From NCBI GenBank assembly GCA_017470485.1, contig JAFUYQ010000015.1, forward strand, positions 36,102 to 100,101: a DNA stretch of 64,000 bases, in the 5' to 3' direction. Numbering within the stretch: position 1 is the first letter of the stretch; each line of letters starts with the position of its first letter. Below the pieces are notes generated by a model. It had not been told where the DNA came from. It saw nothing but the letters and a program-made list of their open reading frames with translations, and did not search any database. Made by a program: the position numbers and the translations under genes. The DNA comes from Synergistaceae bacterium. Lineage in GTDB: Bacteria > Synergistota > Synergistia > Synergistales > Aminobacteriaceae. Shown in pieces: positions 1 through 64,000 of the stretch.

Positions 1-1496
1 TACGGCGTGAACGCTGCTCCTGCGAGTGCCGCGTAACCTCCGTAGCTCCCTCCGTAAATCGCCAGCCTTTTCCTGTCAGCAATGCCCTCATTGACAGCCC
101 ATTGAACTCCGTCAGTAATATCGTCCTGCATTTTCCTGCCCCACTGCTTGAAGCCTGAGAGCCAGAATTTTTTTCCGTAGCCTGTCGAGCCTCTGTAGTT
201 CACCTGCAAGACCGCGATTCCTCTGTTCGCCAAGAATTGAGCCTCTGAGTCGAACCCCCAGACATCTCTCGCGCTGGGGCCTCCGTGAGGAATTACGACA
301 AGCGGAAGATTCTTTGCCTCTACTCCAACGGGGAGCGTTAAATAGCCGTTAATGGTCAGTCCGTCTCTGGACATGTATTTTACAGGTGTCATAGAAGCCA
401 TTTGCTCAGCCTTGAGCCAAGTTGAGAGGTCTGCGAGTTTCGATATTGAGTTGACCCTTCTATCAAAAAGGTAATAAGCACCTCTGGTTCTGTCGCTGTA
501 AGTTCGGATTATGACTCTCTGCTCGTCATCGTCCATATCCACAACAGCCGCCTCAAGCTCAGGAAAGAAAGCGTCAATTTCCTTCTGCAAGTCCTCCCTG
601 TCAGCGTCAAAGAAATGGTAATGTCTCTTATCTGTCGTGTAAGTTACTCCAGTAATGACCTTACGTTTTTTTGAATGGAGGATACCGCCTGCGTCAACTT
701 CATCATGAGCGAATACAAGGTCGATGATTTTGTTTTCCTCCGGATCGAAAGTGTATACGGCCTCTTTATCGCGGCTTAAATTGGAGACTACATACATCAT
801 GTTATTGTCGTAAGCGAACATGACCGGCGAAAATGTCTCCTTGAAGTTCGTAGTTATAAGTGTTCGGAAGTTCTGGCTCTCGTCAGTCCTGTATAAGAAG
901 CTCGAATTTACCCCGTCAGTCTGCAATGCGCCTCTTAATTTCCCGTCATGGTCGGTTAGCCAGCCGGTAATATTGCCCGGATTCTCACCGATTAATTCAA
1001 GTTCGCCCGTCTCGATGTTGCATCTGTAAACGTCAAAGACTTCGGGGTTTCTTCTGTTCATGCTCAGTAACATGTGAAAGGGGTCGTCTTCGAGGTCGTC
1101 AATGACTCCGGCTTTAACGTTCTCGAACGGAGTCAAGTCTTTAGCTTCCGAGCCGTTAATGTCAGTGATGTAGACGTGGAAATTCTCATCTCCCCCAGAA
1201 TCCTGAGCGAAGATTATTTTACCGCTGCCCTTCCAGAAAAATCCGGCAATATCCCGTTCTGTAGCTGAAGTGATACGTTTTTCGTTGCCCGTTGAAATTT
1301 CGCGGATATAAACGTTCATTCTGTGCTGCCACGGGCGTGCGAATGCCAGCATTGAACCGTCAGGAGAAATTGAGAATGCGGCATTGCTTGGATTTCTGAA
1401 GAAGTCCTCCATAGGAAGCAGGGGCGGAACTGCGGCGAACGCAGCAGCAGCCGGCATAATGACGAACAAGGCCGTAACGGCAAATAATAATCTCAT
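1..1496 (-). CDS. S9 family peptidase (prolyl oligopeptidase type), N-terminal part
   Basis: This is a serine peptidase of the prolyl oligopeptidase / acylaminoacyl peptidase family, predicted to be exported and to cleave short peptides. The start ATG at 1496 follows an AGGGAG ribosome site and opens a hydrophobic signal peptide ending in an Ala-rich stretch. About 350 residues of beta-propeller-like sequence follow, with phrases such as FSISPDGSMLAFARP. The alpha/beta hydrolase domain begins near TPVKYMSRDGLTINGYLTLP and reaches the nucleophile elbow GGSYGG at the window edge. The catalytic Asp and His lie outside the window, so intactness cannot be judged. It diverges from folP. Confidence 0.88.
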   Translation of the reverse strand, partial: MRLLFAVTALFVIMPAAAAFAAVPPLLPMEDFFRNPSNAAFSISPDGSMLAFARPWQHRMNVYIREISTGNEKRITSATERDIAGFFWKGSGKIIFAQDSGGDENFHVYITDINGSEAKDLTPFENVKAGVIDDLEDDPFHMLLSMNRRNPEVFDVYRCNIETGELELIGENPGNITGWLTDHDGKLRGALQTDGVNSSFLYRTDESQNFRTLITTNFKETFSPVMFAYDNNMMYVVSNLSRDKEAVYTFDPEENKIIDLVFAHDEVDAGGILHSKKRKVITGVTYTTDKRHYHFFDADREDLQKEIDAFFPELEAAVVDMDDDEQRVIIRTYSDRTRGAYYLFDRRVNSISKLADLSTWLKAEQMASMTPVKYMSRDGLTINGYLTLPVGVEAKNLPLVVIPHGGPSARDVWGFDSEAQFLANRGIAVLQVNYRGSTGYGKKFWLSGFKQWGRKMQDDITDGVQWAVNEGIADRKRLAIYGGSYGGYAALAGAAFTP

Positions 1497-1614
1497 GGAT
1501 AAAAATCTCCCTTCACTGAATTTTATGTAATGATTGTATCATGGGACTGCTAAACAGGCTTGAAATGTATTAGAATAATTTTGTCATAATTGATTTCGAG
1601 TGGAGGGCTGTAAA

Positions 1615-2799
1615 TTGCAGAATAACATTTCAGTTTACCCCGTGAGGATTTCGGACGCTGAGGACATGATTAACGTCTGCAAAAAAATCGGAACTGATTC
1701 TCATGCGCTGTCATATTTAATTCCGAAGTCAAAAGCGTTTCACATTTACGCTGAAAGAGTCGATTACCGGGCGGCTAATTTCATTAAACAGGAAATGCTT
1801 TCACGCGGAGGAGATACGGCGGTCGCGAAACACGTCATTGACGGGAAGACCGACTACAGCGACATTCTCATAATGGGAACGGAAAAGCAGATATTGAACC
1901 TCATCGAGAAGATGAAAGCCATGAACATCTGGGGAATTGATGGGCTGAGGGAAAAATTAGCGGAGGCAATGAGGAATATTAAGGCCGGAAATTGGGAACT
2001 GCTTTCGCCGAACGGACACAAAATAATTCTTGGCACTAAAACTAAATTAATGGCCATTTTGAACTTAACGCCCGATTCACTTTTCCCTGAGAGCCGGACA
2101 GATGAGAAGGGAATTATTGAGAGGGCCGGAAAATTTTTGAACGAGGGCGCGTACATTCTTGATGTCGGCGCGGAATCGACTAGACCCGGCGCGGAAAGCA
2201 TTTCAGCGGACGAGGAGGCCGGAAGGCTTATACCTGCGCTGAGAATTTTAAGGCGTGAATTTCCTGACGCTTTAATTTCGGTTGACACTTACAAGGCGGA
2301 AATAGCGAGAATTTCAGCGGAAGAGGGCGCGGATTTGATTAACGACATAAGCGGAGGCCGTTTTGATTCCGAGATGGCAGGAACGGTAAAGGCACTTCGG
2401 ATTCCTTACGTCTTATCGCACATTGAGGGTACCCCGAAGGACATGGCCAAGTACGAAGCACATGAGAACATTCTCGGAGACATGAACAGATATTTTTCGG
2501 CTGAACTTGAGGAACTTGAAGAAATCCGCGAGAACATCATCATAGATCCGGGCTTGGGCTTCGGGAAATCATCGGCGGATAATTTTGAGGTTCTGAAAAA
2601 CATTGAGAGCCTTAAAATTTTCGGGAGGCCGTTAATGATTGGGCATTCGAGAAAGAGATTCACAGGTACTGACAGCATTGCAGGTACTTTGTCTGTTTCG
2701 GCGTTGATGTCGGGGAGGGTAAGCCTTCTGCGCGTTCATGAGGTCAGGGAGAATATGAGAGCATTAGAGACGGGCGAAAAATTCAATATTAGCCGTTAA
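1615..2799 (+). CDS. folP: Dihydropteroate synthase with long N-terminal extension
   Basis: It condenses p-aminobenzoate with dihydropterin pyrophosphate in folate synthesis. The catalytic TIM barrel starts about 145 residues in, with LMAILNLTPDS, then DVGAESTRPGA, SVDTYKAE, NDISGG, DPGLGFGK and GHSRKR, the standard DHPS signatures. The first 140 residues form an extra domain not found in short E. coli-type FolP; longer forms occur in anaerobes. A GTG at 1600 is in frame, but the SD GGAGGG (1602-1607) lies just downstream of it and seven bases before TTG 1615, so TTG 1615 is preferred. No other folate gene is adjacent. Confidence 0.92.
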   Translation: MQNNISVYPVRISDAEDMINVCKKIGTDSHALSYLIPKSKAFHIYAERVDYRAANFIKQEMLSRGGDTAVAKHVIDGKTDYSDILIMGTEKQILNLIEKMKAMNIWGIDGLREKLAEAMRNIKAGNWELLSPNGHKIILGTKTKLMAILNLTPDSLFPESRTDEKGIIERAGKFLNEGAYILDVGAESTRPGAESISADEEAGRLIPALRILRREFPDALISVDTYKAEIARISAEEGADLINDISGGRFDSEMAGTVKALRIPYVLSHIEGTPKDMAKYEAHENILGDMNRYFSAELEELEEIRENIIIDPGLGFGKSSADNFEVLKNIESLKIFGRPLMIGHSRKRFTGTDSIAGTLSVSALMSGRVSLLRVHEVRENMRALETGEKFNISR

Positions 2800-2845
2800 T
2801 AGTGCCTGAAATTCAACCTCAAAATACACGTAAAAAGTTTTTATT

Positions 2846-2854
2846 TGTTATAAT
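2846..2854 (+). promoter_or_regulatory. Extended -10 promoter of the accessory cassette
   Basis: TGTTATAAT fits the extended -10 pattern TGnTATAAT. No good -35 hexamer is seen 17 bases upstream. It would start a leader of about 65 bases before the TTG at 2926. Confidence 0.45.
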
Positions 2855-2925
2855 AATTTCGACCAATCATTTTCATCAACAGAATCGGTAATCGTGGTGA
2901 TGTCTACAAAGGAGGTAAAAACTAA

Positions 2926-3162
2926 TTGAACGCAATTAAAGAAAGAATTTTCGGGGCGGTTACTGTTATGAACAACTCTTCTGCCTTAAAGCTATGGGAG
3001 TTTATCATGAACGAATTTGCTCATGCGTCTGACTGGGACAGTATACCAGAAGCAGAACCTGATGAATTTGACTTGCAGATGTTGAAAGGAATCGAGCAGG
3101 ATAAAGATTGCCACGAATTTGTCTCGGCTGATGAAGCTGAAAAAATTTTAGGTATTGTATAA
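2926..3162 (+). CDS. Small acidic antitoxin-like protein
   Basis: A 78-residue acidic protein starting at TTG behind a very strong AAAGGAGG site. Its second half (DWDSIPEAEPDEFDLQMLKG, then a CHEFVSADEAEKILG-like end) resembles short antitoxin-like proteins that often sit beside RelE/ParE-type toxins; this is recollection of the pattern, not a search. No RelE/ParE-type toxin is next to it. It is the first gene of the cassette running to 7559, and a coiled-coil protein follows 21 bases later. A role as regulator or antitoxin for the cassette is inferred only from position and composition. Confidence 0.6.
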   Translation: MNAIKERIFGAVTVMNNSSALKLWEFIMNEFAHASDWDSIPEAEPDEFDLQMLKGIEQDKDCHEFVSADEAEKILGIV

Positions 3163-3183
3163 TTACCGAAAGGAGCTGAAATT

Positions 3184-4374
3184 ATGGCAAAAATAAAATT
3201 CAACCTAAACTTCGGCGGCGAACAGATCAGAACTCTCGATGATCTGCGCGATAACTTTTCCATTGAGGACGTTCTTGACGTTTACAACAATGGTCTACTC
3301 GTCAAATGGCTTGATGTTCACAATCACAAGAACGAACTCGAACAAGTCAAAGCTGTTCAGGCTACTGACGCTCGCGGCATTCTGACTGAGCTAATCAAAA
3401 TTTTCGGCATTTCTGATGACCCTTCTGAAATTGAGGACAGCCTCTCTGTTCTCGACTACTTGGAGGAGCGCAAGAAGGTTCACGAAGATATGAAAGCTCA
3501 CGGCATTTCCGACCATGAGAAACTCAGAAAGGAACGCGATGAATTAGCCCGGCAGGTTGAGGAGCTGAAAGAACTTCTTGAAGCAAAAGCCCCTGAAGCT
3601 GAAATCCACGAAGAAGCCCCCAAGCCAGCAAAGAAAAGCTATGATGACCTTGTGCAGGAAATCATCGACAATCATCAGGACTTGAACCACATCTACGACT
3701 GCCTCGACGCTATCACTACCGATTATCCCGACATTCTCAAGGAAAAATATTCGGAGTTGTTCGACAGGCTATATGCAGAAGCTGCTCACGCGCTTTATGC
3801 ACTTTTCGCTCATCACGCAACAAGGCCATATTACGTGTTGAGTGACGGAGAATTATTGCTTGATAGGGAAAGACGTAGATATTTATACCCTCCTATTGAG
3901 AATTGTTTTTATGGACGAGATTTTCAAAAAGGCACTCTGAATAATGAATGGGAAGATTGGAAAATAAAGCTGGACGGATATGAACAAATTGAAGCTCACA
4001 GACTCTTGCCATCTGTTCTCGAAAAATTACGCTTTATCAACACACTCAATAAAGTTTCGATAGGGATATTTGGAACAAGCGAGTTTCAGGTAGTAAAGCA
4101 CCCATACTTGAGAGTTTTTAGTGATGAAGCACACTACGGATGTGAAGAATTAAGTAAATGGCGCGTTATTGAGACTGCTGACAAAAAGTTTATGCTTTTT
4201 CACGCATACCCAACTATTTGGGGAAATACTGCAGGTACGTACACTCATCATCTTGTTTACGTTCTACAAGATTTTCGCATTGCATTTCCTGTGTTGAATG
4301 GCATAGACATACAACCTACAAAATATAAAGGACACTGTTTCTACTCTGGTTTCTGTTACATGGAGGCAAGGTAA
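3184..4374 (+). CDS. Coiled-coil protein of unknown function in AAA/nuclease cassette
   Basis: A 396-residue soluble protein with a good SD (AAGGAGC) before ATG. Residues about 15-55 (RTLDDLRDNFSIEDVLDVY, then NNGLLVKWLDV) form a compact helical module that I recognise as recurring at the N-terminus of various bacterial proteins but cannot name. Residues about 95-150 are a highly charged predicted coiled coil. The C-terminal half is rich in aromatic residues (for example RPYYVLSDGELLLD) and has no catalytic motif I can assign. It lies between the small acidic protein and the AAA ATPase, all on one strand and closely spaced. It may be a scaffold or sensor of the cassette. Confidence 0.65.
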   Translation: MAKIKFNLNFGGEQIRTLDDLRDNFSIEDVLDVYNNGLLVKWLDVHNHKNELEQVKAVQATDARGILTELIKIFGISDDPSEIEDSLSVLDYLEERKKVHEDMKAHGISDHEKLRKERDELARQVEELKELLEAKAPEAEIHEEAPKPAKKSYDDLVQEIIDNHQDLNHIYDCLDAITTDYPDILKEKYSELFDRLYAEAAHALYALFAHHATRPYYVLSDGELLLDRERRRYLYPPIENCFYGRDFQKGTLNNEWEDWKIKLDGYEQIEAHRLLPSVLEKLRFINTLNKVSIGIFGTSEFQVVKHPYLRVFSDEAHYGCEELSKWRVIETADKKFMLFHAYPTIWGNTAGTYTHHLVYVLQDFRIAFPVLNGIDIQPTKYKGHCFYSGFCYMEAR

Positions 4375-4395
4375 TAAATAATGGAGGTGAATAAA

Positions 4396-4623
4396 ATGAC
4401 AAACTTCAAAAACGATAAAGAACAGTTTGAACGAAAAGCGAAGTTTTACACCCAAAATTACAGAAAAATGAGAGCAAGATTTTATGCGCTTGCGCATAAA
4501 GTTTCTGAGATAGCGGAAAGACCTTCAATAACGCGAGAAGACCGAGTTGCCCTCAATGAAGCTATTTTGTCAGCTTCAGGTATGAAAACTAGAGAATACC
4601 ATCACCATGCGGCAAGCAACTAA
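4396..4623 (+). CDS. Small basic helical protein (75 aa)
   Basis: A short helical protein, rich in Lys and Arg in its first half, with no recognisable family. The GGAGGTG site at 4383-4389 lies downstream of an in-frame ATG at 4381 and fits ATG 4396, so the latter is chosen. Its 3' end overlaps the start of the AAA ATPase by 17 bases, which suggests translational coupling. It could be a small adaptor for the ATPase; nothing in the sequence proves this. Confidence 0.6.
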   Translation: MTNFKNDKEQFERKAKFYTQNYRKMRARFYALAHKVSEIAERPSITREDRVALNEAILSASGMKTREYHHHAASN

Positions 4624-6133
4624 AAAACTTTTAGCGTCATATCTCGACTCGCTCTGCCCGATTCTCTACATCAACCATTCGGATTTTGCTGACGTTGACG
4701 CGGAATTAACACGCCTTGCTGAACACGATATGCGCTTCATCGAGTTCAATAACGCTCTTGGGGCTTTGAACTTTGAGGACAAGCACCAGTTACAGCAGTG
4801 GGATCTCGCGGAATTTCTTAACGCCGTTATGGACGAGGGGTTTGACGAGGAACACGAACTTGTCATTATCCTTAAAGATGTTCACGAAAGCATGAACGAT
4901 CCGAAAGTTGTCGCCCTCCTGCGGCGTATCGCTGAAATGACGCTTGAGCGTGATGATTACCGAGCGAAAGTCATCATTATTGCTTCAAATGTTGTCATTC
5001 CGTCTGAGCTTGAAAATTTCATTACCCTTATGGACGTTCCTTTGCCTGATGATGAGGAGATAAGGGACTGTATTCACAGTTTTGCTGAAGATGTCGCTGT
5101 CGATATCGGTGAAAAAGAATTTGAAGAGCTTGTGTTTTCCCTTAAAGGTTTAAGCGCGTTCCAGATAAAACAGGTGCTTTCTCTCGCTTATCAGGGTAAC
5201 GGACGGCTTGACGCTTCTGACAGGAAATTTATTCTTAGCGAAAAAGAACAGGTCATCAAAAAATCAGGCATTCTTGAGATGATGAATTTCAAGGAAACTA
5301 TTGATGACATTGGCGGTCTTGACAGGCTGAAAAGCTGGCTGGATAGGAAAGCTAAAATTTTCTCCTCCCTCGATAAAGCTATTAAGTTCGGCGTTGACGT
5401 TCCAAGCGGCATTTTGATTCTCGGTATGCCCGGCTGCGGTAAAAGCCTCGCCGCTAAAGCTACTTCCACTCTCTTCAAAGTTCCGTTAATACGTCTTGAT
5501 GTCGGTCGTCTCATGGGTAAATATGTCGGTGAATCTGAAGGCAATATGCGCCGTGCATTGAAACTCTCGGAAACTGTAAGCCCCTGCGTTTTGTGGATTG
5601 ATGAGATTGAGAAGGCTTTTGCCGGCATTGGCGGCGGTTATGGTGAAGTTGCTACTCGACTGTTCGGGCATTTCCTGACCTGGATGCAGGAAAAAGAAAG
5701 CACAGTTTTTATCGTTGCGACTGCTAATGACATCTCTAAACTTCCGCCGGAATTTTTACGCAAGGGACGCTTTGATGAATTATTCTTCGTTGACCTCCCG
5801 ACTGAAAGAGAACGCAGAAAAATTCTCGAAATACATTTAAGGAAGCGCGGAAAGCTCAACAACAGAATTAACCTTGACACATTGAGCAAGAAAACTAAAG
5901 GCTTCAACGGCGCGGATCTTGAGGGAATTGTTAAGGACGCTATCGAAACAGCCTTTATTGACGGGACTGAAACTATCACAACTGAGCTTTTACTCAAGAG
6001 CTTTGAGGAGGCAAAATCAATCTCTGTAATTCAAAAGGAAAAAATAGAAGCCCTGCGTAAAGATTTGAAGAAATATGACATTAAGCCGGCAAGTTCTGAG
6101 GCAAGAGAGTCAACTGATGATGGCCGAAGCTGA
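4607..6133 (+). CDS. Ycf46-like AAA ATPase
   Basis: A 508-residue ATPase. Residues 1-210 are a divergent N-terminal region containing a degenerate RecA-like strand pattern (ELVIILKDVHES). The AAA module follows: Walker A GMPGCGKS (about 273-280), Walker B VLWIDE (328-333), sensor ATAND (371-375) and arginine fingers in FLRKGRFDE (385, 388). This layout matches the Ycf46-type branch rather than FtsH (no membrane segment, no HEXXH) or Lon (no Ser-Lys protease). The catalytic residues look intact. Its end overlaps the nuclease-like gene, so the two are probably coupled; it may remodel or control that partner. Confidence 0.85.
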   Translation: MRQATKKLLASYLDSLCPILYINHSDFADVDAELTRLAEHDMRFIEFNNALGALNFEDKHQLQQWDLAEFLNAVMDEGFDEEHELVIILKDVHESMNDPKVVALLRRIAEMTLERDDYRAKVIIIASNVVIPSELENFITLMDVPLPDDEEIRDCIHSFAEDVAVDIGEKEFEELVFSLKGLSAFQIKQVLSLAYQGNGRLDASDRKFILSEKEQVIKKSGILEMMNFKETIDDIGGLDRLKSWLDRKAKIFSSLDKAIKFGVDVPSGILILGMPGCGKSLAAKATSTLFKVPLIRLDVGRLMGKYVGESEGNMRRALKLSETVSPCVLWIDEIEKAFAGIGGGYGEVATRLFGHFLTWMQEKESTVFIVATANDISKLPPEFLRKGRFDELFFVDLPTERERRKILEIHLRKRGKLNNRINLDTLSKKTKGFNGADLEGIVKDAIETAFIDGTETITTELLLKSFEEAKSISVIQKEKIEALRKDLKKYDIKPASSEARESTDDGRS

Positions 6134-7559
6134 AGTCATTACGCGTGAAGAAGGTCAACAAATAGCCTCGACTATCTCAGATTTTATGAGCGGTTACGCG
6201 GAGAAATCTGAAAGCGTCTCTGACAGTGAATGGCTTTTGACGCAATTCAAGGAGTCAATGCCTGAGAAAAACGAAGCGGAAATCACACAAATACGCGATG
6301 AAATCATTGACGGTATTCAATCTCAAGAGGCCGCTAAAGAATCATTACATTCAGCGTTATCACAATGCCGTAGTAAAGAAAGCTGGTTCGCTCAGGAAAT
6401 GAGGAAAGCTGCTTCGGGCATGAGTTCCATTGAGGCAGCGACATATCTTCAAAGCCTTGATGAGGCTGTTAATACCGCAAATCAACAGCTTATAGACACT
6501 ATCACAACTAAGAGCGGAGCTGTAAGCAAAAATCAAAATCTCGACGGTTTCATTGCGGAAGATTATCACGCTCAAACTTTTAATCTGAACGCCGCCGCGA
6601 GAGGAAGCCATTATCGTGCGCGTGTCCTCAAACCTAATGGCAAAAGCTACACAAAAAATTCTGTTGATATTGTCATTGATAACCTCGACACAGGGAGAAT
6701 TTCCCGAAGGTATCAAGCTAAATACGGCGCGACAATCGAACGTTCGCGGGCAATGTATAAAGCTGGAAATTATCGAGGACAGCGTCTATTAACCCATGAA
6801 GAGCGGATTGTCGCTCCAGACGGTACAACGAGTAATATCCTAAGCAAGCAACAGGCTAAAGAATTACAGGAAAAGGCTCAAAGCGGAGAATGGCAGAATC
6901 TCAACTGGAATGAATATGCCATGAAAGATATTGCCGCTGGGATCGCGAAGAATGTTGGAATAGCCGGAGCGCAAGGATTGTTAATCGGAACAGGATTTGA
7001 ACTCGCTAGACAAATTTACGGCGATAAGGGAATTGACAGTGAAAAACTAATTGAGACAGGTTTGGAAACTGGAGCGGATTTTGCGATGAAAGTCGCTGTC
7101 GCTGGAGGATTAAAAGTAGCTTCCGAGAAGGGATTTATAAAATTTATCCCTAAAGACACTCCCACAAATGTCTTTACAACAATAGCTTTTGTAACCGTTG
7201 AAAATGTAAAAGTTCTTAGTCATGTGGCAATTGGAGAACTTACGCCGATTGAGGGCTTTGAAAAAATCGAGCAAGTTGCTACTTCATCAGTTTGCGGTTT
7301 AGCTTCAGCAGCAAAAGGAGCCACAATAGGCTCTAAAGTCCTCTCATGTTTTGGCCCTGCAGGAGCGGCTATCGGAGGGTTCGCAGGAGGCACAATCGGT
7401 TATATGGCAGGGTCAGGAGTCGCGACAGCGGTTGTGAAAGGCTATCAAAAAGTTCGCAGTGTTATTGTTGAGCATGTCGTGAAGCCTATAGTCAATACCG
7501 CAAAAAGAGCTTGGGAAAACGCAAAATCATTCGTAAGCAATATTTTCTCATGGCTTTAG
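6117..7559 (+). CDS. PD-(D/E)XK-like nuclease fused to glycine-zipper membrane segments
   Basis: A protein of about 480 residues. The N-terminal 130 residues are helical. Residues about 145-205 carry an E...D...QxK arrangement (Glu in GFIAEDYHAQTFN, Asp in NSVDIVI, RYQAKY) typical of restriction-endonuclease-fold nucleases. A helical linker follows. From about residue 270 there are Gly/Ala-rich hydrophobic stretches, ending in a glycine zipper (GPAGAAIGGFAGGTIGYMAG) near residue 420. In-frame ATGs are at 6075, 6117 and 6120; the 6117/6120 pair is favoured because AGAGAG lies seven bases upstream and it minimises overlap with the ATPase gene. A nuclease tied to a membrane-inserting tail suggests an effector or toxin. 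Activity is untested. Confidence 0.7.
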   Translation: MMAEAEVITREEGQQIASTISDFMSGYAEKSESVSDSEWLLTQFKESMPEKNEAEITQIRDEIIDGIQSQEAAKESLHSALSQCRSKESWFAQEMRKAASGMSSIEAATYLQSLDEAVNTANQQLIDTITTKSGAVSKNQNLDGFIAEDYHAQTFNLNAAARGSHYRARVLKPNGKSYTKNSVDIVIDNLDTGRISRRYQAKYGATIERSRAMYKAGNYRGQRLLTHEERIVAPDGTTSNILSKQQAKELQEKAQSGEWQNLNWNEYAMKDIAAGIAKNVGIAGAQGLLIGTGFELARQIYGDKGIDSEKLIETGLETGADFAMKVAVAGGLKVASEKGFIKFIPKDTPTNVFTTIAFVTVENVKVLSHVAIGELTPIEGFEKIEQVATSSVCGLASAAKGATIGSKVLSCFGPAGAAIGGFAGGTIGYMAGSGVATAVVKGYQKVRSVIVEHVVKPIVNTAKRAWENAKSFVSNIFSWL

Positions 7560-7616
7560 CTTTCTCTATTATTACCCTAGTAAATTCACCATATTATCAC
7601 TTAACTTCAAAAACCA

Positions 7617-7625
7617 TGCTAAAAT
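7617..7625 (+). promoter_or_regulatory. Possible extended -10 promoter of gyrA
   Basis: TGCTAAAAT precedes the gyrA start by about 45 bases and keeps the TGn spacing. No clear -35 hexamer is present. Confidence 0.35.
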
Positions 7626-7670
7626 TACATGTTTAGTCAACACATTTTAACAGGAGGCAACAAAACTTTT

Positions 7671-10208
7671 ATGCCTGATGAAATCATAAATCCCAGCAAT
7701 CAGAATGAACAGAACGACAGCCCTAAACCTCAGTGCGATGAAAAAATCCTGAACCTTCCGCTAGTCGGCGAAATAAAAACAAGCTACCTTAATTACGCAA
7801 TGAGCGTCATCGTCGGCAGAGCTTTACCCGACGCGCGGGACGGCCTTAAACCCGTTCAGCGGCGTGTCCTCTATGCAATGTCCGAACTCGGCCTCAAGCA
7901 CAATACCGCCTACAAGAAATCCGCCCGTATCGTCGGTGAAACTATGGGTAAGTACCACCCTCACGGCGACTCGGCAATCTATGACACTATGGTCAGGCTT
8001 GCCCAGAACTGGAACTTACGGTACACACTCGTTGACGGTCAGGGTAACTTCGGTTCGGTTGACGGCGACAGCCCTGCGGCTATGCGTTACACTGAGGCGA
8101 GACTCAGCAGAGCCGGCGAGTTAATGCTCGCTAACCTTGACGAAGATACAGTCGAATGGGGACAGAACTTCGATGAATCACTGAAAGAACCTCTCACGCT
8201 CCCTTCAATCTTCCCAAATCTCCTCGTCAACGGCTCAACCGGTATCGCTGTCGGAATGGCCACTAACATTCCGCCCCATAACCTCCGCGAAATAGCTAAT
8301 CTCTTCTGCTGGCTCATCGACAACAACATCGAGCCTGAAGACGCTGCACTCGCTGACATCATGCGCATAATGCCCGGCCCAGATTTCCCGACGGGCGGTG
8401 AAATTCTCGGACGTTCGGGAATAATCGAGGCTTACAATACGGGGCGCGGAAAAATCACCGTTAGGGGCAAACTCCACGTTGAAGAGTCAAAACGCGGACG
8501 GCAGAGCATAGTCATCACTGAGATTCCTTACGGAGTGAACAAGACCATAATGCTTGAAGCGATGGTTCAGGCTGTTCAGGACAAGGATATTGAAGGAGTC
8601 CATGAGATGAGGGACGAATCCGACAGGGACGGATTAAGAATCGTTGTCGAACTTTCACGGGACGCTGACGCGGATTTGATTACCCGTCAGCTCTACAAGC
8701 ATACTTCATTGCAGACGACCTTCGGAGTGATTAACCTTGCACTTGTCGATAAGCACCCCGAAATCCTCAGTATTAAACAGCTTCTCTCAATCTTCCTGAA
8801 TTACAGGCGCGATGTCGTAAGGCGGAGAACTGAATACCGTCTCAAGCAGGCCAAAGCCCGTGAACATATCATCGAGGGCTTGAAGAAAGCACTTACTCAC
8901 ATTGAGCAGGTAATCAGGACAATCCGCTCAACGAACAACGCCGCTGAAGCTAAAGCAAGCCTTCAGTCAGTGTTAGGGTTCTCGGAGGCTCAGGCTCAGG
9001 CGATACTCGACATGAGGCTTCAGAGACTCACCGGCCTTGAACGCGGAAAACTCGATGAGGAACAGACTAAATTACTCACGGACATCGCAGGTTACAACAG
9101 CATACTTGAGGACAAAAAGACTCTTGACGGAGTAATTAAGGCTGAACTCTCAGATCTTGCGGCACGTTTCGGAGATGACCGGCGCACTTCTATTACTGAG
9201 TCGGAGATTCCTGAGACTGAAGAGTCGGAGCTTATCCCCGAAGAGGACATAGTGATTACGCTCTCGAAGGACGGATTGATTAAACGCCAGCCGCTAGAGA
9301 CATACAGGCTTCAGGCGACCGGCGGAAAGGGCAAGCGCGGAGCTAACATTCATGAGGACGACAGCATAGAGATTCTTTGCGTAACGAACACTCACCGCGA
9401 TATGTATTTCTTCACCAATGCAGGAAGAATTATGTCCCTCAGAGGCTACGAGATACCCGAAACTAAATCCGGCAAGGGCAAACCTGTAGGGCGTTACCTT
9501 CCGTTAGCGGACGGCGAGAGAATCGTGAACATAGCTGGGGACGGACAGACTGATTTCAAGTATGCGTTCTTCGTAACAAGACGCGGTATCGCCAAGAAAA
9601 TATCGTTTGAAGAACTCAAGTACACCAACCGCGCAAAACGTATCATGAAACTTGATGCAGGCGATGAAATTGCTCAGGTCAGACTCACAACCGGCAGTGA
9701 TGATATTCTCATGGTAACACGCAACGGGCTTGCATTGAGGGTGTCAGAAGCAGAGTTCAGGCCGTTAGCGAGGACTGCAAGAGGTTCAATGGCGATAAGG
9801 CTGAAGAATGATGACCGTGTACTCAGCTGTGATGTAGTTGACAACAACAGGACTGTTCTTGTCATTAGCCAGATGGGAATCGGAAAGAGGGTTGAATTTT
9901 CGTCATTCATGCCTCACCACAGGGCTACGACAGGTATATGCCTCATGGAACTTACCGAGAAGACCGGAAAATTATCTGCCAGCCTCTCGGTTAAGAACAC
10001 CGACGAAATCATAGCAATCTCCTCCAAAGGCAGAATGATTCGTATGCCTGTTGAGGGAATTAACATCATGAAGCGTCATTCAGTGGGCAATATTATTCTG
10101 AGGCTTGACGAGGGCGACACGGTAGCGGACAGCAGCATAATAAGTTCCGAAGATGACAATGAAATGACGGGCGAGCTTCCGTTCGGTGAGGACGATGAGA
10201 ATAGCTAG
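7671..10208 (+). CDS. gyrA: DNA gyrase subunit A
   Basis: The breakage-reunion subunit of gyrase. It contains the conserved [20 protein letters not shown] block, the quinolone-pocket segment [14 protein letters not shown] with Ser and Asp retained at the usual resistance positions, and the catalytic Tyr in AMRYTEARL. The C-terminal beta-pinwheel has a GyrA-box-like [10 protein letters not shown], which favours GyrA over ParC. An in-frame ATG at 7629 exists, but AGGAGG at 7652-7657 points to ATG 7671 (spacing 13, a little long). The product is about 845 residues. gyrB is not in the window. psd overlaps its 3' end. Confidence 0.96.
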
Positions 10209-10815
10209 AGACGGACTGCCGACAATAATATTTCTTGCGTTATGCGCCGGAGCATTCGCGTTTATATCGTGGATACCCTGCGCAGTGATGTGTGTTCTGC
10301 TCGGAATAGTCTTATGGTTCTTCAGAGATCCTGAGCGTAAAACAGAATATCAAGACGGCTGTTTCTACTCTCCTGCTGACGGGAAGATAGTTGAAATTTC
10401 CGAGTGCGAACACAAATTCACAGGCCGTGCCGTTAAGGTCGGTATCTTCATGAATCTTTTCAGCGTTCACGTGAACAGAACGCCCTGCACGGGACGTGTT
10501 GATTATCTCGAATACATACCCGGAAAGAAAATCGCGGCATTTTCGCCGAAAGCCTCAGAGATTAACGAGCGAAACTATGTCGGCCTCTCAACTCAATGGG
10601 GCGCGGTAATGATGACTCAGATTGCAGGTCTTGTGGCACGAAGAATAGTATGCCGTCTGAAGCGCGGAGATGTTCTTGAGGCCGGCGAACGTTACGGAAT
10701 GATAAAACTCGGCTCAAGGGTTGATTTGTATCTTCCAAGTGATACAGTAATAAGGGTGAAGAACGGCGAGAAAGTAAAAGCCGGATTAACATTAATAGGG
10801 GTGATAAGGAATTGA
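10195..10815 (+). CDS. psd: Phosphatidylserine decarboxylase, short type
   Basis: It converts phosphatidylserine to phosphatidylethanolamine at the membrane. About 206 residues, the short form found in many anaerobes and archaea. N-terminal hydrophobic segments are followed by [13 protein letters not shown] and the self-cleavage site [10 protein letters not shown], where Gly-Ser is processed to the pyruvoyl cofactor. The start is either GTG 10186 or ATG 10195; both overlap the end of gyrA and ATG is preferred. pssA overlaps the stop by four bases, pairing the two steps of the pathway. Co-transcription with gyrA is likely from the overlap. Confidence 0.93.
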
Positions 10816-11573
10816 GAAGTTTTCTGAGAATACGGCGGATAATGGGGCGTAAAGGAAAAACTCCTATGGAGTTCAGGCACATACTTCCCAACATGGTAAC
10901 GAGCGGTAATTTACTGTGCGGATTGTTTTCATTGATACTTGTGCTTCACGGGAAGTATATTCCGGCGGCATGGCTTGTATTTTTCGCGGTGATATTCGAC
11001 GGTTTTGACGGAAAGGTCGCGAGAATGCTCGGAGGCGGTTCGCAGTTCGGGCTTGAGTTCGACAGCTTGGCGGATTTGGTAAGTTTCGGTGTTGCACCGT
11101 CAATACTGCTCTATCAGGTGTCTGTGAGAGGGCTTAACATTACCGGCGCAGTAACGGCATGTTTCTTTGCGCTGTGCGTTGCGCTGAGGCTGGCGCGGTT
11201 CAATGTTGTTCATGTTCCCGGCCCGTTTCAGGGACTGCCCTGCCCGGCCGGAGGATTATTCGTGTCATCGTTCGTGATTGCAGGAGTGAATCTTCCCTCA
11301 TGGGTTATGGCGGTAATACTCGGACTTACGGGACTGCTGATGATTTCGAGTATACCTTACGCGAACATGAAGAAACTCACGAAGAAGACTGCTGACGGAG
11401 GAAAATGCCTGCTGCTTTTCACGATGTTTGTATTGTCGTTTGTGTTCCTGAAGAGCGGTGCGCCTTTGTTCCTGTTCAGCCTGTACATAGTGAGCGGACT
11501 TGTCAGGTTTGACTGGGGGCAGTGGCTTCTTAAACCTGAAGCAAGAGACGAGGCATTAAGCCACAAGAATTAA
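10812..11573 (+). CDS. pssA: CDP-diacylglycerol-serine O-phosphatidyltransferase
   Basis: It makes phosphatidylserine from CDP-diacylglycerol and serine. The CDP-alcohol phosphotransferase signature DGxxARx8Gx3Dx3D is seen complete from DGKVARMLGGGSQFGLEFDS to the following LAD. Several hydrophobic helices follow, as expected for this membrane enzyme. The TTG start overlaps the psd stop (TTGA). The length of 253 residues is normal. A hairpin terminator lies just downstream, so this ends the gyrA-psd-pssA unit. Confidence 0.94.
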   Translation: MRSFLRIRRIMGRKGKTPMEFRHILPNMVTSGNLLCGLFSLILVLHGKYIPAAWLVFFAVIFDGFDGKVARMLGGGSQFGLEFDSLADLVSFGVAPSILLYQVSVRGLNITGAVTACFFALCVALRLARFNVVHVPGPFQGLPCPAGGLFVSSFVIAGVNLPSWVMAVILGLTGLLMISSIPYANMKKLTKKTADGGKCLLLFTMFVLSFVFLKSGAPLFLFSLYIVSGLVRFDWGQWLLKPEARDEALSHKN

Positions 11574-11589
11574 GGGAAAAATTTTTGAG

Positions 11590-11623
11590 AGGCTCGCTGT
11601 TTTAACGGCGGGTCTTTTTTTTT
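11590..11623 (+). terminator. Rho-independent terminator after pssA
   Basis: A ten-pair stem (AGGCTCGCTG with CGGCGGGTCT, three G-T pairs), loop TTTTAA, then a run of nine or more T. It separates pssA from the convergent gene at 11622. Confidence 0.85.
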
Positions 11624-11870
11624 AAGGCCGGTAAATTTTCTTTGCGCTCTGAGCTTTTCTGGCTTTCTCCTGACGTTTGTACGCTGTCTCCAAAGCCCTT
11701 ACTATCTCGCTCCATTTAGTATTCCATGCAGTTTCGGCCTTGCAGGGGGCATAAGGTTTTTTTGAAGGGCTGTCAGTCTCTCTGATTCCTGCCGGCCTCT
11801 TGTGAATCGTGAAGCCCTCCCCGTCAAATGATATACTTGAACCGTCATCGAACGGAATATAGACTCTCAC
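11622..11870 (-). CDS. Hypothetical small basic protein (82 aa)
   Basis: An unrecognised protein starting at 11870, overlapping the rimI stop by four bases. It begins with a beta-rich stretch (MRVYIPFDDGSSISFDGEGF) and ends in a Lys/Arg-rich helix. It is the last gene of the long minus-strand train. No domain or membrane segment is visible. The tight overlap is the main support for it being a gene. Confidence 0.5.
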   Translation of the reverse strand: MRVYIPFDDGSSISFDGEGFTIHKRPAGIRETDSPSKKPYAPCKAETAWNTKWSEIVRALETAYKRQEKARKAQSAKKIYRP

Positions 11871-12346
11871 GCCCTTGCTCCCGTTTTGAGAGGAAGTCCG
11901 GCACTCATTACGATAGCGTCCTCCCCGTTTGAATAATATCCCCGTCTCACAGTCTCGCCGACAAATGACATCTGTGAATACAAAGATATTGCACCCGAAT
12001 TTGATTTCCTTACTTTGAGTCTTAAACGTCTGAAATGAAGGTACATTGCGCAGTCGCCCACTGCTGCCAAAAGCTGGCGGCCTATTCCCATACGTCTGTA
12101 TTTGCTGTCAACTATCAGAGCCATTAGGAGACCTTCTTTTTTCTCGCGGCCAAGAACCGCATAACCCAAAAGAGGAGCTTCCGCAGTCGTAGCGAAAGCC
12201 CCAAGATAAGTTATTTCGTTTTCCGAGTTCTTATTCAAATCGGCTCTTATTACTTCCTCAGGCCATGAACATGACGATGAAGCATTAAGTCTCAGAACTT
12301 CGGGTAAATTCTCGAATGTCAGAAAATCAATATCCGGCACGTACAA
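11867..12346 (-). CDS. rimI: GNAT acetyltransferase, RimI-like
   Basis: A 159-residue N-acetyltransferase resembling the ribosomal protein S18 alanine N-acetyltransferase. The acetyl-CoA motif is RRMGIGRQLL. The C-terminal half has LKVRKSNSGAISLYSQMSF and a GYYSNGEDAIVM ending, which is the RimI-type pattern. It lies six bases downstream of purA. Alternative: another GNAT acting on a different N-terminus. Family assignment is firm, substrate likely. Confidence 0.85.
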   Translation of the reverse strand: MYVPDIDFLTFENLPEVLRLNASSSCSWPEEVIRADLNKNSENEITYLGAFATTAEAPLLGYAVLGREKKEGLLMALIVDSKYRRMGIGRQLLAAVGDCAMYLHFRRLRLKVRKSNSGAISLYSQMSFVGETVRRGYYSNGEDAIVMSAGLPLKTGARA

Positions 12347-12352
12347 ATCAGA

Positions 12353-13645
12353 TTACATTCCCTTATTGATGGTCTGGTTTCTGTCAGCACCGACTCCGAT
12401 TAACCCCACTGGAACATTAAGAGCGTTCTCAATGTACTTCACGTATGCCTGAGCGTTGGCAGGAAGTTCACCGAACGTCTTGCAGTTCGTTATGTCATCG
12501 TCCCAGCCCGGCAGTGTCTCGTAAACCGGCTGAATCTCGCTGAGAGTTCCCGTATCTGTCGGCCATGATGTGAGGCGTTTACCGTCTTTCTCATATGCTG
12601 TGCAGACTTTGATACCGCCCATGCCGGTCAGAACATCAAGTTTAGTGAGGGCGATTACGTTTGCGCCGTTAAGCTCCATTGAGTACCTGAGAGCCGGAAT
12701 ATCAAGCCAGCCGCAGCGTCTCGGCCTTCCTGTAGTTGCGCCGAACTCGCCGCCGTTAGTCCTGAGCTTCTCGCCCATCTCCGTGAAGTCTTCGGTCGGG
12801 AAAGGCCCTTCGCCGACTCTGGTGGTGTAAGCCTTGACTACAGCTATCACCCTCGAAAGGTCATTAGGCGCAAGCCCTGTTCCTGTGAAAGCTCCTGCGG
12901 CTGAAGTTGACGAACTCGTTACGTAAGGGTAAGTGCCGTGATCTATGTCGAGAAGTGCGGCCTGCGCGCCCTCAAGGAGAATATGTTTTCCCTCATCGGC
13001 GGCCTGTCTGAGCAATGCTCTTGTGTCGGCAACGTAAGGTGCTAAAGCCTCGCCCCATTTCCTTGCCGGTTCGTATATCTCATCGAAAGCTAACGGCCTC
13101 TGGTTATAGAGCTTCGTGAAAATCTGATTCTTCTCGTCAAGAATGTAAGTCAGTCTTTCCCTCAGAACGTCAGCGTCAATCAAGTCCTCGACTCTTAAGC
13201 CGGAACGCGAATACTTATCGACATAGCACGGGCCGATTCCGCGTCCTGTAGTGCCGATTTTGCGTCCTTTGCCTCTGGCTTCCTCCTGAAGTTTATCGAG
13301 CATCTTGTGATAGGGCATTACGACATGAGCATGAGGACTCACTGCGAGCCTTGCCCTGTCCTGCCCTTTAGCGAAGAGTTCGCCTGTCTCATTGAGGAAC
13401 TGCTCCGGATCGAGAACGAGGCCGTTTCCGAGAACGCATAATTTTCCGGGATAGAGCATTCCCGAAGGAAGAAGGTGGAAAACTACTTTCTGCCCCTCGC
13501 TTATTACCGTATGCCCTGCGTTTGCACCGCCCTGAAAACGGACGAATACATCAACGTCCGAACCGAGCATGTCAACTACTTTGCCTTTTCCCTCATCGCC
13601 CCACTGTGCGCCGACGAGTAAATCTACATTCCTGTTAGCACTCAA
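12353..13645 (-). CDS. purA: Adenylosuccinate synthetase
   Basis: It joins IMP and aspartate using GTP in AMP synthesis. The N-terminal GAQWGDEGKGKVVDML, GGANAGHTV and TTGRGIGPCYVDK are diagnostic, as is the C-terminal TTGRPRRCGWLD. The length of 430 residues is standard. The only suitable start is TTG 13645, behind an AGGAGG site about ten bases away. It lies between ctpA and rimI in the same direction. Confidence 0.97.
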   Translation of the reverse strand: MSANRNVDLLVGAQWGDEGKGKVVDMLGSDVDVFVRFQGGANAGHTVISEGQKVVFHLLPSGMLYPGKLCVLGNGLVLDPEQFLNETGELFAKGQDRARLAVSPHAHVVMPYHKMLDKLQEEARGKGRKIGTTGRGIGPCYVDKYSRSGLRVEDLIDADVLRERLTYILDEKNQIFTKLYNQRPLAFDEIYEPARKWGEALAPYVADTRALLRQAADEGKHILLEGAQAALLDIDHGTYPYVTSSSTSAAGAFTGTGLAPNDLSRVIAVVKAYTTRVGEGPFPTEDFTEMGEKLRTNGGEFGATTGRPRRCGWLDIPALRYSMELNGANVIALTKLDVLTGMGGIKVCTAYEKDGKRLTSWPTDTGTLSEIQPVYETLPGWDDDITNCKTFGELPANAQAYVKYIENALNVPVGLIGVGADRNQTINKGM

Positions 13646-13661
13646 AATTTCTTACTCCTCC

Positions 13662-14879
13662 TTAAAATTTTCTGCCCGCAACCGAACGCAATGATTTTTT
13701 AATTTCAGTGATTGCGCGCTGTAACTGTACATCTTTCGATTTGTCCTTGTCGGGTTCGCCTTTGACCTCGATGTCGGGCGATAGTCCCACATGGTCTATA
13801 ACTTTTCCCGAAGGAGTGTAATACCTCGCTATCGTTACGTAAACTCCGCTTCCGTCCGTCAACGGGAATAATGTCTGAACGCTTCCCTTTCCGAAACTTT
13901 TTTCGCCGATTAATTTTGCCCTGCCTCTGTCGTTCAAAGCACCGGCCACAATCTCGGAGGCACTCGCGCTTCCGCCGTTAATTAAAACGGTCATGGGCAT
14001 GTTGGTGAGGTAATAACTTTTATCAGCGTAGTATTTTTCGTTGGCTCTTTCCGAACGCCCTTTTGTCGAAACGATGAGGCCGTCTCTCAGGAAAATGCTC
14101 GAAATCTTAACGCTTGCGTCGAGTAATCCTCCGCCGTTGTTACGAAGGTCAAGGATTAATGCCCTCATTCCTTTCCTCATCATATCGCGGACGGCATTTT
14201 TTGATTCCTCGCTTGTGTTGTGCTTGAACTGTGTCAGCTTGAGGTAGCCTATATCATCTGACAGCATTTCGTAACGGACGCTGTGAAGTTTGATTATCTC
14301 GCGCGTAATCTCGAAGCTGAGCAATTCGTCCTCGCCCTCACGCCGTACCCAGATGGTAACTTTGGTATCAGGTTCGCCCCTGAGTTTCTGAACGACTCTG
14401 TCCGATGTCCAGCCTATGACGACTTCGTTATCGACTTTGACAATCTGGTCTTTCGGTTTCAATCCTGCGCGCTCAGCCGGTGAATCCTCCATCGGGCTTA
14501 TGACGAGAATCTGACCGTCCCTGTTGCCTATGTACATTCCTAAACCGCCGTATTTACCTTCAAGTTCAATTTCCTCGTCCTTGAGCTGCGCCGGCGAGAC
14601 GAATCTTGTGTAAGGGTCTTTCCATGCCTCGACCATTCCGCGCGCGGCACCGTGAAGCAAATCGTCATCTTTAGCCGGTTTAGTGTCAGCGTCAACCTGA
14701 TAGCTCTCGATTATGTAGCGCACCTGACGGAGTAACCATAATGACCTTACGTTGAACGGTGATATTCTGTTGAAGTCATCTTCGGAGAAATCAGCGGACT
14801 GAGCCTTGTAGCCGTAAAGAAATCCTCCGAGCGCGAACGCTGTCAATATGAATAAAAATATTCTTTTTTTATTTGTCAT
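13662..14879 (-). CDS. ctpA: C-terminal processing peptidase (S41) with PDZ domain
   Basis: A secreted or membrane-anchored serine protease that trims envelope proteins. It has an N-terminal hydrophobic anchor, a PDZ domain (KYGGLGMYIG to VIGWTSDRVVQKLRG, about residues 110-190), then the tail-specific protease core with catalytic Ser in GGSASASEIVAGAL and Lys in GEKSFGKGSVQT. The length of 405 residues fits CtpA. It follows the two M23 proteins, so a role in controlling wall hydrolases is plausible, as known for CtpA/Prc in other bacteria; this is inference. Confidence 0.94.
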   Translation of the reverse strand: MTNKKRIFLFILTAFALGGFLYGYKAQSADFSEDDFNRISPFNVRSLWLLRQVRYIIESYQVDADTKPAKDDDLLHGAARGMVEAWKDPYTRFVSPAQLKDEEIELEGKYGGLGMYIGNRDGQILVISPMEDSPAERAGLKPKDQIVKVDNEVVIGWTSDRVVQKLRGEPDTKVTIWVRREGEDELLSFEITREIIKLHSVRYEMLSDDIGYLKLTQFKHNTSEESKNAVRDMMRKGMRALILDLRNNGGGLLDASVKISSIFLRDGLIVSTKGRSERANEKYYADKSYYLTNMPMTVLINGGSASASEIVAGALNDRGRAKLIGEKSFGKGSVQTLFPLTDGSGVYVTIARYYTPSGKVIDHVGLSPDIEVKGEPDKDKSKDVQLQRAITEIKKSLRSVAGRKF

Positions 14880-14935
14880 CTTTATTATTGGATTTACACC
14901 TGCCTACTGAGAATAGTTGAATTATACAGCATTAA

Positions 14936-16156
14936 TCATCTTCGCAAATAGTTCATGGGATTCTGTGCAGAACCGTTTTTCCTAACCTCGAAGTGAAGCC
15001 CGTACTCTGCGTCAGTTCCAGTGTTTCCGGCGCGTCCGATTACTGTGCCTGTGTTCACGTTAGCCCCCTCGCGGACTGAAGTGCTTCCCAAGTGAGCGTA
15101 AACTGTCGTTAAATCACCGCCGTGATCTATGATAACAACCTGCCCCAGTCCCCTGAGCCAGCCTTGATAGAGAACCTCGCCCGGTGCAGCTGCCTTAATC
15201 GGAGTACCTGCCGCAGCTTTGATGTCAATGCCGGAGTTGAATATTTTTGTCTTGAACGTCGGGTGAATGCGCGAGCCGTACTGCATGGTAACAGTACCGT
15301 TCACCGGCCATGCAAGAGTCTTCACGCTTCCTTTCGGAGATGATGACGATGTCTGAACCGGAACGGCTGATTTTGCGCCGCCTGCTTTAGCTTTTGAGAC
15401 TTTGACGGTTGAGGCGCGTTTCTTCTTCTGGTTCATGAGGTTTGTGATTTTGTTTCCTACGGCTCTCTGTGCGCTCTCTAATTCTTTAGCGGCTGACTCT
15501 GCTTTCTTCTGTTCGCTCTGAACGTTTTTCAGGAGGCTGTCAGTTTTTTTGATGGTGGTGTCAAATTCCTCGCGTTTCCGTTTAAGCTCGTCAGTCTGCT
15601 TAATAATCTGGGATTTGTCGGCCTCAAGTTTATTTTTTGCCTCAGTGAGCTGGCGTTCCCTTTCGTTAAGCTCCCTGAACATGTTTATATCCTGACGCGC
15701 AAAAATATTCAGCATATACGCCGTGTTCACAGCCTCATGAGGGCCGCCAGAACTGAATATAAGGCTTATGCTGTTCTCGTCGGGAGTGTGCTTGTAAAGT
15801 TCCGTGAGCCTCCCTTTGAGTAATGCGAGTATGCGGTTCATCGCCTCGTTCACGCGCTTAATATCCCTTCCGAGTTCGGTTACAGAGGCTTGCAGCTTTG
15901 AAGTCTCAAGCTCAAGGTCATTCATTCTCGACTCTGAATCGTTAGCGTCCTTTCTGAGGCGCGATAACTGGCTCAATAAAGTTTTAGACTCTTTCGATTT
16001 CTGACGGGCAATCTTGTTGTACTCTTCTATTTTCTTTTTCATGTCGCTCTGATTTTTCTGCTGGGTCTTAATCTGCTTGTCGATGTTCGAGGCGTTGAGC
16101 GTCATGAATGCCAGAATGAAAATCATTAAAGGCACAAAAATTTTTTTCACAGTCAA
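14936..16156 (-). CDS. EnvC-like coiled-coil protein with degenerate M23 domain
   Basis: A 406-residue exported protein: signal peptide, long coiled coil (about residues 25-245), then a LytM/M23 domain. Two key residues of the zinc centre are changed. The HxxxD motif reads FNSGID, so the first His ligand is Asn, and the HxH motif reads YGLHFE, so its first His is Gly. Other landmarks (DHGGDLTTVYAHL) are kept. By analogy with EnvC and NlpD, where inactive LytM domains activate amidases, this is probably an activator rather than an enzyme. Its upstream neighbour is a paralogue with an intact site. Confidence 0.88.
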   Translation of the reverse strand: MTVKKIFVPLMIFILAFMTLNASNIDKQIKTQQKNQSDMKKKIEEYNKIARQKSKESKTLLSQLSRLRKDANDSESRMNDLELETSKLQASVTELGRDIKRVNEAMNRILALLKGRLTELYKHTPDENSISLIFSSGGPHEAVNTAYMLNIFARQDINMFRELNERERQLTEAKNKLEADKSQIIKQTDELKRKREEFDTTIKKTDSLLKNVQSEQKKAESAAKELESAQRAVGNKITNLMNQKKKRASTVKVSKAKAGGAKSAVPVQTSSSSPKGSVKTLAWPVNGTVTMQYGSRIHPTFKTKIFNSGIDIKAAAGTPIKAAAPGEVLYQGWLRGLGQVVIIDHGGDLTTVYAHLGSTSVREGANVNTGTVIGRAGNTGTDAEYGLHFEVRKNGSAQNPMNYLRR

Positions 16157-16165
16157 AAATCCCTC

Positions 16166-17335
16166 CTAGCGTTTGAGATATTTTATCGGGTTCACCGGCG
16201 TACCGTACTGCCTAACTTCAAAATGAAGATGATAGCCCGTAACATTGCCGGTCTTCCCTACACGGGCAATTACAGCTCCGGCCTTAACTATCTGGCCTTC
16301 GCGGACAAGGCTCGCCGACAAATGAGCGTAAAGCGTCGAAAAACCTCTTCCGTGATCCACTACAACAACACGCCCGTAGCCCCTTAACCAGCCGTTATAG
16401 ATTACTTCACCGGGCGCGGCGGTTTTAACGGGCGTGCCATTCGGAGCTGCAACATCAATGCCGGAGTGAAGGATTTTCCGCTTGAGAATAGGGTGAATAC
16501 GGTTCCCGAAAGGACTCGATATTACGCCTCGTACCGGCCAGTCGAACTTTGACCCCTGACCTGTCGCAGGAATAAATGACCTCGAACGCTTCCGCTGTAA
16601 TTCCGCTATCATTGCGCCTGCTTCGCGCTGAGCCTCTTCAGCTTCTTTAGCGGCTTTCTCTGCAAGTGCTTTCTGCCTCTGAAGAGAGTTAATGAATTTA
16701 TTTGTTTCCTTTATGCTCTCGTTGTATTTGTCGCGCTGTTCCTGAACCGCCTGAGTCTTGTCCTTCAGTCTGGTCTGGTGGTCGTCCATTGTCCTGCGTG
16801 ATAAGTCCATATTCTGAAGTGTTGACTGAAGCTGGGAGAGTATATCCTCATCGCGCTGATTGACGCACTTCAGGAGGTAGGCATTCTCAACCGCCTCGAA
16901 GACCGAACGCGAGGCAAATAACGTTCTCATTCTGCCGGTTTCGCCGTACTTATACATGTCGAGTATACGCTCCCTCATTTTCCCTGAAAGCTCATTAATT
17001 TTTACCTGTTCCGCTTTCATGTAGCCGTCAAGAACGTCAATATTCTCCTGAATTTTCTGGCTCTGAAGCTCAAGAACCGTGAGTTCCTGCTCTGCAACGC
17101 TTTCATCTTGCTGAAGGGTGTTTACTTTCGTTAATAGGCCCTCGACTCTTGCGCCCATTTTTTTGACCTGATCCCTGTAAGTCTGAACCTGTTTCGCGAG
17201 GTCTGAACGTTTCTTTTCTTCTGCTGCTATCTGAGCGTCAATGCTGGGTTTAGGAGTTTTCGCTGATTTTTTTGCTGCCGAAGGAGCTATGAGAAGTATT
17301 AACAGGAGAATGAACGCTGAAAATTTCCTTTTCAT
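16166..17335 (-). CDS. Coiled-coil M23 peptidase with intact zinc site, next to ftsX
   Basis: A paralogue of the gene at 14936 with the same plan: signal peptide (MKRKFSAFILLLILLIAPSA), coiled coil, M23 domain. All metal and catalytic motifs are intact: LHSGID, DHGRGFSTLYAHL and YHLHFEV. It is predicted to cut peptidoglycan cross-links. A longer reading frame exists upstream, but ATG 17335 overlaps the ftsX stop (ATGA), follows GAGG, and opens the signal peptide. The place directly after ftsEX matches partners such as PcsB or EnvC that FtsEX controls through their coiled coils. Confidence 0.9.
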   Translation of the reverse strand: MKRKFSAFILLLILLIAPSAAKKSAKTPKPSIDAQIAAEEKKRSDLAKQVQTYRDQVKKMGARVEGLLTKVNTLQQDESVAEQELTVLELQSQKIQENIDVLDGYMKAEQVKINELSGKMRERILDMYKYGETGRMRTLFASRSVFEAVENAYLLKCVNQRDEDILSQLQSTLQNMDLSRRTMDDHQTRLKDKTQAVQEQRDKYNESIKETNKFINSLQRQKALAEKAAKEAEEAQREAGAMIAELQRKRSRSFIPATGQGSKFDWPVRGVISSPFGNRIHPILKRKILHSGIDVAAPNGTPVKTAAPGEVIYNGWLRGYGRVVVVDHGRGFSTLYAHLSASLVREGQIVKAGAVIARVGKTGNVTGYHLHFEVRQYGTPVNPIKYLKR

Positions 17336-18228
17336 TCCGGCCTCGTTATCGAGTTTATGAAGCGCGCAACTACAAGATAGCTGCATACCCAGCCTAATGT
17401 CGCCCCGAACCCTGCAAGTAATCCGCAGAACCTCCAGATTAAAGCATGGTCGGTCAGAATAATATTCGTCAGAAGCGGCAAATTCTCGCGTATCAGCTCA
17501 ATGCCGGGAAAATACGCTGTGATTATTCCTGCACCGGCGATTACTGCCCCCAAGAACGCAAGCAGTGTTCCCTCAAGAACGAACGGTGTCGCTATGTAAG
17601 CTCTTGTTGCGCCGACAAGGTACATGATACCGATTTCCTCGCGTCTTGAGTAAAGCGAGATGTGAATCGTGTTGTAGATGACCAGCGCGGTGATTATGAC
17701 CGCAAGGAGGAACATTACGAGCGCAACACGCGATGATATTCGTGAGAGCGCGGATATTCTTTTAACAACTAGGCCGGCGTAGACAACATCATCAACTTCG
17801 GGCATGGCCTTTAACGTTTCGACTAAAGGCTCAACGTCCTGCGCACTGTTCACATGAATCTCAAAGTTCCAAGGGATTGGGTTATCGCCGAGCATTTCAA
17901 GAGCGCGGGACTGCGAACCCATTTTATGCTGGAGCTTTGCGAGCGAATCTGATGGCGAGAAAGTCTTTATGCTGTAGACGTATTCGAGGCTCTGAATCCT
18001 TCTTGCTATGGCCTCAACGTCAATAGTGTTGTCCTTCACAAGGTAAGCCTGAACAGCAAGTTCGCTTTCAAGTTTTGAGAGAAGGTTCTCCATATTGAGG
18101 GCAAGAAGCGTAGTTATTCCTAGAATCCAGAGCATTACCCCTGCGGTTATGAGCGTGAGAAGTCCCAGAACCCAATGATGAAAAATAAGCCTCCAAGTGT
18201 CCCTGATTATGTATCGAAGTGTCGTCAT
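17332..18228 (-). CDS. ftsX: Cell division protein FtsX
   Basis: The membrane subunit of the FtsEX complex. 298 residues with an N-terminal membrane segment, an extracytoplasmic domain of about 110 residues (with SLEYVYSIKTFSPSDSLAKL), then three further membrane segments, which is the standard FtsX layout. It overlaps both ftsE and the downstream M23 gene by about four bases. It should pass ATPase-driven movement to the wall hydrolase outside. Confidence 0.94.
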   Translation of the reverse strand: MTTLRYIIRDTWRLIFHHWVLGLLTLITAGVMLWILGITTLLALNMENLLSKLESELAVQAYLVKDNTIDVEAIARRIQSLEYVYSIKTFSPSDSLAKLQHKMGSQSRALEMLGDNPIPWNFEIHVNSAQDVEPLVETLKAMPEVDDVVYAGLVVKRISALSRISSRVALVMFLLAVIITALVIYNTIHISLYSRREEIGIMYLVGATRAYIATPFVLEGTLLAFLGAVIAGAGIITAYFPGIELIRENLPLLTNIILTDHALIWRFCGLLAGFGATLGWVCSYLVVARFINSITRPE

Positions 18229-18908
18229 GATGAATATGTGCCTCCTTTCTCATCGCGGATTAATCTTCCGCCGTCAAGCTCAATAACCCGTTGTCTTGAG
18301 GCATTAACGATACCCTGATTATGAGTCGACATAACGACAGTTACACCGGCAGCGTTAATCGCAAAGAGAATTTTCATTACTTCGGCAGCCGTATGGAAGT
18401 CCAGATTTCCCGTAGGCTCATCGGCAATGAAAAGCGACGGTGAATTTGCCAATGCACGGGCAATAGCGACTCTCTGCTGTTCGCCGCCTGAAAGCTGTGC
18501 CGGCCTCATCGAACGTCTCCGCCATAATCCTACCTGATTGATTACGTCCTTAGTTCTTTCGGAGACAAGACGCTTCGGGACTGACATGGCCTCCATTACG
18601 AAGGCGATATTCTCATAGACTGTCAGAGTTGGAATCAGCTTGAAGTCCTGAGCCACGAGGCCGACATCACGGCGGTAATACGGTATATCAGCTTTCCTCA
18701 TTCGTCTGAGGTCATAGCCTCCTACCGCGACTACTCCGCGCGAGGGCAATATTTCTCTGGTGATGAGACGGAGGAGCGTTGATTTTCCCGAACCTGTCTG
18801 GCCGATGATGTAGACAAATTCGCCCTGATCAATGTTCAAGGTTATGTCTACTAATGCGGCTATATCAGGCTCAAATATTTTGCTTACTCCTGAAAAATTT
18901 ATGTTCAT
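18225..18908 (-). CDS. ftsE: Cell division ATP-binding protein FtsE
   Basis: An ABC ATPase of 227 residues. Walker [11 protein letters not shown]-loop VAQDFKL, signature [15 protein letters not shown], Walker [13 protein letters not shown] and switch His in STHNQ are all present. It overlaps ftsX by four bases, making the FtsEX pair clear. The start at 18908 is preceded by a usable GGAGATGAC-like site inside the end of the previous gene. Confidence 0.95.
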
Positions 18909-18917
18909 GACTGTAAG

Positions 18918-19820
18918 TTAGTCATCTCCTTTGTACTTTGAACGTTCTATCATGGCCTGCTGTGTTTCGTATTCGCCCCATGAAGAAAGAATAATATCAT
19001 TGATAGATAATTTTTTCCGTTCTCTGAGTTCATTCCATAATTCATGGTTATAGTACGCCCACAGGAAAAACATAGTATCCCTCTGCCTCCCGAAACGCGC
19101 CAATATAAGCCAGCCTGATGCAGGATTATAAACGACAATAGGCGAAGCGTTCTGTGCAATCATTCGTTTAAGCTCATGAACTGAAAATGATAATGCCTCA
19201 AGTTCCGAAAGAATATCATTGTCGGGCATTTCAAGAATCGAGAACCATAGATGAACTTTATTCTTAGGGTCGGAAAAAACTTCAGGGCCTGCCTTTAACC
19301 ATGCTTTGAGGCGCGTAACTGTCTCAAGTTCGCTCCTGTTCATTGCGAATCTTAAAGCCCAGTATGCTTTTCTGAGGGTAGTATCTTTCTTGAGCGTCTC
19401 GGAAAAAATCTTCTCGTCAAGATATTCAGCACCTTCGGACGAAAATACAGGGTAATTCCTCATGAATGTTCTAAGCATTAAGACCGCGCCAGTATGATTT
19501 CCGGGAGGTTCGGACATTGCGAATAATTCACGGCGGAGAGTATTAACAGCTCCGGCAGTCAGTATTGTAGGTTCACTGCCTTCGTTCAAAAGTGAAAGGC
19601 TCTGGCTGTCGTAAAGAAATACATTCTGAGGCGGCGACGACGGGCTTCCTCCTGCGTAAATCCATTCGCTTCCGTGCCTGCCGAGCAGATATTTATTGTG
19701 AGGAAGAAGAAGTACCACTGAGGAATCATTAGGAGGTGAGATTCCTTCGGGTATATTTTCCGGAGGTAATTCAGCCAGTGTTCCGTTGGACATTAGTTCT
19801 AACAGCAATTTTTTGTTCAC
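18918..19820 (-). CDS. Protein of unknown function between ppx/gppA and ftsE
   Basis: A 300-residue protein I do not recognise. No signal peptide or membrane segment is seen. The first half has beta-rich segments with short hydrophobic runs (VVLLLPHNKYLLGRHGSEW). The second half is mainly helical and rich in Trp and Leu, with YWALRFAMNRSELETVTRLK. It overlaps the upstream phosphatase gene by four bases and lies nine bases before ftsE, so it belongs to the same transcript. A link to division or stringent response is possible only by location. Confidence 0.75.
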   Translation of the reverse strand: MNKKLLLELMSNGTLAELPPENIPEGISPPNDSSVVLLLPHNKYLLGRHGSEWIYAGGSPSSPPQNVFLYDSQSLSLLNEGSEPTILTAGAVNTLRRELFAMSEPPGNHTGAVLMLRTFMRNYPVFSSEGAEYLDEKIFSETLKKDTTLRKAYWALRFAMNRSELETVTRLKAWLKAGPEVFSDPKNKVHLWFSILEMPDNDILSELEALSFSVHELKRMIAQNASPIVVYNPASGWLILARFGRQRDTMFFLWAYYNHELWNELRERKKLSINDIILSSWGEYETQQAMIERSKYKGDD

Positions 19821-20764
19821 CTCTCTGAATTTTGGACGTTATTAATACATAATATATCACACAGCAGAAGACCGTGCCTCAATCCGTTAATGCTCACCGT
19901 GCATGACTGGGCGTTAAGAGTTCTCAATGCGGCCAGAACTATACAGGCACTTCCCAAAATTACATCAGCCCTCGATTTCGGAAGACCTATAATGTTTTCG
20001 CGCTCGCTCAGCGTCAATGATGAGTAAAGTCTAATCTGCCTCATAGTATCCTTCTGAGTCAAAATGCTTCCGTGAAGCCTCGAAGGTATGAAGTTATCGC
20101 AGGCATTCTTAACGCCGGACATTGCCGCTACCCCTCCGCCGACTGCTATGACCTTGAAATTATTACTTCTGAAACTCTCTATACTGTTCTCGGCGAAAAG
20201 ACCCTCTACAAATTTCACGGCCTCTCCGCAGACTGACTGCTTAACGGGCGAATCATCTGAACCAGAAAAAAAACGCTCCGATAAATTCACTGCACCAATC
20301 GGAACGCTGACTAACTTCCTTACCTTACCGCCCGAACCGGCTACAAATTCAGTGCTTCCTCCGCCGGTGTCGAACATTACCGCATCACCTTCAATATTGA
20401 AACCGTCAACCGCTCCGAGCCATGAATACTGCGCTTCCTCCTCGCCGGTCAATACGTGAACGTCAAGGCCGGTTTTCTTTTTGACCATCTCAGTGAATGA
20501 CGATGAATTTTCCGCTGTCCTCAGTGCCATTGTTCCGGCTATGAAGATTTCAGCTCTTAAACGCCGCGCCTTAGATACCATTTTCGCAACGGTAAGGCAT
20601 GACCGCTTCATGCTTTCTTCGCTGAGGAGGCCGGTTAATGACATTCCCCGTCCGAGTTTTACTACTTCAGTTTCATCGCTTATGACTCTGACTCTTGAGA
20701 GGGTAACATCAGCAATTCTCATTTTTATCGAGTTGCTTCCAACGTCAATTACTGCCCTAATCAT
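19817..20764 (-). CDS. Ppx/GppA family phosphatase
   Basis: A 315-residue ASKHA-fold phosphatase acting on polyphosphate or pppGpp. The first phosphate-binding loop VIDVGSNSIKMRIAD, the EEAQYSWLG motif and the second loop MFDTGGGSTEF are present. It is shorter than E. coli Ppx or GppA and lacks their C-terminal HD-like domain, as do many short GppA-type enzymes. It overlaps the upstream membrane protein by eight bases. Confidence 0.9.
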   Translation of the reverse strand: MIRAVIDVGSNSIKMRIADVTLSRVRVISDETEVVKLGRGMSLTGLLSEESMKRSCLTVAKMVSKARRLRAEIFIAGTMALRTAENSSSFTEMVKKKTGLDVHVLTGEEEAQYSWLGAVDGFNIEGDAVMFDTGGGSTEFVAGSGGKVRKLVSVPIGAVNLSERFFSGSDDSPVKQSVCGEAVKFVEGLFAENSIESFRSNNFKVIAVGGGVAAMSGVKNACDNFIPSRLHGSILTQKDTMRQIRLYSSLTLSERENIIGLPKSRADVILGSACIVLAALRTLNAQSCTVSINGLRHGLLLCDILCINNVQNSER

Positions 20765-21878
20765 TGCCGCGCCTCATAGACTCCGCCATGACGAATGCGA
20801 ATGCCGTTGCCGGTATCGTAAAGAGAAGTCCTAATGTCCCGGCAAGACTCTGAACTATCTCCTGCGCTATGTATGGATCATTAAGAAGTCCTGAAAGTTC
20901 CACCCCTGCGCTGCAAATCAGTACGGCCATCGGCAAGCTGCTTCCCATGTACGCAAGTATCAATGTGTTAATCATGCTCCCTAAAACTTCAGTGCCGACG
21001 TTCAGACCGGCAAGCAGTAACCTGTCTAACGGTATGTTCTCGTCATAGTCAACGAACTCGGACATTGACGCTGTTACCGAGACACCGACATCGAGCACCG
21101 CGCCTATTGAGCCGATTAAAACGCTCGCAAGAAGAAGCCCTCTCATGTTCATAAACGGCAGTGTTGACGCGAGCAGCGCGGAACCTTCACCGGCAAGCCC
21201 TGACAATTCCCAGAGGTAGACCATTAATGCACCGCAGAGGAATCCGCTCATTACACCGCCGAGACTCCCTGTTAATGCGACTATCCTGTACCTTGCATGA
21301 CGGACAACGCACAAAACTGTTACGGTCGAAATGATGAAGACTGAAGCAACTGAAAGCCATACCGAGTCCCAGCCGCGAACTGCCAGCGGTATCATCGTAA
21401 ACGCTAAAACCCCGATTGACGCTCCCAGCCCCAAAAGAGCAAGGAAGCCCCGCCACCCTGTAAGAGCCGTTAAGACCGCGCAGACCAGCATTACCACTCC
21501 GGCTACTGAAGGTACTCTGAAAGCGTCAGCGATTGAATATTGAATAGTTCCGTCCTCGAATATATCCCAGACTAAAAGATACCTTCTTCCTGCCTGAGCG
21601 TCTAATCCGCTTCCTGCCAGCCTCACAGTTTTGACATTGAGCTGTTTTTCAGCGTCATTCCCTGAGAGAACCTGAAGGACTGTATCACGTTCTAACATTG
21701 CATAACTGTCCTCGTTCTCGGAATGAACAGGACGTTCCGGCCCGGCCTCAACAACTCTGACGATTAATGATTCACCGCTGTTCCATCTGCTTACGGCCAC
21801 GCGGTCAACAAGATAGTAGAAAGCCTGCGAGATTAACAGCGCAATAATTATCCTGAAAAATAAACTCCTTCTCCTCAT
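20757..21878 (-). CDS. YibE/F-like multi-pass membrane protein
   Basis: A 373-residue membrane protein with one N-terminal segment, an external domain of about 100 residues, then seven or so hydrophobic helices. Phrases such as ASVLIGSIGAVLDVGVSVTA and GMNVGTEVLGSM-like text (here AGLNVGTEVLGSMINTLILA) are typical of the YibE/F family, whose function is poorly known. It overlaps the neighbours on both sides by four to eight bases. Confidence 0.87.
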   Translation of the reverse strand: MRRRSLFFRIIIALLISQAFYYLVDRVAVSRWNSGESLIVRVVEAGPERPVHSENEDSYAMLERDTVLQVLSGNDAEKQLNVKTVRLAGSGLDAQAGRRYLLVWDIFEDGTIQYSIADAFRVPSVAGVVMLVCAVLTALTGWRGFLALLGLGASIGVLAFTMIPLAVRGWDSVWLSVASVFIISTVTVLCVVRHARYRIVALTGSLGGVMSGFLCGALMVYLWELSGLAGEGSALLASTLPFMNMRGLLLASVLIGSIGAVLDVGVSVTASMSEFVDYDENIPLDRLLLAGLNVGTEVLGSMINTLILAYMGSSLPMAVLICSAGVELSGLLNDPYIAQEIVQSLAGTLGLLFTIPATAFAFVMAESMRRGND

Positions 21879-22786
21879 AGTTTAAGCCCCCGTGATTCAA
21901 TAAACTCCCTCATGTCATCAGGAAGAGGCGCAGTAAAATTCTTTCCGGCAATCTCTGACAATGACTCGTGAACTTCATCGGGAAATCCAAGCTCGTAAGC
22001 GTGAAGCATAGGACGGTGAATATTCTTCAATATTCTGTTGACGCTGAAACTTCCGTATTTCCTGTCGCCGATAATCGGGTGTCCTATATGTGCTGTATGA
22101 ACTCTTGCCTGATGAGTGCGTCCTGTCAGAAGTTCAATCCTTGCCAGCGAAAACTCGCCGTCAGTGTCAAGACATTGGCATTTTGTTACCGCCCTTGCAC
22201 CGTCATTGCTGACCTTCACCGTGTTATTCTCAGCGTCCTTCAGCAACGGCGCGTCAATCGTAACTTCATCGGGCATTCTTCCGGCGACTACAGCAAGATA
22301 GATTTTCCGAACCCTTCTGGCCTTGAATAACTCTTCCAGTGCGCGAAGCGAGTCCCCGTGAAGCGCAACTGCCAAAACTCCTGTAGTATTCCTGTCGAGG
22401 CGGTGAACTGCTGCCGGTGTCTTAGTCCCAAGAACTCCCCATACTCTTGAGATTATACTGTCCCCGTCAGGCTCGTCAGGCTGAACTAAAATCCCTGAAG
22501 GCTTGTTGAGTATGAGGACGTTTGAGCCGTTGAAGATGACTTTAATTTTCCCCCAGCCTGTATTTTTAGGAGGAACTGACTCGCCCTTTTGCCACTTCAC
22601 TGTTAGTTCATCGCCTGCCAATAAATGAACGCTCCCGTCGCGGACTCTGACACCGTTTATTCTCACCTCTCCTTTTCGGATTGACTTCATTATTTCGCCG
22701 AGCGTTACGGCCTTGCAGGTGCTTCTGAGTGTTCGGTCTAATCTCCGCCCATCATCGTCCTGCGAAATTCTCAGGGTGTAGCTCAT
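21875..22786 (-). CDS. RluA-family pseudouridine synthase
   Basis: It modifies uridines in ribosomal or transfer RNA. An N-terminal S4 RNA-binding domain (residues about 1-65, RLDRTLRS to GDELTVKW) precedes the catalytic domain with the HRLDRNTTGV motif containing the catalytic Asp, then LLTGRTHQARVH and HPIIGDRKYG. The length and S4 domain fit the RluC/RluD branch; the exact target cannot be told. It overlaps the genes on both sides. Confidence 0.92.
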   Translation of the reverse strand: MSYTLRISQDDDGRRLDRTLRSTCKAVTLGEIMKSIRKGEVRINGVRVRDGSVHLLAGDELTVKWQKGESVPPKNTGWGKIKVIFNGSNVLILNKPSGILVQPDEPDGDSIISRVWGVLGTKTPAAVHRLDRNTTGVLAVALHGDSLRALEELFKARRVRKIYLAVVAGRMPDEVTIDAPLLKDAENNTVKVSNDGARAVTKCQCLDTDGEFSLARIELLTGRTHQARVHTAHIGHPIIGDRKYGSFSVNRILKNIHRPMLHAYELGFPDEVHESLSEIAGKNFTAPLPDDMREFIESRGLKL

Positions 22787-23826
22787 GCCGGATTGATTCC
22801 TCTCCAGAGCCTTCTGTCAATCGCCGGAAGGTAATCCGTTACATCTGTATCACTGTTGAGAGCGTCCATTTGAGATTTCCAGTAATTGAGGCTGAAATCA
22901 ACGTTATCGGCCGCGCTCACTATGAACGCTTCGGGGGTTATGGGCAGAACCGGCGAACCGTATTCGCGTTTTCCGTGATGGCTGACGATGATGTGGCCTA
23001 ATGCTTTAGCGATGTCCTCATCGAGTCCCTCAATCTCGGCGAACCTCCTGAACATTCCGTAGCCTAACGCTATATGTTCGATTGCGCTCCCTGAGATTGT
23101 TACCTGAGGCGCAGGATTGACGGAGTATGCTTCGAGTTTCCCGATGTCATGAAGAAGCGAACCGGCGATAATGAGGTCAATATTCACAGGTATCGTGAAG
23201 GTTTCGTAATGTTCGGCCATGTCCCTTGCGCCTATGGCTACCGAGACAGAATGCTCAAGAAGTCCGCCGGTGTAAGCATGATGAAGCGTTACGGCGGCAG
23301 GCCAGATTTTGAATTTCTCCCATAGTCCGTGCTTGAAGAAAACCGCCTCTACAAAATTCCGTAAAGGCTCGTGAGAAATTTCAGCGATTAGGTGCATGAA
23401 AAGTTCTTCGAGAATTTCAGCCTTAACCGGCGAGTGCCTTGTGAACATTTTGGGGGGGTAATCATTCTGGTCAAGGTAGGAAATTTCGGTGAAGTTGTAT
23501 TGAACCTGCTCTCTGAACTCCGCGATATTGCCGTGAATTTTTACTGATGCTCCCTCGAATTTTAATCCGCAGTTGTCGGGGTCGATCGGAAAGTCATCGC
23601 CCCCCTGAGTATTCCGCCAGCCTGAAGCCTGCCAGACTTTGCCGTCAATATCTCCCGAAGAATCGCTGACAGTAATTTCCCAGAAGGGATTATCATTGCG
23701 GTCTTTCCGCCTTATGAATTTGGAGACAAGCCCCATAGTTTCAAATTCTGAATTTTTGGGGAGCTGCTTAATCTCCCTGATGTTAAGAAAATTTTTCATG
23801 GTAAGAAGTGAAAATTTGCCTTTCAT
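22783..23826 (-). CDS. YhaM-like 3'-5' exoribonuclease (OB fold plus HD domain)
   Basis: An RNA or single-strand DNA exonuclease of the YhaM type. The N-terminal OB fold (about residues 15-115, with FWEITVSDSSGDIDGKVW) is followed by an HD domain: HHAYTGGLLEHSVSV, SLLHDIGKLEAY and HIIVSHHGKREYG. ATG 23826 has no SD and lies about nine bases after a predicted transcription start; ATG 23799 is an alternative that also lacks a good SD. It is the first gene of the long minus-strand train. Confidence 0.9.
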   Translation of the reverse strand: MKGKFSLLTMKNFLNIREIKQLPKNSEFETMGLVSKFIRRKDRNDNPFWEITVSDSSGDIDGKVWQASGWRNTQGGDDFPIDPDNCGLKFEGASVKIHGNIAEFREQVQYNFTEISYLDQNDYPPKMFTRHSPVKAEILEELFMHLIAEISHEPLRNFVEAVFFKHGLWEKFKIWPAAVTLHHAYTGGLLEHSVSVAIGARDMAEHYETFTIPVNIDLIIAGSLLHDIGKLEAYSVNPAPQVTISGSAIEHIALGYGMFRRFAEIEGLDEDIAKALGHIIVSHHGKREYGSPVLPITPEAFIVSAADNVDFSLNYWKSQMDALNSDTDVTDYLPAIDRRLWRGINPA

Positions 23827-23841
23827 GTTTGAATTTATATT

Positions 23842-23847
23842 ATTATA
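23842..23847 (-). promoter_or_regulatory. -10 element of the minus-strand gene train
   Basis: A perfect TATAAT on the minus strand, about 15 bases before ATG 23826. A weak -35-like TTCACC lies 19 bases upstream, at the very right end of the inserted IS element. The predicted leader is only about eight bases, so the message may be nearly leaderless. Confidence 0.4.
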
Positions 23848-23867
23848 TCAGCGTGATTAACTGAAGG

Positions 23868-24000
23868 GTGAACTACCACCACTTATAGAAGTGTAGGTTT
23901 CCTACTTCGATGAGGACTGCGTTTCAGCCAATTTTTCTGACTGAAGTCGTCTTACACCCTCTCCATAGGCGTTACTTCCCGTAGTCCCTACGGTACTTGC
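23868..24000 (-). ncRNA. Predicted TnpB guide (omega / reRNA) at element right end
   Basis: TnpB proteins use an RNA made from the 3' end of their own gene and the element's right end. Here two hairpins, CACTT-ATAG-AAGTG (23880-23893) and GTAGG-TTT-CCTAC (23893-23905), directly follow the tnpB stop. If it works as in known systems, the guide would be the flanking bases beyond 23868, reading CCTTCAGTTAATCACG. The 5' boundary is a guess. Confidence 0.45.
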
Positions 24001-25080
24001 GGCTAATCTTTTACCTTCCTCTCGAAGGTTTATAGCCGCATTTATACCTCGGTCATGTTCTGCTCCACATTTGGGGCATTCCCATTCCCTTATGCTCAAG
24101 TCTTTTACTGCCGAATTTTTATATCCGCATACATTACATATTTGACTTGAAGGATACCATTTATCTATCTCTATCAGTTTCTTACCGCGAAAATATAATT
24201 TGTATCTCAGCATTTCTCGCAGCTTCCCAAAACTGTTATCCGATACTGATTTACCCAACCTCAACTGTCGGCTCACCGTACGCAGATTTAGTGTCTCAAT
24301 GCACACTACATCATAATTCTCTGCCAAGTTATATGACTTCTTATGCAGATAATCTGTGCGCTGATTAGTTATCCTCTCATACTCTAGACATACTCTTAGA
24401 CGCATTCGTTCCCGATTTTTACTTCCTTGCTTGCGTCTTGAATACCACCTGCATAATCTGGCCAGTTTCTTTTCATGTCTGCGAAAAAATCTTGGATAAT
24501 CTGCTCGTTCTCCTCCTGAAGTTACGTACAAATCGTGCATTGAGAAATCCAAACCGATAAATTTTTGCAGGCTTACTTCGGGTACTTGGCTTTCGTACTC
24601 CACCAGTATGCTTACAAAATATTTATTCGCTGGTGTCTGTTCTACTGTTACACTCTTTATTACTCCCATCATTGGACGATGTTGCACTATTTTTACATAT
24701 CCTACTTTTGGCAGCTTGATTCTACCTCCTTCTATTCTTATGCTGCCGTGCTGATTATTTGTCGTGTATCTCTTTCGGCTTTTCTTCTTGCTTTTGTATT
24801 TTGGAAATCCAGCTTTTTTATTACTGAAAAAGTTTTTATACGCTGTCTGCAAATTTAATTGCGCGTTAGCTAGAGCTAGGCTGTCTACCTCCTTAAGCCA
24901 TTCATACTGGCTTTTATATCTAGCTGGTGTTACTGACAATATTTTTCCTGTCTGCTGATAATGCTTGATTTTATCTGACAGCATCAAATTATAGACAAAA
25001 CGAACGCAACCAAATGTCTTGGCAAACATTATTCTTTGTTCCTTATTCGGATATATCCTGAACTTGTATGCCCTGTTCAT
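23902..25080 (-). CDS. tnpB: TnpB RNA-guided nuclease (IS200/IS605)
   Basis: About 392 residues, an ancestor-type relative of Cas12. The frame is open further upstream, but ATG 25080 gives the classic start MNRAYKFRIYPNKEQ. The RuvC centre is intact: Asp in GLDFSMHDL (about 178), Glu in VCIETLNL (about 262), Asp in HDRGINAA (about 343). The four-cysteine zinc finger CNVCGY...CPKCG lies between the last two. Nothing indicates decay, so it is predicted active as an RNA-guided endonuclease. Confidence 0.93.
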   Translation of the reverse strand: MNRAYKFRIYPNKEQRIMFAKTFGCVRFVYNLMLSDKIKHYQQTGKILSVTPARYKSQYEWLKEVDSLALANAQLNLQTAYKNFFSNKKAGFPKYKSKKKSRKRYTTNNQHGSIRIEGGRIKLPKVGYVKIVQHRPMMGVIKSVTVEQTPANKYFVSILVEYESQVPEVSLQKFIGLDFSMHDLYVTSGGERADYPRFFRRHEKKLARLCRWYSRRKQGSKNRERMRLRVCLEYERITNQRTDYLHKKSYNLAENYDVVCIETLNLRTVSRQLRLGKSVSDNSFGKLREMLRYKLYFRGKKLIEIDKWYPSSQICNVCGYKNSAVKDLSIREWECPKCGAEHDRGINAAINLREEGKRLAASTVGTTGSNAYGEGVRRLQSEKLAETQSSSK

Positions 25081-25283
25081 TTGCTCTGCCCTTGTCTTTC
25101 TATGTATTTCATTAAGAATATTGAATGATTTATTGGTGTCTATGTTTACGTTATTACATTCCGATAGAATATTTATTGCAGAATTATAACATAATATAAA
25201 ATTAGGTAAGTGCAATTCATCTCACCGCCTAGAGAGGCAGGAGACTTCTTGCGCAGTTACGTTACAAGGGAGGAAAATTAAGA

Positions 25284-25805
25284 ATGATACTTTCGGGATT
25301 AGGTATTAAAGAACACATAGGCCGTGAAATTATTATCGAGCCGTTTGACGAGTCGCGCCTCAATCCTAACAGCTATAACCTTTCGCTTCATAATGAACTT
25401 CTCGTCTACACCCGTGAAACTCTCGACATGAAGCATAACAACCCTTCGGAAAAACTCCTCATACCCCCTCAGGGCTTAATACTCACTCCCGGAAAATTAT
25501 ATCTGGGACGCACAAGCGAATACACAAAAACTGAGGGCTATATTCCGATGTTAGAGGGCAGAAGTTCAGTGGGAAGGTTAGGGATTTGCATTCATGTTAC
25601 GGCAGGATTCGGCGATGTGGGCTTCGCAGGGTACTGGACGCTTGAACTGTTCTGCGTTCAGCCGGTGAGAATTTACGCGGGCGTTCAGATTGCACAGATA
25701 TACTATCACACGATAAGCGAGCCTTACGAGCGTTACACGTCGGGGAAATACCAGAACAATAAAGGCATTCAGGCAAGCATGTTGTTCAAAGAGTTTGCGC
25801 TATAA
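25284..25805 (+). CDS. dcd: dCTP deaminase
   Basis: It makes dUTP from dCTP for thymidylate synthesis. 173 residues with the trimeric dUTPase-like fold signatures LNPNSYNLSLHN, EGRSSVGRLGICIHVTAGFGD and WTLELFCVQPVRIY. A GGGAGG site precedes ATG. Whether it also has dUTPase activity, as some family members do, cannot be read. It starts the plus-strand group that continues with nadK. Confidence 0.92.
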   Translation: MILSGLGIKEHIGREIIIEPFDESRLNPNSYNLSLHNELLVYTRETLDMKHNNPSEKLLIPPQGLILTPGKLYLGRTSEYTKTEGYIPMLEGRSSVGRLGICIHVTAGFGDVGFAGYWTLELFCVQPVRIYAGVQIAQIYYHTISEPYERYTSGKYQNNKGIQASMLFKEFAL

Positions 25806-25843
25806 TTATCACTCGTTTCAGAATGACAGGAGAGAATTTAACC

Positions 25844-26704
25844 GTGAAGAATCTCGGAATGATTGTGAATTTACGAAAGCCCGAAGCCGTAAGCATGGCC
25901 GGAAAATTACTTCAATGGGGTAAAGATAACAACTGCCCTTTCCTTCTGCCTCATCATGAAGCCAGTGCGCTGACCACCGCAGGATTAGACGATGAACAAT
26001 GGCTGAAGACCGTCAAGCTGGCAATAGTAATCGGCGGCGACGGCACATTCCTAAGAGCCGCACGGTACATAATGGGTACTGATATTATTCTTCACGGTAT
26101 TAACATGGGGCATTTAGGGTTCTTAGCGTCAAGCCGACCTGATGATTTCGAGAACGACATGAGAAGCATAATCAATGACAATTTTGAGGTTCTCGAACGC
26201 AGAGTCCTTAAATGCGTCCTCTATCATGACGATACAGCACTCCACAAAATTTATGCCCTCAATGATATTGTCCTCACTACCAACGCGATAGCCCGACTGC
26301 TTCACATCGAGATACTTTTCAACTTCAAATTCTTCTGCGAAATGCCTGCCGACGGTGCAATAGTTTCAAGTGCTACAGGCTCGACAGCTTACGCGCTCTC
26401 AGCCGGAGGCCCAGTAATCCCTCCCCAGATGAACGCAATGATACTCGCTCCGCTGTGCGCTCACACCCTCTATTCTCGTCCTATGATTGCCGCTGAGGAC
26501 GACTGCATATCGTTAATCCCCAAAGGAGCGTCAAGAGACATAATGCTCACGCAGGACGGCCAGTTAGCGTATGAGGTACTGCCGGGCGACAGGATAGACA
26601 TTAAATTATCACGGAGCAAAAAAATCCGCACTGTTAATCTTCCGGGACGGAGTTTCCTTGACATAGTGCGCGAAAAATTAGGCTGGGGACAGGCGTTCAG
26701 ATAG
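25844..26704 (+). CDS. nadK: NAD kinase
   Basis: It phosphorylates NAD to NADP. The GGDG motif is in IGGDGTFLRAAR, followed by NMGHLGFLAS and the ATP/NAD site ATGSTAYALSAGGP. The SD AGGAGAG (25829-25835) lies downstream of an in-frame ATG at 25823 and eight to nine bases before GTG 25844, which is therefore chosen. The recN start overlaps its stop by one base. Confidence 0.95.
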   Translation: MKNLGMIVNLRKPEAVSMAGKLLQWGKDNNCPFLLPHHEASALTTAGLDDEQWLKTVKLAIVIGGDGTFLRAARYIMGTDIILHGINMGHLGFLASSRPDDFENDMRSIINDNFEVLERRVLKCVLYHDDTALHKIYALNDIVLTTNAIARLLHIEILFNFKFFCEMPADGAIVSSATGSTAYALSAGGPVIPPQMNAMILAPLCAHTLYSRPMIAAEDDCISLIPKGASRDIMLTQDGQLAYEVLPGDRIDIKLSRSKKIRTVNLPGRSFLDIVREKLGWGQAFR

Positions 26705-28281
26705 TGATTGACAGACTTGTTATCAACAACATAGGCGGTATCCGCAACGCTGAACTTGAATTTACCTCCGGCCTTAACGTCATCACCGGCGAGAGCGGCG
26801 CAGGTAAATCAAGCGTTGTCCGTTCGCTGGAACTATTGACGGGGAGCAGGGGAGGAGTCAAATTCATCAGGGCAGGAGAGACTCGCGGTAACGTTGAGGC
26901 TGATTTCACGGACTGCACGATCTCGCGCGAGGTTCTTAACACTGGGCGTTCACGGGCAAAAATTGACGGCGAGGCCGCAGGATTGAACGAATGCGCCGAA
27001 AGGGTTAATTCACTTGTGAGGATACAGAGTCAGTTTGCACAGATGGAACTTCTTGAACCAGAAAGGCAGTTAGCGATGATTGACTCGTGCCTGCCGTTAG
27101 GAATAAGGACAGAGGTATTTGATTCTTTCCGTGAAATTTTTGCGAAAGCCAGTGCGAGTTCAAGAGAGCTTCGGGAAATTAAGAAGCGGCGTTCGGAAAT
27201 AGAGCGTAAATATTCAAATGCCCGTGAAATTTTTGACCTCGTTAAAACCGCAAAGCCTGAGTCAGGATTAGAGATAAGACTTGAGAATGAACTCTCCGAC
27301 ATCACGCACCGAATCGCTACCCGTGAACGTGCGCGTGAAAGCCTTGACCTCCTTACGGGCGGATTATCCGAGAACGGTTTAATCGGGAACACTGAGGCAT
27401 GTTTCGAGTCGCTTTATGATTTCATGAGTGATGATGATTCTGAAGAAGTCAGACGTTCAATGGAGACTTTGTATGACACAGTGAAGAAGCTGGCCGGTAA
27501 TTTCGGGAATGAGGCTGACGACTCGGCATTGCGCGAGGAAATTGAAACGAGGCTTGGAGCGTTGAGAAGGTTAAAACGTCTCTGCAACATTCCAGATGAG
27601 GGCGAACTCCTGAAATACTGCGGTGAAATTTACACAAATCTTGAGTGGCTCGAAAAAAGTTATCATGAACTTGAGGAATTATCAGCGCGGTCGCTTGAGG
27701 AGAAAAAAAAGGCTAATGCCCTCGCAATGGAGATAAGACGCGCACGCCATGAGGCTTCGGAAATTCTTTCGGCGAGAGTCAACAATGTACTTTCCGAACT
27801 GGCCATGTCAGGAATAACCTTCAGCATAAATTTAACGGGCTTGCAGAAGCTCAGAAGGGACGGTGCCGACGATGTTGAGTTCATACTTACTGACGGTACG
27901 CGCTCAGGGAGAGTCGAGAAGATAGCTTCGGGCGGTGAACTGAGCAGGTTATTGCTTGCCTTGCAGCTTTCATTACCTGACGAGTGGCTTCCGCCGACGA
28001 TAATATTTGATGAGGTCGAGGCCGGATTAGGCGGAAAAGCTGCTGTGCTTTCTGGATTGCAGCTGAAGAAATTATCGAAGAAGTGTCAGGTTATTCTTGT
28101 TACTCATGAGGCAAGTATAGCGGCACTTGGGGACTCTCACATATTGATACAGCGTTCGGAGGGCGAGAGCGTTATGAGGAGCATTGAGGGCGAAGAGAGA
28201 GTGAGGGAAATTGCGAGAATGCTGTCAGGTTCGCCGGACATGTCGGAAGCTCAGGAACACGCAAGAATTTTATTGTCCTAA
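26704..28281 (+). CDS. recN: DNA repair protein RecN
   Basis: An SMC-like ATPase in double-strand break repair. Walker A GESGAGKSSV near residue 30, central coiled-coil arms (about 150-350), ABC signature SGGELSRLLLALQ and Walker B IIFDEVEAGLGGKAA. At 525 residues it is slightly shorter than E. coli RecN, with short arms. The start is GTG 26704 overlapping the nadK stop. Confidence 0.94.
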   Translation: MIDRLVINNIGGIRNAELEFTSGLNVITGESGAGKSSVVRSLELLTGSRGGVKFIRAGETRGNVEADFTDCTISREVLNTGRSRAKIDGEAAGLNECAERVNSLVRIQSQFAQMELLEPERQLAMIDSCLPLGIRTEVFDSFREIFAKASASSRELREIKKRRSEIERKYSNAREIFDLVKTAKPESGLEIRLENELSDITHRIATRERARESLDLLTGGLSENGLIGNTEACFESLYDFMSDDDSEEVRRSMETLYDTVKKLAGNFGNEADDSALREEIETRLGALRRLKRLCNIPDEGELLKYCGEIYTNLEWLEKSYHELEELSARSLEEKKKANALAMEIRRARHEASEILSARVNNVLSELAMSGITFSINLTGLQKLRRDGADDVEFILTDGTRSGRVEKIASGGELSRLLLALQLSLPDEWLPPTIIFDEVEAGLGGKAAVLSGLQLKKLSKKCQVILVTHEASIAALGDSHILIQRSEGESVMRSIEGEERVREIARMLSGSPDMSEAQEHARILLS

Positions 28282-28294
28282 AGGAGAATTAACA

Positions 28295-30202
28295 TTGAGA
28301 AGATTAATCATTGCGGTAATGATTTCGTTGTGCTTTCTCGCGTCAGCAGAAGCAAATTTGACTCCCGTTCAATCAATTCCAAAATACCAATGGCAGAAAA
28401 ATATTTCATTCCCTGACTGGCTCGGTTATACAGATGACACACTCGCTTTGAACAGCATGGCGAGTTTTAATTTCTGGCACGGTCAGGGAACTATATACCT
28501 GAAAATCTCTAAGGGCGTTAAAAGTTTCCGTCTCTTTGTGAACGGCAAAAGCCTTGACACATCATCAGTATCAGGAGGAGGATTATATAAGGCTGACATC
28601 TCAGGCTCGGCGTTGAACGGAACGAATACGATTCAGGTATCCAATATTGAGCCTTACGGATTGAAAAACGCGGTTGAAGTTTTCATTCCTTACCCTGTAG
28701 TTCTTGAGGGCCGCCCCGAAGACGAGGGCATTAATCCCGAAACACTCGCGCTGATTTCGGACATAATATCATCGGACATTGCGCACGGTTTCACGAGCGC
28801 ACAGCTTGCAGTGATACGCAACGGAAGAATGATTTACTCAAACGCTTGGGGGAAAACTGACAGCACAAATCCCGAAAGCCCTGAAGTTACCCGTGAAACT
28901 CTCTATGATTTGGCATCGGTGAGCAAAGTTTTATCGGTCAATTACGCGGTTCAGAAGCTCATGACTGAAGGACTGATTGATGTTGACATGAGGGTATCCG
29001 ACATATTAGGGAGCGGATTCCTTAACGATACAATCAGCCTAAAGTATAAGAATACGAAAATGCCAAGCCCCAAGACAATGCACAGCTGGAAATCATCAAT
29101 AACAATTCGCGATTTGATGTGCCACCGTGCAGGATACCCTTCGGAGATTCATTACTACGATAAGCATTACGACCCTTCCGAGTTCAGGCATAATGACAAG
29201 GCGGTTAATCCTTTGTATTCAGGGATAGAGGGGAATGCTGAAACCCGTGCCAAGACTCTTCAGGCAATTTTACGAACGCCTCTGATGTACGAGCCCCGAA
29301 CAAAAATAATTTACTCGGACATTGATTACATGCTTATGTGTTTTATTGTTGAGAAGGTTACTGGGAAAACGCTGGACGTTTACCTTCAGGAGAATTTCTG
29401 GAGGCCAATGGGGTTGAGCCATATAACATACAATCCATTGAAGAACGGATTTTCGGCTGCTGACTGTGCCGCTACAGAGATTGAAGGGAACATGACGACG
29501 CGCGGATATTCTGTGAACATCAAGGGGCTTAGGGATTATGTTATTCAAGGCGAGGTGCATGATGAAAAGGCTTACCATTCGATGAACGGAGTTTCGGGAC
29601 ATGCCGGAATTTTTGCGAACGCTGAGGACACAGCAAAATTAGTTTCTGCAATGCTGACGGGCGGTTACGGAGGGAATAAATTTTTCTCGCGCAATGTGAT
29701 TGATATTTTCACGTCATCGCAGGACAAGAATAAAGGCCAATGGGGAATAGGCTGGTGGCGTGAGGGCGATAACGGGCGTGTATGGTATTTCGGCAGTCAG
29801 TCATCATCAGGAACGTTCGGTCATCAGGGATTTACTGGTACGCTTGTGATGTCAGACCCTTCGAGGAATTTAGTGATAGCGTATTTCACGAACAAGCTGA
29901 ACTCTAAAGCAGTAAAGCCTTTGAGCAGGAAGAAGACATTTTCAGGGAACTGGTACACATCATCGACATTGGGATTTGTATCGCAGATTTTGAGCATAGG
30001 AATGGACAGCAGGGAAGATATTTCGGAACAGCTAGGCGCATTGACTGCGGACATGGCCTATGAGAGTCTCAAGCTGATTCCGAAAGGCGCGGAAAGGACT
30101 CACCCTTCAGTAAGGAACGCTGAGAGCAAGATTGATTTGCTGATGAAACGTGATGAATACGCTGATGAGGCTGTGAGGTTAAAAGGAATGCTGCCGAGAT
30201 GA
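28295..30202 (+). CDS. Secreted serine hydrolase, beta-lactamase/penicillin-binding family
   Basis: About 635 residues. TTG 28295 follows AAGGAGAA and opens a signal peptide (RRLIIAVMISLCFLASAEA); the frame stays open upstream inside recN but without a ribosome site. An N-terminal beta-sandwich-like domain (about 50-130) precedes the hydrolase domain with SxxK in LASVSKVL and a YSD in place of YxN (IIYSDIDYML). The third motif is probably GHAGIF. The family includes esterases and peptidases acting on D-amino acid bonds. True lactamase activity is unlikely to be its main job. Confidence 0.88.
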   Translation: MRRLIIAVMISLCFLASAEANLTPVQSIPKYQWQKNISFPDWLGYTDDTLALNSMASFNFWHGQGTIYLKISKGVKSFRLFVNGKSLDTSSVSGGGLYKADISGSALNGTNTIQVSNIEPYGLKNAVEVFIPYPVVLEGRPEDEGINPETLALISDIISSDIAHGFTSAQLAVIRNGRMIYSNAWGKTDSTNPESPEVTRETLYDLASVSKVLSVNYAVQKLMTEGLIDVDMRVSDILGSGFLNDTISLKYKNTKMPSPKTMHSWKSSITIRDLMCHRAGYPSEIHYYDKHYDPSEFRHNDKAVNPLYSGIEGNAETRAKTLQAILRTPLMYEPRTKIIYSDIDYMLMCFIVEKVTGKTLDVYLQENFWRPMGLSHITYNPLKNGFSAADCAATEIEGNMTTRGYSVNIKGLRDYVIQGEVHDEKAYHSMNGVSGHAGIFANAEDTAKLVSAMLTGGYGGNKFFSRNVIDIFTSSQDKNKGQWGIGWWREGDNGRVWYFGSQSSSGTFGHQGFTGTLVMSDPSRNLVIAYFTNKLNSKAVKPLSRKKTFSGNWYTSSTLGFVSQILSIGMDSREDISEQLGALTADMAYESLKLIPKGAERTHPSVRNAESKIDLLMKRDEYADEAVRLKGMLPR

Positions 30203-30240
30203 GACTGAAATTTATCATTTAACGGGGTGAAATAACAACT

Positions 30241-30864
30241 ATGGCAAGAGAAATTCAGCCGCAGGATACAACAAGAGCAGCGGCATATAAACTTTGGCTG
30301 AAAGCTCCCAATCCTATGGTAACGTTCTTCAAGACATTGGACGTAACGAACTTGATTAGGCTCAGCCGAAGAAAGAACATGAAGTTCAATATGCTCATGG
30401 ATTACTGTATCGGAAAATCTGCTTCAGGCGTGAAAGAGTTTTACATTCTTCCGGTCGGCGATAAACTGATTCAGTACGACACTATAGCGGTTAATACGAT
30501 TGTCAGGAACAGGAACGGTGAAGTAAATTCCTGTGATATTCTGTATTCCGAAGACTTAGAGTTATACAATGAGCGTTATCTGAAAAATACTTCCCACGTT
30601 GCTGAAAACTGCGAGGATATAGACTTGTCAAATGACAGCATGGTGATAGGAACGTCAGCAATTATAGATACAGAAATTGACGGTGCTGTCGGAATGAACA
30701 GCGGTATATTCAATAATCCCTTCATCATTTGGGGAAGATACAAAAAGCGGTGGTTCAGGTATTATCTTACGGTTTCGTTTCAGTTTCATCATACTCAGAT
30801 GGACGGTGCTCATGCAGGAAAATTTCTGGCCAATTTGCAGAAAGAGATTAACAGTTTGAGGTAA
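30241..30864 (+). CDS. CatA-like (chloramphenicol acetyltransferase fold) acyltransferase
   Basis: 207 residues with the CAT active-site motif HHTQMDGAHAGKFL near the C-terminus, containing the catalytic His. The N-terminal LWLKAPNPMVTFFKTLDVT is less like classical resistance enzymes. Many such chromosomal CAT-like proteins have unknown acceptors, so antibiotic resistance should not be assumed. A GGGGTGAAATAAC leader carries the ribosome site. It is followed eight bases later by a GNAT gene. Confidence 0.87.
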   Translation: MAREIQPQDTTRAAAYKLWLKAPNPMVTFFKTLDVTNLIRLSRRKNMKFNMLMDYCIGKSASGVKEFYILPVGDKLIQYDTIAVNTIVRNRNGEVNSCDILYSEDLELYNERYLKNTSHVAENCEDIDLSNDSMVIGTSAIIDTEIDGAVGMNSGIFNNPFIIWGRYKKRWFRYYLTVSFQFHHTQMDGAHAGKFLANLQKEINSLR

Positions 30865-30871
30865 TGTCAGA

Positions 30872-31327
30872 ATGATAACAACGGAACGCCTTAGAATATA
30901 TCCGGCCTCTCTGGAACAGATGGAAAAATTTATTGCTTCCGAGACAAATGGTGATATAAAGAAAGCATACGAAGAAATGTTAGGGAAATGCCTTCAAACG
31001 CCTGAGCAATGGGAATGGTATGCGATGTGGATTATCGAACTGCATGACGGAACGAATGCAGGCAGTCTGTGTTTCAAGGGGATTGACTCGGAAGGTGTTA
31101 CGGAAATCGGATATGGTATTCTTGAACAATATCAGAATCAAGGCTATGCAACAGAGGCAGTAAAAGCAGTTTCGTCTTGGGCGTTCAAAAATTCAAAGGT
31201 AACTGCTGTTAAAGCTGAGACTGATACTCAAAACAAAGCATCGCAAAGAGTTCTTGAGAAGTGCGGATTTATTGCTGATGGTAAAATTGGCAAAGAAGGT
31301 TATAGTTTTACTTTAATTCTTCCTTGA
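30872..31327 (+). CDS. GNAT family N-acetyltransferase (RimJ/RimL type)
   Basis: 151 residues. The acetyl-CoA loop is YQNQGYATEAVKAVSSWAF, and NKASQRVLEKCGF is the conserved end typical of RimJ/RimL-like GNATs. The ribosome site GAGGTAA overlaps the end of the preceding gene. The substrate is unknown. Confidence 0.9.
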   Translation: MITTERLRIYPASLEQMEKFIASETNGDIKKAYEEMLGKCLQTPEQWEWYAMWIIELHDGTNAGSLCFKGIDSEGVTEIGYGILEQYQNQGYATEAVKAVSSWAFKNSKVTAVKAETDTQNKASQRVLEKCGFIADGKIGKEGYSFTLILP

Positions 31328-31366
31328 TTTTATTGAAAATTTGAGAAAGCGGTGATTATTAACAAA

Positions 31367-32062
31367 ATGGGAAAAAATGATTCATGGAAGCATGATTCTG
31401 ATTACATTTCCTATATTGACAGCGGAGAATCAGCAGCGGTGTTTATTGTCCGTGATTTAGCGAACGCTGTTGACACCAGAGGCAAATGGATTGATATAGT
31501 CTCAATGAGCATTTACTATCTGAAAGATAATACAAGAGCTTTTAACTGGATTGTAGCCGAGCTGTTTCCGAGAAAAATTCAGCCTGAATATGACAAAAAT
31601 GATGTTGAACACAATAGATACCTCACGTGGCGTGCGGCTCATGAAGATATTTCATGTCAAAGAGCTGAAGGCTACATCGGGCCGAAATTTCTCGTTCTTT
31701 GCAGTATCCGTAACATGAATAAAGGGAAATTTACAGTACATACAAGGGTTAGAACGCTGAAAAAGTATTGGGAACCTCAGAGTGCCTATAGAGAAGTTAA
31801 AGAAATAATAAGACAACCATTTCCGCCGGAATGGATATACATAATCAGAGCAGTAAAGGAAATAAACAGTGAGCAGGTAGAATACATTAGGAATAATGAA
31901 AATACACTTATTGAAAAGATACGCAAAAATAAAGGAGCATCACTTGAAATATTCGATTTTCCATTAGAAAAATCACGCAAAGGAGCAAAAAATAATGACC
32001 GTATTGCCACGTCTAAGCAGACTAGAAGAAATCACAGATCTTCGAACGGTTTGGCAAAATGA
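31367..32062 (+). CDS. Hypothetical protein upstream of DUF4268 gene
   Basis: About 231 residues, unrecognised. Aromatic and charged, with no membrane segment; the C-terminal 40 residues are very basic. An in-frame GTG at 31352 is possible, but GGTGAT suits ATG 31367. Its last 68 bases overlap the start of the next gene in another frame, an unusually long overlap. The downstream start has its own AAGGAG site, so both may be real, or the 3' end of this gene may have been extended by loss of an earlier stop. Confidence 0.6.
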   Translation: MGKNDSWKHDSDYISYIDSGESAAVFIVRDLANAVDTRGKWIDIVSMSIYYLKDNTRAFNWIVAELFPRKIQPEYDKNDVEHNRYLTWRAAHEDISCQRAEGYIGPKFLVLCSIRNMNKGKFTVHTRVRTLKKYWEPQSAYREVKEIIRQPFPPEWIYIIRAVKEINSEQVEYIRNNENTLIEKIRKNKGASLEIFDFPLEKSRKGAKNNDRIATSKQTRRNHRSSNGLAK

Positions 32063-32957
32063 CGCAAAGGATTTCACGGAATGGCTCGCGAAGGAAGACA
32101 ATATTAATCTTCTTTCAGAAGCGTCAGGACTCGAATTTTCAGCGGAAGAAACTCATTCCCCTGTCGGAAAACTAAGCGTTGACATTCTCGCGTCAGAATC
32201 AGGCACTAACCGCCGTATAATCATCATCAATAATTTCTCGGCCACTGACGACTCAGGATTAGGACGGCTCATAACACTTGCCGCAGGGAAAAACGCCGAT
32301 GTCATCATCTGGATTGTCCGTCATGCAAACGATGAGCAGAAAGCCGCCGTTGAATGGCTCAATTCGCGGACACGGAACAATACCGGCATATTCCTCTGCG
32401 AGATTAAACTCTTCAGGATAGGAGCTTCAGAACCTGCCGTTAAGTTCGAGGTCATCACGCGCCCGAACAACTGGGCGAAGGAAGTCCGTAAAATTTCAGA
32501 GGACGCAACTAACATCGAGAAACTCAGATTCGATTACTGGAACGCTTTTCAGGATTATGCTTTTGACGGCGGAAGCAATCCCAAATTCGCCTCAAGCTAT
32601 AAACGCTGGCAGACCTCCTCAAATTACGGCGTTGTCTTCGGAACAGGCCGCTCAGGCTGCAGCATAATCATCGCCAAGACCAGAGATGACCTCGAAGCCG
32701 GACTGAACATTTCGGACGACAGGGAACTATTCAGCTATTTGCTTTCGTGCAAAGACGACATCGAGTCGGAATGCGGAATAAATTTCGACTGGCTCGAACT
32801 CTCCGACAAAAAAGGCAACAGAATAAGAACTAAAAAATCTCCTGCCTCTCTCAGCGAAAAATCATCATGGCCGGAACAATTTGACTGGATAATGTCATCA
32901 GTCCTGACAATACGGGACATCTTCGGAAAATACATAAAGGAATATGACAATGAATAA
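31995..32957 (+). CDS. DUF4268-type protein with altered nuclease centre
   Basis: 320 residues, start ATG 31995 behind AAGGAG. The N-terminal half resembles the PD-(D/E)XK-like region of DUF4268 proteins: VGKLSVDILASE carries the Asp, but the usual IENQ-type strand reads IIIINNF, so the catalytic Glu seems lost. The EQKAAVEWLN and IGASEPAVKFEVITRPNNW segments also match the family. The C-terminal half is the DUF4268 domain (RFDYWNAFQDYAF onward). It is probably inactive as a nuclease or uses other residues. Confidence 0.78.
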   Translation: MTVLPRLSRLEEITDLRTVWQNDAKDFTEWLAKEDNINLLSEASGLEFSAEETHSPVGKLSVDILASESGTNRRIIIINNFSATDDSGLGRLITLAAGKNADVIIWIVRHANDEQKAAVEWLNSRTRNNTGIFLCEIKLFRIGASEPAVKFEVITRPNNWAKEVRKISEDATNIEKLRFDYWNAFQDYAFDGGSNPKFASSYKRWQTSSNYGVVFGTGRSGCSIIIAKTRDDLEAGLNISDDRELFSYLLSCKDDIESECGINFDWLELSDKKGNRIRTKKSPASLSEKSSWPEQFDWIMSSVLTIRDIFGKYIKEYDNE

Positions 32958-34038
32958 CAGAGTCGAAAAATTAAGAGCGTTAATGAATGATAAAGGTCTT
33001 GAGGCATTCTTGCTGATTGTTGACGAGAGGGCTAACTCCGAAAGTTGTCATTATATTTCGGGCTTCAGAGGGAGTTCGGCAGGTCTAATCATAACGATGA
33101 ACGATTCTGTTCTCATAACTGACGGACGCTACACAACTCAGGCTAAAATGCAGTCGCCGTTCAAAATCATAATACAGTCTGAACTCTCAATCCCTGAATA
33201 CCTCGCTAAGGCTGTTAAAGACGCAGGGTATTCGAGAGTGGGATTTGAGGCTGGGAAAATTTCACAGGCAACTTTCACGAAACACTTTGCGCCAGTTAAA
33301 TGCGAATGGATTGACGCTTCATCAATGATTCCAGAATTGAGAAGGACGAAAGACGCTGAGGAAGTCAGATTAATCCGTGAGGCCGCGAGAATTGGCCGTG
33401 AGGCTCTCGGAAACGTTCTGAAACTCGCTCGCGCAGGAATGACGGAAGTAGAGTTCGACATAATGCTTACCGGCGAGATAAAGCGTTTAGGAGCCGAAAA
33501 AGGCTGGGCGCATGATGATTTCATTGTTGCGTCAGGCGAACGTTCAGCGATGTGCCATGCTCCGGCAACGATGAAGAAGTTTGCCGAAGGCGAGACGGTT
33601 ACGGTTGATTACGGCGCGATGGTTGGGGGCTACATGAGCGACATAACGAGGAATTTTGTTATCGGCCATGCCGACAGTAAGGCGGTTGAGATTAACGCTG
33701 TTTTGCTGAAGGCTCATCATGAAGCTGTTAGGGCATTGCGCCCGGGAGTTAAGGGAGCTGATGTTGACGCTGTGGCAAGGAAGGTTATCGCTGATGCCGG
33801 GTACGGGGATAAATTTGTTCACGGGCTTGGGCATGGATTAGGGCTTGAGGTTCACGAGTCGCCGAGACTTTCGAGAACTTCAAAGGATATTCTGAAAGCC
33901 GGTGATGTTGTAACGATTGAGCCCGGAATATATATTGAGGGCTGGGGAGGACTCAGGATTGAGGACGACTATCTGATTACTGAGGACGGCTGCGAGTGTT
34001 TGACTGTGAACGACAATCAAAGCCTGATAGTGATATAA
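32950..34038 (+). CDS. pepP: Xaa-Pro aminopeptidase (M24)
   Basis: It removes N-terminal residues before proline. A creatinase-like N-terminal domain (about 1-125) precedes the pita-bread fold with metal ligands in VDYGAMVGGYMSDITRNF (two Asp), HGLGHGLGLEVHE (His), EPGIYIEGWGG (Glu) and RIEDDYLI (Glu). AAAGGAA is seven bases from ATG 32950 and only one base from ATG 32944, so 32950 is preferred. It overlaps the previous gene by eight bases and a terminator follows. Confidence 0.93.
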   Translation: MNNRVEKLRALMNDKGLEAFLLIVDERANSESCHYISGFRGSSAGLIITMNDSVLITDGRYTTQAKMQSPFKIIIQSELSIPEYLAKAVKDAGYSRVGFEAGKISQATFTKHFAPVKCEWIDASSMIPELRRTKDAEEVRLIREAARIGREALGNVLKLARAGMTEVEFDIMLTGEIKRLGAEKGWAHDDFIVASGERSAMCHAPATMKKFAEGETVTVDYGAMVGGYMSDITRNFVIGHADSKAVEINAVLLKAHHEAVRALRPGVKGADVDAVARKVIADAGYGDKFVHGLGHGLGLEVHESPRLSRTSKDILKAGDVVTIEPGIYIEGWGGLRIEDDYLITEDGCECLTVNDNQSLIVI

Positions 34039-34044
34039 ATCATC

Positions 34045-34073
34045 ACCCCTTCCAGAAACGGAGGGGGTATTTT
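34045..34073 (+). terminator. Terminator after pepP
   Basis: A nine-pair stem (ACCCCTTCC with GGAGGGGGT, one G-T), loop AGAAAC, followed by ATTTTCC. The T-run is short. It lies between convergent genes. Confidence 0.7.
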
Positions 34074-34077
34074 CCTC

Positions 34078-34557
34078 TCAGCAATCCACAAACTTTACAG
34101 GGTTTCCGCAGGACTCAATGAACTTCATCAAGTTATCATAGCTTATCCAAACCGTAGCAGTGTTGATATTAGGGTGAAATCCCAACCGCTCACGCCACTT
34201 AATGCTCGCGTCAATCACAACTTCAACATCATGTTCAGCGTTGTTTATCAGCCCGAACGGCGACACAGAACCTTTAGTCAGTCCCAAATGTTTCATAAGT
34301 CTTTCTGCTGAACCGAAACTCAAATGAGTAGCCCCTATCTGACCCTCAAGCATCTTCAAGTTAGTGTGCTTGTCTCCGTCATGTATCACTAAGAAATGCC
34401 GCTTGCCGTTGGCGTTCCTCAAAAACAAATTCACGGGTACTGTTCCTTTTTTATCCAGACCGGCAGCCTTTACCGCCTCTATCGTGAAAACTGCCTCATG
34501 TTCGTCAAGCTCATACTCAATTCCCAATGACTTCAGGTATTCAAAAACTTCTTTCAT
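34078..34557 (-). CDS. Prolyl-tRNA deacylase, YbaK/ProX family
   Basis: 159 residues. It hydrolyses mischarged prolyl-tRNA (usually Ala-tRNA-Pro). KRHFLVIHDG, the LSFGSAERLMKHLGLTKGSV block, SPFGLINNA and HPNINTATVWIS are the standard motifs of the freestanding PrdX/ProXp-ala group. A GGAGG site lies about ten bases before ATG. It diverges from lysS. Confidence 0.9.
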   Translation of the reverse strand: MKEVFEYLKSLGIEYELDEHEAVFTIEAVKAAGLDKKGTVPVNLFLRNANGKRHFLVIHDGDKHTNLKMLEGQIGATHLSFGSAERLMKHLGLTKGSVSPFGLINNAEHDVEVVIDASIKWRERLGFHPNINTATVWISYDNLMKFIESCGNPVKFVDC

Positions 34558-34620
34558 ATCCCGTTAAACCTCCGTAAAAATTTTCAGCGTGTAAAATATA
34601 CCAAATACTTTAATTTTCAC

Positions 34621-34635
34621 AAAGGAGACTCCTTT
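34621..34635 (+). promoter_or_regulatory. Self-complementary ribosome site of lysS
   Basis: AAAGGAGACTCCTTT immediately precedes the lysS ATG. The SD can pair with the bases next to the start codon (six pairs, three-base loop), which could modulate initiation. Confidence 0.4.
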
Positions 34636-38143
<3,508 letters not shown>

Positions 38144-41017
38144 ATGCGCTACCCAAAAACAGCAAAAGCAGTTCTTATTCTTGCCGCGTTTATTCTGTTC
38201 GTTAATGTACCGTCATATGCTGCCAATACTGAAACAGTTGCGGGCGGCTATACGGCCGGCGGGCAGTCATACGACCTGATAAAAGGTGTCTTCAAGTTCC
38301 CGTCAATAGTGAGCATAAAAGTAAACAGTGATGATGTTATGATTGATATTCCTGCGAGGTTCTTCTATTCGGACGGATTTTTTGCGGAAGATTCATACAG
38401 CTACAATCCTCATCTTGCTACTGCCTCGCTCTGCATGGCCATGTCAGGTTTCTACTCCAACGAGGGCGATACGGGCAAAAACGCGGATTATTCAAACAAG
38501 TGGAAGAATATCCGTCAGTACATGGAGGACATCGGGGTATCAGCCGAAGACATTCACAGGAACGATTACAACAAAATGCGTCCTAGTACCGACAGCATAG
38601 GCGTAACAATCGGCAGAAAAACTCAATCCCAGAACGACAACAGAACTTTGATAATCATCTCGATTCGAGGCTCAAACTATGAGCAGGAATGGGCAAGCAA
38701 TGTTACTTTAGGCACAGCAAGAGAGGCTCAGGGATTTTCAAGGGCGGCAACTCTTGTTTTCTCAGAAGTTGAAGAATACATCAGAGACAAAAATCTTGAA
38801 ACTGAAATTTCTGAAGGCAATGTCGATTTCTGGATTGCCGGTTATTCGAGGGCAGGAGCAACTACAAATCTCACAGCTAAACGCCTGATTGATAAATACG
38901 TCTCAGGCGAGGACGGTAATCATGTGTTCGCTTACTGCATTGAAGCCCCTCAGGGAGGGATAGCCAGCAGGGAACAATCCGATTCGGACTACACATGTAT
39001 TCACAGCGTCATCAACAAAAATGACTTAGTACCCTATGTCGCCCCGAAAGATATGTCATTCAAGCGTTACGGCGTTGACCATTACATTCCCGGAACTGAA
39101 GCTGATTACGCCGGCGGAGATTCAGATAACACATTCTATGACATCTCATCAGCGGAGTACTCGCAGCTGAAAAGCAGAATGCTTGAACATCTCAAAGCTG
39201 TTAATTCTCATATTAACTTCTCCGACAGCTTCAGCAGTTACGGACTGGATACAGGACTGTTCAGCTACTTCAACGAGAAGAGCTTCATACAGACTGGAGA
39301 TTTTCTCCTCATGAATAATTATCTTGACACGTTTCTTTCCAGAGTAGTGGACTGGACGGGGACTAACCGCGAAGGGTACGTTAAAAATCTTCAGTCGGCA
39401 TTACGCGACTTGATGTCCATAATCTACGATGCTCACCCTGCACGCCTCGAACTTTTCAGAGAGAGACTCCGCAGGCTGTGGGAGAAAGATGTCGGGAAAA
39501 GCGATATTCTGGGCGTTGTTTGGTATGCTCTGGGCGAATGGGACAAGCCGAACTTCAAGTACAAAACGTATTACACAAACAAGCTGATTAATCTCCTCGA
39601 AAAGAACAAATGCGTTGAGGCATTGAAGCTTCCGTATGCAGTACGGCAGAAACTCATGAGGCTGGATATTCCGCTGTTTCTGAATTTCATCATGACATTT
39701 GCTTCAGTGGATTACCGAAACAACTTGTACAATACAAGAGGTCTGACTCAGGTTTTGACGTTTGCTCTCAACAGCAAGAACATCATGGTAAACCATGACC
39801 CTGAGGTTACGCTGGCATGGCTCAGGGCGCAGGACTCACTCTACGAAAATGAGAAAGAAAGCGTTACAGCCTCTTCCGTTACGGCCTCATTAAGTCCTGA
39901 AGTTCATGCGGCAGATTCAGACGTTGTTACTGACATTTACGAACCCTCTGAAATTTTCATTGAGCGCGGCACTTCGCCGAAATCATCACTTCCGGCAACA
40001 GTAACAGCAGGTTACAGCAGCGGCAATATTTCGGAACTTCCTGTAACTTGGAGCGACAATAACGTGATATGGTATTCGCCGACTTACAGCCTAAGCGGCG
40101 ACTTGTGGGAGGAAATTGACGATTTCGAGACTGCATTGACGAAGCCTGACCCTCTTATGGGAATATTCACTGGAAAAGTTTCAGTTCCAGACGGTACAAC
40201 AGTTTCAGCCGATGTGAGTACAGATGTAACAGCGAGCGTTTATCTTGCCGGAGTTCCGAGACTTGATCCGCCGGAGGTCTCGCTTCCTGACGGTGAATAC
40301 AACGGGCCTCAGACTGTTTTCCTGAGTCTTCCTAACGGCATGAGCAGGGACATATTCTATTCGGTCTCGTACATTGTTGAAAATGAGGACGGAAGTCAGG
40401 GAGGCGGCGGAGATGTCCAAGCACCTTATACCGGTCTGGTCAAAGTCGGAGAAGAAGACCTCACTGAGGGAAGAGAGTACCTTCTCAGTGCCTATTCTGA
40501 AAGCACTAACAAGGCCGTCAGTGCGGACAGTGAAATGCTTGTGTGGTACTACAAGATTAATCCGCTGAACTCTGAGGACATGTCAAGCGAATATGTGAGC
40601 AATACAACTTCAAAGACTTTCGCTCTGTCAAAAGATAAAGAGGTCTGCTGGAGAGTCAACAGCAGGGATATATCATTCACTGCCTCAGATGGTACTGCCT
40701 CCGAAAATCCGGGAGAGTCAATTTTTGCTGATATTCTTCTCCCCTCAGATGCCGATGAAGTTCCTGCAAAGAACGCCTATTTAACGGTGATAGCGGTTGC
40801 CGGAGCAACACGCAGGGGAAGTTACAGGATTCCCGTCCAGAGTTCAACGGACGGCGGCGTTACATGGAATGACGAGGAGACATTCACGCTTGAGACTGCC
40901 GGTAAGAAAATAGAAACAGGCACCAGCAGTTCGGGCGGAGGATGTAATTCAGGGCTGGTATTGTTCGGACTTGGATTTTCACTGGCGGCTTTAATGCTGA
41001 AGCAAAGGGTATACTGA
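38144..41017 (+). CDS. Synerg-CTERM protein with lipase-like domain
   Basis: 957 residues, exported. Signal peptide of about 27 residues, then an alpha/beta hydrolase of the class-3 lipase type: strand LIIISIRGSNYEQEW and nucleophile elbow GYSRAGATTNLTAKRL near residue 235; IHSVINKNDLVPYV would precede the catalytic acid or His region. The C-terminal 350 residues look like beta-sandwich repeats. The end is GGGCNSG, a hydrophobic helix and a basic tail, matching Synerg-CTERM; the Cys may be the processing or lipid-attachment site. An AGGAGG site precedes ATG. Substrate unknown; lipid or ester cleavage at the cell surface is inferred. Confidence 0.82.
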   Translation: MRYPKTAKAVLILAAFILFVNVPSYAANTETVAGGYTAGGQSYDLIKGVFKFPSIVSIKVNSDDVMIDIPARFFYSDGFFAEDSYSYNPHLATASLCMAMSGFYSNEGDTGKNADYSNKWKNIRQYMEDIGVSAEDIHRNDYNKMRPSTDSIGVTIGRKTQSQNDNRTLIIISIRGSNYEQEWASNVTLGTAREAQGFSRAATLVFSEVEEYIRDKNLETEISEGNVDFWIAGYSRAGATTNLTAKRLIDKYVSGEDGNHVFAYCIEAPQGGIASREQSDSDYTCIHSVINKNDLVPYVAPKDMSFKRYGVDHYIPGTEADYAGGDSDNTFYDISSAEYSQLKSRMLEHLKAVNSHINFSDSFSSYGLDTGLFSYFNEKSFIQTGDFLLMNNYLDTFLSRVVDWTGTNREGYVKNLQSALRDLMSIIYDAHPARLELFRERLRRLWEKDVGKSDILGVVWYALGEWDKPNFKYKTYYTNKLINLLEKNKCVEALKLPYAVRQKLMRLDIPLFLNFIMTFASVDYRNNLYNTRGLTQVLTFALNSKNIMVNHDPEVTLAWLRAQDSLYENEKESVTASSVTASLSPEVHAADSDVVTDIYEPSEIFIERGTSPKSSLPATVTAGYSSGNISELPVTWSDNNVIWYSPTYSLSGDLWEEIDDFETALTKPDPLMGIFTGKVSVPDGTTVSADVSTDVTASVYLAGVPRLDPPEVSLPDGEYNGPQTVFLSLPNGMSRDIFYSVSYIVENEDGSQGGGGDVQAPYTGLVKVGEEDLTEGREYLLSAYSESTNKAVSADSEMLVWYYKINPLNSEDMSSEYVSNTTSKTFALSKDKEVCWRVNSRDISFTASDGTASENPGESIFADILLPSDADEVPAKNAYLTVIAVAGATRRGSYRIPVQSSTDGGVTWNDEETFTLETAGKKIETGTSSSGGGCNSGLVLFGLGFSLAALMLKQRVY

Positions 41018-41081
41018 GATTCAGAACTGGTAATATAATATCCTAAATCTGCCAGAAATTTTTACAGAGGAGAGATGAATT

Positions 41082-41798
41082 TTGCCCCCTGAATACGATA
41101 ATGAACTCGAATACTTCTACGACCCCGATGAATTTCACAGGGAAGTCGTCTATGTCGGCGTAAGTTCACCCGAAGCGTTCTCAAGGCAGCAGGCGCGTGA
41201 TGCCGACAGACGCGCAATCGAAACGTTCGGAATACCAAGCATTCTTCTCATGGAAAATGCCGCTATAGCAGTAGTCCGCGAAATCAAAGAGTATGCCGTC
41301 TTCGCAGTCGTCTGCGCTCCGGGAAGCAACGGCGGAGACGGTCTGGCAATCGCACGGCATCTCTGCATAATGGGAAAGGACGTTCGAGTCTACATTCTCG
41401 GCGACCCCAAGAAAGGCAGCGAGGATTTCCGAACCAATCTCAAAATCATGAGCCGTTTAGCTCCTGAAGTCCTTAACACTGTGAACGATGAAAATTTCGA
41501 GGAGTTCGAGAGCGCGTTAAAGGGCTGTGAAGCCTGTGTCGATGCTATTTTCGGAACTGGTCTTAACCGTCCTGTCGAGGGAATTTTCAAGAGAGCCATT
41601 GAGGCGATGAACTCTTTATCATCGCACGTTGTCGCAGTTGATATACCTTCGGGCCTCGACTGCGATACGGGCGAGGAGCTTGGAGCTGCGGTGAGGGCGG
41701 CAAGAACGATTACATTCCACCGCATGAAAAAGGGCTTGGATATTTCCCCTCAGTTCGGCGGAGATGTTACAGTTTCGTACATAGGAATACCAAATTAA
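41082..41798 (+). CDS. nnrE: NAD(P)H-hydrate epimerase (YjeF N-terminal domain)
   Basis: 238 residues. It repairs damaged NAD(P)H by epimerising the hydrate. SRQQARDADRRAIETFGIP, LMENA, CAPGSNGGDGLAIARHL and VAVDIPSGLDCDTGE are the family motifs. The partner dehydratase domain (NnrD) is absent, so it must be encoded elsewhere. The start is TTG behind GGAGAG. It lies between two Synerg-CTERM genes, which looks incidental. Confidence 0.92.
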   Translation: MPPEYDNELEYFYDPDEFHREVVYVGVSSPEAFSRQQARDADRRAIETFGIPSILLMENAAIAVVREIKEYAVFAVVCAPGSNGGDGLAIARHLCIMGKDVRVYILGDPKKGSEDFRTNLKIMSRLAPEVLNTVNDENFEEFESALKGCEACVDAIFGTGLNRPVEGIFKRAIEAMNSLSSHVVAVDIPSGLDCDTGEELGAAVRAARTITFHRMKKGLDISPQFGGDVTVSYIGIPN

Positions 41799-41823
41799 AA
41801 TTTAGGAGGATTCTTTTTTCAAC

Positions 41824-44586
41824 ATGTTCAAACGTTTTACGGCAGGTATTTTTCTGCTTTCACTTCTCTGCGGAGTATCTTCAGCCGCTGAATACGACCC
41901 CTTCAGCTATCAGTTCTGGTTCACCAGTCCTGATTACGAGGCCAGCGTCTACAAGCGTTACGGGAACGGAAGCTACAATTTCTTCTACCAGCTCCGCGAC
42001 ATTACCGGCTCATCGCGCAATGAAAAAGTCGGCGGCCCTCAATGGTTCGCAACCGTCTACGAAAATTCATACTACGCTTTGCTGAGGCGTTTAGCATCGG
42101 ACAACAGCGACCTCACAGGTGCCTTATACAGGCGTACTATGGGCGGAGGAATGCCGGCAATCACGCTTCAGACTGTCGGAGATCTCCTTGACGGTTTCAA
42201 TTACGTTTTCATTGACGAGCCTCAGCCTTACAACTCGGCATGGAGACGTTATATTTTCCCTCTGGATTTAAGCACTCAACTTTATGACGTATACCCCGAC
42301 CCGTTAGAGAGTTTATGCCTCGTGATAACTAACGGTACAGGCGAGTTTAACATTGACTTCGGAAACCCTTACGCGAGACATTTCCCGTTCGTCTGGGGAT
42401 TGAGAGGCACAACTCCTTCACGTTCATCGACAAAATGGTGGCTTGAGCCGTTCGTCTGGCAGAATGAGACTTTCCCGACGCTCCAGCCGATTGCATACGT
42501 CTACAGTTCGCCCGACATCTATGTGAGGGACGACAGCGTAGGAAGATACAACAAAGGCTACACTTTGACCGTCTCCGATGATAATTCAACGCGCATAATC
42601 AAGAACCTATCAAACAGCAAGGACTACTTCATAGTCTCAGGCGATAACATTCTGACCTCAAGGGACGCTCTATTCCTCACTGTGAACGAAAGCCGAGATA
42701 AAATCTACGATGCTTCGGGAAAACTCGCCTACACAATCGAAACTGACACTAACGGCGATATGTTCATCTGCACAATCAGGGACATTAACTCGGCAGTAGA
42801 GTTTTCAGGCTTCGACAGCGATTATTCATTCGTCCTCAATCCTGCCAACGAACAGGTAATACCTTCAGCCGGTTCGCTGAGTACCAATGTCAGAATAAGA
42901 GGCATTACAGCTTCGGATTACGGCAGCAAGTTAGGCTATCTCACGTTCAAGCAGAGAGCAAGTTTTGCGGTCGGCTATGAGAATTACAGGGAGTTCGCTT
43001 CGCTTCCGCTGGTCATCGCCAATGTTGCTGACGGCAATGCGTCAGTTGCACCGTTAATTTTCGACATGATAGTTTTTGACGAAAATTACAATTCCGTAAT
43101 CAACAGAATAAAATTTGAGTGGGACGCTCAGGCCGATAAAACCGATCAGGATTTAGGGACGTTCTTCATGATTGGTTCAAGGGACGTAACGTACAGGCTC
43201 GAAACAAGAATCACTAACCGTTCGGGAACACGTTACGAGCTTTACCGCTATGACATGACGGGCGCAAGAGGTTCTAATCCGACTTACAGGGACGGTTACA
43301 GCAGTATCATGCCCGACTGCTGGAAGTACGACCTCACCCCAGACCTTTACGGGACATTGCCCGATTCGTTCCTTCTGGACGCTCACAGCCAGATAGCTCC
43401 CGGCCTCGTTACGGTCTACAGGAACAACATAGGCGAAGGCTACAGCACTATCAACACCGGCAATGACACTACAGAATCATTCAGGCTCTACGAATATTCC
43501 GAGACTGCTCCGAAGAATTTACGCCTCAAGTACAAGCGTGTCGGAGGAATGACAGCCATCGAGGACGGTATTCATATTCCGGCAAGCGGCGTAAGGGTTC
43601 AGGAGTTCTCGATGGCATTTGCCGATGTCGCTCAAAATTCCGAACAGACTACCGCTGAATTGACCTCTCTAATGGGCAAGTACCCCTCTATGATTGAAAG
43701 AGGCCCGCTCGTAAGTAACCCCGACTTGTCAATCATAAGGTCGTCAGCAGCTTCAGAGGCCGCCGAAGTGAAATCCGTCTACATCAATTCATCTGCACTT
43801 GACGCTTTCAGCTTCACGAAGCCGGTGCCTCTTGAACTCGTAAGGCTGATTTCTGAGGACACAGGCTCGAACCAAACAACCTCAAGAGATAATTCAGGCA
43901 CCAACAACAATAACAACAGCAACGGCAACGGCAATAACAACACGACTTCAGGCGACAACACAGCGTCATTCACTACTTCAGCGGTGAAGTTTACGAGCGT
44001 TGACATCGCGCTTCAGCCGGTTTCCGTGAGAATGGGTATACCGCGTCAGTCTCAGTTAATCGTAAACCACTGGAACGAACTTGATAACGCCTCAAATTCA
44101 CGGGAGCTTTTCACGACTTTCGCGAAGTACGGAACTGTTTATGTCCGTTCGGAAGCTACAGCCGAGAAAGATGCCGACCTTTTCGCCGCAATCAACAACA
44201 AGGGCGCAAGTTTAAGCGTCAGTGCGGCTGACTGCGTTAGGGCGTTCATCTATGACGATGAACTGTATCTCGACTTCATTGTTCTTCTCGCTGACGGGAA
44301 AAGCAGGAATGCTAACCGAACCGCTTATGTCGAAGTCTTCAAAGATGACAACGTTCCCTATATTCTCATCGGGGACGGGAAGGAAAATGCCGTATGGGAT
44401 ATGACGTTCTATGTTGCTCCGATTGGTCAGGCCTCAAGCGAGGGCGGAAGCGATTCGCCGGAGGATAACACCGATAACGGAGTACCCTCAACGAGAAGTT
44501 CAGGGGGCGGCGGTGGCTGCAATTCTTCAGGAATGATTCTGGCAGCGGTACTTCTTGGAATCTCAGGGCTTAAAGCAAAACGCTAA
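41824..44586 (+). CDS. Large Synerg-CTERM surface protein
   Basis: 920 residues, function unknown. It has a signal peptide (MFKRFTAGIFLLSLLCGVSSA), long beta-rich regions with many Tyr, Asp and Asn, and an Asn/Gly linker near residue 700. The end is GGGGGCNSSG, a hydrophobic helix and KAKR, the same sorting signal as the protein at 38144. No enzyme motif is visible. A strong terminator lies 16 bases after the stop. It is probably a surface-displayed adhesin or structural protein; this is inference from composition. Confidence 0.78.
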   Translation: MFKRFTAGIFLLSLLCGVSSAAEYDPFSYQFWFTSPDYEASVYKRYGNGSYNFFYQLRDITGSSRNEKVGGPQWFATVYENSYYALLRRLASDNSDLTGALYRRTMGGGMPAITLQTVGDLLDGFNYVFIDEPQPYNSAWRRYIFPLDLSTQLYDVYPDPLESLCLVITNGTGEFNIDFGNPYARHFPFVWGLRGTTPSRSSTKWWLEPFVWQNETFPTLQPIAYVYSSPDIYVRDDSVGRYNKGYTLTVSDDNSTRIIKNLSNSKDYFIVSGDNILTSRDALFLTVNESRDKIYDASGKLAYTIETDTNGDMFICTIRDINSAVEFSGFDSDYSFVLNPANEQVIPSAGSLSTNVRIRGITASDYGSKLGYLTFKQRASFAVGYENYREFASLPLVIANVADGNASVAPLIFDMIVFDENYNSVINRIKFEWDAQADKTDQDLGTFFMIGSRDVTYRLETRITNRSGTRYELYRYDMTGARGSNPTYRDGYSSIMPDCWKYDLTPDLYGTLPDSFLLDAHSQIAPGLVTVYRNNIGEGYSTINTGNDTTESFRLYEYSETAPKNLRLKYKRVGGMTAIEDGIHIPASGVRVQEFSMAFADVAQNSEQTTAELTSLMGKYPSMIERGPLVSNPDLSIIRSSAASEAAEVKSVYINSSALDAFSFTKPVPLELVRLISEDTGSNQTTSRDNSGTNNNNNSNGNGNNNTTSGDNTASFTTSAVKFTSVDIALQPVSVRMGIPRQSQLIVNHWNELDNASNSRELFTTFAKYGTVYVRSEATAEKDADLFAAINNKGASLSVSAADCVRAFIYDDELYLDFIVLLADGKSRNANRTAYVEVFKDDNVPYILIGDGKENAVWDMTFYVAPIGQASSEGGSDSPEDNTDNGVPSTRSSGGGGGCNSSGMILAAVLLGISGLKAKR

Positions 44587-44602
44587 GAGCAATAACAAAA
44601 TG

Positions 44603-44635
44603 CCTCCCCGATTTTTGGGGAGGATTTTTTTTTTT
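44603..44635 (+). terminator. Strong Rho-independent terminator
   Basis: Perfect stem CCTCCCC with GGGGAGG, loop GATTTTT, then A and a run of 11 T. It closes the lysS to Synerg-CTERM gene group. Confidence 0.92.
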
Positions 44636-44699
44636 GCCTTACGGCTGGTCATTGGTAGTGTAGAATATCAGCATTACAGTGAACAAAGGAGGGATAATC

Positions 44700-46502
44700 T
44701 TGAAGAAACTCGCAGTAATTCTCGTTCTTATGCTTTCGTTCTCACAGCCCCTTCACGCGGAGTATGACCCCCAGAACACTATGTCAGCACTTAACATGGC
44801 CATCGTCTCAGTTCAGCGGATACTCTCAGCTCAAAACCGCGCTGTCCTCGAACAGGAATACCAGAACATAATCAACAATCTCAGTCTTGGAAGTATCGAG
44901 AACGACTCCGACATGACCGCCCTTTACCGCGACTTGATGTCCGTAATAACCTCAAAACGAATCCGTGATGATGACCGGAAACGCCTTCTCTCGCACTACA
45001 ACGCCTCCGAGCAGAAACTCATCACCTACGCGATGTCCTCCGTCAGAACTCATCAGGCACTCTCGGAATACTTCAAGGAAGAGGCAGCCTCATCAGCCAA
45101 TGACATCGACAACTTCAAGCACGAGCAGTCAGTAGTCATAGCGAGCTGGGTCGGCAACATGTCAGTTGCCTGCGTATCATCATTCTTCGGAAACATCTTC
45201 GGCGAAAGCAACATGCTTTCAGACACAATGAAGGCTTTTCAGTCCTACAGGGGGTTATCCGCGAAACGCGATGAGGCTCAAAGTAACATTAAACGCTCAA
45301 AAAGCGCGCAGGCAGTCGCTGAAGCAAGAATCGCCGGCCTCAAGGAGGAACTCGCTAAAGACTCCGAACTCCTCAAGGAGGAACTCAAAGATTCACAGTG
45401 GAAGCTCGACAAAGAAGAATTATCCGAATGCGACTCCCTTCAGCAGAAATTACTCACTGCCTCTTGGAACCTCCTCCGAAAATATAACCTCCCCGATTCC
45501 TACAGGCTCACTCAGAACATTCTCAGGGATTATTACAAGGCTTTGAACGAGGCAGACCCCGTGAAAAAATTAAGAATGCTCCGTGTCCTTGAAGATGAAT
45601 TTTCGGTTTACCCTCCCTACTGGTTCTACAGGGCTAAAGCAGCAGAGGAGGCAGAGAATCAGGGCGAGACTGATTACAGTTTCGGGAAGTTCAACGAGGT
45701 TTGGAGGCCGGTACTCAGAAAAGACCCCTACAAGCTCGAAGCCGAAAAATATCTCGTCCGTAAACTCGCTGATGATGACCCTCAGAAAAATTCTCAGGAA
45801 ATCCTCAGCTCCCTCGAAATCATCAGAGCCAACACCCCCAAAGACGACTGGGCTAATAACATTTTCGCCGGAGTCGCTCTCTTCGTGATGGGCGATGAGG
45901 AACAGGGCATTGAGTGCCTTGAACTTAACATTGATTTCGACTACGAGAACGAAATAAGTTCAGCATTGCTTGCCCAAATGAGGAAAGGCGATTTGTCTTC
46001 GGTCAATGAAGCTCTTAGAACGCTGAGATTAAACGGCCTTGTTAAGGGATTGAGCGATGATGTTAAAGTTAGGGCATTGGCACTGGCAGATTTCTTTGAC
46101 GGAGTTGAGAACTCAAGGGAAAATCTTGAACATCTCAGCATTTCGGAAGAAAGCCCAGCAATTTTCCACGCTCTCAGAATCGCTGAGCAGTTGAGGGGAA
46201 ATGAACAGGATTTCGGAACAGTCGTTGATTACGTCTATGCTCATGACAGACTCAAAGCGAAAATTGACTCTGATTATTCAGCTGTAATGCCGGTAGTGAT
46301 GAGCTGTGCGGGCGATGATTCAGTGAGCGCAAAAATCTTCATGGCCGATTCGCTGATGTTCGGCTGGGGAACGGAAAAGGATTTGAGGAAAGCAGGAGAG
46401 ATTTTCAGCGAACTCGCCGATAACGGGAACGCTTACGCTCAAATCGTTATGGTTCAGAGTCATTTTGCCTCGCAGAAGTACAATCGAAAGGGGGTGCAGT
46501 GA
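44700..46502 (+). CDS. Secreted coiled-coil protein with C-terminal Sel1-like repeat
   Basis: About 600 residues. TTG 44700 lies seven bases after GGAGGG and opens the signal peptide KKLAVILVLMLSFSQPLHA; an in-frame GTG at 44679 lies before the SD and is rejected. Helical throughout: a coiled coil at about 180-240, then TPR-like helices, ending with a Sel1-type unit (IFMADSLMFGWGTEKDLRKA). It probably mediates protein contacts in the periplasm. It overlaps the next gene by one base. Confidence 0.75.
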   Translation: MKKLAVILVLMLSFSQPLHAEYDPQNTMSALNMAIVSVQRILSAQNRAVLEQEYQNIINNLSLGSIENDSDMTALYRDLMSVITSKRIRDDDRKRLLSHYNASEQKLITYAMSSVRTHQALSEYFKEEAASSANDIDNFKHEQSVVIASWVGNMSVACVSSFFGNIFGESNMLSDTMKAFQSYRGLSAKRDEAQSNIKRSKSAQAVAEARIAGLKEELAKDSELLKEELKDSQWKLDKEELSECDSLQQKLLTASWNLLRKYNLPDSYRLTQNILRDYYKALNEADPVKKLRMLRVLEDEFSVYPPYWFYRAKAAEEAENQGETDYSFGKFNEVWRPVLRKDPYKLEAEKYLVRKLADDDPQKNSQEILSSLEIIRANTPKDDWANNIFAGVALFVMGDEEQGIECLELNIDFDYENEISSALLAQMRKGDLSSVNEALRTLRLNGLVKGLSDDVKVRALALADFFDGVENSRENLEHLSISEESPAIFHALRIAEQLRGNEQDFGTVVDYVYAHDRLKAKIDSDYSAVMPVVMSCAGDDSVSAKIFMADSLMFGWGTEKDLRKAGEIFSELADNGNAYAQIVMVQSHFASQKYNRKGVQ

Positions 46503-46831
46503 TGGAGCTTTTGAATCAGATTGAGACAATATTTCAGCTTGTAGTGCAGTACGGGATACTCCTCATGGAATGCGTTGGAGTAATAATACTTTTGTTCACG
46601 GCGGTCAAATCAATCTGGGGAATAATGAAGCGCGACAAGAATGTCCGTCTTACGCTGGCGAAGGGTATAGCGTTATCGCTTGAGTTCAAGCTGGGCGGAG
46701 AGGTATTGAGGACGGTAATAGTCCGCGAATGGTCGGAACTTGCGATACTCGGTGCGGTAATCGTTCTGAGGGGTGCGCTGACGTTCCTGATACATTGGGA
46801 GATTAAGACTGAGGAAGCATCTCTGAAGTAG
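46502..46831 (+). CDS. DUF1622 family small membrane protein
   Basis: About 109 residues with two to three hydrophobic helices and the conserved central text LALSLEFKLGGEVLRT-like (here ALSLEFKLGGEVLRTVIVRE), typical of DUF1622. The function is unknown. The start is ATG 46502, overlapping the preceding stop by one base and following AGGGGGTG. A bidirectional terminator follows. Confidence 0.85.
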   Translation: MELLNQIETIFQLVVQYGILLMECVGVIILLFTAVKSIWGIMKRDKNVRLTLAKGIALSLEFKLGGEVLRTVIVREWSELAILGAVIVLRGALTFLIHWEIKTEEASLK

Positions 46832-46841
46832 TTCACAAAAA

Positions 46842-46880
46842 AGCCGGGACTCAATTCCAGAATCCCGGCTCAAATTTTTT
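46842..46880. terminator. Bidirectional terminator
   Basis: Stem AGCCGGGA with TCCCGGCT, 13-base loop. T-runs flank both sides (ATTTTTT on the plus strand, TTTTTT on the minus strand), so it serves both convergent genes. Confidence 0.88.
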
Positions 46881-46884
46881 CATG

Positions 46885-48300
46885 CTATTTGCAGATTGAG
46901 TCTATCCACTCGAAAAGTTCAGGCAAATCATAATTCCCGTCATGAGGAACTCCCCAGACTGCGGCGACATCAGCGTCGTACCCTGCACCTCTGAGTTTCA
47001 GCGCGAGTATAGCAGGAACTGCAAGCGAAGTATCCCTGTCCTTAACGCCGTGCCTTATACGCCAGTGTTTAGCTGCGTTCACGCCGTCTTTGCCGATGAA
47101 GTTCAGCGGGTTCATGATGTAGATTTTCTCAGCGTCAGCCATAGCAGGTTTATCGGCTGTCGAATGTTTGAACGCGTACTCGGTGAAATGCCTATCATCG
47201 AACTCGTTGTTCTCGTATGATTTCATGTTCAGCGAGTCAAAAGCCGGAGCAGCTTTCATTCTCGTCGCCCATACCGCATACTTTGCTAGGTCTGCACCCG
47301 TAACTTTGTTCCCCTCAACCGTAAGCCAGCCGAGTCCCTGAACGTTCTCGCCCTTATCGAGTGCCTTCTGTGCGGCGGCAACATACAATCCCTCGATGAA
47401 GTCCCTGAACGTTCCGTTACCGTTTTCATCGAGAGTATAGCCTTTGAGTTTAAGGCTGTTGAGGTAAGACGGGAATGCTTTTTTCAGAGCGTCTGAGGCT
47501 TCCTGCATGTTCTTGTCCATTTCGCGTGCCGCCCCCATGTGGTAGGTATTAACGCCGTTGAAAATCCATTCGTATGGCATATCGGCGTGTTCAAGGTCGG
47601 TAATCGGGCAGTAGACAGCCGACGCAAAAATATCATCACGTTCCTCACATGCTCCGACTTCTTTCAGGTAAGGCTCGTATTCTTTTGCGTTTCCTGTTGC
47701 GCCGAGCAATGACGATAACGCACCGCCTGCGCTCAATCCGTCGGAGATGATTTTCTCTGTGTCTCCTGCCGGTAATTTGTCCTTATTGTGCCGTAACCAC
47801 CTTACCGCAGCTTTGTAATCAACAATGAGAGCAGGTGCTTTACCGTTTGCGAGGGTACGTCCTCTTATGGCAGGAGAGACTACGACATAACCGTGAGCGA
47901 GTCCGGCAAGAGCGATATTAGCACCTCCGTGCCTGTTGTCGTTGGCCGGTACGAACTGTCTTCCGGGCATGTAGCCTCCTACGCCGTTGGGCATGAGAAT
48001 AGGAGCGGTCTTTGCGTTGTAGCCGTTAATCGTTCCGCCGTCATGGAAGTATGCTTCGGGAATGTAGACATTGAGGCGGTTATATTCAGGTTCGGGCGAA
48101 TTTGCCTCGTAAGGAATGTCAATCCATGAACGGAATGTAATGAGTTCATTACCTGCGAGCATGGTCTGACAGATGAAATTGTTTGGCGGCATAACCTGAG
48201 AGTCCTTCATGTCGGGCGTGAACGGTTGGACTTCGGCGGCAAACAAAGACGGACACAACGCAATCACTAATACTGAGACGCATAACAACTTTAAGCGCAT
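46885..48300 (-). CDS. Secreted tannase-like esterase (subtype B)
   Basis: 471 residues with a signal peptide. An alpha/beta hydrolase with nucleophile elbow DGLSAGGALSSLLG (Ser about 190), a long helical insertion (about 220-370), then HWRIRHGVKDRDTS with the likely catalytic Asp and WGVPHDGNYDL with the catalytic His. These match bacterial subtype B tannases, which cleave gallate esters of plant phenolics. Feruloyl or another aryl esterase is the alternative. It suggests a gut or plant-fed habitat. Confidence 0.85.
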   Translation of the reverse strand: MRLKLLCVSVLVIALCPSLFAAEVQPFTPDMKDSQVMPPNNFICQTMLAGNELITFRSWIDIPYEANSPEPEYNRLNVYIPEAYFHDGGTINGYNAKTAPILMPNGVGGYMPGRQFVPANDNRHGGANIALAGLAHGYVVVSPAIRGRTLANGKAPALIVDYKAAVRWLRHNKDKLPAGDTEKIISDGLSAGGALSSLLGATGNAKEYEPYLKEVGACEERDDIFASAVYCPITDLEHADMPYEWIFNGVNTYHMGAAREMDKNMQEASDALKKAFPSYLNSLKLKGYTLDENGNGTFRDFIEGLYVAAAQKALDKGENVQGLGWLTVEGNKVTGADLAKYAVWATRMKAAPAFDSLNMKSYENNEFDDRHFTEYAFKHSTADKPAMADAEKIYIMNPLNFIGKDGVNAAKHWRIRHGVKDRDTSLAVPAILALKLRGAGYDADVAAVWGVPHDGNYDLPELFEWIDSICK

Positions 48301-48340
48301 GGCTTGTACAACTCCTCTTTAATGAAATTGGTATAAATTT

Positions 48341-48349
48341 ATATTAGCA
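48341..48349 (-). promoter_or_regulatory. Extended -10 promoter of the tannase-like gene
   Basis: TGCTAATAT on the minus strand, with a weak -35-like TTATGC 17 bases from the hexamer. An AGAGGAG ribosome site follows before ATG 48300. Confidence 0.45.
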
Positions 48350-48390
48350 TAAACTTTTTCAGGGCATAAGTAATTTTCAGCAATTAACGC

Positions 48391-48433
48391 AGGAAAAGAA
48401 AACCGGGACTGCCTCGTCTGAGAACAATCCCGG
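48391..48433 (-). terminator. Terminator of the thioredoxin-like gene
   Basis: CCGGGA (48403-48408) pairs with TCCCGG (48428-48433) around a 19-base loop. On the minus strand it is followed by TTTTCTTTT. The large loop makes it moderate. Confidence 0.6.
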
Positions 48434-48455
48434 AAGTCTTAAGGAGATTTATATT

Positions 48456-48500
48456 ATGAAACGGTTGTGTGGTGCGTGCGGTGTTGTGTGCAATGCTTAG
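48456..48500 (+). CDS. Possible 14-residue cysteine-rich peptide
   Basis: MKRLCGACGVVCNA, with a good SD (AAGGAG, nine bases from ATG). It overlaps the stop region of the convergent thioredoxin-like gene by three bases. The DNA is GT-rich, so the frame could be chance, and no promoter is evident. Confidence 0.3.
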   Translation: MKRLCGACGVVCNA

Positions 48501-48841
48501 ATTTTTATACCGGCCTTCTGAAAAACTTTCAGTACCTCATCGAGCGACCTGTAGCCTACTTCTCTGGCCTTTTCGTTCCCCGAAGCGTCCTTGAAAATTA
48601 ACATCGGAACGTAGCGGACGTTATACTTTTTTGCGAGTTCCGGCTGATCTTCGAGATATATATGGCTGGTATTGATTTTGCCGTTGTATTTAGCGTTGAT
48701 TTCAGTTAGGACTTTGGCCATCTGCTGACATGCCGGACAGGTTTTCGTTGACAGCATAGTAACAGACGGAACAGAAGCTGCCGAAACAACTGAACAGAAC
48801 ATCATAACGAGAACTAACGCTGACAATAATTTTGACTTCAA
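48497..48841 (-). CDS. Periplasmic thioredoxin-like protein
   Basis: About 114 residues. A longer frame starts at 48889, but TTG 48841, following GGAGGG, opens a signal peptide (KSKLLSALVLVMMFCSVVSA). The thioredoxin fold has the redox motif TKTCPACQQM and the cis-Pro segment VRYVPMLIF. CPAC differs from the CGPC of cytoplasmic thioredoxin. It is probably a thiol oxidoreductase of the envelope. Confidence 0.88.
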   Translation of the reverse strand: MKSKLLSALVLVMMFCSVVSAASVPSVTMLSTKTCPACQQMAKVLTEINAKYNGKINTSHIYLEDQPELAKKYNVRYVPMLIFKDASGNEKAREVGYRSLDEVLKVFQKAGIKI

Positions 48842-48996
48842 AATTCCTGCACTCCCTCCGTGAATTTGTATTTCAAATTTTATACGCAAATTATATAAAA
48901 TTTTTGGGAGTTACGGCAATCCACAATATTAACGAAAAACTGAAATCAAGTGCGATATAATTTCAGCAATTCAAATCATAAAGGAGAAATCTCAGC

Positions 48997-50184
48997 ATGG
49001 AAGAACAAGGAAAAATAATTAGTTCCTGCGATATAGATTCAAACCTTGCGCTTCAAATCTGGACAAGAGGCAAAACTCCGCGCCTCTCAATCCTTAACAA
49101 AGCCAAAAATTCACGCAAGCTGATCCATATAGCATGGGTCGAAAAACGTTCCAGAACCCTCTCTATCGGCGGTAAAAAACCTGATGAGAATATCACTTAC
49201 AGCGTCAATGACTTTGAACCTGCCGTGTCTAAAATTCTCGCGGAATATTTCGCGCGCACTAATTTCAAACTCAAATTCTTCAAATTAGTAATTGACCTCG
49301 AAAAAGCCGTTCACCACCCCGAACTTGCCTCAAGCAAATCCGACTTCGCAATGATGACCGAAGATAAACGCTCGTCATTATGGGTTGCGGACTGTTCGGA
49401 CGGCGACAGAAATTCAGGTTACTTCAGGCCGTTCTTCCCCCTCACTGAAAGCGAAGAACAGGTGCTTCCCGAAGACAGGCTCAAAATCACAGGCATTCAG
49501 ATGAGGACAACTGAAGGGCTTTTCAAGCTGGGTGCTGTTGACGCTCTGAAACAGGTCAATCCCGAACGCTGGCATAATACGATTCGAGTTACTGCGGCGG
49601 CAATGCTCTTGGGATTCTCGTACTGCGGTGCTGACGGAACAAAGACTTCCGATTACCTATGGTCAGCAGGCGAGAAACCTAAGAACCTTAACCCTAATGT
49701 TACCGTCCTCAAGACTCCCGTCAAAAAACTCTCGATTCATGACCCCGATTTGATGAGGCTCGGCCATAAACTGACTGCCTATATCCGGCACTGTTACACG
49801 ATCGGCGACATGAAAATAACCTACGAAGCTGACAGCGAGAAGACTTTGCAGGAGGCAGGTTTCACGAGGAACAGGCGTATTGATTTCAACACGGGTACGC
49901 TCGGCGATGTCCCCTACAGAGTTACATTCTACGTGGACGAGGAGAAAGGCATGACCGCTTTCGGCTGTAATCCAAGAATGCAGACCGCAAGGCATACGGG
50001 CGATATGATAATTACGATTCCGACCGATGTTTTCGAGAAGGCCATGAACGATGACACGATAGGCGGTTCGGGGAAAAATGAGTTCTTCACGATTACGCGC
50101 CTTTTGTGGGCTAAACAGTTCCAGTCATGGTATGTCAACATAAAATCTTACGTCAAGAAATTCGCGGGGCTGATTGAAGAATGA
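48997..50184 (+). CDS. Protein of unknown function (395 aa)
   Basis: An unrecognised soluble protein with a good SD (AAGGAG). It is mixed alpha/beta with a basic N-terminal half, and AMLLGFSYCGADGTKTSDYLW near the middle. No signal peptide is present, unlike the five genes downstream. It overlaps the next gene by four bases (ATGA), so it is the first gene of this cluster. No catalytic motif can be assigned. Confidence 0.72.
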   Translation: MEEQGKIISSCDIDSNLALQIWTRGKTPRLSILNKAKNSRKLIHIAWVEKRSRTLSIGGKKPDENITYSVNDFEPAVSKILAEYFARTNFKLKFFKLVIDLEKAVHHPELASSKSDFAMMTEDKRSSLWVADCSDGDRNSGYFRPFFPLTESEEQVLPEDRLKITGIQMRTTEGLFKLGAVDALKQVNPERWHNTIRVTAAAMLLGFSYCGADGTKTSDYLWSAGEKPKNLNPNVTVLKTPVKKLSIHDPDLMRLGHKLTAYIRHCYTIGDMKITYEADSEKTLQEAGFTRNRRIDFNTGTLGDVPYRVTFYVDEEKGMTAFGCNPRMQTARHTGDMIITIPTDVFEKAMNDDTIGGSGKNEFFTITRLLWAKQFQSWYVNIKSYVKKFAGLIEE

Positions 50185-51224
50185 TTCGTAAATTTCTCTG
50201 CGTAATATTTGTTTTCCTGATGTTCGGAAGCTCGGAGGCCGCACAGCAGAGAAGATTATCAGTCGTAATTTTCCCTACGATAAACTCAACCGAACTCGAA
50301 ATCTGGGAAAGCAAGTATTACCCTTATAACGTCCTCGAACAGAAAATGTCCGATTACCTTGAGTCCCTCTACAAGACCTCGCCTATGATTGAAGCGAGAG
50401 TCCTTGACGAGGCAGCAATGAACAGATGGCTTTCAGGCTCACGAAGCGGCGATGACATGGCCGTTCAGCTGGAGCTTTACTCTGCGTCAATGAAGGATAA
50501 ACACATCTTGGGGACAACAACATCAGGAAGAGTCCTAGTGAGGCTAAGAGTTTTTGACCGCGCAAGGGTGAAAGAAATTGCAGTCCGCAACGTCAGAGGA
50601 AAGAGTGCGCGGTTCACTCTTGATTCTGACGAGGATATATTCTGGTTTGACGCTGCCGTTGCAGGATTAGGGATACCGTTCGAGAACGGCGTAGACTATT
50701 TCGGGCTGACTAAACAGAAATACAAAGGCCAGCAGATGAGCCGTCCGACATGGGCGCAGTTCAAGGACACAGCTTACTGGCAGTCCATAAAAAACGCCAT
50801 CGCTCAGGCTCACAGAGAATCGCTCACTCAGATACGCAGCGTCATAAGGAGCAATGAACCTTCAGCGGCGTTAATGGGACGCGATAATTTCTCCGACACC
50901 TACAGGTCAATCGGAAGAATCTTAGCTCCGACTTCAACAGCTACGCGGAAAAAGCGCGACTACATAATTTCTTTAGGGAAATTCGCGGACGGTTCTAATG
51001 ACGGCGTGAGGGTCGGTGAAGTCCTTGATGTTGTGAGGGCTGATACTTATGTTACAGTTGTGCCTGAAGAACCCGTAGTAGTCCTCCCGAAAGTAATCGG
51101 CAAAGTAAAAGTCATTAAAGTCTATGAGGATAACGCCATTGTCCGTGTAATCAGGGACACCAAAAAAGAGCCGATAACCCTCAAAGACTTAGTAGTAAAA
51201 CGAACTGGAATAACAGGCAGGTGA
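50181..51224 (+). CDS. Secreted protein with FlgT/CsgG-like features
   Basis: 347 residues with a signal peptide. The region after it (RLSVVIFPTINSTELE, then helical) resembles the CsgG/FlgT style of envelope assembly proteins. The C-terminal part, DGVRVGEVLDVV followed by GKVKVIKVYEDNAIVRVI, is like the FlgT C-terminal barrel, where such domains bind other envelope parts. The resemblance is by pattern only. It lies between the 395-aa gene and the proline-rich TPR gene, overlapping at the downstream border. Confidence 0.65.
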   Translation: MIRKFLCVIFVFLMFGSSEAAQQRRLSVVIFPTINSTELEIWESKYYPYNVLEQKMSDYLESLYKTSPMIEARVLDEAAMNRWLSGSRSGDDMAVQLELYSASMKDKHILGTTTSGRVLVRLRVFDRARVKEIAVRNVRGKSARFTLDSDEDIFWFDAAVAGLGIPFENGVDYFGLTKQKYKGQQMSRPTWAQFKDTAYWQSIKNAIAQAHRESLTQIRSVIRSNEPSAALMGRDNFSDTYRSIGRILAPTSTATRKKRDYIISLGKFADGSNDGVRVGEVLDVVRADTYVTVVPEEPVVVLPKVIGKVKVIKVYEDNAIVRVIRDTKKEPITLKDLVVKRTGITGR

Positions 51225-51229
51225 TAATC

Positions 51230-52579
51230 ATGAATACAAGAAAAATTCTAGTTATAGTTTTCGCGCTGATGATGTCGGTATGTGCTGCCGTTCCTGATGA
51301 TGACAGCGTGCCTTATTACCCGTACCCGCCTCAGCCCCAGCCTCAGGAATCTCAGACACCTAAGACTCCTCCGAAGAAAACTCCTGCTAAGAAGCCTGCT
51401 CCGAAAAAGAAAACTCCTCCGAAGAAACCTGCTCCCAAAAAATCATCGAGGACTTCAAAGAGGACTCCGGCAGTACGGCAGACACCTCTTCAGCATGGGA
51501 TAGAGCTTCTTCAGCAGGATAAGTACGAACAGGCTAAACCGTACCTCCTCAAAGCTATTCAGCAGAACAGAAATGACCCTAATGTCTGGTACTGGTACGG
51601 GGTATATCACGAGAAGACAGGCGGTTTCTATCAGGCTCAATATTTCTATAGCAAGGCCGTTACTATTGACCCTGCTTTTGAACCGCTGTCGAGAGTCGTT
51701 TTCTATCCGGAGGACAAGGACAAGACACCCCTATGGGATCCCAAGCGTCCGGCGAGAGTCTACCCTGTTGAGACTGCCTCAGTCCCTCTTAACGTCTCAC
51801 GCTTCCCCAACGCTCCCAATGACCCCGAAATGCCGAAAGTACCCGTCTATACTCCTCCTGCTCCGAACTCCTCGCCTCTTGACGGTGATGAATGGAGTCC
51901 TTCTGTTTATGTTCCGCCCTCTCCCGAAGAGACTGAGATGTTTGACGGCCAGTCGCCCGTTTACACTCCGCCCGATGCCGGAGCAGTTGTTGCCAATGAG
52001 AATGTTACAGTGAGGCAGGTTGAGACACGCCGAAATGACGACTACGATTCGGGAATGATAATCACTGAACGGGATAAGGTTTTACGCGCCGATAAACCGC
52101 TCTATAATCCTCCTGAACCCGGTCAGAAAGTTGCTCAGGCAGCTCAGCCCCAGAAAACTGAACAGCCTCAGAAAGCCGTTAAGGTTCAGCAGAAGCAGGA
52201 GCCTTCGAGGAGACAGGCTTCAGTTCCGGCGAATCGAATCGTCCGTCAGCAGAAGAAGTCATCTCAATCAAATGCTCCGGCAAAGACTCAGGCTAAACCG
52301 GCAAAAGCTCAGCAAAGGCAGTCCCGAAGGTCAAAGCCTCAGACATCAGGAAGAACTGTCTCTCAGGACGTTAGACCGCAGCCGAAGCCTCAGACTCAGC
52401 GTCAGCAGCAGCCTTCTGCCCCTCAGCCTCCTCAGCCGCCGGTAAGACAGCCTCAGCCTGAACCCCAGCCGCAGAGACGGCAGACTGAGTACATGCCTCC
52501 CGTAGGACAGTACGCGCCTGATCCCGGCACAATTTCCGAGACTCCTATACCTCCTGTAGGTCATGGGAATAATAATTAG
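51230..52579 (+). CDS. Proline/lysine/glutamine-rich envelope protein with TPR
   Basis: About 449 residues. ATG 51230 follows AGGTGAT and opens a signal peptide ending near VCAA. Then comes a Lys-Pro linker (about 45-85) of TPPKK/APKKK-type repeats, like TonB-style spacers that cross the wall. A TPR unit follows (GIELLQQDKYEQAKPYLLKA and the next helix pair), then repeated VYTPP/VYVPP motifs and a long Gln/Pro/Arg-rich tail. It is likely an extended scaffold between membrane and wall. Confidence 0.75.
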   Translation: MNTRKILVIVFALMMSVCAAVPDDDSVPYYPYPPQPQPQESQTPKTPPKKTPAKKPAPKKKTPPKKPAPKKSSRTSKRTPAVRQTPLQHGIELLQQDKYEQAKPYLLKAIQQNRNDPNVWYWYGVYHEKTGGFYQAQYFYSKAVTIDPAFEPLSRVVFYPEDKDKTPLWDPKRPARVYPVETASVPLNVSRFPNAPNDPEMPKVPVYTPPAPNSSPLDGDEWSPSVYVPPSPEETEMFDGQSPVYTPPDAGAVVANENVTVRQVETRRNDDYDSGMIITERDKVLRADKPLYNPPEPGQKVAQAAQPQKTEQPQKAVKVQQKQEPSRRQASVPANRIVRQQKKSSQSNAPAKTQAKPAKAQQRQSRRSKPQTSGRTVSQDVRPQPKPQTQRQQQPSAPQPPQPPVRQPQPEPQPQRRQTEYMPPVGQYAPDPGTISETPIPPVGHGNNN

Positions 52580-52594
52580 CGAGGTGATTTTTTC

Positions 52595-53401
52595 ATGATG
52601 AGGAAAATTCTTGTAGGTCTGATTCTCTCTGCAACTCTGATTTCGGGAACAGCATTATCAGCCGAGAAACCTTTGAGAGTTAATCAGCCTGCCTATTACT
52701 CAATGAAATTCTATGTCTATAAGCCCGTTAATGTCCCGAAGGACTTTTATGTTACGTTCGACGGGTATTTAGTTTACAGGGACAATAAAGGCGTATGGCT
52801 TTACGGGAGCGCGGAGCAGTCAGGAATCATTAAGACCGGCTATGTAGTAGGTGCTGTAATTCCTTCAGTGGTGAGGCTCAAGCCCTATAACGCTAAAATC
52901 TCGTCAGTAGCTCCGATTCTGGGGAGCAACAGAGTTATTGACCCTCCTTCAACGCCGACTGTGAGGCCGGATTCAAAGGCTGACAGAATCATTTACATTC
53001 CGCCGAACTATTACAGTGAAGTCTATAACTCTAAGCCTGTAACTCCTAACGCTTCGGACTGGACTCAGAACACAAATTTCATGGCGGTCAGCAAATGGCA
53101 GAAGAGCATAACGAAAATGGGAGTGTTATCGCGTCCAAAAATGCCAGTAGCGTGGAAGGGCGATTTCCCCGAAGTCGTTTACGTCTGGAACGGCCTCAAC
53201 TGGGTTCAGATAGCCTCGCGTTCACCGTCCTCATCGGCAAGAAAGACTCTCAGGCGCGAAATCTATGACCTTACTGTCGGCAAGAACAAGCTCAACCGTC
53301 TTCACTGGACTGATGATGATTCGCATGTTCTCGCGCAGTATTCGGCCATGTGGGGTTACGAGTGGCTAGGCGAAATTCTTTTAGGGAGGGATTACTATTG
53401 A
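52595..53401 (+). CDS. Secreted protein, first of a paralogous pair
   Basis: 268 residues with a signal peptide (MMRKILVGLILSATLISGTALSA). It shares with the next gene the text FYVYKPVNVPKDFYVTFDGY, a YVVGAVIPS segment, an AVSKWQ-type block, a VVYVWNGLNWVQI repeat and an AMWGYEWLGEILL ending. These are not a family I know. The two stops and starts overlap by one base. Confidence 0.75.
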   Translation: MMRKILVGLILSATLISGTALSAEKPLRVNQPAYYSMKFYVYKPVNVPKDFYVTFDGYLVYRDNKGVWLYGSAEQSGIIKTGYVVGAVIPSVVRLKPYNAKISSVAPILGSNRVIDPPSTPTVRPDSKADRIIYIPPNYYSEVYNSKPVTPNASDWTQNTNFMAVSKWQKSITKMGVLSRPKMPVAWKGDFPEVVYVWNGLNWVQIASRSPSSSARKTLRREIYDLTVGKNKLNRLHWTDDDSHVLAQYSAMWGYEWLGEILLGRDYY

Positions 53402-54153
53402 TGAAGCGATTGACGATTGCGCTTTCAGTTTTGATGATGATTTCGGGAACGGCATGGGCAAAACTTTACATCACCGAGCCGCTTTTAGTTCCCCAGTCGC
53501 CCTACGCAGGAATGACGTTCTATGTTTACCGGCCTTACAACATGCCTAAAGACTGGTACATTACGCTTGACGGCTATCCGGTTCACAGAAATTCAGACGG
53601 AATGTGGGTGTACGGTACTGCCGAAGGGCCTAACCTCGTCGCAACAAACTATGTTGTCGGCTCAATCGTTCCCTCGACAGCCGGAATAACGAAATGGATA
53701 AGCGATGTACAGGTTTCGGAGCTTAGAAAATTCCCTAACCCTGAGATTCAGGAGGTAAGGCAGAAGGGCTTTACACGTTCCCAGATGTCAATGGGTAAGA
53801 ATTACTCGACATACATTCCCGACTGGACATTCAATCCTGCGTTCATGGCCGTAGGGAACTGGAAAGGTACTGTTGACAGAATGGCGGTGTTAAGCGATTT
53901 AGGCACACCGGCGGCATGGTCGGGGGGAAGCCCAAGAGTGATTTACGTATGGACAGGCTCATCATGGCACCAGCTCGACACGGGCGAAGTACGTTCACCG
54001 AAAAGAGTCCTTGTGAGGAATTACAGCAAACTTAAAAGGCTCTTGAGGGACTCAGGCTTCAAGTGGTACGCTCAGGATATGCCGGTATTGGCACAGCAGG
54101 CTAAGGCATGGGGCTATTACTGGCTCGGCGAAATGAACCTCACTAACCGCTAA
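53401..54153 (+). CDS. Secreted protein, second of a paralogous pair
   Basis: 250 residues. ATG 53401 overlaps the previous stop and opens a signal peptide (MKRLTIALSVLMMISGTAWA); an earlier in-frame ATG at 53350 lies inside the previous gene and is rejected. It repeats the plan of its neighbour: FYVYRPYNMPKDWYITLDGY, YVVGSIVPS, VIYVWTGSSWHQL and AWGYYWLGEM. It is a tandem duplicate that has diverged considerably. Function unknown; envelope location is predicted. Confidence 0.75.
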   Translation: MKRLTIALSVLMMISGTAWAKLYITEPLLVPQSPYAGMTFYVYRPYNMPKDWYITLDGYPVHRNSDGMWVYGTAEGPNLVATNYVVGSIVPSTAGITKWISDVQVSELRKFPNPEIQEVRQKGFTRSQMSMGKNYSTYIPDWTFNPAFMAVGNWKGTVDRMAVLSDLGTPAAWSGGSPRVIYVWTGSSWHQLDTGEVRSPKRVLVRNYSKLKRLLRDSGFKWYAQDMPVLAQQAKAWGYYWLGEMNLTNR

Positions 54154-54170
54154 GCTCCCGTAAGATTTTC

Positions 54171-54204
54171 GGGCCTCGTGGAATCTCACGGGGTCTGTTT
54201 TTTT
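54171..54204 (+). terminator. Terminator after the envelope cluster
   Basis: A ten-pair stem (GGGCCTCGTG with CACGGGGTCT, three G-T pairs), loop GAATCT, then GTTTTTTT. From here to 54372 there is no gene but two facing promoter-like motifs and repeats. Confidence 0.85.
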
Positions 54205-54278
54205 GTCTGATATTGGTGAAATCTAGTATGAGGAACTTATGTAACTGGTTAAAAAAACATCTGGACAAGAAAAAACTG

Positions 54279-54287
54279 TGCTATAAT
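54279..54287 (+). promoter_or_regulatory. Extended -10 promoter of the small secreted protein module
   Basis: TGCTATAAT, a perfect extended -10, without a clear -35. It faces right toward the mini-ORFs and the three small proteins. Confidence 0.55.
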
Positions 54288-54346
54288 ATTTTTTGTGAAA
54301 AAATATAACAGAAGCAACAGACGCAGATATGTCTTGTCCATTACTT

Positions 54347-54355
54347 ATTATAGCA
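54347..54355 (-). promoter_or_regulatory. Opposing extended -10 motif
   Basis: The plus strand reads ATTATAGCA, so the minus strand reads TGCTATAAT, identical to the motif at 54279. GGACAAG at 54263-54269 and its complement CTTGTCC at 54333-54339 add a second interleaved inverted repeat. It could drive an antisense RNA or be a dyad operator. Confidence 0.35.
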
Positions 54356-54372
54356 TAGCGGAGGAGAGCATA

Positions 54373-54414
54373 TTGTTAGTCGTGTGCTTAGGTTTTGCGC
54401 CTTGTAGTTCATGA
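54373..54414 (+). CDS. Possible leader peptide (13 aa)
   Basis: MLVVCLGFAPCSS from TTG 54373, with a perfect GGAGGAG site (54360-54366) six bases upstream. Its TGA overlaps the ATG of the next mini-ORF. The strong site is the main evidence. Confidence 0.35.
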   Translation: MLVVCLGFAPCSS

Positions 54415-54470
54415 GGAATCTGGAGCTGTTCGGCGCAACTGTTTTGATAATAGGGAGGAGGAACGAATGA
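54411..54470 (+). CDS. Possible coupling peptide (19 aa)
   Basis: MRNLELFGATVLIIGRRNE. Its start overlaps the previous stop (ATGA) and its stop overlaps the ATG of the following 86-aa gene (ATGA). It has no SD of its own and contains the SD of the next gene. Confidence 0.3.
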   Translation: MRNLELFGATVLIIGRRNE

Positions 54471-54727
54471 GAAAAGCTGCCGTAGTAATTCTGTTGTTGG
54501 TGTTGTTCGTAATGGTTCAGTCTTCGTTTGCCGGAATGCTTCGGAGTGATGAGCCTGAAATTTATGGAGCGTCGTCGCAGGCATTATGGGCAATACTCGG
54601 AGGTACTGCTGGATTTTTCGCAGGCGGTATTCCGTGTGCTGTAATAGGTGCGGGGCTAACGGCTGTGATAAATCCACATCAAGGCTGTTCGGGCTGTCAG
54701 GAGCTTGAGAGTCCGATTGTGTATTAA
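54467..54727 (+). CDS. Small secreted protein 1 (86 aa)
   Basis: ATG 54467 follows GGGAGGAGG and opens a signal peptide (RKAAVVILLLVLFVMVQSSFA). The mature part of about 65 residues has one Gly/Ala-rich hydrophobic segment (ILGGTAGFFAGGIPCAVIGA), then a CSGC motif. It could insert in membranes. No family is recognised. It is the first of three similar genes. Confidence 0.7.
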   Translation: MRKAAVVILLLVLFVMVQSSFAGMLRSDEPEIYGASSQALWAILGGTAGFFAGGIPCAVIGAGLTAVINPHQGCSGCQELESPIVY

Positions 54728-54745
54728 GTGAAAGGAAGTAATAGC

Positions 54746-55066
54746 ATGAGGAAAATTGCGGTTATGTTAGTGCTGTCGCTGTTGTTTGTGTCGGCGTTGC
54801 ATGGTGTATCGTCTGCGGATTCATTAGCCAGCGGTGCGGTAGGTAGTTATGAACAATACGTGCCACTTCTCAACGGCGGATATGAGAAGACGACAAAGAC
54901 AACTATAGAGCCGTCAACAAGCGGTGCTAAAGTTGGAGCTGTGGCAGGGGCGGCAGGAGGAGCGGTAATTGGCAGCTTTATTCCTGTTGTAGGAACAGCA
55001 GTAGGCGCAGGAATCGGAGCGATTGCAGGAGGTATAGCAGGCTGGATTTGGGGGCCTGCAGATTAA
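54746..55066 (+). CDS. Small secreted glycine-zipper protein 2 (106 aa)
   Basis: ATG 54746 follows AAAGGAAG. Signal peptide RKIAVMLVLSLLFVSALHG then VSSA. The C-terminal 45 residues are a textbook glycine zipper with repeated GxxxG spacing (for example GAVAGAAGGAVIGSFIPVVG), ending in Trp-rich GWIWGPAD. Such helices oligomerise in membranes, as in outer-membrane lipoproteins and some two-peptide bacteriocins. It lies 18 bases after its neighbour. Confidence 0.72.
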   Translation: MRKIAVMLVLSLLFVSALHGVSSADSLASGAVGSYEQYVPLLNGGYEKTTKTTIEPSTSGAKVGAVAGAAGGAVIGSFIPVVGTAVGAGIGAIAGGIAGWIWGPAD

Positions 55067-55079
55067 GGAGGTAATAATC

Positions 55080-55364
55080 ATGTTGAAGAAGTCAAAAGTT
55101 GTTGCATTGTTGGTCGTTTGCGTCATGATGTTTGCGGTAGTTGAGCCTGCGTGCGCGTGGTCATGGAGCGATCTCAATCCTACGACATGGGGCAGAAAAG
55201 CAATAATAGGTACTGTAGTCGGCACTGGAGCTGTTGTGTGGGCGTTGGGACGCGGAGCTGTTGATGCCTATGCAGCCGAAGAGGGAGAAGGCACAGATGC
55301 TTTTCTTGACGGCTGTAAAGAAGGAGCAAAAGAGGCTTGGGAGTTCATAAAATGGATTTGGTGA
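55080..55364 (+). CDS. Small secreted protein 3 (94 aa)
   Basis: ATG 55080 follows AAGGAGG. A signal peptide ends at ACA. The mature part begins WSWSDLNPTTWGRKA, has a hydrophobic Gly/Val segment (IIGTVVGTGAVVWALGRGAV), then an acidic amphipathic helix ending in FIKWIW. The Trp-rich ends are typical of membrane-active peptides. No immunity-like gene is obvious nearby. The next 266 bases (55365-55630) hold no gene I can support. Confidence 0.7.
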   Translation: MLKKSKVVALLVVCVMMFAVVEPACAWSWSDLNPTTWGRKAIIGTVVGTGAVVWALGRGAVDAYAAEEGEGTDAFLDGCKEGAKEAWEFIKWIW

Positions 55365-55630
55365 GGTACTAAAAATAGACAAAAACAGGGCAGAAATAAC
55401 AGACAGTTTCACGATACTAGCAACAAATCAAATGCTTCCGGCCAACCGCTGGGGGCAAAATTTTTCTCACACGCTAAATCAGTTTCAATAGCTGAATGTT
55501 GCCAAAGCCCACACCTCCTAAAAAATATTACCGCAAGTCTAGCACACATCAGTAAATTTTTTGCCTTTCTGCCTCTTGCAATGTAAGGTAATATATAATT
55601 CAGAATAATTTACAGGGAGGATAAAAGACT

Positions 55631-56836
55631 TTGTGTGTACTTCTCGCGTATGAGGCACCTGCCGACAGCATGATAGTAAGATTAAGCACAGCTTTCAGCA
55701 GTGATGATGTTCTCGAAATTCATATACTCTTCCATGAACTAATCACTGACGCATTCGCAAACAATTACGCTTCGGGAAATATATGGCAGAATTACTTGAC
55801 ACATTTCATACTCAGCAATGAAAATTTCTTCTCGTTAGCCTGCGAACGTCATGACCCCCCTCAGGGTTCATTAAGGGACATAGCACTTCACGATTTTGAG
55901 GTTTTCATGAGATTGTTCTGTCTCGATAACGAACACATGCACTACATAGATAATTTTGAGGGCGAGGCAGGTCAAAATTCGCCGGTCTGCGAAATCAGCA
56001 AGGCAATCGCAGAATCTCATTCATCACGGAAAATCTATGACATCGTTACTAACTGGTACAAGCGTCATGGAACAGGAATATTCGCAACTAACAAGGCTTT
56101 CAGGTATAGCGGCGGAAAAATTATCCCCCTTCCCGATGAGAACGTAGGGGACATAAGACTTGATGACCTTGTGGGATATGAGGCTCAGAAGTCGGAGCTA
56201 AGAGCGAACACTGAGGCTTTTATCGCCGGAAGACCGGCTAATAACGTTCTTCTTTACGGGGACGGCGGAACAGGTAAATCAACGAGCGTTAAGGCACTTT
56301 TGAACGAGTACGCAGACGAAGGGCTTAGAGTTATTGAGATCTACAAGCACCAGTTCAGGGATATTCAGAAGATAACGGACGGATTGAGAAAGAGGAATTA
56401 CAAGTTCATAATTTTCATTGACGATTTATCATTTGAGGAGAACGAGAGCGAATACAAGTACCTCAAGGCAATAATCGAGGGAGGTATTCAGACGAGGCCG
56501 GACAACGTTCTCATCTACGCGACATCAAACAGAAGGCACATCGTCCGCGAAATCTGGAAGGACAGGGACGACATGGAGCATAACGGGGACATTCACCATT
56601 CTGATACGGTCGAGGAAAAATTATCGCTTGCCTCAAGATTCGGGATTGCCCTGAACTATTCGAGTCCGCAAAGAAAGATTTATCATGAAATCGTCAGGAC
56701 ACTGGCAGGAAAATCAGGGCTTGAGATTGATGACGATGAATTGATTTCGGGTGCTGACAGGTGGGAGATAAGACACGGAGGCATGACCGGCAGAGCCGCA
56801 AGGCAGTATGTCGATTATCTCTTAGGGCGAAAGTGA
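55631..56836 (+). CDS. DUF815-type AAA ATPase
   Basis: 401 residues. TTG start ten bases after AGGGAGG. The N-terminal 180 residues are a helical region. The ATPase follows with Walker A YGDGGTGKSTSVK (near 215), Walker B FIIFIDDLSFEENES, sensor IYATSNRRHIVRE and a C-terminal lid (GGMTGRAARQYVDYLL). This matches the DUF815 family of predicted P-loop ATPases of unknown role. Catalytic residues are intact. A membrane protein follows 24 bases later. Confidence 0.88.
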   Translation: MCVLLAYEAPADSMIVRLSTAFSSDDVLEIHILFHELITDAFANNYASGNIWQNYLTHFILSNENFFSLACERHDPPQGSLRDIALHDFEVFMRLFCLDNEHMHYIDNFEGEAGQNSPVCEISKAIAESHSSRKIYDIVTNWYKRHGTGIFATNKAFRYSGGKIIPLPDENVGDIRLDDLVGYEAQKSELRANTEAFIAGRPANNVLLYGDGGTGKSTSVKALLNEYADEGLRVIEIYKHQFRDIQKITDGLRKRNYKFIIFIDDLSFEENESEYKYLKAIIEGGIQTRPDNVLIYATSNRRHIVREIWKDRDDMEHNGDIHHSDTVEEKLSLASRFGIALNYSSPQRKIYHEIVRTLAGKSGLEIDDDELISGADRWEIRHGGMTGRAARQYVDYLLGRK

Positions 56837-56860
56837 AATAAAAGAAGGAGTTGTGTTTCA

Positions 56861-57496
56861 ATGAGAAAACCCGTAAACATTCAGGCGATAAAGTTCAGCA
56901 TGAAGCATAGTATCGCCATAAGTATTGTCCAGTCAGTCCTCTCCTCAATACTCATTGCCGGGTACGGTCTCCTCCGAAGCGGCGAACTTGGTGTTAAGAC
57001 ATCGCTGTTCATACTTCCGGCAGTAACGGCAGTTATCGGAGCGGCAGCGGCGAAAAAGCACAGCAAATTAGCGGCCTATATCATGCTGATTTCAGCGGTC
57101 ATTACATTGATTATCAGGCTCACCGCAGACCCTTCGATGTTCATCAGCATAATATGCCTCCTGTATGCCGTAGCATCAGCGGATTTCTTCCGCAAGTTCA
57201 CAATCGAGGCTCCTGACGCTGAGATTGAAGACCTGCTCGAAGGCTCTGAACTCATGAACAAGCAAGACCAATGGCTCAAAAGTCTTGACGCTTTCATCAA
57301 ACGTTACGGGCTTATCGCTTACTACGGGTATCAGGCACTCGTTATGCCGTGCATATTCCTTAGTCTGGCGTGGCTTTTCGCTCCTGAGGGACTCATTTAC
57401 GGGCACTCAAGAGAATTTTGGGCTTTGTCAGCTGCTTGGGGGCTTGCAGCTGTCTGCGGTTTCTTCGCCGAAATGTTCAGAAGGAGGGAGTCTTAA
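56861..57496 (+). CDS. Multi-pass membrane protein of unknown function
   Basis: 211 residues with about five to six hydrophobic helices: two N-terminal, two central and two C-terminal, separated by a charged loop (EAPDAEIEDLLEGSELMNKQ). No family is recognised. Preceded by AAGGAG. It probably shares a transcript with the DUF815 ATPase. Confidence 0.72.
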   Translation: MRKPVNIQAIKFSMKHSIAISIVQSVLSSILIAGYGLLRSGELGVKTSLFILPAVTAVIGAAAAKKHSKLAAYIMLISAVITLIIRLTADPSMFISIICLLYAVASADFFRKFTIEAPDAEIEDLLEGSELMNKQDQWLKSLDAFIKRYGLIAYYGYQALVMPCIFLSLAWLFAPEGLIYGHSREFWALSAAWGLAAVCGFFAEMFRRRES

Positions 57497-57546
57497 AAAC
57501 TCTGCCGGCTCTGCTTTATAGAAGTTTATATCACAATCAGTTAGTA

Positions 57547-57552
57547 TATAAT
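57547..57552 (+). promoter_or_regulatory. -10 element of gatCAB
   Basis: TATAAT about 50 bases before the gatC start. A weak -35-like GTTTAT lies 17 bases upstream. Confidence 0.4.
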
Positions 57553-57601
57553 TACGCTTGGAATTAATCCGCACTTCATCACAAAAAGGAGAATCTCACA
57601 C

Positions 57602-57892
57602 GTGAAACTTACCAGCGAAGAAGTCAACGAGATAGCATTAGAATCGCGCCTGCTCCTTAATGAACAGGAATTAGCCTCTGCTGTCCGTTACATTAACAAC
57701 TTCCTTGACGCTCTCGACTGCTTCAAGGAGTTAGACCTTAAAGACGTTGAACCGTTCAGTTTTGCGGAGGCAATCGAATGCCCCCTCCGCGATGATGTTG
57801 TAACCCCGTTCCCCTACACCGAAGCCATACTCCATGAGAGCGAACACGTAGACGGCTCATATTTCAAAGTACCGCGCATAATGGAGGAGTAA
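57602..57892 (+). CDS. gatC: Glu-tRNA(Gln)/Asp-tRNA(Asn) amidotransferase subunit C
   Basis: 96 residues, the usual GatC size. It stabilises the GatA-GatB complex. Typical text: the EVNEIALESRLLLNEQE start and the RDDVVTPFPYTEAIL end. GTG start after AAGGAG. gatA follows six bases later. Confidence 0.93.
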   Translation: MKLTSEEVNEIALESRLLLNEQELASAVRYINNFLDALDCFKELDLKDVEPFSFAEAIECPLRDDVVTPFPYTEAILHESEHVDGSYFKVPRIMEE

Positions 57893-57898
57893 CTCAAA

Positions 57899-59368
57899 AT
57901 GGAACTTTACGAACTGAATCTATACATGCTCACTGAAGGACTCAAAGCTAAGAAATTTTCAGCCTCAGAAATTTTCGAGTCCTGCAAAAATCGAATCGAC
58001 AAGTGCGAGGATAATATCCGCGCGTTAATCACACGAACTGACAGCACCCCCCAGACTTCCGAAAATCCTGAGGGCGTTTTAGGCGGTATCCCGACAATTC
58101 TGAAAGACAACTTATGCACCAGAGGCATTCGCACAACAGCGGCAAGCAAAATTCTCGGCGACTGGAAGCCCCCTTATGACGCTACGGCGTGGAAGCTCCT
58201 CAGAGAATCGGGAGCTGTACTCATGGGCAAGGCCAACATGGACGAGTTCGCAATGGGCAATACCTGCGGTAACTCAGCGTTCGGGCCGACTCATAACCCT
58301 AATGACATCTCAAGAGTTCCCGGCGGTTCATCGGGCGGAAGCGCGGCTGCCGTGAGCGCAGGTTACGTACCGTTCTCGCTTGGCAGCGACACAGGCGGCT
58401 CAATCCGTCAGCCTGCCTCATTCTGCGGTGTCTACGGCCTCAAGCCCACTTATGGAATGGTCAGCCGTTACGGCTTAATTTCCTACGGCTCATCATTAGA
58501 CCAGATAGGCCCGTTCGCGAGGACAGTAAGGGATTTGCAGTTAGTTATGTCAGTAATTTCCGGCCATGACCCTATGGACTCATCAAGTTTCAGGGACAAG
58601 GCACATGATTTCACTCACCGCGAAGACGTAAGCCTCAAAGGAAAGCGCGTTGCGGTCGTCAAAGAATTTCAGGGCTTCGGCCTCGACGCTCCAATATCAG
58701 AGGCAATGAAGAGGACTCTCAAAGTTCTTGAGGACGAGGGAGCTATCATCACCGAAGTATCGCTTCCTGTCGTATCGAAGTATGCGGTAGCCTGTTACTA
58801 CGCGCTTGCGATGTCGGAGGCTCATACGAATCTCGAACGCTATGACGGCGTAAGACTCGGTTACACTGTGAAGGACGCTACGGGAATTAAAGAGATGTTC
58901 GAGCGCGTAAGGTCATACGGTTTCGGAGCGGAGGTAAAAGCAAGAATCATAGCCGGAACATGCCTGACCGAGCCGACAAGGTGCGAGGAGTATTACGTAG
59001 CCGCCACTAAGGTAAGGACGCTTATAGCTCAGGAATTTTCGAGGGCATTCGGTGAGACTGATTACATTATTCAGCCTGTAACGCCGTCATTGCCCGGAAA
59101 AATCGGCGAGGCTGACGATGACGCAATGAAGGGTTATGAAACCGACCTTTACACGCTCCCTGTTAATCTTGCAGGACTGCCGGGACTTTCATTCTTCACC
59201 GGTTACGCCGGCAATCTTCCTGTGGGGCTTCAGTTAATCGGCAGAAGGTGGAGCGATTCTGAATTACTCGACGCAGGAATAATTCTTGAACGTCATTTGG
59301 GCAGTCCTAAAATTGCTGACGGAGGCCAAGCAACAGCTAGAAAGAAGTTATATCTTGAAGAAAGGTAG
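57899..59368 (+). CDS. gatA: Glu-tRNA(Gln)/Asp-tRNA(Asn) amidotransferase subunit A
   Basis: 489 residues, an amidase-signature enzyme that frees ammonia from glutamine. The Ser-cisSer-Lys triad is intact: Lys in PTILKDNLCT, the Ser residues in PGGSSGGSAAAVS and GSDTGGSIRQPASFCG. The GGAGGAG site lies in the end of gatC. The amidotransferase makes Gln-tRNA or Asn-tRNA by transamidation in organisms lacking the direct synthetase. Confidence 0.96.
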   Translation: MELYELNLYMLTEGLKAKKFSASEIFESCKNRIDKCEDNIRALITRTDSTPQTSENPEGVLGGIPTILKDNLCTRGIRTTAASKILGDWKPPYDATAWKLLRESGAVLMGKANMDEFAMGNTCGNSAFGPTHNPNDISRVPGGSSGGSAAAVSAGYVPFSLGSDTGGSIRQPASFCGVYGLKPTYGMVSRYGLISYGSSLDQIGPFARTVRDLQLVMSVISGHDPMDSSSFRDKAHDFTHREDVSLKGKRVAVVKEFQGFGLDAPISEAMKRTLKVLEDEGAIITEVSLPVVSKYAVACYYALAMSEAHTNLERYDGVRLGYTVKDATGIKEMFERVRSYGFGAEVKARIIAGTCLTEPTRCEEYYVAATKVRTLIAQEFSRAFGETDYIIQPVTPSLPGKIGEADDDAMKGYETDLYTLPVNLAGLPGLSFFTGYAGNLPVGLQLIGRRWSDSELLDAGIILERHLGSPKIADGGQATARKKLYLEER

Positions 59369-59375
59369 GTGAAAA

Positions 59376-59613
59376 CCGTTACAGAGATTTAGGTAAATCA
59401 GCTTGTGCTTATAACTTGTATATTGGCTAAAATGTTTCCAACTTCTGAAGCGAGAACCAAGCGGGAAGTTATATTTATACCCGTACGTTAGCGGGGAATA
59501 GAAGCCTCTGGAGCGTTATATTAAACGTGAGTAGCAGAGCATCGTGAAAGCGGACGCGATGAATGAGGAAGGGAGCATAAAAGTTGATAGCTTTTTATAA
59601 GTCTTCTGTAACG
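59376..59613 (+). ncRNA. Structured element with terminal inverted repeats, HEARO/omega-RNA-like candidate
   Basis: The gatA-gatB gap holds a structured, non-coding stretch. Ends are inverted repeats ACCGTTACAGA (59376-59386) and TCTGTAACGGT (59603-59613). Inside are hairpins GATTT-AGGT-AAATC, a longer AACTTC/GAAGTT arm, CCCG/CGGG, CTCTG/CAGAG enclosing CGTT/AACG, ATCGTG/CGCGAT and AAAAG/CTTTT. It has no open frame of note. The layout recalls stand-alone HEARO RNAs related to IscB omega RNA, but this is from memory and needs a covariance search. Confidence 0.5.
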
Positions 59614-59625
59614 GTGTGAAGTAGA

Positions 59626-61086
59626 ATGCCTGAATTAACATTTACGCCCGTAATCGGGATAGAGATACACATACGGTTAAAGAGCGACTCAAAACTTTTC
59701 TGTTCATGTTCAACTGACACGGACGCTCCGGCAAACACTAACATTTGCCCCGTCTGCATGGGCTTGCCGGGAACGCTTCCGAGACTGAATCACAGAGTCG
59801 TTGAACAGGGAATGCTTGCCGGTTTCGCGTTGAACTGCGGAATAAGGCCGAAATCATTATTCTTCAGGAAGTCGTATTTCTATCCTGACCTCCCCAAAGG
59901 ACATCAGGTGAGTCAATGCGACCTTCCTATAACGACATCAGGATACATTGAAGTTCATGACGCTGAAGGAAAATTAAAGAAGATTCGCGTTCATCATCTT
60001 CATCTTGAGGAGGACGTAGGGAGTCTTCATCACAGCGCGTCAGACGGGAGACTCGAAGGTGCTGACACGTCATACGTTGATTACAACAGGTCAGGTACTC
60101 CATTGGCCGAAATAGTCTCCGAACCTGATGTGTCATCATCGGCTGAGGCTGTCGAGTACGTCATGACACTCAGGAGACGGGTAATATATTCCGGCGCGTC
60201 AGAGGTTGAACTTGAGAAGGGCATGATGAGATTTGATGCTAACGTTTCGATGAAGTGTTCTGACGGTCGGTGGGGAAAGAAAGTCGAAGTCAAGAACATG
60301 AACTCGTTCAAGGCACTCGAAAGGGCGATTGAGTACGAGATAAAGCGTCAGAAGAAAATCATGCTTCAGGGCGGAGAAGTGAAGCAGGAGACAAGGCACT
60401 GGAATGACGCTAAAGGCGTTACGAGTGCGTCAAGGACGAAGGAATTTTACAGAAAGTTCATCGTTGAGCCTGATTTGCCTCCGCTGATAATTTCTCAGGA
60501 ATGGATTGACCGAGTTGCGGCAAGAATGCCCGAAATGCCCGATGTCAGAGCGAACAGGTACGTTAATGACTGGTCGATACCGCGCGAAGTAGCTGATGTT
60601 CTGACGGACGACAGGAATTTAGCGGATTACTTCGAGGCCTGCGTCAAGGCCGGTGCGAATCCTGTGAGGGCGGCGCACTGGGTCAGGACTGAGGTGCTGA
60701 GGGTTCTGAACGAGAACGGGCAGAAGATTTCTGACTTCAAGATGAAGCCGGAAGTCTTAGCCGGATTAGTAGCGAAGGTTGATGACGGAAAACTCTCAAC
60801 GACTCAGGGCAAGGAAGTATTTGACTACATGTGCGCGAACGGTTCAGGGATTGACGAAGCTGTAAAGGCTTTGGGAATAACTGAGGGCGGTGTTGCAGGC
60901 AATGCGCTTGCGGACATAGTAGCGTCAGTGATTTCGGCGAACCCCGATGTGCTTGACGAAATAAAATCCGGAAGGGACAAGAAAGGCAAAAAATTAAAAT
61001 TCCTTCAGGGTCTCGTTATGAAGGAGACAAAGGGTCAGGCTAAGCCTCAGGAAGTTGCGGAAGCCATTGCCGAAGCGGTGAAGTAA
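59626..61086 (+). CDS. gatB: Glu-tRNA(Gln)/Asp-tRNA(Asn) amidotransferase subunit B
   Basis: 486 residues, the tRNA-binding kinase subunit. IGIEIHIRLKSDSKLFCSC, NICPVCMGLPGTLP, KSYFYPDLPKGHQVSQ and MRFDANVSMK are diagnostic, and the C-terminal YqeY-like tail domain is present. Its own ribosome site is weak (GGTGTGAAG) and lies in the right end of the inserted structured element. A terminator follows. Confidence 0.96.
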   Translation: MPELTFTPVIGIEIHIRLKSDSKLFCSCSTDTDAPANTNICPVCMGLPGTLPRLNHRVVEQGMLAGFALNCGIRPKSLFFRKSYFYPDLPKGHQVSQCDLPITTSGYIEVHDAEGKLKKIRVHHLHLEEDVGSLHHSASDGRLEGADTSYVDYNRSGTPLAEIVSEPDVSSSAEAVEYVMTLRRRVIYSGASEVELEKGMMRFDANVSMKCSDGRWGKKVEVKNMNSFKALERAIEYEIKRQKKIMLQGGEVKQETRHWNDAKGVTSASRTKEFYRKFIVEPDLPPLIISQEWIDRVAARMPEMPDVRANRYVNDWSIPREVADVLTDDRNLADYFEACVKAGANPVRAAHWVRTEVLRVLNENGQKISDFKMKPEVLAGLVAKVDDGKLSTTQGKEVFDYMCANGSGIDEAVKALGITEGGVAGNALADIVASVISANPDVLDEIKSGRDKKGKKLKFLQGLVMKETKGQAKPQEVAEAIAEAVK

Positions 61087-61102
61087 GATAAGGAAGAATC
61101 AG

Positions 61103-61131
61103 TCCCCTGTGAAAAAGCAGGGGATTTTTTT
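61103..61131 (+). terminator. Terminator after gatB
   Basis: Stem TCCCCTG with CAGGGGA, loop TGAAAAAG, then seven T. The tRNA promoter begins at its end. Confidence 0.9.
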
Positions 61132-61132
61132 G

Positions 61133-61161
61133 TTGACAAGACTGAATTAGGGGAATAAAAT
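61133..61161 (+). promoter_or_regulatory. Promoter of tRNA-Ala
   Basis: TTGACA (61133-61138), a 17-base spacer, then TAAAAT (61156-61161). Near-consensus; the best promoter in the window. Confidence 0.85.
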
Positions 61162-61179
61162 ATTCCGAGTGTTTCAACT

Positions 61180-61252
61180 GGGGCTGTAGCGCAGTTGGGA
61201 GCGCGCGACATTCGCATTGTCGAGGCCGGGAGTTCGAATCTCCTCAGCTCCA
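61180..61252 (+). tRNA. tRNA-Ala (anticodon CGC)
   Basis: A 73-base cloverleaf. Acceptor GGGGCTG pairs with CAGCTCC (one G-T), discriminator A. Anticodon stem CGACA/TGTCG with loop TTCGCAT gives anticodon CGC (61213-61215), reading GCG. The T arm has GGGAG-TTCGAAT-CTCCT. CCA is not encoded. Confidence 0.95.
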
Positions 61253-61286
61253 TATAGATAGACTCCAAAAATTTCGAGTTTAGAAC

Positions 61287-61313
61287 AAAAACCGCAGGCA
61301 AGGCGGTTTTTTT
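61287..61313 (+). terminator. Terminator after tRNA-Ala
   Basis: AAAAACCGC pairs with GCGGTTTTT-type sequence around loop AGGCAAG, followed by T-rich sequence. It starts 35 bases after the tRNA. Confidence 0.85.
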
Positions 61314-61351
61314 GTATCTGCCGGTTCGTTCAGACCGCAGGAAGAAAAATT

Positions 61352-61393
61352 AAAACCGGGCTGGCAATTTTTAGATTGCTGACCCGGTTTTTT
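61352..61393 (-). terminator. Terminator of the VWA gene
   Basis: Stem AAAACCGGG with CCCGGTTTT, inner stem GGCAAT with ATTGCT, T-runs on both sides. On the minus strand it begins eight bases after the TAA at 61401-61403, not directly after the annotated TAG at 61500. Confidence 0.85.
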
Positions 61394-61499
61394 GTTGACG
61401 TTAAGCGACTTTGAGGTCTTTCGAGCCTGCACGGAAAATATGGACAGCCCCGATGTTCTGAGGCTGTTTAATATTGTAATCCTGTTGAGCTTGCTGTAG

Positions 61500-63920
61500 C
61501 TATCTAGGGAGTTTGTCAGAGAGATTCATACCACATTTTTCCGCAACATCATACACAGTCTGTATTGCTGTTTCGTATTCCCTTTTGATGACTTCATCTG
61601 TCCTTCCCGTGAAAGCCTGTGCAATAAGACGACCTACCCACTCAACAAGCTTTCCGCTTTGTACAAGACTTCTTACGGAGTCCAAGCCAACTATCCTCGC
61701 CTGCGCAAGTTGTACCGCATATTTCCCGGCCTCGCCGCTGTCTGTGGTTTCCTTGATGGACTCAAAATATCCTGCCACCATAGTTACACCCTTGTTGAAG
61801 AGAGTTCTGCTCCCATCAGCAATGGAGTAGTATATTTCCGCTTCGATCATAGTACGGGCCTGCAAGGCTACACCAGTTAACTCTATGCTCGTCTTTGCGG
61901 CGTTGTACACGAAGTTGACCTGCTTGACTACCGGGAAGAATATTCCAGTAACGTCGATTATAGCTTGGAAGACTCCCGCGTTAATCTGCTTGTTGATGGC
62001 CGCCTTAACCTTGCTGTCGAACTTGTCCCAGTCAGGTTCTCCTCCCGCATCGAACATTTCCGCAATCTCTCTTGCGCCGTTCCTGACGTAATCAGGGAAA
62101 CTGGCGTTATTCTCGATGTGTCTGAGAAGGTCAAGATACTTTTGATACTCAGCGTAATTTGCAGCTATCTTGCCGTAAGTGTTGGAGACACTCAGACATT
62201 CAGCAACCGTATTTGCCGCTGTGAGGCCAACGGTTATTGTACCTGAGAATATCTTTCCGCCTTTTGACCCTCTGATGTCATGCAGTTTCTTGAGAAAATC
62301 CCACTTACAGGGAAGCTCGATCTTGTTGAAAGCCGCAAGGGTCTGAACTCCCGTGCTGAAGAACGCAAACGCTCCTGACGCATGGTTGAAGGCTTGAGTC
62401 CACCACTGACTCCCATTCTCCGCTTTCTCAAAGTCTTTCATAAGCTTAGAGAGGGAATTAACCGAACTCTGAATATTGGAGAATTCGTAACGTAAAGCAC
62501 TTACCTCTGCTTTCTGCCTAGCGTAAGGTATATTGTTCTTTGCCTTTTCAAACCACATTTGATTGAGGCGGTCAACATCTTTTTTCTTGATGTCAAGCAT
62601 TTTTGCCATTGTTTTATCAGCCTCATCTCTCATGGTCTTTGCTCGTTCCTTAGCCTGTCCTGAAGCCGTGAATTTTTCGTCCCCAACATCATCGCAGAAA
62701 TCAATCACGTCCTTTATCATTTTGATGAAGCTTGATGTCAGATGAATTCCATCGATTATGTTCTGATTTTGGATCATTTTGTCCGCAACTTCCGCGTCAC
62801 GTGAGAGGATTTCCGTTGTTGTGGAATACTTGTAGAAATAGTCGATGAACGCTTCTCTTGAACTTTTCTGTTGATCACCAGCAAAGACCTTAACAAAATT
62901 CTCCATGAGGTTCACGAAGAAGTTGTCATTACCAGGAAGTGAGTAATTTCTGTACTCTATAGGATATATTGAATCCTTCCTGAGCAGGTCGAAATCACTT
63001 GGAAGCATCGTGTACTTCAGTGGTGAAGTCCCCATTTCCATTACTTCCTGATAATCGCTGTAGCCGTCAAGGTCAGTATCTATGAGCGTAGGATTGCTCA
63101 TCATGTGTACATAGGGTGTACCGTAAGCGTCGACACTCACTATTATTTCCTCGTTGTTTTTGAGGCCGTCATTGTCCCAGTCGTCGCTGATGTTGTTGAT
63201 CAGCCCAGCGAAAAGCGCGATGCCGTCAACTGTTAGCCTGCCGTCATTGAGCATGTCCGTATAGTAGTCCGAGATACCGTTATTGTTGCTGTCGGTTCTC
63301 ATGGCTTCGGCTTCCTTCTCGATTTTTTTGTAGACTTCCTCAAGGTCTAGCATGTCGCCTGTCCCTGTGCTTGTCGCGGCGTAATACGCTCCTCCTGTAC
63401 CTGACGCTATGCGCTTGAGGGTTGAGGCGTTTGCCGTGCCTGTGCCTATCGTGTAGACTATTACGCCGTTTTGCGATGCCCTGTCTATAAGATCTGAGTA
63501 CGAATAAGGAGAACTCACTGTATCGTTGCCATCTGTCAAGAAAATTATGTACTTGAACTCAGCTGATGATTTGTCAGTAAGCTCCAGAGCGTCATGTAGT
63601 CCGTTTGCACCGTTGGTCCATAAACCATTGTAGGCGATTCCGTCAAGATTCGCGATAATGTCGGGGCTTTGTTCTACAGGAGTGAGTCCAAGTACAGTTT
63701 CTGACGTTGTAGCGAACTTGACGATGCCTGCTTTGTCTCTACCTTCTCTGAGCTTGGCGACAAAATTTTTGGGTAACTCAACCGCAAGCCTGTTTGGGTC
63801 TGTATTCTTCATGCTGACAGAGTAATCAATAACAAAAACAACGTCAAGGTTGCCATTGCCATTATAGCAAATTCCATAATTATGAAGAATAACCACAATG
63901 TCTGAACCAGCCCACTGCAT
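61500..63920 (-). CDS. Von Willebrand A protein with calcium-binding repeats
   Basis: 806 residues. The VWA domain (about 25-205) has the MIDAS motif VIDYSVSM and FLTDGND. Then come thrombospondin-type-3-like calcium repeats (DSNNNGISDYY, DWDNDGLKNNEE, DTDLDGYSDYQE). The C-terminal 500 residues are mainly helical with small hydrophobic segments. No signal peptide follows ATG 63920, which is odd for this architecture. The frame just upstream is a different coding-like one, hinting at a frameshift. The stop is TAG, with 32 more sense codons before the next TAA. Confidence 0.8.
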   Translation of the reverse strand: MQWAGSDIVVILHNYGICYNGNGNLDVVFVIDYSVSMKNTDPNRLAVELPKNFVAKLREGRDKAGIVKFATTSETVLGLTPVEQSPDIIANLDGIAYNGLWTNGANGLHDALELTDKSSAEFKYIIFLTDGNDTVSSPYSYSDLIDRASQNGVIVYTIGTGTANASTLKRIASGTGGAYYAATSTGTGDMLDLEEVYKKIEKEAEAMRTDSNNNGISDYYTDMLNDGRLTVDGIALFAGLINNISDDWDNDGLKNNEEIIVSVDAYGTPYVHMMSNPTLIDTDLDGYSDYQEVMEMGTSPLKYTMLPSDFDLLRKDSIYPIEYRNYSLPGNDNFFVNLMENFVKVFAGDQQKSSREAFIDYFYKYSTTTEILSRDAEVADKMIQNQNIIDGIHLTSSFIKMIKDVIDFCDDVGDEKFTASGQAKERAKTMRDEADKTMAKMLDIKKKDVDRLNQMWFEKAKNNIPYARQKAEVSALRYEFSNIQSSVNSLSKLMKDFEKAENGSQWWTQAFNHASGAFAFFSTGVQTLAAFNKIELPCKWDFLKKLHDIRGSKGGKIFSGTITVGLTAANTVAECLSVSNTYGKIAANYAEYQKYLDLLRHIENNASFPDYVRNGAREIAEMFDAGGEPDWDKFDSKVKAAINKQINAGVFQAIIDVTGIFFPVVKQVNFVYNAAKTSIELTGVALQARTMIEAEIYYSIADGSRTLFNKGVTMVAGYFESIKETTDSGEAGKYAVQLAQARIVGLDSVRSLVQSGKLVEWVGRLIAQAFTGRTDEVIKREYETAIQTVYDVAEKCGMNLSDKLPR

Positions 63921-64000
63921 CCAATCGTTTTAGCTTACTCAGACTTTCTCCCACTGCCTTTTCTAGCTCCTCAATTTTTGTTTTCGGTATCTTTCGAACA
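63880..64000 (-). CDS. Partial C-terminus of an upstream gene (or 5' part of the VWA gene)
   Basis: A reading frame enters from the right edge and ends with TAA at 63880-63882. Its visible 39 residues include KTKIEELEKAVGESLSKLKR, a good amphipathic coiled coil. It overlaps the first 41 bases of the VWA frame. It may be a separate gene, or the missing N-terminal part of the VWA protein displaced by a frameshift. Confidence 0.4.
   Translation of the reverse strand, partial: VRKIPKTKIEELEKAVGESLSKLKRLDAVGWFRHCGYSS

Follow-up and report, generated by a model that had tools for sequence, protein, structure and literature searches.

An adaptor/AAA ATPase/effector cassette between folP and gyrA of a Synergistaceae bacterium, possibly a defence of the abortive-infection type

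Gene content and setting of the cassette

We analysed a stretch of 64,000 nt (hereafter, the window) from Synergistaceae bacterium (GCA_017470485.1, JAFUYQ010000015.1, positions 36,102–100,101, forward strand). Five open reading frames on the + strand were confirmed; genes 1 and 2 lie 21 nt apart, genes 2 and 3 lie 6 nt apart, and the two following pairs overlap by 17 nt each, in agreement with the tight same-strand spacing of the original prediction. Its grouping of all five genes into one unit did not survive, as the unit that recurs elsewhere consists of three genes (perhaps four): adaptor, ATPase, and effector. The features are as follows:

2866–2925, + strand: what remains of a ParE/RelE-like toxin gene, its 3' end of some 20 codons, identified by blastn; outside the system
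2926–3162, + strand: gene 1, orphan antitoxin of the ParE/RelE-like toxin, 78 aa; second copies follow an intact toxin
3184–4374, + strand: gene 2, adaptor and likely sensor, 396 aa; N-domain HMM matches in 12 of 14 ATPase-clade loci
4381–4623, + strand: gene 3, lineage-specific accessory protein of 80 aa, small and charged; in 1 of 36 other genomes
4607–6133, + strand: gene 4, Cdc48/“Ycf46”-like AAA ATPase, 508 aa; Pfam AAA, AAA_lid_3, and p97 match
6117–7559, + strand: gene 5, effector, 480 aa (longest frame from 6075); 1,090 homologues at E ≤ 0.001
6138–6506, + strand: effector N-terminal helical domain, residues 8–130; HMM effN, helices in the model
6528–6902, + strand: effector predicted PD-(D/E)XK core, residues 138–262; E148, D184, Q200, K202, and model
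7044–7556, + strand: effector Gly/Ala-rich tail, residues 310–480, predicted membrane-inserting; HMM effTail

The cassette lies in a 4.8-kb gap between folP (DHPS, 242 bits for a cut-off of 163) and gyrA (1,016 bits for a cut-off of 877), and no other defence genes were seen beside it, its neighbours being these two. A folP match was found in 20 same-genus genomes besides its own, and the folP–gyrA spacing was read in 13 same-genus genomes with sufficient downstream sequence: gyrA starts 44–153 nt past the folP match in five of them, lies 1.1–2.0 kb past it in three, is inverted and 3.9 kb away in one, and is absent from the 3.6–9.7 kb downstream of folP in four. It was not found either within the short folP flanks of six further same-genus genomes. 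Since five of these 13 relatives have the two genes side by side, the cassette looks inserted, as had been proposed. The letters of the putative shared extended -10 promoter, TGTTATAAT, stand at 2846–2854; promoter-like sites in 2700–7700 are not commoner than in shuffled sequences (9 against 8.2, sd 3.2).

Gene 1 had been regarded as an acidic, antitoxin-like leader of the set; the antitoxin family stands, the leading role does not. Positions 2866–3162 match an intact toxin–antitoxin pair located elsewhere in the same genome (G000 contig 1, L129) at 82% over 297 nt (ungapped blastn), the similarity beginning 60 nt inside the toxin gene (window 2866) and ending at 3162. The intact toxin reaches 22.6 bits for Pfam ParE_toxin, slightly below the cut-off of 23, and the second gene 1 copies of this genome and of G010 lie directly 3' of an intact toxin ORF; at the cassette, gene 1 adjoins only the 60-nt 3' remnant. 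Gene 1 is present in 9 of 37 genomes (its own, seven without an effector match, and G022, where it is on a different contig), and no match to it was found in 14 related loci. It probably hitch-hikes and is no core part of the system; we rejected it as a leader, the similarity to the intact pair marking it as a toxin–antitoxin leftover. Gene 3 was also rejected as a core part: it is lineage-specific, being found at one of the 14 related loci and in one of the 36 other genomes, G018, where it directly follows an adaptor gene that has no ATPase beside it.

Adaptor, ATPase, and effector

Gene 2 combines a conserved N-domain (about residues 1–90), a coiled coil, and a variable C-terminal part. In leave-one-out searches, adaptors were recovered at E-values from 1.5e-3 to 4.6e-29, the weakest being that of Calditerrivibrio (0.0015). 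None of 13 adaptor N-domains matched a Pfam family at E ≤ 0.01 (one of the 13 rows matched DUF6950 at E 0.031); the N-domain found nothing below E 0.17 in the PDB, and PADLOC returned for the adaptor weak coiled-coil-type matches only (best E 0.0018). While the N-domain stays constant, the C-terminus is swapped between a coiled coil with a shared end, ankyrin repeats, Sel1 repeats, a CobW GTPase (fused to the adaptor domain in Microcystis), and a beta-helix; this protein is likely a sensor. In G422, the adaptor domain is fused to the ATPase in a single 845-residue frame (adaptor E 1.6e-6, ATPase 573 bits), and on a Calditerrivibrio plasmid the beta-helix adaptor adjoins an ATPase of 462 bits. 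The two short ORFs that follow the latter resemble a split effector; they were left out of our counts because of their weak scores (10 and 13.5 bits).

The intact AAA ATPase of the original prediction was confirmed: gene 4 scores 102 bits for Pfam AAA PF00004 (cut-off 21.2, E 3.7e-29) and 35.7 bits for AAA_lid_3 PF17862 (cut-off 27.2), which makes it a classical, Cdc48-like AAA protein, with p97 closest among PDB sequences (5.9e-64). The C-terminal AAA module carries Walker A (GMPGCGKS) and Walker B (IDEIEK); the N-terminal half has neither motif. The gene is single-copy in its genome, where four other AAA matches are 29–31% identical; its relatives encoded by three cyanobacterial plasmids share 32, 37, and 54% identity with it. 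The label “Ycf46”-like, which the original prediction also used, is a tentative one.

Of 7,997 candidates scored, 1,090 are homologous to the effector at E ≤ 0.001, and its N-terminal helical domain is common to versions with and without the nuclease core. Within the core, E148-D184-Q200-x-K202, the catalytic set of PD-(D/E)XK nucleases, varies in none of the 129 aligned sequences; according to PMC12707154, PD-QxK is the catalytic site of MspJI and EcoKMrr. Our model of residues 1–275 (m9838c15d20bc, 129 rows, mean pLDDT 85.7) places helices at 142–162 and 207–216 and strands at 166–170, 185–189, 194–201, and, shortly, 223–225, i.e., in the predicted alpha-beta-beta-beta-alpha-beta order of these nucleases; an earlier fold from 26 sequences was poor (pLDDT 48), and the tail did not fold well. 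The structure prediction that had been suggested as a check thus supports the fold by element order and a pLDDT of about 86, but the fold matches to solved structures are weak: Foldseek of the core against the PDB gave nothing at E ≤ 0.001. Among PDB sequences, the effector profile found a single weak match, to a tape measure protein and covering the tail (E 0.0036), and neither Mrr-type Pfam families (window proteins) nor PADLOC (effector) gave a match at E ≤ 1. Together, motif and model lead us to predict a PD-(D/E)XK-type nuclease.

The tail is rich in Gly and Ala, as first described, but its hydrophobicity is weak (best 19-residue mean 1.38), and we therefore read it as glycine-zipper-like and not as classical transmembrane helices. 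An Anoxybacillus relative passes the PF13488 Gly-zipper cut-off by 0.2 bit; the window effector remains below that of the glycine-zipper family C19orf12 PF20721 (18.6 bits for a cut-off of 30). Seven effector relatives without the nuclease core retain the glycine-rich tail.

Co-occurrence and distribution

The three genes recur together, by sequence, in distantly related bacteria, as had been expected of the set as a whole; genes 1 and 3 are mostly missing from these loci. We built a tree from the ATPases of 30 loci, among which there are 29 distinct sequences; it makes no use of the ATPase, adaptor, and effector HMMs, and it splits into 14 and 16 loci (ultrafast bootstrap 96, SH-aLRT 99). The 14-locus clade has adaptor-domain HMM matches at 12 loci (11 high-scoring ones and Calditerrivibrio) and effector matches at 11 (10 high-scoring ones and E. 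coli), and neither is matched at any of the 16 loci outside it. These counts carry some circularity, as 8 of the 12 highest-scoring ATPases belong to the ATPase HMM training set and the adaptor and effector HMMs were trained on most trio rows; the weakest leave-one-out values were those of the Calditerrivibrio adaptor, given above, and of the Exiguobacterium effector N-part (E 0.006). E. coli and Calditerrivibrio sit on long branches, a strict “trio” label requires three changes on the tree, and the ATPase of G024 is shortened and has no adaptor or effector beside it.

Among 185 Synergistota genomes, the adaptor domain occurs in 10, this ATPase type in 7, and both in 6 (P 2.8e-8, a value that ignores kinship, six of the seven ATPase-bearing genomes being of one genus); four genomes have the adaptor domain without this ATPase type. 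The distribution is patchy (6 of 61 genomes, its own included; 3 of 398 Bacillota, including the reference genome), and some relatives are carried by plasmids. A phage origin of the cassette was rejected: one of 50,697 phage records matches, an unannotated 4.6-kb faecal contig, and none of the 157 IMG/VR stretches matching the two patterns used encodes a relative.

Proximity to known defence genes had also been proposed as a check, and it holds at some loci only. Anoxybacillus copy 2 neighbours an ApeA-like protein and a Type I methyltransferase, McrBC lies 65 nt upstream of the Exiguobacterium trio, and E. coli ZF34 has BREX and a CARF nuclease nearby; none were seen beside the window cassette or, by eye, in the G032 and G022 neighbourhoods, and one has to bear in mind that such neighbours were noted only in loci chosen for reading, with no background rate. 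WYL regulators lie upstream of both Anoxybacillus copies, with one intervening gene in copy 1.

Related systems and possible function

Type III-A CoCoNuTs carry, as a second 5' extension, a SpoVK/CDC48-like ATPase and a glycine-zipper protein (PMC11090510, section 10); the authors link this ATPase with quality control of the CDC48 type and regard the extension's PD-(D/E)XK-like nuclease domain as inactivated. Its effector is homologous to ours (34% across 78% of the query in matches on plasmids; for rows of the E. coli type, about 40% across its first 275 residues), its ATPase (35%) falls inside the 14-locus clade on a long branch, and both effectors share a predicted PD-(D/E)XK-like fold and a glycine zipper, which in our effector scores under the Pfam cut-off. 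The E. coli ZF34 locus (VWA, effector, ATPase, Card1-like, VWA, PP2C, kinase, helicase) has the published CoCoNuT layout, whereas the window cassette is flanked by folP and gyrA without VWA, CARF, or TerY-P genes, has an adaptor instead, and encodes an ATPase that, at 508 aa, lacks the C-terminal extension seen in the 715-aa protein of E. coli. In its family, core-less effectors exist and, contrary to the “inactivated” reading, the catalytic set is invariant, E. coli included.

Other resemblances are partial. IetAS (IetA AAA ATPase and IetS peptidase) shares the AAA module (PADLOC IetA 8.4e-29), but the NCBIfam IetA equivalog scores 90.9 bits for a cut-off of 510 and none of the five window proteins has a peptidase match; as the likeness lies in the ATPase alone, this identity was rejected. 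The “Ycf46-like” ATPases of plasmids and cyanobacteria (DUF2997 and often DUF1257 neighbours; L040, L043–L046) belong to the same broader family (30–37% identity for these five loci), but they fall outside the clade, among the 16, with other neighbours and no adaptor or effector matches. Mrr/MspJI-type PD-QxK nucleases share the E...D...QxK order and the element order of our model, whereas the core of our effector has a helical domain on one side and a glycine-rich tail on the other. Tde1, a T6SS DNase effector (PMC10240207), also joins a nuclease and a glycine zipper within one protein; Tde1 is a secreted effector, and ours comes with an ATPase and an adaptor. Searches of open-licence PubMed Central papers showed no description of the trio in its stand-alone, adaptor-linked form, and the matching passages of PMC12458937 and PMC7159879 concern other subjects. 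As far as these searches reach, the claim that no such combination had been described holds for the stand-alone trio and not for the ATPase/glycine-zipper pair, already published in CoCoNuTs (PMC11090510).

The apparently inserted cassette may be a defence of the abortive-infection type, a reading of the sequence evidence that we prefer tentatively and place slightly short of an even chance. It keeps the idea of a conflict system made of an ATPase, a nuclease, and a membrane effector, which the recurring trio and the invariant motif support, and drops its five-gene membership. The variable C-terminal part of the adaptor would sense a trigger, presumably a phage or another invader, and the conserved N-domain would pass the signal to the Cdc48-like ATPase, by a contact that we infer in all cases; the ATPase would remodel or release the effector, whose glycine-rich tail may insert in the cell's own membrane while the E-D-QxK core, where present, would cut nucleic acid, leading to cell arrest or death.

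A wider proposal, which we consider possible rather than probable, is that of an undescribed immune family: a Cdc48-like unfoldase, acting as a hexamer, would arm a pore-forming/nuclease suicide protein on the command of an exchangeable sensor, with one conserved docking domain and many swapped sensor ends, the membrane tail always present and the PD-QxK nuclease optional. Its cassettes would be plasmid-borne or chromosomal in Synergistota, Bacillota, and Cyanobacteriota, and the Type III-A CoCoNuT form would have arisen from within the family. If so, a cassette noted so far only as a CoCoNuT add-on would have in the trio its stand-alone relative and perhaps its source, the adaptor would supply the missing input module of the CoCoNuT-type ATPase/glycine-zipper cassette, and the published view of a dead nuclease in CoCoNuT relatives would be called into question. 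Abortive infection set off by a Cdc48-type motor that arms a membrane/nuclease suicide protein would be unusual, and the swappable sensor ends could serve to find out what each of them detects.

Four other explanations can be weighed against the same evidence. A toxin–antitoxin operon led by the acidic 78-aa gene 1 protein is highly improbable: the gene 1 family does pair with ParE/RelE-like toxins, and gene 1 lies 21 nt upstream of gene 2, but its toxin partner is reduced to a 3' end (2866–2925), and gene 1 copies occur without the cassette and were not matched at the 14 related loci. We consider it very unlikely that the effector is a secreted interbacterial toxin whose glycine zipper would enter a neighbour cell as in Tde1, the ATPase aiding assembly or export. 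The nuclease and glycine-zipper architecture is that of Tde1 (PMC10240207), P0033 and P0050, among the matches listed, are named “LXG domain-containing” by one source, and an ATPase relative outside the clade lies among VgrG/baseplate genes on a Treponema plasmid; against these, the cassette has no secretion gene or obvious immunity gene, and an exported toxin would not be expected to have core-less forms, a gene that overlaps that of the ATPase, or swapped adaptors.

A stand-alone, Type IV-like restriction system, in which an adaptor-guided ATPase would act on foreign nucleic acid, the effector would cut it, and the tail would only oligomerise, seems distinctly unlikely. PD-QxK sites are typical of the modification-dependent MspJI and Mrr (PMC12707154), the McrBC genes of Exiguobacterium would suit this explanation, and relatives are embedded in what matches the CoCoNuT Type IV system. 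The tail, however, is retained in core-less effectors, that of Exiguobacterium included. Moreover, the ATPase is Cdc48-like, p97 being a protein remodeller and not a DNA translocase. There is also the view, unlikely in our judgement, of a membrane or proteotoxic stress system, in which the ATPase would extract or refold clients from interchangeable adaptors, the glycine-zipper protein would be an anchor or a client, and the core would only bind nucleic acid. It would fit the closeness to p97/Cdc48, the resemblance of ankyrin and Sel1 adaptors to client-binding repeats, the seven core-less effectors, by which cutting would not be essential, and the CDC48-type quality-control link and “inactivated” domain of the CoCoNuT authors (PMC11090510); patchy presence and insertion, however, suit a conflict system better than housekeeping, as do the invariant E-D-QxK set, plasmid carriage, and defence neighbours at some loci.

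The folP-gyrA interval and its non-core genes

In the window, which belongs to a draft genome of 1.95 Mb, the end of folP (2799) and the start of gyrA (7629) enclose five ORFs, all on the same strand, as originally noted:

2926-3162, + strand, gene 1, orphan antitoxin, 78 aa
3184-4374, + strand, gene 2, adaptor, 396 aa
4381-4623, + strand, gene 3, lineage-specific extra, 80 aa
4607-6133, + strand, gene 4, AAA ATPase, 508 aa
6117-7559, + strand, gene 5, effector with a helical N-part, a predicted PD-(D/E)XK core and a glycine-rich tail, 480 aa

We compared this 4.8 kb gap with 13 same-genus folP loci having sufficient downstream sequence: gyrA lies 44-153 nt from folP in five and 1.1-2.0 kb away in three, is inverted at 3.9 kb in one, and was not found downstream of folP in four; none was seen in six further same-genus folP loci with short flanks only. 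On this comparison the cassette was probably inserted between folP and gyrA.

The expectation that the five genes would occur together in other genomes held for adaptor, ATPase and effector (the trio) and failed for genes 1 and 3. A second gene 1 copy in the same genome and the copy in genome G010 are each placed immediately behind a complete ParE/RelE-like toxin ORF (22.6 bits against ParE_toxin, cut-off 23). DNA similarity to the intact toxin-antitoxin pair (82% over 297 nt) begins 60 nt 5' of gene 1, in the toxin 3' end, and stops at the end of gene 1; gene 1 is thus an orphan antitoxin, a leftover, and its role as acidic leader of the set is rejected. With gene 1 as query, tblastn found no match in 14 related loci. 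Of 37 genomes, nine carry a gene 1 relative, namely its own, seven without an effector match, and G022, where relative and cassette lie on different contigs. Gene 3 is a lineage-specific extra, found in one of 36 other genomes (G018, directly behind an adaptor gene without adjoining ATPase) and in none of the other loci among the 14.

Linkage of adaptor, ATPase and effector

We scanned 30 ATPase loci (25 + 5), some discovered via the effector and others via the ATPase, with HMMs for the adaptor N-domain and the effector N-part, core and tail. Twelve loci reached 496-875 bits with the ATPase model, a score that is partly circular because eight of them trained it; the adaptor domain accompanies 11 and the effector 10. 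Locus L116 (G024) has a shortened ATPase with neither partner beside it, effector pieces lying on another contig; in L117 (G019) the adaptor is present and the contig ends inside the ATPase. The other 18 loci scored 259-462 bits, and 16 have neither partner, an absence less certain at L062, L063, L065 and L119 because these loci are short or stop close to the ATPase; the exceptions are E. coli ZF34, with effector, and Calditerrivibrio, with adaptor. Outside the 30 loci, G018 carries a nuclease-type effector behind an ATPase cut by the contig end. Leave-one-out scores were clear for most training rows: 46-98 bits for the adaptor (training set without L037, L061, L115 and L117) except Calditerrivibrio (15.9), 67-181 for the effector tail, and 28-102 for its N-part except Exiguobacterium (13.7). 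Gene order differs, with the effector first in Exiguobacterium and Microcystis and opposite strands in G022, so the linkage is more than one inherited operon.

The maximum-likelihood ATPase tree is independent of the HMM score. Built from 30 ATPases (29 different sequences, L067 and L068 being identical), it splits them 14 to 16 with support 96/99. The clade of 14 holds 11 trio-marked rows and three further copies: the shortened one of G024 and, each on a long branch, those of E. coli ZF34 and Calditerrivibrio. The ZF34 ATPase, which comes from a CoCoNuT-type locus, is placed among the trio rows. Outside the clade, the other 16 include plasmid ATPases beside DUF2997, often with DUF1257 and 4Fe-4S genes. 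At L040 and L043-L046 the plasmid set combines a Ycf46-like ATPase with DUF2997, often with DUF1257 or a 4Fe-4S protein, and such a set also occurs on a conjugative IncC plasmid; on a Treponema succinifaciens plasmid (L039:1-15000), an outside-clade relative lies amid contractile-injection genes (VgrG/Pvc8, baseplate V).

With the window ATPase as query, 9 of 185 Synergistota matched at E <= 1e-75, seven of trio type (G018 assigned by 84% identity) and two not. The second Anoxybacillus protein matched 10 of 398 Bacillota at the same threshold, with G061, G090 and G422 of trio type. The adaptor domain occurs in 10 of the 185 Synergistota, including six of the seven trio-type genomes (P 2.8e-8, ignoring relatedness); the four without such an ATPase match are G001, which has effector fragments, G034, where a contig end cuts the domain, G479 and G497. 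The effector was found in 6 of 61 genomes (own genome and fragments counted), 3 of 398 Bacillota at E <= 1e-10 (reference genome G061, G090 and G115), 1 of 50,697 phage records, 3 of 5,426 E. coli genomes (query: a Klebsiella-plasmid gene) and 15 of 72,556 plasmids, none above 80% of the query; plasmid contexts are a sample, since 10 of 663 plasmid records and 2 of the 15 effector-matching plasmids were examined.

The adaptor as a putative exchangeable sensor

Named relatives of gene 2 come from Synergistaceae metagenome-assembled genomes. Its N-terminal domain of about 90 residues (IKFNL...IRTLDDLR.NF..EDVL..Y.NGLL..WL) matches no Pfam family above cut-off, and the region after it varies between loci:

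Window: coiled coil and a C-terminal part aligning with the Anoxybacillus copy
G019: ankyrin repeats
G090: Sel1 repeats
Calditerrivibrio: right-handed beta-helix
Microcystis: CobW GTPase, annotated start downstream of the N-domain
Second Anoxybacillus copy: 500-residue end without Pfam match

In G422 the domain is joined to the ATPase N-terminus in a single 845-residue frame. We infer that the domain serves for docking and carries a sensor that can be exchanged. An AIG1/MMR_HSR1-type GTPase with a DUF697 region lies just 5' of the G422 fusion (L061:9720-11015, - strand). The G032 adaptor (L027:4603-5506) is split across two overlapping frames, by sequencing error or as a broken gene. In G022, a short frame just 5' of the ATPase (L026:5625-5957, + strand) weakly matches the adaptor domain (E 2e-4) and is perhaps a decayed second adaptor, the full one lying on the opposite strand.

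Candidate mechanism, known systems and neighbours

Gene 4, a putative Ycf46-like protein, is a classical AAA protein with p97/Cdc48 nearest among PDB sequences; Walker motifs are absent from the N-terminal half. The best reading, which we hold at slightly less than even confidence, is that the sensor-adaptor would signal to the ATPase, which would arm the effector; the effector tail would act on the membrane and the core, where present, on nucleic acid, leaving the infected cell arrested or killed. Its chief alternatives are a stress system of the Cdc48-like type, Type IV-like restriction, or secretion of the effector as a toxin.

Known defence genes lie near some of the loci selected for reading. 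The Exiguobacterium trio has McrBC 65 nt upstream; the second Anoxybacillus copy has a WYL regulator directly upstream, and downstream an ApeA-like protein (33 bits) at 1.1 kb and a Type I methyltransferase at 3.5 kb; the E. coli ZF34 locus neighbours BREX genes, a CARF nuclease and TerY-P genes. None was seen on reading the window, G032 and G022 by eye. WYL-domain regulators lie 5' of both Anoxybacillus trios (L019:4843-5874, with one gene between, and L024:3482-4450).

The ZF34 effector has the same E-D-QxK residues, and the layout of its locus agrees with the Type III-A CoCoNuT extension as described in PMC11090510, section 10, where a SpoVK/CDC48-like ATPase accompanies a glycine-zipper protein whose nuclease-like domain is called inactivated. 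New here are the stand-alone form of the trio, the adaptor with its fusions, effectors that lack the core, and a catalytic set that is intact; searches of open-licence PubMed Central found no description of a stand-alone trio.

In G115, a dynamin-like GTPase adjoins a 491-aa protein remotely similar to the effector core (E 5.6e-7) and tail (E 1.8e-5) (L036:6113-11398), perhaps the same effector kind with a different motor. Two proteins that resemble each other by eye, 447 and 721 aa long, come after the effector at copies in G018 (L007:2566-3909 and L028:5413-7581, - strand). For the 447-aa protein, matches to cold-shock (21 bits) and Swt1-like HEPN (19.3 bits) are weak and stay under their cut-offs; the two are a possible extra RNA-targeting effector.
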